Of a stretch of 44,550 nt of DNA, positions 1 to 44,550 are shown piece after piece. Within the stretch, counting starts at the first letter, position 1. Every line of letters starts with the position of its first letter. The notes beneath the pieces were generated by a model. The model saw nothing but the letters and a program-made list of their open reading frames with translations, had not been told where the DNA came from and searched no databases. This stretch comes from OM182 bacterium MED-G24. Lineage in GTDB: Bacteria > Pseudomonadota > Gammaproteobacteria > Pseudomonadales > Azotimanducaceae. Where the stretch lies: positions 1 through 44,550 of the forward strand of contig NTKD01000009.1 in NCBI GenBank assembly GCA_002457275.1, in the 5' to 3' direction. A program made the position numbers and the translations under genes.

Positions 1-314
1 TCGATCAGCGAAAACGTTGTGAACATCGGGTCGTTCGCGACGACACGGTGAAGGTGTGTTGTTCCGCTGCGCGGCACGCCAACGATGTGTACCGGGCGTT
101 CCACGCTAATTTTTCGATAACCCCGAAACAGGACCTCATCGATCAGGAACCCTAGCCAGTGCAGGGCGTTGAGTGCACCGAACAGACACCACGCAGGAAT
201 CAGTATCAGCAATCGGCGTGGGATAGCACGCAAGCCTGCTGCGGGTAGCGTGCGACAGATCTGAAGGCCCAGGCGTAGCCAGCCCAGCCAGCTGGTAAAG
301 AATGCGACTACCAC
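1..314 (-). CDS. Sulfotransferase family protein, N-terminal part (runs off window)
   Basis: The minus frame reads a hydrophobic N-terminal segment (around 135-235) and then VHIVGVPRSGTTHLHR, the 5'-phosphosulfate-binding loop (GxPRSGTT) of PAPS-dependent sulfotransferases. The pattern of a membrane-near helix, then a short basic stretch, then this loop matches the bacterial sulfotransferase family whose members open with a similar hydrophobic region. The C-terminal part, with the 3'-phosphate site, lies outside the window. No ATG is available in frame close to the domain; GTG at 314 is the best start I can see and it lacks a clear ribosome-binding site. It is divergent from the PhyH gene at 422. 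The acceptor substrate cannot be predicted. Confidence 0.75.
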   Translation of the reverse strand, partial: MVVAFFTSWLGWLRLGLQICRTLPAAGLRAIPRRLLILIPAWCLFGALNALHWLGFLIDEVLFRGYRKISVERPVHIVGVPRSGTTHLHRVVANDPMFTTFSLI

Positions 315-421
315 TGTGACCCGTGTGTGAGTGGACCCGTGAAGTATAGCGTGATGGCACCTGGATGGGATGGGTGGATAGCGACAACCCGACTGGCTTG
401 CACCTGTAAAGGCTGCCGGTG

Positions 422-1624
422 ATGATAGGGCCCCAAGACAAGTTATGGGCGCGAGAGATGAGCGCAACAATTGAGACGATTGGTGAAGGTTACGGTGAAC
501 ATGAAGTTGCGATCGCACAATATCGTGCAGAAGGTGAGGCGCGCGCAATGGCGCTGGGAAATCGTGGGCCGATTCGATTCAATGCCGATGGCTCATTACA
601 TGAAGACATCATAGAAGCGTACTGGCGCTGTGGCTTCTATGTCTTTGAAGGGGTGCTGGGATCGGAAGAGCTGAAGGACCTCTCGCATGATGTTGATGAC
701 CTGATCGAACGAGCACCGACTAGGCCTGGCGGTGAAGTTGATAAACATGGGCGACCCTCGCCGCAGGTTGGTCACGAACATGGGGGCTTCTCGCTGGTGC
801 GTCCGCTATCGGATCCGATTGGTGGCACTGACCGCAATAATGGCCGTCATCCCGCGAAGATGATTGAGCCTGAAGCCCCTGAAGATGCACCGGACTATGT
901 CCTTCAGGTGATTGGTGGGTCGCTGCAGTTTTCAGATGCGGCGTTGCGGACCTACGGACACCCGGCGTTGTTGGGCGTGGCCGCCGCGATCAACGGTGAA
1001 GACTTTAGTCCGTTCAACGAGGTGATCTTTGTCAAGCAGCCGGGGCTGGGCGCTTCTGTTGCCTGGCACCAGGATGGCACAACCCACTGGGATACAGACA
1101 AGTTCGATAAGGGGAGCCATGGCTTCAACTTCATGGCGCAGGTACATGGTTGTAACTCTGCCAACGGACTGTGGGTGGTCCCAGGGACTCACGTGGCACA
1201 GGCGGACATCAGGAGTATGTGTGAGGCGGCTGGTTCAGATCGTCTGCCTGAGGCCGTACCGATGATCTGCGCGCCAGGTGATGTGGGTATGTGTAATCGA
1301 CAGGTGGTTCACGGTTCGTTCGCCAATACCAGTGCTGATCTGCGTGTGACGATCAATTTTGGATTCCATCCGCGTGCCTCCGTGATCGGTGCCCGCGGAA
1401 ACGGCATTCATGCCCGGGGCAGTCAGCACATCATCTATGACGAGCAACGAGTCCAGACACGATCGGAAGTACTGGGTATCGCCATTGCGGCTCGTCAGGC
1501 TCGTTTCCCGGGTGAAAAACCCTTCGTATACAAACCTCACGTTGATGCAGACCTGATTTTTGAATGGAACGAAGAGGCTCGCGACCGCCTGTTTGACTAC
1601 AACCAGCTTGATCTGGGGATCTGA
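422..1624 (+). CDS. Phytanoyl-CoA dioxygenase (PhyH) family protein
   Basis: A 400-residue Fe(II)/2-oxoglutarate-dependent oxygenase of the PhyH family. The metal triad is visible as H216-x-D218 in VAWHQDGTTHW and the distal H297 in VVHGSFANTS, with R308 placed to bind 2-oxoglutarate. The N-terminal 200 residues hold the helical part and the first strands of the double-stranded beta-helix. A GTG at 419 is immediately followed by ATG 422; I chose ATG because AAAGG sits 9 bases upstream. ATG 458 is a less likely alternative. The stop is followed directly by the start of the kinase-like gene at 1625, so the two are almost certainly cotranscribed. The substrate is unknown; PhyH proteins oxidise very varied small molecules besides phytanoyl-CoA. 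Confidence 0.9.
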   Translation: MIGPQDKLWAREMSATIETIGEGYGEHEVAIAQYRAEGEARAMALGNRGPIRFNADGSLHEDIIEAYWRCGFYVFEGVLGSEELKDLSHDVDDLIERAPTRPGGEVDKHGRPSPQVGHEHGGFSLVRPLSDPIGGTDRNNGRHPAKMIEPEAPEDAPDYVLQVIGGSLQFSDAALRTYGHPALLGVAAAINGEDFSPFNEVIFVKQPGLGASVAWHQDGTTHWDTDKFDKGSHGFNFMAQVHGCNSANGLWVVPGTHVAQADIRSMCEAAGSDRLPEAVPMICAPGDVGMCNRQVVHGSFANTSADLRVTINFGFHPRASVIGARGNGIHARGSQHIIYDEQRVQTRSEVLGIAIAARQARFPGEKPFVYKPHVDADLIFEWNEEARDRLFDYNQLDLGI

Positions 1625-2644
1625 ATGGAACTCACGGAACTTGAGACGAGGCTGGTGCCGTTCAGTCAGGCGATGTACGACGATGGCGGCGCCAGCGTAC
1701 GAGATGTCCACCCAATGCCGGGACATGCTGGATTTTCGTACGGCTTTACCGTGGATCTGTCTGATGGCCAATCCGAATCCTGGTTTCTCAGACTGCCACC
1801 GCCTAACGTCAATTGGAAAGGTACAGCAGATGTATTGCGTCAGGTGCAGATTCTGAACGCCCTCGACGGTACAGACGTCCCCCATTGCAGCGTTCGTTGG
1901 TCCGGGGACAATCTTCATTGGTTCGATGCTCCTTATTTTACGGTTCCGAAACTGGAAGGTGATACGGTGAAGCTTGGCCCCGGTGAGTGGGCGGGGGACC
2001 TGACGGATGATGAGAAGCGCGATATGGCACGCCAGATGATGAGCGCGCTTGCGGGAGTACACAAGCTGGACTGGGAATCTGCCGTTCCGGGGCTCGGACC
2101 TGCGATACCGTTTGATGACGATGTCACGCGCTGGGATCGCTTCTACGAGAAAGCGGCTGACCCAGAACTGCTGATTGATGCACCCGCCGTACGGCAACGG
2201 TTGCTGGACACGCTTCCACACGACGCACCGGTTGGTGTCTTCCACGGTGACTTCCAGTTTTCAAACCTGTTTTTTGACACACAAACGAGAAATTTACTGG
2301 CGGTCATCGATTGGGAGTTGGTCGGCGTCGGCGCAACCCTGAACGATATTGGCTGGATCTGTACCTTCAGTGATCCACATGCCTGGGCGAGTACTGATGG
2401 TGGTGCCACGATGCGGCCGTCATTCCAACCGCCGGAAGTGATGATGGAGCTCTACAGAGAGGCGTGGGGTGCGCCATTGCCAGACCTCAACTGGTATCGT
2501 GCGCTGGCAGCCTACAAATTTGCAGTGATTACCGGTTTCAATTTGAGTCTGCACCGCCGAGGCAAGCGTCACGATCCCAGTTGGGAGGTGACCAGGCTGT
2601 CGATGCCGACGTTGATGAGTCGGGCTTTGGAGTTATTGGGGTAG
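1625..2644 (+). CDS. Aminoglycoside phosphotransferase (APH)-like kinase family protein
   Basis: A 339-residue protein of the APH/choline kinase fold. It has the Brenner-type catalytic loop HGDFQFSN (H207-D209-N213) and the metal-binding AVIDWE (D229). The N-terminal lobe around 36-60 fits the nucleotide-binding part. Bacterial relatives next to oxygenase or acyl-CoA genes often have no link to antibiotic resistance and phosphorylate small metabolites, so a resistance role should not be assumed. Its ATG follows the TGA of the upstream PhyH gene with no spacer, implying translational coupling and a shared pathway. A strong terminator follows at 2788. Confidence 0.85.
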   Translation: MELTELETRLVPFSQAMYDDGGASVRDVHPMPGHAGFSYGFTVDLSDGQSESWFLRLPPPNVNWKGTADVLRQVQILNALDGTDVPHCSVRWSGDNLHWFDAPYFTVPKLEGDTVKLGPGEWAGDLTDDEKRDMARQMMSALAGVHKLDWESAVPGLGPAIPFDDDVTRWDRFYEKAADPELLIDAPAVRQRLLDTLPHDAPVGVFHGDFQFSNLFFDTQTRNLLAVIDWELVGVGATLNDIGWICTFSDPHAWASTDGGATMRPSFQPPEVMMELYREAWGAPLPDLNWYRALAAYKFAVITGFNLSLHRRGKRHDPSWEVTRLSMPTLMSRALELLG

Positions 2645-2680
2645 GGCCTTCACCGAAGGTGTGGGTGACAGCAGAAGACT

Positions 2681-2696
2681 CTGAGCCGAAGGCGAG
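2681..2696 (+). repeat. 16-bp dispersed repeat, copy 1
   Basis: The sequence CTGAGCCGAAGGCGAG occurs here and again at 17407-17422. Both copies lie in the 3' untranslated stretch of a plus-strand gene and upstream of a hairpin. The core GCC-GAA-GGC can form a mini-hairpin, and a similar CACC-GAA-GGTG lies just before this copy at 2651-2661. Function unknown. Confidence 0.6.
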
Positions 2697-2787
2697 AGAA
2701 TCTAAGGCAATCCAAGGCACAGGGAAACGCGTTATCGGTGTCACTGCAGAAACTGGGAGAGGGAGATCCCTCGCCTATGGCTAGGGA

Positions 2788-2820
2788 TGACTCGCGCGTT
2801 GCGGCGAGTCACTTTTTTTT
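2788..2820 (+). terminator. Rho-independent terminator after the PhyH-kinase pair
   Basis: An 8-bp stem, TGACTCGC (2788-2795) with GCGAGTCA (2804-2811), closes an 8-base loop and is followed by eight T at 2813-2820. It lies 144 bases after the kinase stop. It overlaps the last codons of the convergent gene ending at 2809. Confidence 0.85.
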
Positions 2821-3237
2821 GCCGAATGGGAACTGAATGATCTTGCCCATGCCCTTCTTGGGTGCCGGCTGCTTCCATCTTCGAAACGCGGCGCTGATCT
2901 TTGGGGATAGTTCATCAAAGCGGTGCCACTCATCATCACCGTAATAGCGACAGCTGTCGTAGTCGTCGTTGTACTGACCGGTCATGAAGTAGTGTTCGCT
3001 GAAGGACTGCCCCACATCGTTCAGCTGTGACGGTTTGAACTCTCCGTCCAGTACTGTGGTGAGGAACGCAGGGCCCGTCATGGCCTGCATGCGGACCATG
3101 GCAATATCGGCTCCACAGACCTTGAGTTGATAGTCTGACATGAGGTCATTGGCGACCAGCCAGGCAATGTATGCACCGAGCTTTTCGGCGTTCCTGCTAT
3201 TCCCGTGGAGTTCCAGCGTGGCGTAGGTCTGTCGCAT
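2809..3237 (-). CDS. Small conserved protein of unknown function (DUF7832-like)
   Basis: A 142-residue soluble protein with no signal peptide. It has an N-terminal helical motif (GAYIAWLVANDLMSD), then LTTVLDGEFKPSQLNDVGQSF and a Tyr/Asp-rich segment (YNDDYDSCRYYGDD), and ends in a Lys-rich tail. This order resembles small bacterial proteins grouped as DUF7832; I recall the pattern but could not search for it. It starts 5 bases after the cytochrome stop at 3243, so both are likely one transcript. Function unknown. The stop codon lies inside the hairpin of the opposing terminator. Confidence 0.65.
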   Translation of the reverse strand: MRQTYATLELHGNSRNAEKLGAYIAWLVANDLMSDYQLKVCGADIAMVRMQAMTGPAFLTTVLDGEFKPSQLNDVGQSFSEHYFMTGQYNDDYDSCRYYGDDEWHRFDELSPKISAAFRRWKQPAPKKGMGKIIQFPFGKKK

Positions 3238-3242
3238 TACAG

Positions 3243-3542
3243 CTAAGGTTGAGCCGCGTAATACTTGGCCAAAGCCTCGATGTCAGCGTCTGACAGGGTT
3301 TTTGATTGCACGGCCATCTGCATCGCGTTGGTCCCTTTCCGCCGACCTTCTCGATACGCCTTCAATGCTTCAATCAGATACGCCTCGTTCTGACCGTTCA
3401 GCTTCGGGTACAACGCCATGATGGGCTTGCCTCCCCCGGGGCCATGACAAGCGCGGCACAACGCTTCCTTGGAGGGCCGCTCAGCGGCGATTGAGAATGG
3501 AGCAGCAAGCAACAAGGTGAGGGTCAGTAGCCTCAAGCGCAT
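3243..3542 (-). CDS. Class I cytochrome c (c553-like), periplasmic
   Basis: A 99-residue protein with an N-terminal signal peptide (hydrophobic core about residues 5-14, cleavage near AA-ER at 20/21) and one haem-binding CRACH motif at 29-33. A Met in NAMQMAV near residue 73 is the likely sixth ligand, followed by the usual C-terminal helix (LSDADIEALAKYYA). Size and order match small monohaem c553/c4-half cytochromes that carry electrons in the periplasm. It is the first gene of a pair with the unknown protein at 2809-3237. The partner enzyme is not evident here. Confidence 0.9.
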   Translation of the reverse strand: MRLRLLTLTLLLAAPFSIAAERPSKEALCRACHGPGGGKPIMALYPKLNGQNEAYLIEALKAYREGRRKGTNAMQMAVQSKTLSDADIEALAKYYAAQP

Positions 3543-3626
3543 AGAATTGGCTCTGTAGGAATTGTCAGGGCATCCATCTTCCGGTTTGGTTCGCGGCGCG
3601 TCAATGTCCGCGTCCTGGAATTGGTT

Positions 3627-4556
3627 CTAGCCTTCCTGAACTCTTGGTTTAGCCCCTTGATTAGCCAGATTCAGGTCCAGTTCCTTAAGCGTCTGGTTGC
3701 GCGTGATGACCACCCCGACCCGTCGATTCTTCGCGCGGTTGGATCAGGTATCGTTGGGCTCCACCGGCCTGGTATCGGCGAACCCTACGATCTTAAGACG
3801 GTTGGGATCAATTTTCGGATCTTCGAGTAGTTTGTGGCCCAGCGTCAGCGCTCTTGAGCTTGATAGTGCCCAATTCGAACTGAAACTTCGGTTGCTGATT
3901 GGTATGTTGTCGGTGTGTCCTTCCACAGAGATGTCCCCATGCATATCGACCAGTGATTCCTGGATCACTGGGACAACAGTATTCATGAATTCACGGGCCA
4001 GGTCGGAGGAACCGGACCTGAACGAGCCCCGCTCGCGGATACGAATCGTGATCGATTTGTCGTCTTGTTCGATTTCAATATTGCCCAGCTCGATCTGTCT
4101 TTTCAGTTGTTCCTTCAGCTTCTCGATCGCCGCATCATTGTCCTGCTTCATTTTCTCGTCGAGCATTTCCCGGGCAACGGCCGCTTCCTGGACCTTGAGC
4201 GCCCATTCTTCGCTTTCATCGGGTGGTGCTGTTCTGATGTCCAGTGAAGATTCCCGCATATTGGTACTTTGCTGCTGCATGCTTTTGACCGCGGTGGGGT
4301 TCGGATGAACCGGACTGAATTCCTTGGTGATGATGCTTGTTCCCTTGGGGATGAACTTCATCTTCTCTTCGGCCTGGCCGCCAAACGCTTCGCGCATGGA
4401 ACCAGACAGTTGCTTGTACTTCGCAACGTCCAGTTCAGAAAATGACGGTAGCAGGACGAAGAAACACATCAGCAGTGACATCAGGTCCGCAAACGTTGTC
4501 ATCCACGCGGTTGTGCCTGCTCGGCCTTCTTCCTCTTCCTCTTCTTCTTCAACCAT
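3627..4556 (-). pseudogene. motB: MotB-like flagellar stator protein with in-frame TGA (or truncated product to 3744)
   Basis: The open part, 3744-4556, encodes 270 residues: a Glu tract (3-10), a transmembrane segment with the proton-channel Asp D24 (FADLMSLLMCFF), a coiled linker, and an OmpA/MotB peptidoglycan-binding domain (VEGHTDNIPISN, then IVGFADTRPVEPND). A TGA at 3744-3746 then interrupts the frame, and the same frame continues SNRAKNRRVGVVI, the conserved end of the domain, to a TAG at 3627-3629. The lost part includes the NRxxNRR strand needed for a complete fold. The start is 24 bases after the motA stop. The lesion may be decay, a sequence error, or readthrough; the neighbouring motA is also broken. 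Confidence 0.8.
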
Positions 4557-4580
4557 GTCGATCAGGGTGGTTCGGCAAAG

Positions 4581-5356
4581 TTATGCCGTCGCACCTTCTG
4601 CCTCATCCCAGCTGTTCCTGTTCTTGGGGGCGACATGCATCAGCAACATCGCTTCCAGAATCCACGGATTGTGACCATCGCAGATGCCTATGACGCCATC
4701 GATACAGATGGCGTTCAGTTTGATCCCCTCGGTCTTTCGAAGTGCGAGCTTGTCGGCAATCGGCAGTGCGATGACGTTGCCGAGTACCGCGCCGTATAGC
4801 TTCGTCAGCAGTGCGATGGCCATCGCAGGTCCAATCTGGGCTGGATCTTCCATCGGCGCAAGCATCTGAACCAGACCAATCAGTGTCCCAATCATTCCCA
4901 TGGCCGGGGAGGTTTCACCGAGCGCGCCAAAAACCTTGGCGCCCCATTTATGTCGATCTGAGGTTTCGCGCATATCGCGCTCGAGAGCGGCTTTGATGGT
5001 CTCCGGCTCGGTGCCGTCCACCATGATGTTGATCCCGCGGGCGAGAAATGCATCTGTGACTTCCTCGTCCTTAAGTGCGAGGAGACCTTCTTCTCGAGCG
5101 ATCTCACCGAGTTCGATGATTTTGGTGATCAATTCCTGTGGATCACCAACTTTTTGAAAGATGCACGTTTTGCGACTCCGGTTGCGCCCAGGAACTGTCC
5201 CAGGTTGAACTTCATCAAGACAACCAGCAAGGTACCGACAATCACAATCAGGAGTGACGCGGTGTTGAGGAATTTGCTGGCACTACCGCCGGTGATCACA
5301 GCTGCGGCCAGTGCGACGATGGCACCGATGGGGCCTACCAGTGTTGCCAGATCCAT
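4581..5356 (-). pseudogene. motA: MotA/PomA-like flagellar stator protein with -1 frameshift
   Basis: Two frames together encode one PomA-like protein of about 258 residues, the family's usual size. Frame one begins at ATG 5356 (MDLATLVGPIG, with GAGGA 7 bases upstream) and carries helices 1-2 and LMKFNLGQFLGA. Frame two holds EIAREEGLLALKDEE, the cytoplasmic loop and the stator helices (GETSPAMGMIGTLIGLVQML, KLYGAVLGNVIALPIADKL). They meet at about 5155-5165 in TTCAAAAAGTT. A -1 step there gives SFKKVGDPQEL, the expected family sequence, consistent with loss of one A from a run or with frameshifting on AAA-AAG. It precedes motB on the same strand. Confidence 0.85.
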
Positions 5357-5413
5357 GAACATTTCCTCATGACAATGATGAATAGGTGCCAAAATGGATT
5401 TGGCGCACTTTGT

Positions 5414-5421
5414 TTATCGGC
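5414..5421 (-). promoter_or_regulatory. Possible FliA (sigma-28) -10 box for motAB
   Basis: On the minus strand the octamer GCCGATAA lies 58 bases upstream of the motA ATG. It equals the consensus -10 of flagellar sigma-28 promoters. A convincing TAAA at the -35 position with a 15-base spacer is missing, so this is a half-supported promoter. Confidence 0.4.
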
Positions 5422-5564
5422 ATACTGCCGGATCGCGGAAGTACGTTTGGCACCGTCTGTATACGGTTTAGGGCAGATACTGTGCAGCCAGCCAGGCCCG
5501 AAGGTCGTTGGTCCTGTGGGTGGTGTTATAGTGGGCGTTCACCCGGGGTGGGTACGAGGAGGGT

Positions 5565-6377
5565 ATGAGCGTATCAGGGCAGGAGATTGAAACCGGTAGG
5601 TTACCGGTGACACCTTTGGCGGGTCTGATTGGCGCAGAGGTCAATGTGGACCTGAGAGCACTTGATGACCAGACTTTTGATGCGGTCAGGGCCGCGTTCC
5701 TTGAATATCTGGTGCTCGTGTTTCCAGACCAGCATCTCACAGAGTCAGATCAGATTGCGTTCGCACAGCGGTTTGGTGAGCTTTATGTATACCCCCACAA
5801 CCCAGGTCTGACCGACCACAAGGACATCCTGCCAATCAATCTGCCTTCAGGAACGTTGCGTGGTCGGTGGCACTCGGACGCGACGTTTGATGCGGCACCG
5901 CCAGCAATATCGATCCTGTCGGGCAGGGAACTACCGTCCAAAGGCGGCGAGACCGCATTCGCAAATCAATATGCTGCGTTTGAAAGCCTCTCGGATGGAA
6001 TGAAGGAAATGATCCGACCGCTGAGAGCGGTGCATGACGCGTCGTCGCATAACCGACCTGAGGAGTACACCACACATCCTGTGCTGCGCACTCATCCTGA
6101 GACTGGTCGAACGGCGTTGTTCGTCAACCATGAGTTCACCCGTCGATTCTCCCATATGTCGACAGAAGAGAGCGCCGGGTTACTGAACTACCTGACCGAT
6201 CACGCCCATCGGCCTGAGTTTTGTTATGTCCATCTTTGGCGGACAGGCGACGTCGTGATGTGGGATAACCGCTGTGCACAACACTATCCGGTGATGAATC
6301 GGCCGGAGGGTGAGGTTCGTCGAATGTGGCGTGTGACCGTTGCCGGAGGTGCGCCGGTCTACGAATCCCGGTCCTAG
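5565..6377 (+). CDS. TauD/TfdA family Fe(II)/2-oxoglutarate dioxygenase
   Basis: A 270-residue dioxygenase whose length and motif order fit the TauD/TfdA family. Metal ligands are H103 and D105 in GRWHSDATF and H240 in RCAQHYPV; R251 or R256 would hold 2-oxoglutarate. The segment ELPSKGGETAFANQYAA is also typical. ATG 5565 has GAGGAGGG just upstream. TauD relatives release sulfite from taurine or open aryloxyalkanoates and other small acids; nothing nearby defines the substrate. It is divergent from motA and 15 bases from the CYTH-CHAD gene. Confidence 0.9.
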   Translation: MSVSGQEIETGRLPVTPLAGLIGAEVNVDLRALDDQTFDAVRAAFLEYLVLVFPDQHLTESDQIAFAQRFGELYVYPHNPGLTDHKDILPINLPSGTLRGRWHSDATFDAAPPAISILSGRELPSKGGETAFANQYAAFESLSDGMKEMIRPLRAVHDASSHNRPEEYTTHPVLRTHPETGRTALFVNHEFTRRFSHMSTEESAGLLNYLTDHAHRPEFCYVHLWRTGDVVMWDNRCAQHYPVMNRPEGEVRRMWRVTVAGGAPVYESRS

Positions 6378-6392
6378 CCGCTGGCAGACCCG

Positions 6393-7931
6393 ATGTTTCA
6401 GGAAATTGAGCTCAAACTGGCTGTTTCAAAGGCGTCCATGGAGGACATCCTGTCCTCGTCCCGTTTCCGAAAGATGGCGAAGGGGAAGGTCAAACAGAAA
6501 TCACTCGTCAGCACCTATTTTGATACTCGTCAGCATACCCTGAGGAAGTCGGGGGTCGTGTTGCGGATTCGTGACGATGGGAAAGGGTTCGAGCAGACCA
6601 TCAAGATGCCTTCTGATGGGCCTGTAGGTCTGCGGAACTTTGCCGAGTTCAATGCTGATGTCTCCGATATGGAACCAGATCTATCTGTCTACCAGGGGGG
6701 GGCGCTTACAGAGCCGCTGGAACGCTGGCGATACCGCGATGCCAACCTGCGCCCCGTGTTTACGACTAGGATAGAACGAGACGCATATGTGCTGAAACTC
6801 GGCAAGACGAAGATAGAAATGGCCCTCGATCGAGGTGACATCACGTCCTGCCTGCAGGGCAATAGTGAACAGGTTTGTGAAATTGAACTGGAGATGATCT
6901 CTGGGGATCCGGTAGACCTGTTCGATTTTGCGCAGTCTCTCGTCGAAAAGTACGAGGTATGGCCGCTCCATTTGACGAAGTCCGAGCGAGGTTACTCCTT
7001 GACGAGGGAGGATCTGCGGCCACGGGCTATGAAGGCCAAAAAAGTCTCGGTGTCTCCCGACGCGACGATCCTCCAGGCGTTACACCAGGTTCTGGATGCG
7101 GCACTTGAGCATCTGTTAGTGAATCACGCGCCGACGTTGGCTGGGCAACCTGAAGGCGTTCACCAGACTCGAGTTGCGCTTCGACGAATCCGAGCAGCAT
7201 TGAGAGTATTCAAGGATGTTCTGCCGTGGGACGAGCGCATGGCATTCAACGGTGAGTTTCGCCGTGCGTTGCAGCAACTTGGGACTGCCAGGGACTGGCA
7301 TGTTTTTCTGGCTGAAACCTGGCCTCGGTTGTCAAAGGCTGCGCCGGCGGGGGTCAATGTGAAACCGCTTCAACGTGTTGCGAGGAATCAACGACTGGCA
7401 TCGACGCGAGAGTCGATTGAGGTGTTAACGAGCCGACGCTACATGCGTATGCTGGTTCAGTTTGAGCGCTGGCTTGCTTCAATCAGAGAGACGGGCGAAC
7501 TTGCGGCACCCATCAGGCCTCATGCGGAAAGAGTGTTGAAAAAAACACTGAACGATCTCACCAACACCGATAGATCACTAAAGCGAATGTGGGGAGAGGA
7601 ACTGCACGATCTTCGTAAGAGAGGCAAGAAAACTCGATATGCCTTCGAATTCTTTAACGACCTGATCAGTGCTGATGGCCGCAAACTCATCAAATCCATG
7701 TCTTCCATCCAGGATTCTCTTGGGGAGGCCAACGATGCGATGGTGGCGCGCCGGCTCCTCATACTCCTGAAGCCCGGCGTCACGGATGCGGCCGTTGTTC
7801 AGTTTGTTGATCAATGGGCGAGTGATCGGATTGAGACATGCCTAAACAAGGCAAGCCCACATTGGATCCACGTCAGGAAAACTGCGGCTGATGTGAGCTA
7901 TCTCGCAGCGGAGCCTCCTCATGCAGACTGA
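6393..7931 (+). CDS. CYTH and CHAD domain protein (probable inorganic triphosphatase)
   Basis: A 512-residue protein with two domains. The CYTH domain (about 1-205) opens with the signature ExExK as E4-I-E6-L-K8 and continues with a basic and acidic tunnel pattern (STYFDTRQHTLRKSG, VVLRIRDDG, CEIELEMISG). The CHAD domain (about 225-505) is rich in conserved His and Arg (VHQTRVALRRIRAALRVF, LHDLRKRGKKTRYAFEFF). This layout matches E. coli YgiF, a triphosphatase, and CHAD domains bind polyphosphate. The 3' end overlaps the next gene by 11 bases. Confidence 0.9.
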   Translation: MFQEIELKLAVSKASMEDILSSSRFRKMAKGKVKQKSLVSTYFDTRQHTLRKSGVVLRIRDDGKGFEQTIKMPSDGPVGLRNFAEFNADVSDMEPDLSVYQGGALTEPLERWRYRDANLRPVFTTRIERDAYVLKLGKTKIEMALDRGDITSCLQGNSEQVCEIELEMISGDPVDLFDFAQSLVEKYEVWPLHLTKSERGYSLTREDLRPRAMKAKKVSVSPDATILQALHQVLDAALEHLLVNHAPTLAGQPEGVHQTRVALRRIRAALRVFKDVLPWDERMAFNGEFRRALQQLGTARDWHVFLAETWPRLSKAAPAGVNVKPLQRVARNQRLASTRESIEVLTSRRYMRMLVQFERWLASIRETGELAAPIRPHAERVLKKTLNDLTNTDRSLKRMWGEELHDLRKRGKKTRYAFEFFNDLISADGRKLIKSMSSIQDSLGEANDAMVARRLLILLKPGVTDAAVVQFVDQWASDRIETCLNKASPHWIHVRKTAADVSYLAAEPPHAD

Positions 7932-9054
7932 TATTTCACGCATTATCGGCACTTACTCGTCGCAGGGTTTTCATCGAACTGGGACAGACACCGATGTGGA
8001 AAGTGCGCACTGGCTTGGATCTGAGGTCCAGCGAGCAGGTCTCGAACCCCTGTTAACTAGCTTTGTGTTCGATCGATTTGACCCCGTTGAGGGATATGCC
8101 GAAGTTGCAGGACAGCGTGTCCAGGGGATTCCCTTCTATGACTGTCCGACGGGGCAGGGCGAGGTGGTTGGTCGTCTGGTTCGCTATGGTGAACAAGGTG
8201 CCATAGCGCTCGTCGAGGCTCAGTCGCTGGCTGAGGGGAACCCGGTCACTGAGATGCGAGTCAACGATCAGTACGACGCGTTGATCGTGGTCACGCCGGA
8301 GGGGATGCCGGAAGCAGGAATTGCACTCGCGAATGCTGAGCGGTTTGGTGCACCCTATGGAATACCCGCGTTACAGGTCGCCAGGCAACATCTTGCAATA
8401 CTGTCTCGTGCGATTGAATCCAATGAAGACGTGGCTTTCATGTATGCGTTTGAACAGACGCCAGCGACAGGCATCAACGTTGGTGCCCGTCTCGTTGGTC
8501 GAGACTCATCTCAACCCCCACTGGTCGTGATGACCCCGCGAAGCGGTTGGTGGCAGTGCGCTTCAGAGCGGGGTGGAGGGCTTGTCGCCTGGCTTGAAAT
8601 CATGCGAACGCTGACCGCTGAAGGCAGTGATAGAGATGTTGTGTTTACGGCGAATACAGGCCACGAATTGGGACACCTTGGATACCACCACTTTATTGAG
8701 AACCTTCTGGACCTGGAGGCAGGTGCGAGGGCGTGGGTGCACCTGGGTGCAAACTTTGCGGCACTACCACCTGCCCCGATTCGCGTACAGACGTCGCATC
8801 CAGACCTGCAGGCATTGGCGCGGGAATGTGCTGATGAGGCAGGCCTGACTGACTATATGGAGGTCATGGGGCGAAGACCTGGCGGGGAGGCTCGATCAGT
8901 ATTCGACGCGGGAGGGAGTTACGTATCCTTGGTGGGTGCCAATGCGCTGTTTCACCACCCTGATGACATCTGGCCACAGGCCGTGGATCCCGAAAAAACA
9001 GAAAAAGCCTGTCGCGTGATGGTTTCCGTTTCGAGAGCGTTAGCCCGTGGTTAG
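7921..9054 (+). CDS. M28 family peptidase-like protein, metal site possibly incomplete
   Basis: A 377-residue protein with the outline of M28 aminopeptidases: an N-terminal strand-helix lead, an inserted PA-like domain (about 60-180), then VVMTPRSGWWQCASERGGG, GHELGHLGYHHF (residues 248-259) and a final FHHPDD (344-349). The Glu pair and the last His of the family are plausible in the second and third motifs. The usual early His and the bridging Asp are not seen in the first; SER stands where SDN is common. It may be a divergent hydrolase or catalytically altered. No signal peptide is visible. The ATG lies inside the CYTH-CHAD gene, implying coupling. Confidence 0.7.
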   Translation: MQTDISRIIGTYSSQGFHRTGTDTDVESAHWLGSEVQRAGLEPLLTSFVFDRFDPVEGYAEVAGQRVQGIPFYDCPTGQGEVVGRLVRYGEQGAIALVEAQSLAEGNPVTEMRVNDQYDALIVVTPEGMPEAGIALANAERFGAPYGIPALQVARQHLAILSRAIESNEDVAFMYAFEQTPATGINVGARLVGRDSSQPPLVVMTPRSGWWQCASERGGGLVAWLEIMRTLTAEGSDRDVVFTANTGHELGHLGYHHFIENLLDLEAGARAWVHLGANFAALPPAPIRVQTSHPDLQALARECADEAGLTDYMEVMGRRPGGEARSVFDAGGSYVSLVGANALFHHPDDIWPQAVDPEKTEKACRVMVSVSRALARG

Positions 9055-9063
9055 GAACTCCCT

Positions 9064-9543
9064 CTAGTCCTCGTGGTGCATACCACTTTGGGTGTAATTC
9101 TCGATGCCGGTCTTTTCGATCAAGCCCCGTTGGGTCTCCAGCCAGTCCACGTGTTCTTCTTCGCTTTCGAGAATGTCGCGGAAGAGATGGCGAGTGACGT
9201 AGTCTGATTCCTGCTCGCAGAACGCGATCGCTTCCCTGAGCAGTGGGATGACTTCCATTTCGAGTTTGAGATCACAGGCGATGACATCTTCCACGTTCTC
9301 ACCGATGTAGAGCCGTCCCAGGTCCTGAAGATTCGGCAGGCCATCGAGGAACAGAATGCGTTCAATGAGCCGGTCCGCATGTTTCATTTCGTCAATCGAC
9401 TCATGGTATTCCAGCTGTCCGAGGCGCTTCAGCCCCCAGTTGTCATAAATCCGTGCGTGCAGAAAGTACTGGTTGATAGCGGTTAGCTCATTCTTGAGCA
9501 CCTTGTTCAGGTACTCCACGACGTTAACGTGAGTAGGTTTCAT
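9064..9543 (-). CDS. bfr: Bacterioferritin
   Basis: A 159-residue bacterioferritin, full length. The di-iron ferroxidase ligands are E19, E52, H55, E95, E128 and H131, and M53 is the haem ligand between subunits. Twenty-four subunits form the iron-storing shell in the cytoplasm. The gene is divergent from bfd at 9806, a common pairing because Bfd delivers electrons for iron release. The 5' leader carries a perfect 9-bp hairpin (9577-9602) and the shared gap has two candidate Fur-like sites. Confidence 0.96.
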
Positions 9544-9576
9544 GGCGGGTTTCTCGTTGAATAAAATGTGAATGGG

Positions 9577-9602
9577 GTTTGGGATGACTGACTATCCCAA
9601 AC
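9577..9602 (-). promoter_or_regulatory. Perfect 9-bp hairpin in the bfr 5' leader
   Basis: Arms GTTTGGGAT (9577-9585) and ATCCCAAAC (9594-9602) are exact inverted complements around an 8-base loop. The element ends about 33 bases before the bfr ATG on the coding strand. There is no T-run after it, so it is not a standard terminator. It could be a protein operator or an mRNA control element. Confidence 0.55.
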
Positions 9603-9670
9603 TCTCGCAGGGAGGATTGATAGTGCCATGGAGAGCGAGGGAAAACAATATAACTTGTTGATATATAAAC

Positions 9671-9689
9671 GAAAATAAATATTATTTGC
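9671..9689. promoter_or_regulatory. Candidate Fur-like box, bfr/bfd gap, site 1
   Basis: GAAAATAAATATTATTTGC contains the inverted repeat AAATAA/TTATTT and matches 12 of 19 positions of the classical Fur consensus by eye. It lies in an AT-rich island (about 9645-9765) between two iron-storage genes. The score is modest and the site is a suggestion only. Confidence 0.3.
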
Positions 9690-9746
9690 ACCCGATTCAC
9701 ACCCGTCGGGAAGAGACGGAGCGCAGTCGAAAAAGTAGTTGCTATC

Positions 9747-9765
9747 GAGAATTATTATTATTTAC
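9747..9765. promoter_or_regulatory. Candidate Fur-like box, bfr/bfd gap, site 2
   Basis: GAGAATTATTATTATTTAC matches 13 of 19 Fur consensus positions by eye and ends 40 bases before the bfd ATG, where a repressor would block transcription. Bfd is normally induced under iron starvation, so Fur control would make sense. Confidence 0.35.
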
Positions 9766-9805
9766 ACTGTTACTCTGGTTGAATGACAGTCTGAAGACAC
9801 CTGAT

Positions 9806-10000
9806 ATGTACGTTTGTATCTGCAACGCAATCACCGAAAAGGAAATCCACAACGCGATTGATCGCGGTCTGTCCAATGTTGAAGACATTGCCGATCAACT
9901 GGGTGCTGGTGCGTGTTGTGGCTCATGCCGTGAGACCACCCGAAGCATTCTTGAATCCCGGCACTCCGAAGACTCGCAACTCTGGGTTTCCGCGGTCTAG
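9806..10000 (+). CDS. bfd: Bacterioferritin-associated ferredoxin
   Basis: A 64-residue protein with the Bfd pattern MYVCICNAIT: C4 and C6, then C38 and C41 (ACCGSC) to bind a [2Fe-2S] cluster. It reduces the haem of bacterioferritin so that iron can leave the shell. I start at ATG 9806 because the family begins exactly with this sequence; the longer open frame upstream lies in the AT-rich regulatory gap and has no family similarity. It is divergent from bfr. Confidence 0.93.
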   Translation: MYVCICNAITEKEIHNAIDRGLSNVEDIADQLGAGACCGSCRETTRSILESRHSEDSQLWVSAV

Positions 10001-10325
10001 CGAATCGACCCTCTCGTCCTCACCCCAATGAGCTGAACAGCTCCCTTCCTTATTCTGCTTTCTTACCTGGGACTCCCGAGCCAGCTGCCCTGGACGCGCA
10101 GTCGATGAAATTCACCAATATCTGGTGCTCATTACCATCATCTTTGGTTCAGTCCTGGGTTCAACAAAATCAATGGCTTAAGATTTACTTGTCGGCGTTG
10201 GTTCGAACGTTGCCTGTGTTGAAGGACAGTTCTCTGGACGGGTTTGCACTATCATAGACAGCACGATGAGTGTACACGACTCTTTTGAGGAGCCTCGATC
10301 GTAGCGTCGGACCAACGTTCCGACC
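10001..10325. other. Gene-free stretch between bfd and the DUF3192-like gene
   Basis: No reading frame with family similarity was seen. A short hairpin, GAGCT-GAAC-AGCTC at 10030-10043, is followed by a pyrimidine-rich but interrupted run and may be a weak terminator for bfd. The rest should hold the promoter of the gene at 10326, but I could not pick convincing boxes. Confidence 0.5.
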
Positions 10326-10997
10326 GTGATCTTTGCGCTGAGTGTGCTGGCGGGCGGTGTGTTGTTCCAGAATGTGATCTGGTCGGGAGGTGCTGACAAC
10401 GTCAATACCTACTATGAACGGCATGCACCTGAAGACTGGCAGTCGCGTCAGCAGGTGAATCGTCTGGGAATCAATCAGCTAGCAACCGGCGTTAGTCTCG
10501 AGAAGGTTGTGACTAGGCTGGGCGCACCAGATTTCCGCGATGGCTATTGGGAAAATGGACGCGTGGAGGTGTTGTACTACCGAACCCATCGAGTCACCGA
10601 TGACGGGATGACGAACAAATGGCAGGAGGCGTCGCCGCTCGTGTTGGCGGAGGGTCGACTCGTCTCGCATGTTGGATACACGTTTGATGGCGCTGATCGG
10701 GTCAGGGTGCTTGACATTAACTGGTTCGAAAGATACCAGTTTAACAATGGCTATATTGGCGCCTTGCCGCTTGATGCGCAGGTAACGCTGACACAAGTAC
10801 TCGGAGATCTCGGTCAACCTGAATTCAGCGAACGAATCGGTGATCATGTCGACATTCTGTTCTACCGGACGCATTCAGATTTTGATGATCAGCATACAGA
10901 CAAAAGAACTGAAACCAGACCGCTCGTGTTTGCGGGTGGCGTCCTGATAGCTCGGTACTTCACTACGCCCGGTGTGGCGACAGCCGAAGGGAACTAG
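10326..10997 (+). CDS. Membrane-anchored protein with two DUF3192-like (BamE-fold) repeats
   Basis: A 223-residue protein with an N-terminal hydrophobic anchor (IFALSVLAGGVLF) and two related halves. The first has LEKVVTRLGAPDF, VEVLYYRTHRVTDDG and SPLVLAEGRLV. The second has LTQVLGDLGQPEF, VDILFYRTHSDFDD and RPLVFAGGVLI. This order is that of DUF3192, normally a single-copy domain in small gammaproteobacterial envelope proteins related to the BamE/SmpA fold. GTG 10326 is the first start after an in-frame TAG; no good ribosome site is visible. It converges on the exporter operon, with 1 base between the two coding ends. Function unknown. Confidence 0.7.
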   Translation: MIFALSVLAGGVLFQNVIWSGGADNVNTYYERHAPEDWQSRQQVNRLGINQLATGVSLEKVVTRLGAPDFRDGYWENGRVEVLYYRTHRVTDDGMTNKWQEASPLVLAEGRLVSHVGYTFDGADRVRVLDINWFERYQFNNGYIGALPLDAQVTLTQVLGDLGQPEFSERIGDHVDILFYRTHSDFDDQHTDKRTETRPLVFAGGVLIARYFTTPGVATAEGN

Positions 10998-10998
10998 A

Positions 10999-12252
10999 TC
11001 AGTCTGATTGCAGGGCGGCGACCGGATCCAGCTTGGCTGCTGAGAGCGCCGGATAGACCCCAAAGCCTACGGCTATTCCGGTACAGACCACCACGGCAAG
11101 CGTGATACCTGGAATTGACCAGGCAACAGCCCAACCAGCGAATCCTGCAATCAGATACGCGATGGCAACGCCGAGTGCGATTCCTGTAACAGCACCGAGC
11201 AAGGCGATGACTGTTGTTTCCACCAAGAACTGACGGACGATATCAGTTTGCTGCGCGCCGATCGCTCTTAGCAACCCGATCTCGCTGCGACGCTCCATGA
11301 CGCTCGCCAGCATGATGTTCATGATGCCAATGCCACCCACCAGCAGAGATATACCGGCAACGGCTGACATCACGATTGTGAAAATCCTTTGAGTCTGCTG
11401 TTGTTGTGCCAACAGTCGGGCAGGAATCACCATACGGGTGTCGTCCTGGCCGTTATGGCGTCGCGCCAGCAGGTGCTGGATGGCGGTTGCCGCCGCGGCA
11501 GGCTCCAGGTCGGTGTCCACTTCCAGCTTCAGCTGACTGAGTTTGGCCTGCATGGGAAAGTCGCGAAGGCGTTTCAGACCGGTTTGAAGGGGAAGGTACA
11601 CCCGGTTGCCCTCGCCACCAACCTGGCGACCCTGAATTTCCCCATTGGGCAGTTTTAAGTCACGTAGAACGCCAACGACTTCCACCCAAAGGTGGTTGAT
11701 CTTGATGAGCTTCCCCACAGCTTCCCCATTGGGAAAGAGCTCATAGGCAGCACTGCCGCCCAGCACGGCGACTGTCGCGCGATGAAAATCATCAGCCTCG
11801 TTGAGCAGTCGACCGCTGTCCGCCTTGAGCTTTGACAACGTCAGGTAATCCGGGCTGACAGCCCAGACCTGTGCGCGCGATTCGCCCTCATGCGAGAACA
11901 GGTCCCACGTCTGGATGTGGCGTACTCCACCCCAGCGCGTAATGAACGGTAAGGTCTCAGAGATTGCTTGGGCATCCATGACCGACAAACCGGCTGAGTG
12001 TTTCCGGATGTCCTTGAGGGATTCGCCTTCCGGTTCGTGCGACTCAACAATGATGTTAGAAACTCCCATGCCTTCGATCATCTGTAGCGCTTCTTGTCGG
12101 CCGCCTTCACTGACCGCGATCATTGCAATGACCGCGCCAACGCCGAAGACCATGCCCAACAGTGTGAGCGCGGATCGGAGTCGATGGTGACTCAACTCTG
12201 CTAGTGCCTGGCTAACGTCAGGAATCAGGTTCTGTTTCAGGTGCAGAATCAT
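10999..12252 (-). CDS. MacB/FtsX-type ABC transporter permease
   Basis: A 417-residue permease with the MacB layout: one N-terminal transmembrane helix (LTLLGMVFGVGAVIAMIAV), a large periplasmic domain (about 50-270), and three C-terminal helices forming the FtsX domain (MSAVAGISLLVGGIGIMNIM, then the RRSEIGLLRAIGA motif). It lacks the fused ATPase of E. coli MacB; the ATPase is the separate gene at 15542. It is the last gene of a five-gene operon and overlaps the preceding adaptor by 4 bases. MacB-type systems move substrates from the periplasm through an outer-membrane channel; no TolC homologue is present here. Confidence 0.92.
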   Translation of the reverse strand: MILHLKQNLIPDVSQALAELSHHRLRSALTLLGMVFGVGAVIAMIAVSEGGRQEALQMIEGMGVSNIIVESHEPEGESLKDIRKHSAGLSVMDAQAISETLPFITRWGGVRHIQTWDLFSHEGESRAQVWAVSPDYLTLSKLKADSGRLLNEADDFHRATVAVLGGSAAYELFPNGEAVGKLIKINHLWVEVVGVLRDLKLPNGEIQGRQVGGEGNRVYLPLQTGLKRLRDFPMQAKLSQLKLEVDTDLEPAAAATAIQHLLARRHNGQDDTRMVIPARLLAQQQQTQRIFTIVMSAVAGISLLVGGIGIMNIMLASVMERRSEIGLLRAIGAQQTDIVRQFLVETTVIALLGAVTGIALGVAIAYLIAGFAGWAVAWSIPGITLAVVVCTGIAVGFGVYPALSAAKLDPVAALQSD

Positions 12253-13451
12253 GAGGCACTATCGATTTTGGGAGCGACGCTGATCAAGTCACCTGCATCG
12301 AGACCGTCCATCACGACCACCAGGTTTGCACTCTTTTGACCCAGTTCGACAGGGGCATCGACCCGTCTACCGGATTCGATCTTTTGTACATAGGCCTGAT
12401 TGTCTCGATAGAAAACGGATTGTTGAGGTGCGAGCAGTACACTCTTCAGTGCGTACGTCGTGATGGTTGCGTCAATCGAGCTGCCTACACGCATAACGTG
12501 TTCATCAACCTCCAGAAGATCGGCGTCGATCACAAAGTACTTCTGGGGGTCATCGCGTTCCCGGGGAACGGCGACGGGGGAGACGCTTCGGACCACCGCG
12601 CCATGTGTGGTGGTTACCGAAGTATCAATACGTAGCGTCACTGCCTGACCGGCGGCGAGACCCACCGCGTCAACTTCTGTTACGTAGATACGTGCTTTGA
12701 CTTTTCCTTTCACGGGGATCATTCCGACCGGTCTGCCCGCAAAGACCTGCTGACCTTTGGCGAGTTTCTGACCCCAGGGCGTTTTTGCGTAAATAAAGGT
12801 GCCATCGACCGGGCTGCGCAGTTCCATCAGTTCAAGTGCACTGTTTTGTTTCTCGAGCCGAAGCTCACTGCTGCTGCGGTTTGACAGGATACGATCCCGG
12901 TCTGCTTTAGAACGCTGGGCATGCGTGTCTGCCTGCCAGTGGTAGTACGCTTCTTCTACAGTGAGGTAGTCGAGATCACCCAGCGCGTCGATAATCTCGT
13001 TCTGGCTGAAGAGCCTTGGGTCAACCTCGGTAAAGGTACGTGCGATAACGGCCTCACCATCAACACGTGCTGCTTCCTGATCAATCACCGCCCGATCGAT
13101 GATGTTGCTGCGTTCGAAATTGCTCAGCTGGAGATTGTTGTTGATGACCTCCAACTGCGTAAATGCGCGTTGATTTTCCACGTCAGAATCGTCAAAGCGT
13201 GCGACCACCTGACCGGCCTTGACCTGCGAGTACTCCGGTATCAGCCATGCAATGTTGAAATACATCACGACGCCATCGGGCAGGTTGACGGGAACGGACT
13301 CAGCAGACATTAACTCGCCGCGACCGCTCACCGTCATGACGTGATCGCGAGAGGTGACTTCGACTACCGGAGACTGTGACTCCTCATCCCCGCAACTGTA
13401 CAACAATACTGTTATGGCAATCGTCAGTAGCGAGGTCAGGCGTTTCATCAC
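12249..13451 (-). CDS. HlyD/MacA-like periplasmic adaptor, putative lipoprotein
   Basis: A 400-residue adaptor with a lipobox at the N-terminus (LLYSC, Cys 20), so it is probably lipid-anchored. It shows the split biotinyl-lipoyl halves (GVVMYFNIAW to VARFDD; ELMSPVDGTFIY), a coiled hairpin between, and beta-barrel and membrane-proximal parts (AGQAVTLRIDT, VLLAPQQSVFYRDNQAYV). It overlaps its neighbours by 4 bases on each side, so it is translationally coupled to the adaptor before it and the permease after it. It is the third adaptor of the operon. Confidence 0.88.
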   Translation of the reverse strand: MMKRLTSLLTIAITVLLYSCGDEESQSPVVEVTSRDHVMTVSGRGELMSAESVPVNLPDGVVMYFNIAWLIPEYSQVKAGQVVARFDDSDVENQRAFTQLEVINNNLQLSNFERSNIIDRAVIDQEAARVDGEAVIARTFTEVDPRLFSQNEIIDALGDLDYLTVEEAYYHWQADTHAQRSKADRDRILSNRSSSELRLEKQNSALELMELRSPVDGTFIYAKTPWGQKLAKGQQVFAGRPVGMIPVKGKVKARIYVTEVDAVGLAAGQAVTLRIDTSVTTTHGAVVRSVSPVAVPRERDDPQKYFVIDADLLEVDEHVMRVGSSIDATITTYALKSVLLAPQQSVFYRDNQAYVQKIESGRRVDAPVELGQKSANLVVVMDGLDAGDLISVAPKIDSAS

Positions 13452-14608
13452 AATCGGATCTCGTCGCCCTGTATGAGGCCACTTACGACAATGAAATGAC
13501 CTTCGCTTCGTCTGCCCAATACGACTGGACGATATTCGCCGCTTGCCATCAAGACGCCTGGTGACCCGGTTCGATACCGTACACTCGTCACTGGAATCGC
13601 GATGACACCCTTCTGTATCTCGACTTCGATCGAGACGCGAACTGACATCCCGATACGGAAAAGGTGCTCGTGGCCGGGCGCTGGGGTGAGCTGTGTGTCA
13701 CGGATCATCGCCAGTGACCCTCTGGATTGTCGCCGAACAGTGTTCGCAACGTCTGTAACGCGAGCGTCAACTTCGGTGCCCCCCTGCGCGTCCAGAATGA
13801 TGCGAGCAGGTTGCCCTTGTTGTATCAGAGCCGCCTGGTGTTCGGGGATCTCGACATCTATCGCAAGTGCGGCATCGTCGACCAGTTTGACAACGACCAG
13901 CCCCGGGTGAACCGTTGTGTTCACGTCAAGTTTTCGGCCCTGTTGATCGACTCCAATGATTACCAGGCCATCACGGGGTGCAATAATCGTCGCGCCGGAG
14001 AATTGTGAATTCGCTGCATCGAGACGCGCGCGTAGCTGTTTGATCCTTGCCTGCTTTTCGCTGACTCTTGCTTCCCGCAATTGGTGTGTCAGGCTTGAAC
14101 GTGCCTGTTCCCGATGCCATAGGATCTCCGCAATACGCCGTTCTTCAACCAGTTTTTTGTAGTCGATACCGGGAACCAGTCCCGCGGGTTGATCTGCCTT
14201 GCGAGCGGCCTTACCGGCGCGACTTTTTTTTGAAGCCTGTCTGAGTTTCTCCTCTTCGACCTCCCTCGCCTGATTCTTGAACATCGACTTGATCTCTCCT
14301 TCGGCTGCGGCCAGGTCTCCCTGATAGCGCCTGAGGCGATCATCGGTGTTGCTGGCGTCAAACCGTGCCAGGACCGCGCCTTTGCTGACCCGTTCGCCCT
14401 CTGAGGCGAGCTGCGTGATGGAGGTCTGCCAATTGTGCCCCGGTGGCGGACCGAATCGCAGTTCGTTCCTTGAAATGACGATGCCGCTTGTTTCGACTGT
14501 GACGAGTCGATCCTGCAACGACAAAGTCACTGTCTCGTTTGCAAACGCCAGACTGTGCGTTGCCAAACACCCCAGTGCAGTAATGTAGGCCAACCCGAGA
14601 CCTCTCAC
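13448..14608 (-). CDS. HlyD-family periplasmic adaptor
   Basis: A 386-residue adaptor with a signal peptide (ITALGCLATHSLAFA-NE). Biotinyl-lipoyl motifs are at GERVSKGAVLARFD and GATIIAPRDGLVIIG, separated by a long Lys/Arg/Glu-rich coiled hairpin (about 95-210). The C-terminal part holds a beta-barrel (QQGQPARIILDAQGG) and a membrane-proximal domain (VIAIPVTSVRY). It has 4-base overlaps with both flanking adaptors. Its presence between two other adaptors in a single-permease operon is unusual. Confidence 0.88.
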   Translation of the reverse strand: MRGLGLAYITALGCLATHSLAFANETVTLSLQDRLVTVETSGIVISRNELRFGPPPGHNWQTSITQLASEGERVSKGAVLARFDASNTDDRLRRYQGDLAAAEGEIKSMFKNQAREVEEEKLRQASKKSRAGKAARKADQPAGLVPGIDYKKLVEERRIAEILWHREQARSSLTHQLREARVSEKQARIKQLRARLDAANSQFSGATIIAPRDGLVIIGVDQQGRKLDVNTTVHPGLVVVKLVDDAALAIDVEIPEHQAALIQQGQPARIILDAQGGTEVDARVTDVANTVRRQSRGSLAMIRDTQLTPAPGHEHLFRIGMSVRVSIEVEIQKGVIAIPVTSVRYRTGSPGVLMASGEYRPVVLGRRSEGHFIVVSGLIQGDEIRL

Positions 14609-15555
14609 TGGGGCCTCCCCATCACTGCCATCCCGGGAATGAAGGTATCCGGGAGCGGATCAATCGGTTTGGCCAGTAGCTCGAAATATCCGCCCTGACT
14701 CCACTCGTCCCGGGTCGTGGCCTGTTGCGAAGCTCGACTGACCTCCGCTTCGACCTTGTGGTCCGGGAGAGCATCGGGGACTACAGCCAGGCGATCACCG
14801 GGTTTGATCTTGAGTACGTCCGCCTCGTGCACCCAGAATCGGAAACTGGTGTCAGCGTGGCTGGCGACCCAGGCCAGTAGTGTCGCGTTGTTGTAGGTTT
14901 CCCCCGGGAAGATTTTGCGCCCCGTGAATCGGTTTTCAGCATAGATGAGAATGCCGGATTTTTCGGCTTTCAACTGGGTGCCTTCCAAGGCATTGACCAT
15001 CGATTGCCACTGGTCATACATCCGTTCCTCTTCAAGCTTGAGCACCTTGAGCGTGTTAAGTTCTTCCCGCTTTTTTGAGGCGAGTTCGGAACGTCGGCGT
15101 GTGAGCGTTTGGTTTGCGGTTGTCAGTCTCAGTTGCGCACGGTCGTAGTCAAGCTGCCGACTGGCTGTGGCAGGGATGCTGGCGTCGAGGGTCGCGAGCT
15201 TCAGCTCGGATTCAGCCTTTAGTACTGCTGTTTTAGCATCCAGGACAGCGAGCGCGAGTTCTGCGGTGCGTCGCTGCACCTCGAACCGTTTTCGCTGGTA
15301 GTCAGCCTGCGTTCGTTCTTCCTGATCGAGCAGGGAACCGGGGTCAAGCCGGATAACGATGTCGCCCTTATTCACCCGGCTTCCTTCTGCCGCCATCCAT
15401 TCGATCCGACTTTGCCAGGCACCAGGGAAGTTTGGCATCTCGATGGTTTGTGCCCCGGCATCTTCGATCACCCCTGTCAGAAAAGGGCCTGCGTGTACGT
15501 TCACGGATACAATGAGTATCGTGATCGTCACGAGTGACACCCTATGCGGCTGCAT
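14605..15555 (-). CDS. HlyD-family periplasmic adaptor (first of three)
   Basis: A 316-residue adaptor with a signal sequence (VSLVTITILIVSVNVHA). Motifs include GSRVNKGDIVIRLDPGSLLD (first lipoyl half), a coiled hairpin (about 70-190) and LKAEKSGILIYAENRFTGR (second half). I chose ATG 15555 because GGGAG lies 7-8 bases upstream and the signal peptide follows at once; earlier ATGs at 15561 and 15609 are within the ATPase gene and give a poor leader. The start overlaps the end of the ATPase gene. Confidence 0.85.
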   Translation of the reverse strand: MQPHRVSLVTITILIVSVNVHAGPFLTGVIEDAGAQTIEMPNFPGAWQSRIEWMAAEGSRVNKGDIVIRLDPGSLLDQEERTQADYQRKRFEVQRRTAELALAVLDAKTAVLKAESELKLATLDASIPATASRQLDYDRAQLRLTTANQTLTRRRSELASKKREELNTLKVLKLEEERMYDQWQSMVNALEGTQLKAEKSGILIYAENRFTGRKIFPGETYNNATLLAWVASHADTSFRFWVHEADVLKIKPGDRLAVVPDALPDHKVEAEVSRASQQATTRDEWSQGGYFELLAKPIDPLPDTFIPGMAVMGRPQ

Positions 15556-16234
15556 TGACATGCTCCCGTTCGATCTTCCCATCGCGCATATGGATGACTC
15601 GTTTCGCATAACGGGCGATATCGTCCTCGTGAGTCACCATCAATATGGTCTGGCCTTCCTGGTTCAACTCTGTAAAGAGGTCCATGATTTCGATAGATGT
15701 TTTGGAGTCCAGGTTGCCAGTTGGTTCGTCGGCGAGCAGCAGTGGTGGTGCGGCGACCAGTGAACGTGCAATCGCAACCCGCTGGCGTTGTCCACCTGAG
15801 AGCTGGTTCGGCCTGTGCCCTATACGTTCGGACATTCCCAGACGATCCAGGAGATGCCTGGCACGAAGTGCGCCCTCAGTAATGTCAACGTCTGCATACC
15901 GCAGTGGCAACAATACGTTGTCTAGCGCGGTGAGACGTGGCAACAGGTGGAAGCTTTGAAACACGAAACCAATGTACTGATTACGGAGTGATGACAGCTG
16001 GGCGTCATCCATTTCAGAGACAAGCTGACCGAGTAGGCGACAGTCACCGTCATCGGGGGTGTCGAGGCAACCGAGAATGTTCATCAGCGTCGACTTGCCG
16101 GATCCGGAAGGACCCATCACCGCCACGAAGTCGCCTTCGTCAACACAGAGATCAACATGATCCAGTGCATGAACGCGGGTGTCTCCGACCTCAAAATATC
16201 GACACAGTTGTTGCGTGTGGATGACGTATTGCAT
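15542..16234 (-). CDS. ABC transporter ATP-binding protein (MacB/LolD type)
   Basis: A 230-residue ATPase with Walker A GPSGSGKST (41-49), Q-loop in FVFQSFHLL, signature LSGGQ (145-149), Walker B LLLADE (165-170) and H-loop THEDD. The sequence class is that of LolD/MacB ATPases working with FtsX-type permeases. It is the first gene of the operon that runs to 10999, so one ATPase dimer would drive the single permease gene with three possible adaptors. A role in export of a drug, lipid or secondary metabolite is possible; the substrate is unknown. Confidence 0.95.
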   Translation of the reverse strand: MQYVIHTQQLCRYFEVGDTRVHALDHVDLCVDEGDFVAVMGPSGSGKSTLMNILGCLDTPDDGDCRLLGQLVSEMDDAQLSSLRNQYIGFVFQSFHLLPRLTALDNVLLPLRYADVDITEGALRARHLLDRLGMSERIGHRPNQLSGGQRQRVAIARSLVAAPPLLLADEPTGNLDSKTSIEIMDLFTELNQEGQTILMVTHEDDIARYAKRVIHMRDGKIEREHVNAAA

Positions 16235-16417
16235 GTTTCTGGATAGTCAGGCCAACGTTTGCAGCCCGGCGTTCGATTATAAACGATTGCCATGTTGTCC
16301 GGCCGTGCATTTTGTCAACAATTCGCAAGTTCCCGGGCTTTGACGCCGTTGTTTATGAGCTTGTGCAGTCCACCCGGGTGGTTTAGGGTGCGCCTGACTT
16401 TTAGGCAGGAACTTGGC

Positions 16418-17377
16418 ATGGCTATCCGTACACCCTTATGCGATGTGCTTGGCATCGAACATCCGATTGTGCTGGGTGGGATGATGGGGATCAGCGATGC
16501 AAAACTCACAGCTGCCGTATCGAATGGCGGTGCGTTGGGAACGCTCTCCAGCGCGACATTCGGCGTTGACGGCACTCGCACCGAGCTGCAGTCGTTGTCT
16601 GAGCTGACCAACCGACCATTCTCGGTCAACCTGCCGTTGTTTCATCCAATGGTGCCGAACCTGCTGGAGCTGCTGCCGGAATACGGCGTACGGATAGTGA
16701 CCACATCTGCGGGCAACCCGGCCAAATACATCGATGTGCTGAAGGATATGGGCATCTATGTAATGCACGTTGTGTCCTCGGTCCGTACAGCGAAGAAGGC
16801 AGAGGATGCAGGCGTGGATGCAATTGTCGCAGAAGGTAGCGAATCCGGCGGCAAGGTTGCTCTCGATGAGGTCCCCACGATTTCGCTGTTACCCCAGGTT
16901 GTGGACGCGGTAGATATTCCCGTGGTCGCAGCGGGTGGTTTTGCGTCCGGTAGCGGGCTTCTGGCGGCACTCGCGATGGGTGCGCAGGGCGTTCAGATGG
17001 GTACGCGCTTCCTGGCCTCAGAGGAATCACGCGCACATCCGAACTGGAAGCGGGTGCTGGTGGATGCAGGTGACTCAGCCACGGCCATCGCGTTGCGTAA
17101 CTCGTCGCCCACACGACTAATCAAGAATGACTTCTGGGAGTACATGGACTCCAAGGACGAGCCGGGTAAGAAAGCCATGGATTTCATGGAACTGCAGGGG
17201 GAAGGCTCCAGCAAAATTCCCACCGATGTGGACGGGTCCCAGGGCAACTACACCGCCGGTACAGGCTCGGGTCTTATCCGTGAGGTAAAGCCGTCGGCCG
17301 AGATCGTCGAGGAGATCATTGCTGAAGCCACCGCAGGGATGCAGAAACTTCAGGGGTTGTTCACGACAACATCCTGA
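16418..17377 (+). CDS. Nitronate monooxygenase (2-nitropropane dioxygenase)-like flavoprotein
   Basis: A 319-residue TIM-barrel FMN enzyme. It shows IEHPIVLGGMMGISDAKL at the N-terminus, and VPVVAAGGFASG with MGTRFLASEES for the FMN phosphate. In class I nitronate monooxygenases the catalytic His lies in an EAGGH motif; here the site reads SESGGK, so the base is replaced by Lys and the reaction is uncertain. Relatives without the His include enoyl-reductase-like FMN proteins. ATG 16418 has GCAGGA 7 bases upstream and the family start; the longer frame upstream is not supported. It is divergent from the exporter operon. Confidence 0.85.
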   Translation: MAIRTPLCDVLGIEHPIVLGGMMGISDAKLTAAVSNGGALGTLSSATFGVDGTRTELQSLSELTNRPFSVNLPLFHPMVPNLLELLPEYGVRIVTTSAGNPAKYIDVLKDMGIYVMHVVSSVRTAKKAEDAGVDAIVAEGSESGGKVALDEVPTISLLPQVVDAVDIPVVAAGGFASGSGLLAALAMGAQGVQMGTRFLASEESRAHPNWKRVLVDAGDSATAIALRNSSPTRLIKNDFWEYMDSKDEPGKKAMDFMELQGEGSSKIPTDVDGSQGNYTAGTGSGLIREVKPSAEIVEEIIAEATAGMQKLQGLFTTTS

Positions 17378-17406
17378 TCTGAAGCAGGAACCGTGATCGG
17401 GCCCTC

Positions 17407-17422
17407 CTGAGCCGAAGGCGAG
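17407..17422 (+). repeat. 16-bp dispersed repeat, copy 2
   Basis: CTGAGCCGAAGGCGAG is identical to the copy at 2681-2696. It starts 30 bases after the stop of the nitronate-monooxygenase-like gene and ends 9 bases before a hairpin. Confidence 0.6.
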
Positions 17423-17430
17423 GGGATCAC

Positions 17431-17453
17431 CCGCGCGAGTTTTCTCGCGCGCG
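17431..17453 (+). terminator. Hairpin between convergent genes, possible terminator
   Basis: CGCGCGAG (17432-17439) pairs with CTCGCGCG (17444-17451) around TTTT. The stem is strong and sits between two convergent genes, but no T-run follows on either strand. It may act as a two-way terminator or RNA-protecting hairpin. Confidence 0.5.
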
Positions 17454-17457
17454 GTAG

Positions 17458-17862
17458 TTACGCAACTGGCTTGAAATACAGCAACGTCGCATCACCTTCC
17501 CGATGAAACACCGGGGCAACCTTCATCCCTACCTGAATATCGGCTTCATTCACGTCTGTCAGAACACTGTTGAGGCGAACACCCTCGTTCAGTTCAACGA
17601 CTGCAATATATTGCGGTTCCTCACCGGCAAACTGAGGGGCGGTAGGTCGCCGTGCGATCGTGAATGAATACAGTGTGCCCTCGCCTGTCACGGTCTTCCA
17701 GTTCAGGTTCGGCGACAGACAGGCATTGCAATGACTTCGAGGATAGAACACCCAGGCGCCGCAGTCGTCACACTGCTGTAGTTTCACTTCACCTGACGAG
17801 AGAGCGTCCCAATAAGGTTGCGACGTGGGTGTTGGGTTGGGGAGCGGCTTTTGCAGGTCCAT
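17458..17862 (-). CDS. DUF35 OB-fold / zinc-ribbon protein, thiolase partner
   Basis: A 134-residue protein with a rubredoxin-like zinc ribbon (CDDCGAWVFYPRSHCNAC, four Cys) and a C-terminal OB-fold (GEGTLYSFTIARRP, IAVVELNEGVRL). Such proteins bind acyl-CoA and form complexes with thiolase-fold enzymes; in actinobacterial steroid side-chain breakdown the DUF35 protein and its Ltp2-type thiolase form a retro-aldolase. Its ATG directly follows the stop of the thiolase-fold gene at 17863, so a complex of the two is likely. Confidence 0.92.
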   Translation of the reverse strand: MDLQKPLPNPTPTSQPYWDALSSGEVKLQQCDDCGAWVFYPRSHCNACLSPNLNWKTVTGEGTLYSFTIARRPTAPQFAGEEPQYIAVVELNEGVRLNSVLTDVNEADIQVGMKVAPVFHREGDATLLYFKPVA

Positions 17863-19062
17863 TTACGCGCCCTCCAGAATAATCGCAGACTGTTCACTCA
17901 TGATGCCGCCGGTACCGGTCACCAGTGCCGTATTGCAATCGGGGACCTGACGACCATCGGCAATCCCCATGATCTGGCGAACCGCTTCCACCGGCTGTGA
18001 CATCCCCCCCGCAAGACCTGCCTGGCCGGCGCTCAACTGACCGCCGTGGGTGTTGACGGGGAAACTGCCCTTGAACGTGAGGTCGTTGTCGTTGATGAAC
18101 GCGCAACCTTCACCCTTGTTGCAGAATCCGGAGTCCTCGATGGTGAGCATGACGGTGATGGTATAACAGTCATAGGCTTCGAGGACGTCAATGTCGGATG
18201 GCTTCTTTCCGGACATCGCAAAAGCGCTGGCTGCTGCAGGGCCGACCGGTGTGACCGTCATATCCTCCGCGTATGTCGTGGACCGGGTGGTGAGTCTCTC
18301 GCCGCAACCGGTGACGTGAACAGGACGATTCCTGCAACGGGCTGCGAGCTCCTTGTTGGCAAGAATGACGACGCTACCACCCGAGCAAGGCATGACGATT
18401 TCCAGAATGTGCAGCGGATCGGCGATCATTCGGCTTTCCAGTACGTCATCAATCGTAATGGGCTGGCCGCAGAAGACCGCCTTGTCATTCCCCTGCGCGT
18501 TCGTGCGCTGATCTGCTGCGATCCTGGCTAGCGCACGTTCATCGTACCCAAAGGTCGCGGCATAACGCTGAGCGATCAAGGCGTATCCCGCGTTCTGTGC
18601 TACATTGCCGTACGGCACGTCAAATTCTGCCTGAGGTGCTCCCCAGTTGGCACTGGTCGAACCGAAGCTGCGTGTCGGGTCGAAGGGCCTGGGATTCGGG
18701 TTGTGGGGCATAGGCAGGGCAGGGGCGCCACAAACCACCGCCTGGCACAGGCCCATTTCAATCGCGGCGGCGGCTCGCCAGATCATACCCACCGGTGACG
18801 CACCGCCGAGGTCCACGGTTTCAGCGAAGTTGACCTGAAGGCCCAGATATTCAGCTATCGTGGACGGTGCAAAGCTGGGGCTTTCCGGGATGGAATTGCA
18901 GCAGAGTCCGTCAATGTCTGACTTCGCCAATCCCGCCTGCGCAAGTGCCTGATGTGTAAGTTCAGCCCACTGCTCCAGGAAGAACTTTCTGGTGCCCGTG
19001 TATTTCCGTTCGTTTTTATAGTCGGCGGCGCCGACTATGGCCGCAGCTCCGGTGAGTCCCAC
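17863..19062 (-). CDS. Thiolase-fold protein (SCP-x/Ltp2-like), active-site Cys absent
   Basis: A 399-residue thiolase-superfamily protein. The nucleophilic Cys of true thiolases should lie near residues 85-92, but the sequence is VDLGGASPVGM with no Cys. The second-motif His is kept (VNTHGGQLSAGQ, H339), as is the C-terminal CNTALVTGTGG. This combination is known in lipid-transfer-protein-type thiolases and Ltp2 aldolases that cleave or form C-C bonds without covalent acyl-Cys. With the adjoining DUF35 gene it probably forms an acyl-CoA aldolase or related enzyme. The substrate (steroid, terpenoid or other branched acyl-CoA) is inference. Confidence 0.88.
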   Translation of the reverse strand: MGLTGAAAIVGAADYKNERKYTGTRKFFLEQWAELTHQALAQAGLAKSDIDGLCCNSIPESPSFAPSTIAEYLGLQVNFAETVDLGGASPVGMIWRAAAAIEMGLCQAVVCGAPALPMPHNPNPRPFDPTRSFGSTSANWGAPQAEFDVPYGNVAQNAGYALIAQRYAATFGYDERALARIAADQRTNAQGNDKAVFCGQPITIDDVLESRMIADPLHILEIVMPCSGGSVVILANKELAARCRNRPVHVTGCGERLTTRSTTYAEDMTVTPVGPAAASAFAMSGKKPSDIDVLEAYDCYTITVMLTIEDSGFCNKGEGCAFINDNDLTFKGSFPVNTHGGQLSAGQAGLAGGMSQPVEAVRQIMGIADGRQVPDCNTALVTGTGGIMSEQSAIILEGA

Positions 19063-19082
19063 GCTCAGCTCCTGTTTATTGT

Positions 19083-19111
19083 GTGAGATTGATCACTGCT
19101 TACTATCTCAC
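19083..19111. promoter_or_regulatory. Inverted repeat upstream of the thiolase-DUF35 pair
   Basis: GTGAGAT (19083-19089) and ATCTCAC (19105-19111) form exact 7-bp arms with a 15-base spacer, 21 bases upstream of the thiolase ATG. Half-site centres are 22 bp apart, about two helical turns, as in many TetR- or LysR-type operators. No regulator gene is adjacent. Confidence 0.35.
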
Positions 19112-19202
19112 GATCATCCATAACCTGCTATCAAGAGACTACGGCGCTGGTGCTTGACCTGAACCGACGATTTGGCAATGGTACGCGCCTTGGGGGCAGG
19201 TG

Positions 19203-20002
19203 ATGTCAGAAAGCAGCCAGAACGAGGATCACAGACTCAGCGACGAGGACTATCTGCAGTTCCTGTCTCGGGGCTATGTGACATTGCCATCATCGCTGTC
19301 GGCGGACTATCACCACGCACGCTACCAGGATGACGTTCTGTATGGTCGGCTGCGTGCGGATACCATTGATCGCACCATGTCGTTTCGCAGCCTGGGTTCA
19401 GACGACTCTGCCCTGCGTGAGGAAGTGCTGAACAGAAGCGTTGAGACTCTGGGAATTGCGGACCTCAAGCGGGAATACCTGACCGTTGGGAAGGGAACGA
19501 TCGTCTTGTCGCACTACGACACGTCTCATCGGTGTTCACGGCGCAGCCAGGACGCGGACGATCGCTTCATGTACAAATTTCACTTCCTGCGGACAAAGGA
19601 ACCGGTCAAGGCTGCCTGGTGGCACCGGTCGACGCCGAATCTTTCAGGCGTGAGAGACAACTTGAAGCCTGTTGTGAGTCGGCTGTGTTCCTGGAGTTGT
19701 GGCGAGAGTATACAATCGCCCTCGAAGAATCGGCCAGAAGAGAGGCCAAGACGGTCTTGTTTCACGGTCAGGAAGATGAGGAGGTCTGGGCTGCCTATCA
19801 GCTTGCGCGGGAAGCGTCCAAGGAGTCTGTAGGTATCCTGGCATCTGCGCTGCAGGACCCCATGGAATCAACGCGTCGTGCCGCTGCGTTCGGACTGCTA
19901 CTCGAGGCCCTGCGATGCAGGGAGGTAACGAGCAAGCTTGAGACCGTTCTGCTCACCACACTGTTGCGGTATCGATGGAATCCGGTAACCCTTATCGACT
20001 GA
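19203..20002 (+). pseudogene. PhyH-HEAT family oxygenase pseudogene (frameshift and internal deletion)
   Basis: The first frame (19203 to about 19620) reads a PhyH-like N-terminus (DEDYLQFLSRGYVTLPSSL), then the distal metal motif VLSHYDTSHR and MYKFHFLRTKEPVKAAW. The second frame, one base shifted, continues PVDAESFRRERQLEAC and a HEAT-like segment (LASALQDPMESTRRAAAFGLLLEAL) to 20002. The shift fits loss of one base near 19615-19630. Between the N-terminus and the distal motif only about 80 residues remain, and the HxD part of the iron site is missing; relatives have some 100 more residues there. So the gene has lost an internal block as well as its frame. ATG 19203 follows GGGCAGG. Confidence 0.75.
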
Positions 20003-20044
20003 TTCGTTGGAATACCTAATCAAACCTCCACAAAAGAGAGCAGT

Positions 20045-20863
20045 ATGAACGCACAAACCTATGATAATGACGCCACTGCAATGATCGTTGGCGTTGGCCT
20101 GATGGGGCAGCACATGGCGCAAAATGTGCCGGCGTGGCTGGGCTTGAAGAAGCTGGTCCTGGTGGACCATGCGGCGGAAATCAATGTCGGTGGGGTCATC
20201 ACTACGCTCTCAGATTTTGCAGCGCAGATTGCATCTGGCAGTGACACAGAGGTCATTGCCGAAACGGTCGACGTTCGGAGTGAAGAGGAAGTTCGGGCGT
20301 TGTTTGAGAAACACCAGGGGATTCGCTATTTGCAGTACACGGCAGGGATATCCCCGCGTCCACTGACCGCACCCGAGGACCTGACACGGGACGACGTCAT
20401 CAGTGCTTGTGAAGTGAATCTCTGGGGCGCTCACAACGTGCTGAAGCAGGGCATTCACACTGGCGCCTTTGCGCAACCCAGAACCCATGGCGTCATTATC
20501 ACCAGTACGTCTGCGACGGTGGGTTCAGAGGGTCGGGCGAGCGCGGCCTACGAGGAGTCCAAGGGTGGACTACTGAATCTGCTTCGGCTGCAGTCACGGT
20601 ATTTCACTGAGAAACACGGCATCGTGCTCAACGGCTTGGCACCGTCACCTTTGCGTGGTCCGATGGCCGCACAGAATGAGGTGAGCGCCGGACGTCTGCA
20701 GGCGGTAGAAGACGCCATGCCACTCGGTGGGCTCACCGATCCCAGTCACATTGCCGCTGCCACGATGTTCTTTTGGGCAAACGAATGCTGGTGTGTCGGT
20801 GAGGTTCTGACGACTGACGGGGGCTACACAAAACACATGCCGATCTACGGCGCGCTGGACTGA
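20045..20863 (+). CDS. Short-chain dehydrogenase/reductase (SDR)
   Basis: A 272-residue SDR with an altered nucleotide motif (IVGVGLMGQHMAQNV), a sheet Asp in VLVDHAAE that suggests NAD, TAGIS in place of NNAG, ITSTSATVGSEG, and the catalytic YEESK. C-terminal TDGGYTKHMP is typical. AAGAGAG precedes the ATG. It starts a plus-strand group of four genes (20045-23987) with short gaps and is 3 bases from the next gene. Confidence 0.88.
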   Translation: MNAQTYDNDATAMIVGVGLMGQHMAQNVPAWLGLKKLVLVDHAAEINVGGVITTLSDFAAQIASGSDTEVIAETVDVRSEEEVRALFEKHQGIRYLQYTAGISPRPLTAPEDLTRDDVISACEVNLWGAHNVLKQGIHTGAFAQPRTHGVIITSTSATVGSEGRASAAYEESKGGLLNLLRLQSRYFTEKHGIVLNGLAPSPLRGPMAAQNEVSAGRLQAVEDAMPLGGLTDPSHIAAATMFFWANECWCVGEVLTTDGGYTKHMPIYGALD

Positions 20864-20866
20864 TAG

Positions 20867-21754
20867 ATGTCTGACCGAATCAAGTCTCTGATGGAGACAA
20901 TACCAGACGCGTCACCACTGGTGGGTGTCATTGAGTACAAGCAGGCGTGGCAGGAGACCCTGGGCGCAAGTGGTCTCACGGAGCCCTTTGAAACCGCGCT
21001 GATGGGCGGCCTGCTTGCAGATCGATTGTCGTGGGTGTTTGCCGGTGCTTATCAGGCGGCGCAGCACGGCTGTTTTCCAGAGTTGCCTCGAGCGGGCGAC
21101 TGGTACAGTTTTGCCATCTCGGAAGATCGAACCCGATTGTTTCCTGGAACCACAATCACCGACGGGTTCCTGACCGGATACAAGACCTGGGTGGCGGGGG
21201 GACCGATGGTGGATCAGATCATTGTGACGATTGGGCCTGCCATTGCCAGTGGCTGCTATCTGGTGCCGGTTGACCACGAACGGGTCACCATCGTGGAGAA
21301 AACATCCGGGGATTTTCTCGCGGAGTTACCGCAGGATCGAGTCACCTTTACAGGCGTCCCAATGAAGGAAGTGACAGAACTGGACCATGCGTTGGCAGTG
21401 CACTTCGGTCTTGCAGAGCCCTATTTTGTGATGGTGGCCGGAAGTGGTTTTCTGCTGCGCCAGTCTGAACGGATCAGGAACGCGAACGTCGACGTGGCGG
21501 CGATGGATGAGATCAGTTCCGGTGTTCGTGCCGTGTTGGAGGAACTGGAAGAATTGGGTGCGGCTGGATTCTGGTCGGACGTTCCCCGACTGATCGAATG
21601 TCAGCAAACGGTGACCCGTCACGGAAGACAACTTGCGGCACTCGTGAATTCGGGGGCCGCGGGTGATGTTGAAGGGATCTGGTCGGAGGACTGGGCACGA
21701 AATGGTAAGCTGCTCGGAATGTATGGCCGCGCCTTGCGGGCCCGAATCGAATAA
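20867..21754 (+). CDS. Unknown protein, distantly acyl-CoA-dehydrogenase-like
   Basis: A 295-residue soluble protein that I do not recognise with certainty. A helical N-terminus (LADRLSWVFAGAYQAAQHG), the strand TDGFLTGYKTWVAGG, then TIGPAIASGCYLVPVD and a helical C-terminal half recall the helix-sheet-helix order of acyl-CoA dehydrogenases, where GxKxW(V)xxG is typical. It is shorter than that family (about 380) and no catalytic Glu or FAD motif can be assigned. It begins 3 bases after the SDR stop, so the two are one transcript and probably one pathway. Confidence 0.6.
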   Translation: MSDRIKSLMETIPDASPLVGVIEYKQAWQETLGASGLTEPFETALMGGLLADRLSWVFAGAYQAAQHGCFPELPRAGDWYSFAISEDRTRLFPGTTITDGFLTGYKTWVAGGPMVDQIIVTIGPAIASGCYLVPVDHERVTIVEKTSGDFLAELPQDRVTFTGVPMKEVTELDHALAVHFGLAEPYFVMVAGSGFLLRQSERIRNANVDVAAMDEISSGVRAVLEELEELGAAGFWSDVPRLIECQQTVTRHGRQLAALVNSGAAGDVEGIWSEDWARNGKLLGMYGRALRARIE

Positions 21755-21785
21755 GTTGAATTGAACGTTAAGCCTTGGACGGATA

Positions 21786-23102
21786 GTGACAGAACCAGAT
21801 AACAGCCGATTTGTTTTGGCCTACGGTCAAGGTGAGCTTGAAGTCTCGCTGCCCGGCCATGTCGATGTGACGACCATCCAGAAGCTGCCCTTTGACCGCT
21901 CGCAGCACTCGGAACTGGGACTCGTGCGACAGGCACTTGAGGCGCCAGTCAATGCCGACCCCCTGGGTCAAATGGCACGTGGCGCAACCTCGGCCTGCAT
22001 TGCTATCTGTGACATCACACGACCCGTTCCAAATCACCGGTTTTTGAGGCCGATCATCAACGAACTGCTCATTGCGGGGGTGCCCAGGGATGGGATCACT
22101 ATTCTCGTGGCGACAGGTCTTCATAGACGTAACGAGGGTGATGAGCTGAGAGAGCTGATTGGCGATGAGTGGGTCGTAGAGAATATTCGTATCAGGAATC
22201 ATGACGCCCGCGTTGATGATGATCATGTGTTTCTTGGCGAGACCGCGACCCGGCAGACTCCGGTCGGGATCGATCGAACGTTTGTGGACGCCGATATCCG
22301 TATCGTCACAGGATTGGTGGAGCCTCACTTCATGGCCGGATATTCCGGTGGACGGAAGGTCATCGCGCCTGGCGTCGCCCACCACAAGACAATCCGGACC
22401 TTTCATTCGGCGCGATTCATGGAACATCCGCGCGCGACGTCCTGTGTTCTCGACGGCAATCCACTGCATGAGGAACAGCTCGAGATTCTCAAGATGTTGC
22501 CACGGGCAGAAACACCACAAGGGCGGGTGCTCGCATTCAATACGGTGATCGATGATCAGCGACGTCTGGTGTTTGCGAACTTTGGCGAAGTGGTCGAGAG
22601 CCATCTGGCGGCGGTCGATGTCATGCGCCGCTCCGCAGAGGTCAGGGTGGGACGTAAATTTCGCACCGTAGTGACATCGTCTGCGGGATATCCCCTCGAC
22701 AAGACCTACTACCAGACAGTCAAAGGCATGGTCACCCCGCTGGATATCCTCGAACCAGGTGGCACATTGATTATTGCGAGCGAATGTTCGGAGGGTATGG
22801 GTTCCGAGCACTACCAGAACGCGCAACGACGACTGCTGGATAATCGTGACGGGTTCCTGCCGGACCTGCTGGCGAAGGATCTGGCGGACATCGACGAGTG
22901 GCAGACTGAACAGCAGGTGAAGTCACAGTACATGGCACGCGTGCAGCTCTACTCGGAGGGTTTGTCCGACACAGATCATGCGCTGACCGGTGTTGAGCGA
23001 GTTGACGACATTGCGGCGGCTATCCTTGCAAGTGTTGAAGCGTGCGGTGATCCAGCGGTGGCGGTGATTCCGGAGGGACCTTACGTCGTGCCGTTTGCAT
23101 GA
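21786..23102 (+). CDS. LarA-like (nickel-dependent lactate racemase family) protein
   Basis: A 438-residue protein of the LarA superfamily. Conserved patches are IAICDITRPVPNH, LVATGLHRRN, and VEPHFMAGYSGGRKVIAPGV, which carries the His and the Lys that in LarA tethers the nickel-pincer cofactor. LarA homologues racemise or epimerise different 2-hydroxy acids. No larB, larC or larE for cofactor synthesis lies in the window, so cofactor supply must come from elsewhere or the protein uses none. The start is GTG 21786, after a 31-base gap from the previous gene. Confidence 0.85.
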   Translation: MTEPDNSRFVLAYGQGELEVSLPGHVDVTTIQKLPFDRSQHSELGLVRQALEAPVNADPLGQMARGATSACIAICDITRPVPNHRFLRPIINELLIAGVPRDGITILVATGLHRRNEGDELRELIGDEWVVENIRIRNHDARVDDDHVFLGETATRQTPVGIDRTFVDADIRIVTGLVEPHFMAGYSGGRKVIAPGVAHHKTIRTFHSARFMEHPRATSCVLDGNPLHEEQLEILKMLPRAETPQGRVLAFNTVIDDQRRLVFANFGEVVESHLAAVDVMRRSAEVRVGRKFRTVVTSSAGYPLDKTYYQTVKGMVTPLDILEPGGTLIIASECSEGMGSEHYQNAQRRLLDNRDGFLPDLLAKDLADIDEWQTEQQVKSQYMARVQLYSEGLSDTDHALTGVERVDDIAAAILASVEACGDPAVAVIPEGPYVVPFA

Positions 23103-23159
23103 CATCGGGGGCCAGCGTAAAACACATCGAGTGTATTCGGTAGAAACTGTGAGTTGCCA

Positions 23160-23987
23160 ATGAGTTCTTACTCCGAACCAGATACCTACTGCCAGACTAC
23201 ATTGAATTACGCCGGTGCGGTGGAATACGACCCGGTGCTGGTGGACATTGGTGATGCCCGATCGGTAACCCCGGCCCCTTCTTTCGACACGCACGGCTTC
23301 TGCCTGGTGCAACACGCTTCGAGGGTGACCGACTGGCGTGACGAAGCGCTCGTCAATCGGATTCATCCACCAGAGATTGCTGACCTTGCGCGAAAGACGA
23401 CTGGCGCTGATCACGCTGTCGTATACCCCGCGCTGGTGCGCACCCCCCTCACGGCGGCCTCCGAAGCCGACTACGCCCCGATCGAATCGGTACACAGTGA
23501 CTACACGGGCGACTATCGGAAAATGGTTACCAACCCAGACCATACGTATCAGGATTTCCTGGGCCCGGCGCTCACGGAAAATGGCCTGTCAGTAGATGAT
23601 GTGGTCAAGGCGTCTCGAATACTGGTGATTCAGTTCTGGCGGAACATCGGAGAACAGTATCCGGATCGGCCACTTGCTATTTGTGAACCGGAGAGTACCC
23701 GGCTTGATGAAATGATCCCTATCAAAGTGCCTGAGTACGGGGGACAACGTTTGGACTTTGAAGTGTTTGCCGTTCGTACCCCGCCGGATCCGGAACGCCA
23801 TCACTGGTTTACTTATCCCGGCATGCTCCTTGATGAGGTGTTGTGTTTCAAAACCTACGACAGTCTGTTTGAAGATGAGAGGAGTGCGTTCTGGACACCG
23901 CACAGCGCATTTCGTGATCCCAACGTGAGCCGGGATGCCCCCGCACGGGAAAGTGTCGAGATGCGTGCACTCTGCCTTTTCAGATAG
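23160..23987 (+). CDS. CmcJ/NvfI family oxygenase-like protein
   Basis: A 275-residue protein matching the CmcJ/NvfI group, which includes cephamycin CmcJ and fungal Fe/2OG oxygenases and isomerases. Motifs are ESVHSDYTG (His and Asp in the metal-site position), VIQFWRNIGE with PLAICEPEST, YPGMLLDEVLCFKTYDS, and TPHSAFRDPNVSRDAPARESVEMR at the end. The group commonly modifies secondary metabolites. TTG 23154 opens the frame, but ATG 23160 is the likelier start. It closes the SDR, unknown, LarA-like cluster. Confidence 0.85.
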   Translation: MSSYSEPDTYCQTTLNYAGAVEYDPVLVDIGDARSVTPAPSFDTHGFCLVQHASRVTDWRDEALVNRIHPPEIADLARKTTGADHAVVYPALVRTPLTAASEADYAPIESVHSDYTGDYRKMVTNPDHTYQDFLGPALTENGLSVDDVVKASRILVIQFWRNIGEQYPDRPLAICEPESTRLDEMIPIKVPEYGGQRLDFEVFAVRTPPDPERHHWFTYPGMLLDEVLCFKTYDSLFEDERSAFWTPHSAFRDPNVSRDAPARESVEMRALCLFR

Positions 23988-24034
23988 CAGCTAACGGTCG
24001 GGGATATCTTCCGGGCTCAGCGTCTCTGACGAGA

Positions 24035-24451
24035 CTACGCAAAGTAGTCCCGTTTCCAGAAAATCACTGCCAAAAATGCCGCACTGACGACGAGTGGGAT
24101 AAGTATTTGCGGCAGCCCCAGGGTATCGCTGACAGTCACAAGCGCAACAAACGTATTCAGTACAAATATCCCCAGGTAGGCGTAGGCCCAAAGAGGAGCC
24201 CAGGGCTTTCTGAGCCAAAGGGCGACGAGAAAAGCCACTGGCCCGATGAAGTCCAGCAAAACAGCAAAAGACACCGCGGCGACCCCATCGATGAACGTGC
24301 TGAACAAGGGTAGGCCGTTCTCGTTCGGGTTAGGCAGGTTCATCACAGTACCCAGCATCCAGAGGACCTAGACAACAAAGAGAATCTTGAGCGGCAACGG
24401 GATGGCCTTCCATCCGGTGCGACTTGGTTCAACTGTTGATGATTGTGACAT
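24035..24451 (-). pseudogene. Four-helix membrane protein interrupted by TAG
   Basis: From ATG 24451 the frame reads 27 residues, then TAG (24368-24370), then VLWMLGTVMNLP and the rest of a hydrophobic protein ending WKRDYFA at 24035. The stop falls in the first of about four membrane helices (ILFVV*VLWMLG). Without it the protein would have 138 residues. A shorter product from ATG 24358 would lack most of helix 1. It is the last gene of the ArsR-AHSA1 relic group, a place where small membrane proteins often occur. The family is not recognised. Confidence 0.7.
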
Positions 24452-24471
24452 ACGGTTTACTCTCTATTGCG

Positions 24472-24955
24472 TCAGGCCGACAGAATCTCATCGATGATCG
24501 TATAGCCGGTGCCCCAGCCACCACTTATGCCATCCTTCATCTCCGCGAAGCAGGCGATCTCTGCGTCAGTGGCATCGGGCGGGACCTGCGTGACGTCACG
24601 CTCGTGCCTTCGTCTGTCTCGTCAAACGTGACAGTCGTGAGCAGAATGCGTGGCCAGTCGGGCATCATCGGGTTTGCCGCGGTATTCCACTCGGCATCAG
24701 CAGAACAGTGTTGCCAGACCAATCGTTCGGGCTAGGTGACTTCCTGGAAGATCATTTTCTGGTAGTTGGAGCCACTGTTCATTTTCATCTCGGTCAGCCA
24801 GACGCCGCCCGGATACAGTTCGAACTTGTGGATTACCGTTCGACACCTGGTCCGTACCATCGGAGCAGAAGGTCCGGGTCGGTCCAGGCGCGCTAGACCA
24901 GGTCCCGGGGGGCGTTGAAGATTCGTGTGAAAACGAATTCAGGCAGCTCAGACAT
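24472..24955 (-). pseudogene. AHSA1/SRPBCC domain protein pseudogene
   Basis: Reading through the lesions gives a typical AHSA1-type SRPBCC protein of about 160 residues: MSELPEFVFTRIFNAPRDLV, RAWTDPDLLLRWYGPGVE, FELYPGGVWLTEMKM, FDETDEGTSVT and DGISGGWGTGYTIIDEIL. The lesions are TAG at 24893-24895 (expected Trp of DLVWRAW), one lost base near 24840, TAG at 24732-24734, and another lost base near 24595. With four lesions this is real decay. It overlaps the end of the ArsR gene at 24948, the standard order of ArsR-AHSA1 operons. Confidence 0.9.
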
Positions 24956-25325
24956 TGTTGCCTTCCTTGGGTTTCTCCAAATGAAGTTGTGTGAGCAAGG
25001 CATCGAGCTGATCAAAGCTTGTGCCCCACAATGGTCTGAAATCCACGAGCCAGTTGACGGCAGCAAGCAGGGTGTCTGCTTTCAGGCGCGCGGGCCTACG
25101 TTGCTGATCGACATCCCGCTCCACGAGACCGTCTTTCTCCAGCACTTTGAGATTGCGGGAAATGGCAGGTTGGCTGATATCAAAGGGCTTAGCGAGCTCT
25201 GTGACGGAGGCTTCGCCCTGGATGAGATTGGACAGGATGGCGCGTCGGGTACCTTCGGCGAGCGCGTGAAATACCGAGTCCAGCTGAGTCGGGTCTTAGG
25301 ATCGTGTATAACCAGATTGTTCCAT
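24948..25325 (-). pseudogene. ArsR-family regulator with TAA at codon 10
   Basis: From ATG 25325 the frame meets TAA at 25296-25298 after nine codons, then continues uninterrupted: DPTQLDSVFHALAEGTRRAIL, the winged helix (SVTELAKPFDISQPAISRNLKVLEKDGLVERD), and a C-terminal helix to 24948. No ATG, GTG or TTG lies between the stop and the DNA-binding domain, so the regulator is probably lost unless an unusual CTG start works. It matches the ArsR type that represses its own operon with an AHSA1 gene. The operator-like palindrome overlaps the start codon. Confidence 0.8.
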
Positions 25326-25339
25326 AACTATATGGTTAT
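25324..25339. promoter_or_regulatory. ArsR-type operator palindrome
   Basis: ATAACTATATGGTTAT is a palindrome with 14 of 16 positions symmetric (arms ATAAC/GTTAT). It covers the start of the ArsR gene, where autorepressors of ArsR-AHSA1 operons bind. It is still intact although all downstream genes are broken. Confidence 0.5.
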
Positions 25340-25490
25340 TCAATGTGAAGGTACTGGCAATCCGGGGATGGAAGCCTTGGCCTGTTGGGTTTGGCGTCTG
25401 ATCCGAAAGCCGAGATAGAACAGGGAGGCGACCACTGCGAGCGCACCGAGGATTTCACCGACCGCACCGATTCGCGTCCCAGTCCAACAT
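25340..25490 (-). pseudogene. Remnant of a membrane-anchored protein N-terminus
   Basis: From ATG 25490 the frame reads MLDWDANR and closes; one base over, it reads IGAVGEILGALAVVASLFYL followed by an Arg-rich end (FRIRRQTQQAK) and TGA at 25340-25342. The combined sequence is the classic opening of unknown proteins with one membrane helix and a basic motif. An extra A around 25470 explains the shift. The rest of the gene is absent, replaced by the ArsR promoter. Confidence 0.55.
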
Positions 25491-25500
25491 CCGGATATAC

Positions 25501-26787
25501 CTAGCTGCGTGGTTTGGGCGAATAACCCCGCTCAGCACACTGACGATTGATCTCGTCGATGATCTCGCACACTCGGATGGATTCATTGGTGGTCCACTGG
25601 GGCATTTCCTCCAGTCCTGCCGCCATACAGCGGTGCATGGCCTGCGCCTGGTAGGTGAAACCGTGTTGGTTGCCACCGTGCCACGTCCAGCCCTTGTAGT
25701 TGATCATGCGTTCCCCGTTCCAGCGTGAGCCCACCGGCTGACCGCGGGTGATGGGTGCGGGCGTGGGTACCGGATATTCAAATCGCTGCACGTTGTTGAA
25801 GGCACCTGAACTGGGGTTGCGATCACCGTTCCAATGGGTTTCGATCCAGTCGCCTGTCCAGCCTTCGCTCGGGTCAAGGACCATGGAGGGTTGCCCCTCT
25901 TCTTTTCTGTCACCAGCTCTGGGCGGACGTCCGTTTCGGAGTGTCATGGCCGCTGGGTGGTGGGATGGGGTTTCAACCGTGATGCGACCTCTTGTACCCA
26001 CATATTGTGTTTCTTCCAGGAAGCGACCAGCTGGGAACGTGATCATCGCGATGCCTTCCTGTTCGCCGTATTGCAGTACCGCCCCGCTGGGCGATGCGCC
26101 GTGGGCGGAGTAAACATCGTTGGCATAGGGCTGCGGCATGGATTTTCGGCCAGCCGCGGCGATGACGGGCATCTCCTCGGCACCGAATCCGGTAATCGCG
26201 GGGTTGAGTGCATAAACACGGTCCGGATAGTCGGCAGTCACCAGTTTCACATCACCGATGTCGCCTCGTTCCATAGCCATCCGCGCGTGTTCCACCGCAG
26301 GGAAAAAGCGCAGCCACATGCCTTCCCAGCAGACGACGCCCGCTTTTGCCGCGGCTTCGTAGACTTCCTTCGCCTGATCGGCTGTATCCGTAAACGGTTT
26401 CTCGCAGACCACGTGCTTTCCAGCCTGAATGGCCATCATCAGATCACGGTGGTGGTCCCAGGTCTTTGACGCGATGTAGACAATGTCCACGTCGGGGTCG
26501 TTGCACAACGCCTCGTAGGAGTCGTAGGCGGTTTCGATTTCGTGGGCGTCAGCGAAGGCGCGTGCTCTGTCCTTATCACGCGCGGCAACAGCTGCAAACT
26601 CTGCACCGGGAACGTCCTGCAACGACTTGATCCAGTCTGACGAGATTGATGAGGCGGATATGATGCCCCAGCGCAGTTTGTGGTAGATCCCTTCTTCTTT
26701 GGTCAGCCCCAGTCGAATATCCAGTGGCGTATTCATGGGGAATCCGTTGTACATATACGGATCTGCGTTGACGTCGACTTCGCTCAT
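25501..26787 (-). CDS. Gfo/Idh/MocA family NAD(P)-dependent oxidoreductase
   Basis: A 428-residue dehydrogenase. The Rossmann part is LRWGIISASSISSDWIKSL, VAARDKDRARAFADAHEIETAYDS and ASKTWDHHRDLMMAIQAGKHVVCEKPFT, with the family EKP motif. The C-terminal part (about 165-400) is the alpha/beta domain, with a proline-rich insert (SHHPAAMTLRNGRPPRAGDR) not usual in the shortest members. I start at ATG 26787 because GAGGGAG lies just upstream; the frame opens at 26811. It resembles dihydrodiol or sugar dehydrogenases. Substrate unknown. Confidence 0.88.
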   Translation of the reverse strand: MSEVDVNADPYMYNGFPMNTPLDIRLGLTKEEGIYHKLRWGIISASSISSDWIKSLQDVPGAEFAAVAARDKDRARAFADAHEIETAYDSYEALCNDPDVDIVYIASKTWDHHRDLMMAIQAGKHVVCEKPFTDTADQAKEVYEAAAKAGVVCWEGMWLRFFPAVEHARMAMERGDIGDVKLVTADYPDRVYALNPAITGFGAEEMPVIAAAGRKSMPQPYANDVYSAHGASPSGAVLQYGEQEGIAMITFPAGRFLEETQYVGTRGRITVETPSHHPAAMTLRNGRPPRAGDRKEEGQPSMVLDPSEGWTGDWIETHWNGDRNPSSGAFNNVQRFEYPVPTPAPITRGQPVGSRWNGERMINYKGWTWHGGNQHGFTYQAQAMHRCMAAGLEEMPQWTTNESIRVCEIIDEINRQCAERGYSPKPRS

Positions 26788-26863
26788 CTGTTGCTCCCTC
26801 GTGTATGGCACGGGGAGGGTATCACAGGGGACGAACGGGGTTCAGGGAGGGGGTGGATGAGAG

Positions 26864-27673
26864 TCAGTCGTCGCCGAGCCGTTGAAATTGTGGTGGTCGT
26901 CTTTCAATAAAGGATTTAGCGCCTTCAATCGAATCAGGCGCACCCACAAAGTCGCCCTGTACGCCGTCTGCTTCTCGCAGTGCGTCGGTGTATTCCATCC
27001 CCAGGTGTCGATAGACCAGGTGTTTAGACGCCGCGATCGCTTTTGGCGCAGAGGTCACGGCCAGTTTCTCGATATAGGCGGTGGCTTCTGCCAACAGCTG
27101 ATCCGGCTCGCACAACCGATCAATGAGCCCAATCTCTTTCGCTTCTTCCGCGCCGATCTTGTCGCTCATCCAGAGCAGGTCCAGCGCTTTGCTGACACCC
27201 ACCATGCGTGGCAGCAGCCAGCTGGAACCATGTTCTGCAATGAGGCCGCGCTTCAGAAAAACGGTCGTGACGGAAGCCTCTGTACTGGCGAAGCGTAGAT
27301 CGCTCATCATCGCAAGAATCAGACCGCCGCCCGCGGCAACGCCGTTGACAGCGGCAATGATGGGTTTTGGGACTTCTAGAAAGTAGCTGAAGATACCGGG
27401 TAACTGATTGCTCTGCGACTCATTGGAGGCTGCCTTGGAATCTGATGTGCCGGTGACTTCTGCAAGCGTCGTCATGTCCAGGCCGGCGCTAAACGCTCGA
27501 CCATTGCCAGTGATGACAAGACCGACAACCTGTCGGTCTGCAACGGCGGCATTGATCGCCTTTCGAATCTCCGAGAGCGTGTGCCGTGTAAAAGAGTTCA
27601 GTTGATCCGGTCGGCTGAGTGTGATGGTCGCAACGGGTTCATTGACGCGATATTCAATATCTTGAAAATCCAT
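26864..27673 (-). CDS. Enoyl-CoA hydratase/isomerase family protein
   Basis: A 269-residue crotonase-fold enzyme. The oxyanion hole is built by GRAFSAGLDM and VNGVAAGGGLILAMMSDLRFAS. GLIAEHGSSWLLPR carries the Glu/His region near the active site; only one of the two hydratase glutamates is clear, so isomerase or related chemistry is possible. It is separated from the Gfo/Idh/MocA gene by 76 bases on the same strand. A 9-bp inverted repeat lies 13 bases upstream of its start. Confidence 0.92.
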   Translation of the reverse strand: MDFQDIEYRVNEPVATITLSRPDQLNSFTRHTLSEIRKAINAAVADRQVVGLVITGNGRAFSAGLDMTTLAEVTGTSDSKAASNESQSNQLPGIFSYFLEVPKPIIAAVNGVAAGGGLILAMMSDLRFASTEASVTTVFLKRGLIAEHGSSWLLPRMVGVSKALDLLWMSDKIGAEEAKEIGLIDRLCEPDQLLAEATAYIEKLAVTSAPKAIAASKHLVYRHLGMEYTDALREADGVQGDFVGAPDSIEGAKSFIERRPPQFQRLGDD

Positions 27674-27685
27674 ATCGGCAACCTT

Positions 27686-27718
27686 GGTACGCTAGGTTTG
27701 GAAAAGCGGTAGCGTACC
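27686..27718. promoter_or_regulatory. Inverted repeat upstream of the enoyl-CoA hydratase gene
   Basis: GGTACGCTA (27686-27694) and TAGCGTACC (27710-27718) are exact 9-bp arms with a 15-base spacer; half-site centres are 24 bp apart. A second repeat, ACCATA with TATGGT around a 7-base spacer, starts within the right arm. Position and symmetry suggest an operator for a regulator of acyl-CoA metabolism, encoded elsewhere. Confidence 0.45.
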
Positions 27719-27945
27719 ATATGGCAAGTATGGTCAGTGCAGGTCGCTGATCTGCAGATTCACACGTGATTAGGATCGGTCGAGATGCGAGGGACTTGAT
27801 GGTGAATGACACAACCACGATTTCTGTTCATGTGACGCTGGATCGACAGTACCGCGCGCTCGACCGCCCAACGAACGGGGTCCATCGACTATCGCCGCGT
27901 TGAATAGGTTTTTACCGGGTCCGTTTGCGAACCCGCCGGGTTGGG

Positions 27946-28678
27946 CTAGTCGAAATTGGGGACCAGATTGATCTTGCTCGTGTCCGGGGGTGGCGGGGCC
28001 TCTTCCTTCAGTTCGTCCGGATCGACCAGATCGGAACCGGACATCGCGAACGTCATGGCAGACGTATCCGGGTTTAACAGCTCTTTTTCTTCCTGCAGTG
28101 CTTCGAACACTGCACCTGGCTCGTCGAGGCCAAAGTCTGGTGCTTCGACACGTTTAACTTCGGGGGTCGTTTCAGCCAGCGGCGTATCATCAACTTCCGC
28201 GACTTCGTAAGAAGTAAGATCGAGGAATACCACCGTTTCTTCAGTGGGTTCAATCAGGAATGCATCGTCGTCACGCGCCAACTGGATACTTGAAAGATCC
28301 AGTTCGGGACTTTCGGTCTCGGGCTCTGGGTCGAATATGTCACCCTCGTTTGGTCGCAGTGAAAAACCCTCGGCATTTTCGCTATTGTACGCGCTGTCGG
28401 CGCTGCCGGTGCGCCCCGTGGGTTGTGCGGTGGTCGTGGGCTGTGGGGGTGCTGACTCGGTGACCGGGGCCTTGACGACTTTCACTTTGAAGTCGGCACC
28501 GATCCACTTCAGCGCGGAGCCGTACTTGGCAGCTTCCTTTTTGTCGGCAGTTCTCTTCAGAACGACGGGTTTGCCGGCGAAAAGCTTGGCCATGTGCGCT
28601 TTGACGGAAATGGGCTGGAAACCTTCGACAATTTCGCCGCTGAACACAATTGCGTAGGTAGGTTGGATCGTCTGCTAT
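27946..28678 (-). CDS. Acidic, low-complexity protein with damaged N-terminus
   Basis: The open frame from GTG 28647 encodes 233 residues. Its first 60 (FSGEIVEGFQPISVKAHMAKLF, then KPVVLKRTADKKEAAKYGSALK) match a small bacterial module that pairs such segments and is often fused to membrane domains. The rest is acidic and Pro-rich, ending PPPPDTSKINLVPNFD, and is probably disordered. Just upstream, ATA at 28678 followed by ADDPTY in another frame looks like the former start: ATG has become ATA, and a CCTACCTA duplication of 4 bases shifts the frame. Part of the module between KLF and AGKPVV also seems missing. A shortened product from GTG is possible. Confidence 0.55.
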
Positions 28679-28758
28679 CTCACAAGATACCTGTCCCAAT
28701 ATAGGCGATAGACCGAGGAAATAGAGTGGATCAAGGCCCAAACGGGCTAAAAGAACCG

Positions 28759-29742
28759 CTAATCCTGCCATTCGGCTTTAACGTACTTGTTGAAGTCGAG
28801 GTCGTAGGTCTGATGTGGATGTTTGCGTACCGCACGATCCAGGGCTTCTGCATCTTTTCCTACCAGTATGCGCCAGTGATTATTCCGGACACCGTTCAGG
28901 ATAATGTCTGCGGCGGCATCCGGTGTGATGCCGATTTCACGGTAGGCATCTTCTCTTTCCACCATGTAGGCTCGCACCTCATCGTTGGTCATATCGATGA
29001 GTGCTGGATTGATATTGAGTGCCTGCAAATGTTCCGTGCTGCGTTTTTGCCACTGGCTTCTCATCTCATTGACGACGACGTCGCTCCAGGTGGCTGGATC
29101 ACCGCCGCCGACCAATCGCGACGTGTTACGTGCGATGTCAGTACCCACCCCACCTGGCATGACGACAGTTGCCTTCAGATGGGGTGCGTTAAAACGAAAG
29201 TCATTTATCAGGGCTTCCGTAAATCCCTTCACGGCAAACTTGGCGGCACTGTAGGCCGTATGCGGAATGTTGCCTCCCAGTGACGCGCGAAAACCGTTCA
29301 CGCTGCTAGTATTGATTATGTGACCTTCGTCGCTGGCGAGCAGCATAGGCAGGAAATTTCGGGTACAGAGGTAGACGCCGTTCCAGTTGATGTTGAAAGT
29401 GCGCTCCCATTCGCTGCGTTCGGCATTCACCAGGCTTCCGCCACCACCAATACCAGCGTTGTTGAAGAGCAGATTGATATGGTCCGTCTTCTGATCGCGT
29501 GCTACTTCGCTCGCAAAACGTGACACCTCATCTTCACTGGCCACATCACATTGATGGGTGCTGAGACGAATGCCCTGAGGCGCCTCATTCCTCGCGATTC
29601 GAGCGGTTTCCTGAAGATTTTCTTCGACGACATCGCAGGTGGCGACATGACAACCTTCAGCTAGTAGCTGTCGCACAAGTGCACGTCCCATTCCTGTACC
29701 ACCGCCAGTCACAACGGCGATCCTGCCTGCGAACTCTGTCAT
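28759..29742 (-). CDS. Short-chain dehydrogenase/reductase (SDR)
   Basis: A 327-residue classical SDR with TGGGTGMG (residues about 12-19), NNAGIGGGG, INTSSVNGF and the catalytic YSAAK in TAYSAAKFAVKGF. Its C-terminal part is longer than the usual 250. Asp in TCDVVEEN after the second strand suggests NAD. The open frame begins at 29859, but ATG 29742 has AAGGAG upstream and the family start MTEFAGRIAVVTGG. The gene is divergent from the AraC and GST relics. Confidence 0.93.
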   Translation of the reverse strand: MTEFAGRIAVVTGGGTGMGRALVRQLLAEGCHVATCDVVEENLQETARIARNEAPQGIRLSTHQCDVASEDEVSRFASEVARDQKTDHINLLFNNAGIGGGGSLVNAERSEWERTFNINWNGVYLCTRNFLPMLLASDEGHIINTSSVNGFRASLGGNIPHTAYSAAKFAVKGFTEALINDFRFNAPHLKATVVMPGGVGTDIARNTSRLVGGGDPATWSDVVVNEMRSQWQKRSTEHLQALNINPALIDMTNDEVRAYMVEREDAYREIGITPDAAADIILNGVRNNHWRILVGKDAEALDRAVRKHPHQTYDLDFNKYVKAEWQD

Positions 29743-29777
29743 CGATCTGCTCCTTTTTGATCTGGTCGAGTCTAACA

Positions 29778-29790
29778 TTGGTGCCACCAA
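29778..29790. promoter_or_regulatory. 13-bp palindrome upstream of the SDR gene
   Basis: TTGGTGCCACCAA is a perfect palindrome around a central C, 36 bases upstream of the SDR ATG. It could be an operator; an AraC-type relic lies next to it, but AraC sites are usually direct repeats. Confidence 0.3.
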
Positions 29791-29847
29791 CGCAGGACAG
29801 CAAGCTGGATCAAACGCAGTGCCTCGGTTCGAGGCAGACTGATTTTC

Positions 29848-30009
29848 GTGAACAGTCATCAGATCAACAAACTGCGTCGGGCACTCTCTGCAAAAGAGGT
29901 GTCAGCGTCATCGAATACCACGTTGGCGGAAGTCGCCGCCGCGGCGAATCTCTCATCGTTCCATTTTGCACGATTGTTCCGGGATGCGACGGGATTGACG
30001 GTGAACTGA
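29848..30009 (+). pseudogene. AraC-family HTH relic
   Basis: From GTG 29848 the frame encodes HQINKLRRALSAKEV and TLAEVAAAANLSSFHFARLF followed by RDATGLTV, the first helix-turn-helix and core of an AraC/XylS DNA-binding domain. It stops at TGA 30007-30009, where family members continue PHQYVLRRR. The second helix-turn-helix and the N-terminal domain are gone. The end coincides with the start of GST similarity in another frame, so a deletion joined the two genes. Confidence 0.75.
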
Positions 30010-30530
30010 TTCCGGAATCCGAAGTCATCGGGGAATATCTGGACGAACAATATCCGGACGAGGCGCTCCTGGCGGCGTCACCCCCTGAGCATGCTAACGT
30101 TCGTGTACTGTCGCGAATCGGCGACATCTGCCTGATGCACAATGTCTTTTTGAGTCTGGTCCAGATGATGCCCGACTCCCGGAATCAAGGCGTCGTTTAT
30201 CTGTTGGTCGGCCAGGTTCGCCGGGGTATCGGCGCCTTGAACAAACACCTTGGTGACGGGGCTTTTGAGGCCGGCGATACCTCGACGCGTGCTGATTGTT
30301 CACTCGTACCTGCGCTGTGGATGTGTTCAGGTAGTTTGCCTAGGCTGGGAGCGCCGAATCCTCTTGAGGGGCATGATCGAGTGACTGCCTATTGGGCGTC
30401 GATCCAGTAAAACGAACATGCTGCACGCAGCATCGGTGAAATGAATCGCGAGCTCTAGGTGCGCATGGACGTTACGGAGCGTAGGATGGCCGAAGAAGCC
30501 ACCGCAAAAGCGAAAGCACAAAAGGAATAG
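29997..30530 (+). pseudogene. Glutathione S-transferase pseudogene (5' deleted, two stops)
   Basis: Similarity begins with DGELIPESEVIGEYLDEQYPD, the end of the thioredoxin-like GST domain, and continues through the helical domain (MHNVFLSLVQMMPDSRNQ, TRADCSLVPALWMC, HDRVTAYWASIQ). The frame has TAA at 30408-30410 and TAG at 30456-30458, with NEHAARSIGEMNREL between and a Lys/Ala-rich tail to 30530. The N-terminal half with the glutathione-binding Ser/Cys is deleted. The open frame that runs from 29679 into this gene does not code for protein before about 29997. Confidence 0.85.
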
Positions 30531-30551
30531 GGATAGAGGAGAGCGTCCCAC

Positions 30552-31385
30552 ATGCACCTCAGCGCAGAAGAAATAAGTCGTGCACGTGAGCGACTGTTGG
30601 TCGATGGCTTTTGTGTCGTTGACGGTGGCTTAACGCCTGGCCGTATTGAAGCATGGCAGGAGTGGTCTGATCAGTGGCTTGGTTCGATGAAGCATCCTGA
30701 ACGGTGGAAGTACCAGGGGTCAGATATCCATCTGATGGGTGAGCGCAATGTCTCCCCGCGATCGCCCAATTTGCCGCAGGACAGTATTGTTGATGAACTG
30801 ATCGAATATCCCAAGGCGATCATGGATGCGCTGCAGATGGATGATTTCAAAAGCGGGGGTACATACCAGATCATTTCGAAACCGGGTCAGGCGCCAGCGC
30901 TGTACTGGCATCAGGACTGGGGGCGCTGGGATGATCCGGTCAGCCTTTCGCCCTGGCCACAGCAGGTGTTCCTGAACTGGTATCTCACAGACACAATACG
31001 AGAGAACGGTTGTCTGCGTGTGATTCCGGGTTCGCACCTGAAACGGATCGATCTGCACGACAAGCTGGTGGCCCCACACGAGGGTGGTGGCTATGCGGTA
31101 GAAGAGACCAACGAATGGATGTTCATGGATCATCCGGATGCCATTGATGTTCCGGCGAAAACGGGGCAACTGGTCATTGGTGACGCTCGTGTGCTGCATG
31201 GCACCTGGCCCAACAAGACAGATGAGCGGCGAACGGTATTACTGGGCTGGTTCTATCGGAGAGCGAACGAGGCGCCAACGAGTTGGGGTCGCGCTATCCC
31301 GAAAGAAATACAGGAACGGGATCCCGAATTCCCCATGGCGTTCAACCGGGTGCCGGGTGAGTACCTGCGCTACGAAAAACAGTAA
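30552..31385 (+). CDS. Phytanoyl-CoA dioxygenase (PhyH) family protein
   Basis: A 277-residue PhyH oxygenase. The iron triad is H120-x-D122 (YWHQDWGRW) and H216 (RVLHGTWPN), with R226 for 2-oxoglutarate. NGCLRVIPGSHL is the typical strand between the motifs. GAGGAG about ten bases upstream supports ATG 30552. It is complete and intact although it follows the GST pseudogene, and lies 15 bases before the AKR gene, likely one operon. Confidence 0.92.
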   Translation: MHLSAEEISRARERLLVDGFCVVDGGLTPGRIEAWQEWSDQWLGSMKHPERWKYQGSDIHLMGERNVSPRSPNLPQDSIVDELIEYPKAIMDALQMDDFKSGGTYQIISKPGQAPALYWHQDWGRWDDPVSLSPWPQQVFLNWYLTDTIRENGCLRVIPGSHLKRIDLHDKLVAPHEGGGYAVEETNEWMFMDHPDAIDVPAKTGQLVIGDARVLHGTWPNKTDERRTVLLGWFYRRANEAPTSWGRAIPKEIQERDPEFPMAFNRVPGEYLRYEKQ

Positions 31386-31400
31386 ACGCGGAGCATGCTG

Positions 31401-32264
31401 ATGGCAGACTTTCTGGATCGACGACAGATTGGGGCGACAGGCCTGGATACGTCCAGGATCGGGCTTGGCTCCACCTTCAACGCACCGGCTAGCGCAATTG
31501 AAGCCGCGTTTGACCAGGGTATCAACTACTTGTACTGGGGGTCGGTCCGCCAGCCCGGCTTTGCTACCGCGATGCGTAATCTTGCGAAGCAGCATCGAGA
31601 TGAACTGGTGCTGGTCATCCAGTCCTACTCGGATGACCCGACAACGATTGAGGCGGAGGTCGCGGCATGTCTGAAAGAGTCAGGCCAGGATCATTTCGAT
31701 TTTCTGCTGCTCGGTAACCATATGAAGATGCCGGTCCCCGGTTACCAGGAAGCGTTCGAGCAGATGCGTGACAAGGGCATAGTGCGTTATCTTTCGATCA
31801 GCAGTCACAACCGCCCATTGGTGCCACAGTTCTTCGAAGCAGAAGCACCCTATGATCTGGTGATGTTCCGTTACAACCCGGTTCATCGGGGGGCGGAGCA
31901 GGATATCTTTCCACTTTTACCTCAGTCTGCAGTGGGTCGCCCGTTGGTAGCCACCTATACGTCAACGCGTTGGGGGCATTTGCTCGATCCGGCGAAGATG
32001 CCTCCGGGAGAGTCTCCGGTTAGTGCACGAGACTGTTACCGTTATGCATTATCACGCCCGGAAGTGGACATGGTGATTGCGGGTCCCGGGAACGCGGAGC
32101 AATTGGACGAAGCCATTTCGGCGCTGCACGCAGGGCCGCTAGAGGAGGAAGAGCGGACCCGCATCGAACGTATTGGTCGTCATTTGTATGAACAGTATGC
32201 GCCGCAGTATCCGGATGCCGGTGATGCGCAAGACGTCAAAGAAGGTCGCGCAAAGGGCCGGTAG
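31401..32264 (+). CDS. Aldo/keto reductase family protein, non-canonical active site
   Basis: A 287-residue (alpha/beta)8 barrel protein opening with RQIGATGLDTSRIGLGST as in aldo/keto reductases. The tetrad region normally reads INxxDTAxxYG; here it is INYLYWGS, so the catalytic Asp is absent. The Lys/His segment is LLGNHMKM. VDMVIAGPGNAEQLDEA matches the cofactor loop. Related proteins with FYWGS-type motifs exist, so this is a subfamily trait rather than decay; the reaction is uncertain. ATG 31401 has GGAG at a better distance than ATG 31395. Confidence 0.82.
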   Translation: MADFLDRRQIGATGLDTSRIGLGSTFNAPASAIEAAFDQGINYLYWGSVRQPGFATAMRNLAKQHRDELVLVIQSYSDDPTTIEAEVAACLKESGQDHFDFLLLGNHMKMPVPGYQEAFEQMRDKGIVRYLSISSHNRPLVPQFFEAEAPYDLVMFRYNPVHRGAEQDIFPLLPQSAVGRPLVATYTSTRWGHLLDPAKMPPGESPVSARDCYRYALSRPEVDMVIAGPGNAEQLDEAISALHAGPLEEEERTRIERIGRHLYEQYAPQYPDAGDAQDVKEGRAKGR

Positions 32265-32293
32265 TCTGCCATCCGTATCCGTGGTCCTCGGTT

Positions 32294-33085
32294 CTAACCA
32301 CGAGAGGCCACTTCGAACCAGTTTCCGTCCGGGTCTTCGACCATGGCGATCTGGACGCCCGGGGCAATATCAACCGGTCCAAATGGAACGTTTCGCCCTG
32401 CGTCGCGCGCTCGAGACAGTACTGCGTCCATGTCATCGACGACCGCGGTCAGATACCGGATTCCTGCGTAAGCCTGGATAGGGCCGGTATGTGCTTCCAG
32501 ATCGTCAATCTGCCAGAGCTTGAGGGTGGTCGCGCCGGCGGCAAACTCGTGCTTGTCGGTACCGAGCGACGGCACGGGTTCGGTCTTGCCTTCGGTAAAG
32601 CCCAGCACTTCCGTGAGAAATGAACGACTGGCTTCCATGTTTCCTACCGTCAGTCCGATCGCCTGAATGACGGGGTCTGGTCCGTAACCTTTGGCGCCTG
32701 CCAGCTCAATCAACGTATCGTTCGGGTCCTTGGTAAATGCCAGGGTGTACTGACCATGGTCCTCAATGGACAAGGCTGGGAACCCGGCGGCCTCCAGGGA
32801 CTGTGATATGGGTTGAAGATCGGGAGCGACAATGGTCAAGAGCTTCATGCCCCGGCTTCGTGTGACGTCGCCAGGGGCTGGATCCGGTAGGGCCGATGTC
32901 TGATTGAATTTCAGGACGCCTCGACCTGCCTGGAAACGGGTCAGTTTTGTCCCCGGTAGTTCAATACCTTCGATGGAGGGCATACCAAGACCATCGCGAT
33001 AGAACCTGACCATGGCATCAAAATCATTGGCGACAAGGCCAATATCGAGAGCTTCAGAGATCATCGTGCCCTGTTTGTCTGCCAT
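32294..33085 (-). CDS. Glyoxalase/VOC superfamily protein with two VOC modules
   Basis: A 263-residue protein with two betaalphabetabetabeta modules: DIGLVANDFDAMVRFYRDGLGM (about 14-35) to LAFTKDPNDTLIELAG, and IGLTVGNMEASRSFLTEVLGF to IAMVEDPDGNWFEVAS. Glu residues at the module ends could bind a metal. Members act as extradiol dioxygenases, glyoxalases or epimerases. GAGGGG lies 9 bases upstream of ATG 33085. It converges on the AKR gene; a 6-bp hairpin without T-run (32280-32302) spans the gap. Confidence 0.88.
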   Translation of the reverse strand: MADKQGTMISEALDIGLVANDFDAMVRFYRDGLGMPSIEGIELPGTKLTRFQAGRGVLKFNQTSALPDPAPGDVTRSRGMKLLTIVAPDLQPISQSLEAAGFPALSIEDHGQYTLAFTKDPNDTLIELAGAKGYGPDPVIQAIGLTVGNMEASRSFLTEVLGFTEGKTEPVPSLGTDKHEFAAGATTLKLWQIDDLEAHTGPIQAYAGIRYLTAVVDDMDAVLSRARDAGRNVPFGPVDIAPGVQIAMVEDPDGNWFEVASRG

Positions 33086-33229
33086 GCCTGAATTCCCCTC
33101 GAGTGATTTGTTTTGTGGATATCGACCTGCGGTGTGAGCATCGACACCGCCAAGCGAGTGTACATTATTTGCACGAGAGTATCCGGCGCTGTAGTGATGT
33201 TAAACAAGCTTGCGTATGCGTATGCAAAT

Positions 33230-34427
33230 CTAGTCGGATTCAGTACCCTGCTGCGCCGCTTTTGCGACCGCAGCACGCCGTACCGTCTCCCGATCAAACA
33301 TTTCCGCGTATGTTCTTCCAGCGTATTGAGACCGAGGGATAGTCGACGCTCGTTAACGTTCGCCGGGTCCTCAATCGGAAATGGTACTGGCCACCCATCG
33401 TCATCCTCATCAAATTGTGTACCGTAGATCTGTGGTTGTTCATAGGCACCCGGTAATTCGGTCCGGATCTGATCGACGATCTGTTCTGCGATGTCTGTCT
33501 GTAATGTCAGGATGTTGGTGAGTTCGCCATCAAAGGCGGCGGACCAGAGTTGAACGCCGCTGCCACCATCGATCAACTGCGCCGTAACACGTACCTGGTT
33601 TCCGGATTTCTGTACGCTACCTTGTACAACATGTGATATCGATAACTCGTCTGCAACGTCGATGGCATTCAGGTTCTGGTCCCTAAACTGAAACGAGGAC
33701 ATACGAGCGATGACCGGGATGGTATTCTTTCGCACCAACGCATTGAGGATTTCTTCTGTAACGCCGTCTCCAAAATACTGGTGGCCGGCTTCGCTACTCA
33801 TACTGTCAAATGGCAGCACGGCGATGGCGGCTTTCGGTGGGGGATAGCCTCGCTTGTTGGCAGATTCAGTTAGAGTCCGACACCTGCCATGAGCACGACA
33901 CTCACGATGGCTGCCTAGATCATCCCCAGCCATCTTTTCCCCGAGAATCCCCTGGTCGTGCCCGATGCCGCGGGAACGCGCGCACCGGCATCGGTGATCT
34001 TGAGATGCTCTGATAACCCCCGCATCAGTTTCCCTAAATAAGCGTCATAGCCCATGTCTTCAACGAGTATGGCTTGTTTTTTTGAGAGTCGAAGCGACGG
34101 ACCGGGTGGTAACTCGGTGTCCTCCAGGTGTACGGCGACGACGGGAATGTCCCGATCAAGCGCATAACTGACTTCATCCTGGCAATGCCCGGAGGCAGTC
34201 GATCGGGGTGTCACGAATAGGATCATTACCGCGGCGCAGGTGATCGCGGAGACGAGTTCGTCGGACCATCGTCTACCGGCGCTGATGCTTTAGTCATACC
34301 AGACGTTCAGTCCACCGGCATTCAGTCGTTCGAGCTCCGGGTAGACGGCTGCAGCATCGTCGTGTGCATACGACACAAATACGTAGGGTTCGTCACCCAG
34401 GTAGGCTGGAAATGGCTTTTCCGCCAT
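33230..34427 (-). pseudogene. TIR domain - TM helix - TolB-like domain protein, pseudogene
   Basis: From ATG 34427 the frame reads a TIR domain start (EPYVFVSYAHDDAAAVYPEL, NAGGLNVWYD), TAA at 34290-34292, then SISAGRRWSDELVSAI, ILFVTPRSTASGHCQDE with the Cys-x-x-Glu region typical of TIR enzymes, and a membrane helix broken by TAG (33915-33917) and a TAA. After a one-base shift near 33855 it continues with a TolB-like N-terminal domain (AAIAVLPFDSMSSEAG, DGVTEEILNAL, ISHVVQGSVQKSGNQVRV). A further one-base shift near 33310 leads to a natural-looking end (TYAEMFDRETVRRAAVAKAA) and TAG at 33230. The open frame continuing to 33061 past that shift is noise. TIR-TM-TolB/TPR proteins are signalling or possible defence proteins. 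Confidence 0.85.
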
Positions 34428-34510
34428 GAGGTTACCTGATCAGTTCCAATGCGAATTAATCACATGCGTACCCGGCGGTCAGAGTGGTGCACGTTTCACG
34501 CGTTTTTGCG

Positions 34511-34978
34511 TCAGAAAACCGGTTCGACGGTGACAACGGTCTTGACTGAATTGGCGATGAAGCAAAGATCGTGCGCCTGGTGGTGGATGTGGTCAGTGTC
34601 ACCACGCGTGGGCAGTCGTTTACCGGAGAAGTGAGTACCGGGATACAATGTAACCTGCGTCATGGCGAGACGACCTTCATCATCTTCTGCCATGAGACGG
34701 GTGGCGTTGTCCGCGTATAGATCGAGCGTCCAGCGGTGTTTTGCGGCAAGCGACAGGAAGAACAACATATGACAGCTGGACAGTGTTGCCACAAACGCTT
34801 CCTCTGGATCGACGTTGTTCTCAACGGACATTGGCAGTGGGACAAAGGAGGGTGACGAAGAGGCGGCGACCACAGCGCCACCGTCGAATTGCCATTGGTG
34901 CCCCTGGCTGTATTGATTGTCGACGAAGACCTTGTTCGGGCCACGGAGCCAGGTGACTTGTGCGATGTGTTCAGACAT
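34511..34978 (-). CDS. OsmC family protein (peroxiredoxin-like)
   Basis: A 155-residue OsmC/Ohr-fold protein. The two redox Cys are in TLSSCHMLFFL and AHDLCFIANSVK, as in OsmC. The acidic segment NNVDPEEAFVATL before the first Cys is conserved. OsmC proteins remove organic peroxides in the cytoplasm. It follows the GMC and small-subunit genes on the same strand (gap 40 bases) and may belong to that transcript. Confidence 0.92.
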   Translation of the reverse strand: MSEHIAQVTWLRGPNKVFVDNQYSQGHQWQFDGGAVVAASSSPSFVPLPMSVENNVDPEEAFVATLSSCHMLFFLSLAAKHRWTLDLYADNATRLMAEDDEGRLAMTQVTLYPGTHFSGKRLPTRGDTDHIHHQAHDLCFIANSVKTVVTVEPVF

Positions 34979-35018
34979 CAGGGGTGCTTACTCGGTGTCG
35001 ATCAGAATCTGGTCTGGA

Positions 35019-35489
35019 TTAGTCGGCCTTTCGCCAGATCTCTCCCCGTTCCTTCACGGGGTCGAGCATGCTCCAGTCACCCTGGGGTAGCTCGTAGCCT
35101 TCTGGAAACGGAGGACGTGCTTCCAATCCCAGAGACTTCATGACCCGGGTGTCCTGGTAGTAAACGCTTACGGTGACGCTGACCAGCGCATGGATAAAAT
35201 GAGGGGCGTTGTCCTGGAAATGTTCAACGATCGCCATACGGTCGTCATGGTCAAGGGAGACGAAATCCGTGTCAAATTCAGACTGAGCGTATGCGTCGAA
35301 CGCATCCAGGCCTGTTTTGAAAGATTCCGCGTGCTCTCTCGCAGCGCTGATGATGTCACTCATGATCGTTTCATCGTCGGCTCCGGGAATGTCGTATTTG
35401 TCACTAGCAGGGATCAATATGGATGCAAGGCATGCCAGTATGGATGTTTGCTCCGATGAAATTGGATTGTCGGTGGTAATGGTATTCAC
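35019..35489 (-). CDS. Gluconate 2-dehydrogenase subunit 3-like protein
   Basis: A 156-residue protein with the layout of the small subunit of membrane-linked GMC dehydrogenases: LACLASILIPASDKYDIPGADDE at the start, a helical middle, HFIHALVSVTVSVYYQDTRVM and the end GLEARPPFPEGYELPQGDWSMLDP. No Tat or Sec signal is visible, whereas many relatives have one. It starts 30 bases after the GMC stop. It likely stabilises or anchors the GMC subunit and passes electrons on; a cytochrome subunit is not present in the window. Confidence 0.85.
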   Translation of the reverse strand: MNTITTDNPISSEQTSILACLASILIPASDKYDIPGADDETIMSDIISAAREHAESFKTGLDAFDAYAQSEFDTDFVSLDHDDRMAIVEHFQDNAPHFIHALVSVTVSVYYQDTRVMKSLGLEARPPFPEGYELPQGDWSMLDPVKERGEIWRKAD

Positions 35490-35519
35490 TGTTTTTCCCT
35501 GGTCGTCCTTTGATCGTCG

Positions 35520-37121
35520 TCAGTCGAAGAGGTTGGCGAGTCGCTGCTTCATCTGGTCGGCGATGTAGAGCGCGAGGGACTGGATGGTCTGTGTGGGATT
35601 GACGCCCGCTGATGTCACGAAAATGCTGCCGTCGATGATGAACAGGTTTTTCACGTCGTGGCTGCGGCCCCACTCGTTGACGACGGATCTGGATGGGTCC
35701 GATCCCATACGTGCCGTACCGAGAAGATGCCAACCGCCAAAGGGGATGGGTGACTGCACCAGGATTTCGCTGGCGCCACAGGTTTCCAGTAGCTCCGTTC
35801 CTCGCTCCACTGCAAAGTCCAGCATCCGTTGACTGTTCTCGGACAGCGTATAGTCGATCTTTGGCGCGGGTATACCGTTTGAGTCGGTCAGGTCCGGATC
35901 AAGGGTGACCCGGTTGTGTTCCTCGGGTAGGTCCTCACAGATGGCTGACATACCGAGTATGTGGTTATGCAACCTGCGATACGCATCGTGATGGCCTTCA
36001 CCCCAGGGGATGCGACCGGACATAACGCCGTTCAATGCGGTTCTGACAACCCGGTTACCGCGATGCATCTCAAGGGTAAATCCTCGCACAAACCCGCGGG
36101 AGGCATCCGTTTCATAGAACTCCTTGCTCCACAGTGACAGCGTTGGGCCACGGTAGCCATCGGTTTCCTCGGGGAGGACACCCTGGATGTTGGCATAGGG
36201 ATGAAACATCAGGTTCTTGCCAACGAGGCCACTAGAGTTCGCAAGACCGTCGGGAAACGAGGTGGACGTGGAGTTGAGTAGAATGCGCGGCGTACCAATA
36301 CCGTTGCATGCCATGACAACAACCTCCGCGGGCTGGAACTGCTCGTCACCATTCTCGTCGTAGTAGATGACACCCGATGCCATGCCGTCGTCATTGACGG
36401 TGATCTCGCGAACGCGGCAGCGTGTTTTCAGTTCCACGCCGGCACGGATCGCATGAGGCCAGTAGGTGACGTCCGTGCTGGCCTTGGCGCCTTGTGCACA
36501 TCCTGAACTGCATGCGCCTAGGTTGATACACCGGGCGCGTCCGTCGTAGTCAGTGGTTGCAATGGCGACATCCGACGGCCACCAGTGCCAGCCGAGTTTG
36601 TTGAACGCCCGGCCCATTATTTCACCGGAATAACCCATGGGTAAGGGCGGCATGACGGTCTGCTTTGCGGGGTACGCCGGGTCGCCGGAGAGACCCGAGA
36701 CGCCCATCATGCGGTCGTTAACGTTATAGAAGGGCTCAAGTTGCTCATAGTTGATGGGCCAGTCGTCACCCACGTCGTCGAGTGACTTGGCGCGAAAATC
36801 AGAAGGATGGAAGCGCGGAAAATGACCCGCGTACAGGATGGTACCGCCACCAACACCGTTGAAGTTGGCAACGCCGATGGCGGAATCCTTCTCGTTGATC
36901 GGGTAGTCGGTCTCCCGCTTGCGCTCGTTGGGACTGATGCTGAATTCTGAAGAGAATCGCGACTCCCAGTCCATGCCTGTGCTGGGGTACTCTGACGGGT
37001 TCATCCAGTCGCCCTGCTCCATACACAGGATGTGCATCCGGGTATCGGCAAGGCTCCACGCCATTGCGGCCCCGGATGCGCCCGCGCCGATGATCAGGAC
37101 GTCAACGGGTTCATTGGCCAT
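35520..37121 (-). CDS. GMC family oxidoreductase (FAD-dependent)
   Basis: A 533-residue FAD enzyme with the dinucleotide motif VDVLIIGAGASGAAMAWSLA and GMC regions GVGGGTILYAGHFPRF, CSSGCAQGAKAS, MACNGIGTPRILL, and the C-terminal GGWHLLGTARMG with the catalytic His, then SAGVNPTQTIQSLAL. The size and the following small-subunit gene point to a dehydrogenase of the gluconate/sorbitol or alcohol type rather than an oxidase. No signal peptide is seen. The 294 bases upstream, to 37415, hold no gene that I can support. Confidence 0.94.
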   Translation of the reverse strand: MANEPVDVLIIGAGASGAAMAWSLADTRMHILCMEQGDWMNPSEYPSTGMDWESRFSSEFSISPNERKRETDYPINEKDSAIGVANFNGVGGGTILYAGHFPRFHPSDFRAKSLDDVGDDWPINYEQLEPFYNVNDRMMGVSGLSGDPAYPAKQTVMPPLPMGYSGEIMGRAFNKLGWHWWPSDVAIATTDYDGRARCINLGACSSGCAQGAKASTDVTYWPHAIRAGVELKTRCRVREITVNDDGMASGVIYYDENGDEQFQPAEVVVMACNGIGTPRILLNSTSTSFPDGLANSSGLVGKNLMFHPYANIQGVLPEETDGYRGPTLSLWSKEFYETDASRGFVRGFTLEMHRGNRVVRTALNGVMSGRIPWGEGHHDAYRRLHNHILGMSAICEDLPEEHNRVTLDPDLTDSNGIPAPKIDYTLSENSQRMLDFAVERGTELLETCGASEILVQSPIPFGGWHLLGTARMGSDPSRSVVNEWGRSHDVKNLFIIDGSIFVTSAGVNPTQTIQSLALYIADQMKQRLANLFD

Positions 37122-37415
37122 GTCGTTTCCCCATCTGGACGAGAGGTCACCTTAACGTAATCACCGTGGCGGCTAAACTGCGCATGATGTTGGTCATCCT
37201 GTTTGCGGGCACGATGGGCCATTCTGAGAGCGCGAAGCGATCGTGAGGATCTCGTACTTGCAGCTTCTGCGGGATGAACAATGTGCTGCCATGAGCCGGA
37301 GATTCCCACGTCGCGTTGCTCCTCGGAATGAAATATGGTTCGCACGTCCTAGAGATGACATGGTCTGCCGTACGTGACGGGTTAAGATAATCTCAACCTG
37401 AAATGAGAACCACTG

Positions 37416-37979
37416 TTGCAAGGACAAACAACGAAAGTCCTGTTGATCCGGCACGCCGAGAGCGTGCCGGATCGTGAGTTATCTGAGCCGGAGTGGCCAC
37501 TCAGTCCTGAAGGAGAGCGTCAGGCGGAAGCACTGTCGAAAGCACGGGCATAGACAGTGAACGTGGACAGCCTGTTTGCGAGCCCTTATCCAATGGCGAT
37601 TGCGACTTTATCACCCACGGCGGAGCGGCTGGGTTTGACCATCGAGACGGTCCCGGATCTCAGGGAGCGAAAACTGTCAGAGGGATTACTGACCGACTGG
37701 CGAGCCTCGCTACAACGCAACTGGGAGGATTTTGATTTTGCATTACCCGGGGGCGAGTCCTCCCGAATCTGCCAGACCCGGGTTGTGAACGCACTCAACC
37801 AGCTTGTGCAGGAAAACGAAGGGCGGACAATCGCAGCTGCGTCACATGGCAATGCGATTGCGCTTTTCCTTCATCACCTTAGCCCGTCATTCGGATTTGA
37901 TGAGTGAGAGGCCATGCAAAATCCGCACGTTTTTGAGTTGGAATATGCCAGTCAGACCTGGTCGCACATCCGGGACTAA
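37416..37979 (+). pseudogene. Histidine phosphatase (phosphoglycerate-mutase-like) pseudogene
   Basis: One frame encodes a histidine phosphatase: KVLLIRHAES with the catalytic RHA, PLSPEGERQAEAL, LFASPYPMAIATLSPTAE, LRERKLSEG, LPGGESSRICQTRV and AAASHGNAIALFLHHL. It is broken by TAG (37551-37553) and TGA (37905-37907, expected Trp of FDEWEAM), and ends at TAA 37977-37979. No good start codon exists: an in-frame TGA precedes TTG 37416. All catalytic residues remain, so the decay is fairly recent. A perfect 12-bp inverted repeat lies on the RHA codons. It converges on the SDR at 37983. Confidence 0.88.
37445..37473 (+). repeat. Perfect 12-bp inverted repeat inside the phosphatase pseudogene
   Basis: GATCCGGCACGC (37445-37456) and GCGTGCCGGATC (37462-37473) pair exactly around CGAGA. 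This is the most stable hairpin I found in the window. No T-run follows. It overlaps the codons of the catalytic RHA motif. Confidence 0.7.
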
Positions 37980-37982
37980 TGC

Positions 37983-38726
37983 CTACCAGTTCTCAACCCA
38001 CGGACGCAGCACCACCTCATGGGTCCACGTCGACCGATGCTGCCGGTGAATCTGAAGATAAGCTTCCGCGATGAAGTCCGGATCCGCCATGTTGTCATTT
38101 TCGGTTTCCCCGGCACCCCAGTGTTTGCGCGAACCATCTTCCTGGGGCACGCCAATGGCGGCATCAATGGGCACATTGGCGACATGGATTCCTTCAGGCA
38201 TCAGCTCCCGAGCCATGCTCTGCGCGAGCCCCGCCTTGCCATGACACGCGGCGGCAAATGCACCACTTCTGGGATAACCTTTGATCGCGGCACTGGCGTT
38301 GGTGAAGATGATGGAGCCCCGACCGTTGTCACCGATGTCGTTCTCCATCAGGCAACGTGCCGCTTGTTGCCCGACAAGGAACGCACTGTAGGTTGAATTG
38401 GCGATGACGCTCTGTACGAGGGCAGGATCGACTTCCGTGATGCGTTTTCTGAAGATGTCGGCGGATCGGCCGTCAATGTTGTGCACGACGACAGTAGGAT
38501 TACCCAGGTCCTGCTTCACGGTGTCAAACAGACTGGCCACGCTGTCCGGATCTGCTGCATCACAGGCGATCAGTTGCACGCCGTGGTCATCGGCCAGTTT
38601 TTTCAGTGCCGTCTTGCCGATGTTTCGTGCAGCAACGGCTACCTTCATGCCTTCCTTGTTGAATAGTCGAGCACAGCTCGCGCTGACGCCCGGCCCTCCG
38701 CCTACGATCACTGCCACTTCGGTCAT
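37983..38726 (-). CDS. SDR-like protein lacking the catalytic Tyr
   Basis: A 247-residue SDR-fold protein: AVIVGGGPGVSASCARLF (nucleotide loop), VVVHNIDGRS in place of NNAG, and IIFTNASAAIKGY. The position of YxxxK reads AACHGK, so Lys is kept but Tyr is replaced. It may be a divergent enzyme or a non-catalytic relative. AGGAG precedes ATG 38726. Open throughout, so I list it as intact. Confidence 0.82.
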   Translation of the reverse strand: MTEVAVIVGGGPGVSASCARLFNKEGMKVAVAARNIGKTALKKLADDHGVQLIACDAADPDSVASLFDTVKQDLGNPTVVVHNIDGRSADIFRKRITEVDPALVQSVIANSTYSAFLVGQQAARCLMENDIGDNGRGSIIFTNASAAIKGYPRSGAFAAACHGKAGLAQSMARELMPEGIHVANVPIDAAIGVPQEDGSRKHWGAGETENDNMADPDFIAEAYLQIHRQHRSTWTHEVVLRPWVENW

Positions 38727-38825
38727 ATTGACTCCTTCTGATTTTTCAAACGCAATAACTGGATATGTTGATTGTCGAACGGGGAACCGACGACTCGCCT
38801 TCCATTCCTACTGCGCGGTAGAGAC

Positions 38826-39078
38826 ATCAACGGGCATGGGTCGCTTCGCTGCGGAACAGGATGGCATAGACCACAGGCACCACCACCAACGTCAGCAGCG
38901 TTGAAAAAGCAAACCCGAAGATGATCGAGATCGCCATCGGTTTGAACATGGCGGTACCGCCCCACCATAGGGGCAGCATTCCGAGTAGAGTCGTAGCCGT
39001 CGTCAGCCGAATGGGTCGGAGCCGTTTCAGGCAGGCGTCGATGATCGCATTGGTGCCGGTGGCCGCATAGCTGTCTCC
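38826..39078 (-). pseudogene. 3' remnant of an RND efflux transporter
   Basis: The minus frame reads NAIIDACLKRLRPIRLTTAT, TLLGMLPLWWGG, MFKPMAISIIFGFAFSTLL and TLVVVPVVYAILF, then a stop at 38826. This is the last part (about 85 residues) of an AcrB/MexB-type inner-membrane pump, including the last two helices. The preceding 900 or more residues are missing. Similarity ends at about 39078, next to a 14-bp direct repeat at 39083-39113. A deletion has removed the pump gene and any adaptor gene. Confidence 0.85.
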
Positions 39079-39082
39079 CTAT

Positions 39083-39113
39083 GTACATGCAACTGGACGG
39101 TACATGCAACTGG
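39083..39113. repeat. 14-bp direct repeat at the edge of the RND remnant
   Basis: GTACATGCAACTGG occurs at 39083-39096 and again at 39100-39113, offset 17 bases. It begins a few bases after RND similarity ends. It may mark the deletion end point. Confidence 0.6.
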
Positions 39114-39265
39114 GCGCATTGAGAAGCATTCCTGTCTCGGGGCTTCTTCCAACGTCGGCTCAGAATGATCCGGCCCAATGAAGTCATTGAGGAACGATTC
39201 TCACTGCCATAGGTCACTTGTACAGTCAGTTGGCCTTTTTCAACCCGGCAGGTCATCATTCCACT

Positions 39266-40390
39266 GTGATTCTCTACCGCTACTTTGCCAGTCAAGTCTT
39301 CCTCACCATGTTTGCTGTGGCGGGGGTAGTGCTTGCGGTCGCGACGGCATGGCGGTTCTCCGGATACCTCGATGAAGCCGCACAAGGGTTGCTGACGCAG
39401 GATATCCTGTTTCTGATCATTGCCTACCGATTGCCGGGGTTTCTTGAGCTGGTCATTCCGATCAGTTTTTTCCTGTCCATCATGCTTGTTTACGGTCGAC
39501 TCTGGGCGGATAGCGAAATGGTTGTGTTGCAGGCTTGTGGCTTCAGTGACCGTCGTCTGCTTATTACGACCCTGGTCCTTGCGTTTCTGGTGATGCTGTT
39601 GACCGCATTTGTCACCCTGTATCTGAAACCAATGGGGGATGCGAAGGTGGAGGACCTCTTCAATGAGCAACGCAGCATGACCGAGTTTGACACGCTGGTG
39701 CCGGGTCGATTCCAGACGTTGCGCACCGGAAAACGTGTGACTTATACGGAAGAGCTGACCGACGAAGGTGAACTAGATACAGTTTTCATATCGGAATTCC
39801 GCTCCACTGGATTCCAGAAACCTAAAGAAGTTGTGACGGTGATCGCTGAATCCGGACATTCAGCGAGGGACGAAAATGGTGATCGTTTCCTAGTCCTGAG
39901 AAACGGGAAACGGTTCAGCGGGACCCCGGGTCGTGGTGACTATCAGGTGGTTGAGTACGAGGAATATGGTCAACTGATAGAGCGTGAGAGGAATCTTGAA
40001 CCGCATTATCGGCGAGGCGCGATTCCGACGCTGACGCTGGCACAAAGTCCAAACCCGATTCTAATTGCTGAACTGCAATGGCGGCTGTCACTCGTGGTCA
40101 TTGTGCCCATTATCGCTCTCGTGGCGGTCCCGCTCAGCAAGGTCAATCCACGGCAGGGCCGCTACACTCGCCTCGCGCCTGGAATGTTGTTCTGCATCCT
40201 CTACATCGTCTCACTATCGGCAGCTCGATCAGCTGTCGAGAAGGAGCAACTGCCGATCGGCACCGGAATGCTCACCATCCATACGATCTTTTTTGTCGTG
40301 ATGGTCGGGTTTTTTCACCTGGATAAGCTTGGCCGTCCTTTTGGCGCGCTGATTTCGATGTTTCGACGGAAGTCATATGCGCCAGCTTGA
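39266..40390 (+). CDS. lptF: LPS export system permease LptF
   Basis: A 374-residue LptF/YjgP protein: three N-terminal helices (FLTMFAVAGVVLAVATAWRF, RLPGFLELVIPISFFLSIML), a periplasmic jelly-roll domain (about 115-270), and three C-terminal helices (LSLVVIVPIIALVAVPL, FCILYIVSLSAAR). With LptG and LptB it extracts lipopolysaccharide from the inner membrane. The GVVVL-type family start ILYRYFASQVF follows GTG 39266, which I prefer to TTG 39218. LptF overlaps lptG by 14 bases. The window's RND stub lies upstream on the other strand. Confidence 0.94.
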   Translation: MILYRYFASQVFLTMFAVAGVVLAVATAWRFSGYLDEAAQGLLTQDILFLIIAYRLPGFLELVIPISFFLSIMLVYGRLWADSEMVVLQACGFSDRRLLITTLVLAFLVMLLTAFVTLYLKPMGDAKVEDLFNEQRSMTEFDTLVPGRFQTLRTGKRVTYTEELTDEGELDTVFISEFRSTGFQKPKEVVTVIAESGHSARDENGDRFLVLRNGKRFSGTPGRGDYQVVEYEEYGQLIERERNLEPHYRRGAIPTLTLAQSPNPILIAELQWRLSLVVIVPIIALVAVPLSKVNPRQGRYTRLAPGMLFCILYIVSLSAARSAVEKEQLPIGTGMLTIHTIFFVVMVGFFHLDKLGRPFGALISMFRRKSYAPA

Positions 40391-41477
40391 CCGTTACATC
40401 GCTGTGACTGTCGGCAATACGATGCTCGCGGCAGTCCTTGGTCTTGTCGGTGTACTGACCATCTTTACCTTTATAGAGCAGATCGAAGATGTTCAGGGTG
40501 AATACACGATGTTTAAGGTGGTCATGTTCTGCCTGTATAGCGTGCCCCGAATCATCTATGAATTGATTCCCTTTGGCGCACTGGTGGGATGCCTGGCGGG
40601 ATTGGGCGCACTCGCGTCCAGTAGTGAGCTTCTGGTCATGCGTGCGGCGGGAATTTCCACCTGGCGAATCACCTGGAGTGCGATTATTCCCGTCCTCGTG
40701 CTGGCAGGGGTCGGTTTACTGGTTGGCGAGTTCGTGTTGCCGGACCTGGAACGCACGGCGCACCAAAACCGTATGGCAGCCATCGGCAATCAGAACAAGG
40801 ATGCGGAAATCCAGGGCCTCTGGTACAGGGAAGGCAATGTCTATATGCACTTTGACGACGTCGATGATGGTGGGCTCGTCAAAGGCATCAGCCAGTATGA
40901 GGTTGACGAGGATGGCAACCCGGTAATGACCATTTTTGCGCGAACCGGTACGTTCCGTGACGACGACTCGAATGATCCCTATTGGTTGCTTGAGCGTGTA
41001 TCCATCACCCGGATTGTCCCTCCTCTGACAGTGGACGACCTCCCCCGAACTGAGATTAAGAAGTTACCGAGTTATCGATGGGACAGTCAGATAGAACCGG
41101 ATCTCTTGAGCATGGAGATCCTGGTGCAACCAGAGCGCATGTCTATGGCTGAACTGAACGACAAGATTGACTACATGCGACGCCAGGGACTGAGTGCCAC
41201 TAAATTCGAGTTGGGCTTCTGGACAAAAATATTTCAGCCGATCGCGACTATTGGTCTGGTTGTCGTCGCGATCTCGTTCATCTTTGGACCGCTGCGTGAG
41301 TCAGGTATGGGTGTTCGAATCCTGATTGGGTTAGTCATCGGATTTGCGTTCAAATTCCTGCAGGACCTGCTGGCGCCCGCAAGCATGGTGTTTGGTTTTC
41401 ATCCTGTGATTGCGGTCCTGTTGCCGATCGTGATCTGTTTTATTGTTGGGTATGTATCGATGCGGCGAACCACTTAA
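40377..41477 (+). CDS. lptG: LPS export system permease LptG
   Basis: A 366-residue LptG/YjgQ protein starting MRQLDRYIAVTVGNTMLAA. Helices 1-3 (VLTIFTFIEQIEDV, YELIPFGALVGCLAGLG, IIPVLVLAGVGLLVGEFVLP), the periplasmic domain, and helices 4-6 at the end are in order. ASSSELLVMRAAGIS is the conserved cytoplasmic coupling segment. It is coupled to lptF and overlaps the convergent MATE gene by 4 bases. Its presence shows a Gram-negative, LPS-making cell. Confidence 0.96.
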   Translation: MRQLDRYIAVTVGNTMLAAVLGLVGVLTIFTFIEQIEDVQGEYTMFKVVMFCLYSVPRIIYELIPFGALVGCLAGLGALASSSELLVMRAAGISTWRITWSAIIPVLVLAGVGLLVGEFVLPDLERTAHQNRMAAIGNQNKDAEIQGLWYREGNVYMHFDDVDDGGLVKGISQYEVDEDGNPVMTIFARTGTFRDDDSNDPYWLLERVSITRIVPPLTVDDLPRTEIKKLPSYRWDSQIEPDLLSMEILVQPERMSMAELNDKIDYMRRQGLSATKFELGFWTKIFQPIATIGLVVVAISFIFGPLRESGMGVRILIGLVIGFAFKFLQDLLAPASMVFGFHPVIAVLLPIVICFIVGYVSMRRTT

Positions 41478-42850
41478 TCCGGTTGGGCAGTGTTTTTGTG
41501 GGTTGGTTCTATACGACCTGCGACACGCCACAAGCGCAGACACAACAGACTTGCGGCACCAGTCACCGCGATTGTCAGGCCGATCCAGAATCCAAAGGCA
41601 CCCTGCGCCGGTACACCGACCCCGTAGCCCAGCACCCAGCCCACTGGAAGTCCCGCACCCCAGTAGGCCGCGATCGCCATGACCATGGGAATCCGGGTGT
41701 CCTTGTAACCCCGGAGTGCGCCAAGTGCGGTCGCCTGAATGGCATCCATCACCAGGAAAAACGCAACGAACATTAGCAATGATGAGCCCAGGGTGGCGAC
41801 GGCCGGGTCATGCGTATAAAGGGCAACGATGTCTTCTCGAAAGATGAAAATTGCCACCGCGCTCAGTGCGCTCACGAGGACTGTCCCTGCGACGGTGAGA
41901 AAGGCGCTCTCTCGTGCACCATTCGGGTCGGATTCACCGAGCCTGAATCCCACTCGAATCGTAGCGGCCATTCCCAGTGCCATGGGGATCATGAAGGCGA
42001 CCCCGTTGATGTTGAACGCAATGTTATGCGAAGCAACCGTTTCAGCACCCAATCGACCCAGCAGGAGAGTGACTGCTGAGAACATCCCGACCTCGGCAAA
42101 CAGCGTCCCTGCAATCGGGACACCGACGCGGAGGAGTTCCGCGATTCTTTGAGCATCGGGCAGGCTGAACTGGTGCCACCAGGCTGTGGCGTTGAATCGC
42201 GGACGCGTCACGACGAGGAGGATCATGGTGAACTGGAACCACATGATGATCGCCTGGGCGACACCACACCCGGCACCGCCCATCGCGTCGATCCCAAAGG
42301 CTCCGAAGATCAACACGTAGTTGAGCGGGATCTTGAGCAGCAGCGCTGAAACGATAATGATCATTGCGGGGCGTGCATAGCTCATCCCATCTGCGAGGAA
42401 ACGCAAACAATAGAAAGCCATCAGTGCAGGAATTCCCCAGGCAGTTGCCTTCAGGTAGTTGACGGCAATCGCGCTGGCATCGGGATCGATCTCCATCCAA
42501 TGGAAGACAGGCTGAATGGAAGACAGGAGCAGGGCCACCAGAACGCCCCCTGTGACTGCGATGTAAAGCCCCTGTCGTATGACCTCGCCGATATCCCGAT
42601 ACGCCTTGGCTCCATGGTACTGGGCAACACTGGGTGTCACTGCCTGAAGAATGCCCATGACCAGCAGCATGGTCGGCCACATCATCGCACCGGCCAGCGC
42701 GACCCCCGCGAGGTCTTGAGAACCGTACCGACCTGCCATGACCGCATCAGCGACCGACGTGCCCATCTGCGCAAGCTGAGCACCCGCGAGCGGTAGCGAC
42801 AGACGGAATAAGGTGCGTGCTTCTGTGGTGATGGCGTGTTTGTTGGCCAA
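41474..42850 (-). CDS. MATE family multidrug efflux protein (NorM-like)
   Basis: A 458-residue MATE transporter with twelve predicted helices in two halves. Typical sequences are LSLPLAGAQLAQMGTSVADAVMAGR and, in the second half, VGVPIAGTLFAEVGMFSAVTLLLGR. NorM pumps exchange Na+ or H+ for cationic drugs. It ends 4 bases inside lptG. It is the only intact drug pump of its own here besides the ABC system. Confidence 0.95.
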   Translation of the reverse strand: MANKHAITTEARTLFRLSLPLAGAQLAQMGTSVADAVMAGRYGSQDLAGVALAGAMMWPTMLLVMGILQAVTPSVAQYHGAKAYRDIGEVIRQGLYIAVTGGVLVALLLSSIQPVFHWMEIDPDASAIAVNYLKATAWGIPALMAFYCLRFLADGMSYARPAMIIIVSALLLKIPLNYVLIFGAFGIDAMGGAGCGVAQAIIMWFQFTMILLVVTRPRFNATAWWHQFSLPDAQRIAELLRVGVPIAGTLFAEVGMFSAVTLLLGRLGAETVASHNIAFNINGVAFMIPMALGMAATIRVGFRLGESDPNGARESAFLTVAGTVLVSALSAVAIFIFREDIVALYTHDPAVATLGSSLLMFVAFFLVMDAIQATALGALRGYKDTRIPMVMAIAAYWGAGLPVGWVLGYGVGVPAQGAFGFWIGLTIAVTGAASLLCLRLWRVAGRIEPTHKNTAQPD

Positions 42851-42961
42851 AAAGGTGTTCCTGTACGAGTCTGCACCGTCGCAGATCCGCGAAAGGCCTG
42901 GGGGTGAATCAAGGATTTGCCAGTATACAGCGCGGTTGATACTGGTCGAGAGGAGAGTGTC

Positions 42962-44185
42962 GTGACTTGCATTCGACGTAATGACTCACCATTCTTCACT
43001 TCTTCTGACGGGTGCCTGGAAGCCATGAAAACAACCAATATATTTGGTAACCATGAGTTGTGCCGATACGAATACGACGAGGTCCTCTCCGGCGATCTGG
43101 ATATCGAAGCGTTTGCCGTTCAGGTTCTGAATGCAGTAGACAGGCACGGATTTGCGGTTATCGAAAACGCGGTGCAAGGCCCTGCGTGTAATCAGGTGGT
43201 CTCCGAGATGCGTTCCTATATTGAAGCCACGCCCCATGGTCTGCATGGGCTTGGGGGTACCCGTCGTTGTGGTGCCTTGGTTGCTCGATCGGCATCAAGT
43301 CATCAGATGATTGCTCATCCCGTGATTCTTGAGCTGGCCAAACGGATCTTGGGCGAACAGAAACTGAATGGGGACGCCGTTCGGATCAACGGGCGGGAAG
43401 GTCCGGGTGAGCAGGGTTTTCGTTATCCCTGGCAGTTGCACCTGACTCAGATCATTGATGTTGGACCCGGCGGCGGTGGGGATGACATGCCCCATCAGTT
43501 GCAGCTGCATCGGGCCAACGGCATGTGGCTTCATGACTTCCAACATGTCGGTATCGATCCCCAGATGGAAGTGATGTGGGCGCTGTCGGATTTTACCGAA
43601 GAGAATGGGGCAACCCATGCGGTACTGGGGAGCCACCGCGAAGCGCCGAGGAATGGAACAGGAGGTTATGGAGAACCGACCGTGCAGGCCGTCATGCCTA
43701 AAGGCAGTGTGATGATCTGGACAGGCTGGTCAATCCATGGCGCGGGTGTCAATCGCAGTGCTGATCGACGGGTGGGTATGAATATCAACTACGCGCTCGG
43801 CTTCCTGGCCCAGGAGGAAAACCAGTTGCTTGCCTGCCCGCCACACATTGCCAGAAAACTTCCGGAACAGATGCAGCGGTTGATGGGCTATCGACAACCC
43901 GCGGCGGCACTGAACTATGTGGCCGAATGTCAGCCTCCGGAGGACTCGGTTCTTCAGGAGGATTTTGATGTGCTGGTCCCTGGTGCCCATGGGCATGTGA
44001 TGAACCCGGCGCTGGACGGACCTGGATTTGCGCCTGAAAATGAGGCTGCTTTTGAGGCGAAAGTCGCTGATCTGGAGCGTCAGAAATCTGCGGCCATTGC
44101 AGTCGATGACCTGGAGCAGGCGTTGCACCTAAAACATGCGATCAGTGTGCTGCATCGGTCGCCACGTACCACCAAACAGCAATGA
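42962..44185 (+). CDS. PhyH family protein with altered metal motif
   Basis: A 407-residue PhyH-type protein. The first metal motif should be HxD or HRD; here it reads QLQLHRANGMW (H183-R-A185), with Ala in place of Asp. The rest is well kept: EVMWALSDFTEENGATHAVLGSH, the distal H259 in GWSIHGAGVNRS, and R269/R270. A-for-D is known in iron/2OG halogenases, where halide takes the Asp place, but their motif is HxA/G with other features, so only a test can tell. GTG 42962 has AGGAG at a good distance; ATG 43025 is the alternative. It is 15 bases from the phosphatase gene. Confidence 0.85.
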   Translation: MTCIRRNDSPFFTSSDGCLEAMKTTNIFGNHELCRYEYDEVLSGDLDIEAFAVQVLNAVDRHGFAVIENAVQGPACNQVVSEMRSYIEATPHGLHGLGGTRRCGALVARSASSHQMIAHPVILELAKRILGEQKLNGDAVRINGREGPGEQGFRYPWQLHLTQIIDVGPGGGGDDMPHQLQLHRANGMWLHDFQHVGIDPQMEVMWALSDFTEENGATHAVLGSHREAPRNGTGGYGEPTVQAVMPKGSVMIWTGWSIHGAGVNRSADRRVGMNINYALGFLAQEENQLLACPPHIARKLPEQMQRLMGYRQPAAALNYVAECQPPEDSVLQEDFDVLVPGAHGHVMNPALDGPGFAPENEAAFEAKVADLERQKSAAIAVDDLEQALHLKHAISVLHRSPRTTKQQ

Positions 44186-44200
44186 ACCCTGTAGGATGAC

Positions 44201-44550
44201 ATGACTTCAAAAACACCGGAGATGACCTCTCAACTCGACCACCCGGACAGGGCGTTACCGCTCAGTAGTATTGAGAATGCCCGTGACCTCGGTGGTTATC
44301 GGACGGCTGATGGTCGGCGAACAAAATTTGGTGCCTTCATCCGAACAGCGGACATGCACCAGGTCAGTGACGCTGATCGCTTCGAGATGAAGGAACGCGG
44401 CGTCACTATGGTGATTGACCTGCGCATGCAACGTGAGCGGGATGACAAGCCGAATTTGTTCAGTCATGGCGATGATCTCACGTTCAGGGTGCACGATTTC
44501 TGGGGAGATCGTTTTGACACCTATCGTTCACCGGATCGATCGGCGGCGCC
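44201..44550 (+). CDS. Tyrosine-protein phosphatase family protein, N-terminal part
   Basis: From ATG 44201 (AGGA 5 bases upstream) the frame reads IENARDLGGYRTADGRRTKF, FIRTADMHQVSDADR and GVTMVIDLRMQRERD, the opening of Y_phosphatase3/DSP-like phosphatases, to the window end. The catalytic CxxGxxR lies beyond the window. It probably forms one transcript with the PhyH gene before it, 15 bases away. Confidence 0.85.
   Translation, partial: MTSKTPEMTSQLDHPDRALPLSSIENARDLGGYRTADGRRTKFGAFIRTADMHQVSDADRFEMKERGVTMVIDLRMQRERDDKPNLFSHGDDLTFRVHDFWGDRFDTYRSPDRSAA

What the first reader, a model, noticed from the sequence alone, without database searches (positions are those of the whole stretch)
33230..34427. 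Decayed TIR - membrane helix - TolB-like signalling protein
One gene once joined a TIR domain, a membrane helix and a TolB-like domain. It is now broken by TAA, TAG, a second TAA and two one-base shifts, each readable in the sequence. TIR domains in bacteria often act as NADases in defence or signalling; a membrane-anchored form with a TolB-like sensor domain is little described. The intact relative elsewhere could be a system of interest.
Basis: partly seen in the sequence, partly recalled or inferred. Interest (0 to 1): 0.65.

Follow-up and report, generated by a model that had tools for sequence, protein, structure and literature searches.

The report
Broken TIR membrane receptor gene relic
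This is the wreck of a bacterial membrane-receptor gene whose inner end was a TIR signalling domain, fused by a deletion to the tail of a second dead gene; intact relatives with a CadC-like sensor half occur in related uncultured bacteria and could be tested.

Summary
The lesions are real: on the minus strand 34427-33230 there is a TIR domain cut by TAA, a membrane segment with TAG and TAA, a frame change, a TolB-like domain, and a second frame change. But this is two dead genes, not one. The TIR-membrane-TolB part (34427 to about 33445) is the front of a TIR-TM-TolB-TPR protein whose TPR half is missing. The last ~210 bases are the tail of a DUF6624 gene; 11 DUF6624 loci inspected elsewhere carry no TolB-like or TIR match. 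Intact receptor relatives exist (six of 594-799 aa examined closely). In an AlphaFold model of one, the TolB+TPR half matches the periplasmic domain of CadC and the first domain matches TIR domains including NADases; the Glu at the catalytic position is present in 84 of 84 aligned TIRs and in this relic. So the ancestor was most likely a CadC-type membrane sensor with TIR in place of the DNA-binding output. The TIR subfamily is strongly expanded in this bacterial family (19 or more matches in one genome), with mixed sensor partners. The three TolB-like copies found in this genome are all broken. Function of intact forms is untested. The relic is ordinary; the intact family is moderately interesting.

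The parts
34293..34427 (-). TIR domain, first piece (from ATG to the TAA); includes FVSYAH and WYD motifs
   Evidence: Pfam TIR_2 E 0.0093, below cut-off; aligned to relatives without a gap
34290..34292 (-). in-frame TAA inside the TIR, at a column that is Glu in 54 of 60 and 77 of 84 relatives (not the catalytic Glu)
33990..34289 (-). TIR domain, second piece; Pfam TIR_2 E 7e-9
34173..34175 (-). codon of the Glu at the TIR catalytic position (S..S..C..E motif), still GAA
   Evidence: column is Glu in 60 of 60 and 84 of 84 relatives
33873..33932 (-). remnant of the membrane helix, crossed by TAG 33915-33917 and followed by TAA 33870-33872
   Evidence: five of the six close relatives have a hydrophobic segment at this place (L010 does not)
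33835..33886 (-). stretch in which the reading frame changes between membrane segment and TolB-like part
   Evidence: frame-aware alignment to L005 and L020
33448..33834 (-). TolB N-domain/FlgO-like part of the sensor
   Evidence: (G000:C86:33454-33828, E 2.1e-48)
33439..33447 (-). approximate deletion junction: receptor TPR half and front of the DUF6624 gene missing
   Evidence: DUF6624 homology starts at 33438; homology to L005 ends at 33448; L020 and L017 alignments run a few residues further, to 33436 and 33418
33230..33438 (-). C-terminal tail of a DUF6624 gene, itself with a frame change, ending at TAG 33230-33232

Best explanation
It is a dead locus made of two gene remnants. Shown: the front of a TIR - membrane helix - TolB-like - TPR receptor gene, broken by three stops and a frame change, joined at about 33440 to the frame-broken tail of a DUF6624 gene; the TPR half and the front of DUF6624 are gone. 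It can make no complete protein. Inferred (about even odds): the intact protein sits in the inner membrane with TolB+TPR in the periplasm and TIR inside, as CadC does with its DNA-binding domain; a periplasmic signal changes oligomeric state, TIR domains come together, and the assembled TIR cleaves NAD+, giving either a nucleotide signal or NAD+ depletion.
For: Stops and frame change against three intact relatives; DUF6624 tail, and DUF6624 loci without TolB or TIR; intact relatives of 594-799 aa with TIR_2 first and TPR last, hydrophobic segment in five of these six; AlphaFold model of L025 (mean pLDDT 84.6, pTM 0.64) whose residues from about 141 or 210 to 535 match the CadC periplasmic domain (3ly8, 3ly7, 3ly9, 3lya are Foldseek ranks 1-4; Z 15.8-16.1 over 294-302 residues) and whose residues about 11-148 match TIRs including SARM1, SPARTA and RUN1; Glu at the catalytic position in 60 of 60 and 84 of 84 aligned TIRs. 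The two other TolB-like copies found in this genome are broken too: L002 changes frame at about 367 and its homology ends at about 908; L003 lacks the front, is joined to an APH-like stretch and is crossed by a stop.
Against: The genome is an 86-contig, 85%-complete assembly, so reads that would confirm each lesion were not available. Topology was not computed; it rests on the CadC match. NADase activity, signal and output are untested. TM-score to CadC is modest (0.55-0.58 by target length), and unrelated TPR chains (APC/C subunits, Z 16.0-16.9) score as high as CadC. L010, one of the six close relatives, shows no membrane helix at the expected place.
Confidence: 0.72

Rival explanations
1. 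One reading: one ancestral gene TIR-TM-TolB with a DUF6624-like tail as a real C-terminal domain, now decayed.
For: TolB and the DUF6624 tail are in the same frame at the junction, which by chance happens one time in three.
Against: Only positions 118-162 of 173 of DUF6624 are present. Apart from the relic, the DUF6624 matches listed in 206 family and 293 order genomes lie in open frames of 91-339 aa; in the 11 such loci that I fetched, the three longest frames included, no frame matches the TolB or TIR profile at E up to 1. No other receptor locus fetched carries the tail.
Confidence: 0.06
2. Sequencing or assembly errors in an intact gene.
For: Metagenome-type assembly of 86 contigs; no reads at hand.
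Against: Five lesions plus a missing TPR half within 1.2 kb, while 73% of the window lies under stop-free stretches of 250 codons or more in some frame (the relic's own 327-codon frame is in that count) and 9 of 10 neighbouring frames scanned have Pfam matches at 1e-5. The two other TolB-like copies found in the genome are broken as well.
Confidence: 0.06
3. Mechanism rival: in the intact relatives TIR is a non-enzymatic docking domain that recruits partner TIR proteins rather than an NADase.
For: Best PDB sequence matches of the six-row profile are animal Toll-like receptor TIRs, which signal by docking (recalled); many TIR proteins coexist in one genome.
Against: The Glu column is invariant in 84 of 84; with 84 rows, chains named NAD+ hydrolase (AbTIR, SARM1) match as well. 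Toll-like receptors also carry a Glu at the aligned place in the alignments, so the Glu alone does not decide.
Confidence: 0.3
4. The remaining fragments are still expressed and useful (for example a TIR fragment from the internal ATG), or the stops are read through.
For: Internal open frames of 103 and 290 aa with ATG exist.
Against: The TIR is cut inside its fold, both TAA and TAG would have to be read, and a frame change and loss of TPR remain.
Confidence: 0.03

Closest known systems
CadC (ToxR-like one-component membrane regulator), periplasmic domain PDB 3ly7, 3ly8, 3ly9, 3lya
   Same: Periplasmic-type half with an N-terminal alpha/beta domain followed by helical repeats; Foldseek ranks 1-4 for the model of an intact relative, Z about 16 over about 300 residues.
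   Different: CadC carries a winged-helix DNA-binding output (recalled); here the output is TIR. At least two relatives carry both (L010 by Pfam; L114 by eye).
Bacterial TIR NADases (AbTir, SpbK, Cat1, TIR-SAVED, SPARTA TIR)
   Same: TIR fold and a conserved Glu that aligns with a Glu of Cat1.
   Different: Those act with cytoplasmic sensors (recalled); here the sensor half looks periplasmic. Activity not tested.
TolB/FlgO-TPR proteins with cyclase, winged-helix or multi-helix N-termini
   Same: Same TolB-like and TPR half, found in the same bacterial family; cyclase-annotated examples on Rhizobium plasmids (4 of the 10 rows shown).
   Different: Different N-terminal output.
Animal Toll-like receptors
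   Same: TIR, one membrane helix, outer sensor (topology of the bacterial form inferred).
   Different: Order inverted; sensor is TolB-TPR or a propeller, not LRR; no evidence of common descent of the whole architecture.

Membership tests
TIR domain family (PF13676) | Pfam match over the curated cut-off | tested here: met
   Second TIR piece 36.6 bits against cut-off 28; first piece alone 16.9, under it. 60 of 60 relatives match at E up to 0.001.
TIR NADase | Glu at the catalytic position | tested here: met
   GAA codon 34173-34175 in the relic; 60 of 60 and 84 of 84 relatives. That this column is the catalytic one is recalled; alignments shown include Cat1 but not AbTir or SARM1.
TIR NADase | NAD+ cleavage | not testable with these tools
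   Needs protein.
CadC-type one-component regulator | periplasmic domain of the CadC fold | tested here: met
   Model of intact relative L025; TPR chains of unrelated proteins score as high. The relic keeps only the first part.
CadC-type one-component regulator | N-terminal winged-helix DNA-binding domain | tested here: not met
   Five of six close relatives, and the relic, start with TIR; L010 has both. Trans_reg_C in 2 of 60 relatives.
Thoeris / CBASS / other known TIR defence systems | fixed partner gene next to the TIR gene | tested here: inconclusive
   The 10 window neighbours scanned look metabolic or structural. Neighbours recurring around 28 hand-picked loci, two of them overlapping, look generic by eye: beta-lactamase-like in 7 loci, SDR in 5, acyl-CoA dehydrogenase in 4. 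No direct search for ThsA-type partners was made.
Thoeris / CBASS / other known TIR defence systems | match to PADLOC models | tested here: inconclusive
   SAVED_TIR model matched by 21 and the commonest ThsB model by 17 of 60 members, best E 5e-11: TIR-level resemblance.
DUF6624 (PF20329), for the tail | full domain over the cut-off | tested here: not met
   25.6 bits and 26.1 bits against 27, positions 118-162 of 173: a remnant.
Toll-like receptor | LRR ectodomain | tested here: not met
   No LRR in the Pfam list of L025 (A); its model matches CadC and TPR chains.

The most novel reading that the evidence does not exclude
The intact relatives are a lineage-expanded, fast-turning-over set of bacterial Toll-like receptors: periplasmic sensors (TolB-TPR, beta-propeller, or FGE-type) plugged into one cytoplasmic TIR subfamily that turns envelope signals, perhaps from phage or rivals, into NAD+-derived signals or cell shutdown; the window records the loss of that set in a shrinking genome.
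Probability: 0.22. Interest if true: 0.72.

Novelty: new variant of a known kind. Interest (0 to 1): 0.38.

Why it matters
The relic itself makes nothing. It points to intact membrane proteins in which a TIR domain takes the place of the DNA-binding output of CadC-type sensors, with 19 or more TIR matches in one genome. If those TIRs are NADases, envelope sensing would be wired directly to NAD+ signalling in bacteria, a link I did not see described in the listings of seven paper searches. It is directly testable with L025-type proteins in a laboratory strain.

Tried and rejected
One-gene reading: rejected, see the DUF6624 evidence. Defence operon: no telling partner among neighbours that recur around 28 loci picked by hand out of the 79 (clusters in fewer than 3 loci were not looked at; L033 and L042 overlap, so one of the 7 beta-lactamase-like loci is probably counted twice). 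Empty or intact orthologous site in kin: the same-genus genome G001 lacks the OsmC neighbour, so no site comparison was made; its one TIR match is a TIR-membrane protein whose frame ends just after the helix (L125, TIR 43% identical to the relic's). Phages and plasmids as carriers: 1 phage record with a TIR-only match; 542 plasmid records, of which I saw 10 rows: 8 cover only the TolB side of the query, 2 cover 80% or more of it. The TolB-like profile against PDB sequences: nothing at E 0.01, found only by fold. Tree of TolB domains: 126 columns, 40 of 66 inner branches unresolved; TIR versus no TIR needs 9 changes on it, so output swapping is suggested, not proven; it also held L143, the window's own copy, as an unlabelled row. 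The second AlphaFold job (TIR alone, pLDDT 90.4) was not searched further. The conserved FV.Y.H of the TIRs comes partly from the search pattern and is not used as evidence; the Glu column is not in that pattern.

Limits of counts: at most 19 first-look candidates per genome were scored (G003 had 48), so 19 matches is a floor; at most 10 were scored. The 60 proteins were picked from the loci for longer frames, most Bacillota ones and short frames left out; the 84 TIRs are 84 of the 90 listed (four of L042, one of L088 and one of L100 dropped).

Papers: search listings only, except passages found by term in PMC7075850 (no TPR, TolB, adenylate cyclase or propeller mention in the main text), PMC8195603 (12 of 27 places shown), PMC7159879 (TolB once, in a reference) and PMC12847820. 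Searches list 20 of 73 and 20 of 94 papers. Most subscription journals are not in that library.

Full report
What is there. The window is one whole contig (C86) of a 2.09 Mb, 86-contig, 85% complete genome. On the minus strand, from ATG 34427, the sequence reads as a TIR domain that meets TAA at 34290-34292, goes on as TIR to about 33990, meets TAG 33915-33917 inside a hydrophobic stretch and TAA 33870-33872 behind it, changes frame between about 33886 and 33835, and continues as a TolB-like domain to about 33448. Frame-aware alignment gave 46, 41 and 42% identity to relatives L005, L020 and L006 over this stretch. The Glu at the TIR catalytic position is codon 34173-34175; the first stop lies at another conserved column (Glu in 54 of 60 and 77 of 84 relatives). 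That this Glu is the catalytic one is recalled knowledge of TIR NADases; the alignments printed (five of 34 matches) show it opposite a Glu in Cat1, in a chain named TIR domain protein (7uxr) and in three Toll-like receptor chains.

Two genes, not one. Below about 33440 the same frame gives QPQIYGTQFDEDDDGWPVPFPIEDPANVNERR..., which Pfam calls the C-terminal part of DUF6624 (1e-5, 25.6 bits against a cut-off of 27, positions 119-162 of 173). DUF6624 genes elsewhere carry the same tail at 71-78% identity (L136, L137, L140, L141, L142) or 48-54% (L134, L135, L138) over about 40 residues. L137 continues with SEMRVRETARREAVSRANEEGGTLETSD, which by eye resembles what the relic reads in another frame, AEMFDRETVRRAAVAKAAQQGTESD: the second frame change. 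DUF6624 is rare: 7 of 206 family genomes and 11 of 293 order genomes, both counts including the window's own. In 11 DUF6624 loci fetched, the longest frames included, no open frame of 60 aa or more matches the TolB or TIR profile at E up to 1. So a deletion most likely removed the receptor's TPR half and the DUF6624 front and joined the rest. With intact proteins from 13 loci as queries (frames over 450 aa), no match to the window at E up to 1e-4 runs into a TPR half.

Relatives. The TolB piece matches 60 of 145 related genomes and a wider TolB profile 76 of 206 family genomes at E up to 1e-15, own genome included. Nearest in TolB are L005 (594 aa open frame, 56%) and L006 (799 aa, 55%), both TIR proteins; nearest in TIR by score is L020/L025 (704 aa, 53%). 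Pfam gives TIR_2 and TPR in all seven proteins scanned. Named copies come mostly from uncultured Gammaproteobacteria or Pseudomonadales (G003:C143 has the length of JASMJM010000143.1), others from Woeseiaceae, Parvularculaceae, Opitutia, Chloroflexi and Clostridia (79 loci). With the TIR profile at E up to 1e-25, 30 of 206 family genomes match by my count of the table, against 1 of 398, itself, in a phylum-wide sample. One genome (G003) has 19 matches at E up to 0.001, the most that were scored. Among 110 rows at E up to 1e-30 (counted by hand), 5 have a stop inside the TIR, the window being one.

Partners are mixed. Of 60 TIR proteins (set, hand-picked), all match TIR_2; the commonest TPR family is matched by 25, PD40 propeller by 7, FGE-sulfatase by 7, FlgO by 7, a winged helix by 2 (which does not name the members). 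Four frames in a row in L042 (1564-10931) read by eye as TIR-membrane-propeller proteins; in G260 five TIR matches lie within about 10 kb. L072 from Seongchinamella unica has TIR followed by what I read by eye as a cyclase and an NTPase. Proteins without TIR that share the TolB-TPR half carry winged-helix, cyclase, LuxR-type or multi-helix fronts (names by eye; by small profiles: of 68 labelled rows 38 have TIR, 18 multi-helix, 3 winged-helix, 3 cyclase, 6 none of these, in a sample that was partly fetched by TIR). The TolB tree needs 9 TIR/no-TIR changes but is poorly resolved.

How it would have worked. The AlphaFold model of L025 shows a TIR (about 1-146), a helix at 165-183, an alpha/beta domain (about 210-340) and helical repeats (356-697). 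Foldseek ranks the CadC periplasmic domain first to fourth (E 3e-7 to 1.5e-6). VIA-align gives Z 15.8-16.1 over 294-302 residues for four CadC entries of 318-323 residues, about 14-16 for TIR domains of SARM1, SPARTA, RUN1 and others, and about 14 for the N-terminal domain of TolB; unrelated TPR chains of the APC/C reach 16-17, so the repeat part is not specific. Thus 'TolB-like' means the N-terminal domain fold, not the propeller. From this I infer a CadC-like membrane sensor with a TIR output. That TIR assembly is needed for NADase activity is reported for SpbK (passages of PMC12847820); applying it here is inference.

Why dead rather than misread. Multiple lesions plus a missing half; 73% of the window under long stop-free stretches; Pfam matches in 9 of 10 neighbours scanned; and decay of the other two TolB-like copies found in the genome: L002 switches frame at about 367, L003 lacks its front, is joined to an APH-like stretch and has a stop within its homology. 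The 2.09 Mb assembly is smaller than most relatives listed, in keeping with loss, though it is incomplete.

Verdict. Observation mostly right in its letters, wrong in its unit. The relic is ordinary; the intact family is a new variant of known kinds (TIR output on a CadC-type sensor) and worth a bench test. No paper on it showed up in the searches listed, which do not cover most subscription journals.

Noticed in passing
L002 (G000:C6:1-2183) and L003 (G000:C16:16017-19223): The only two other TolB-like copies found in the window's genome are also broken: one changes frame, the other lacks its front and is joined to an APH-like phosphotransferase stretch.
   Followed up: partly
L042:1564-10931 (CATOTI010000001.1) and L033: Run of four TIR - membrane helix genes whose outer part reads by eye as a PD40-type propeller: a receptor array with a different sensor.
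   Followed up: partly
L045:8001-10628, L073:376-2961: TIR - membrane helix proteins of about 860-880 aa whose outer part reads by eye as FGE-sulfatase-like plus a hydrolase.
   Followed up: no
L010:442-2715, L114:412-1956: Proteins that carry both a winged-helix DNA-binding domain and a TIR in front of the TolB-like part (L010 by Pfam, L114 by eye).
   Followed up: no
L125:1270-2145 (same genus as the window): TIR plus membrane helix, frame ends just behind the helix with no periplasmic domain: either a short form or another truncation.
   Followed up: partly
window 22923-25418: About 2.5 kb with short or overlapping open frames; four of them have no Pfam match at 0.001; possible further decayed genes.
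   Followed up: no
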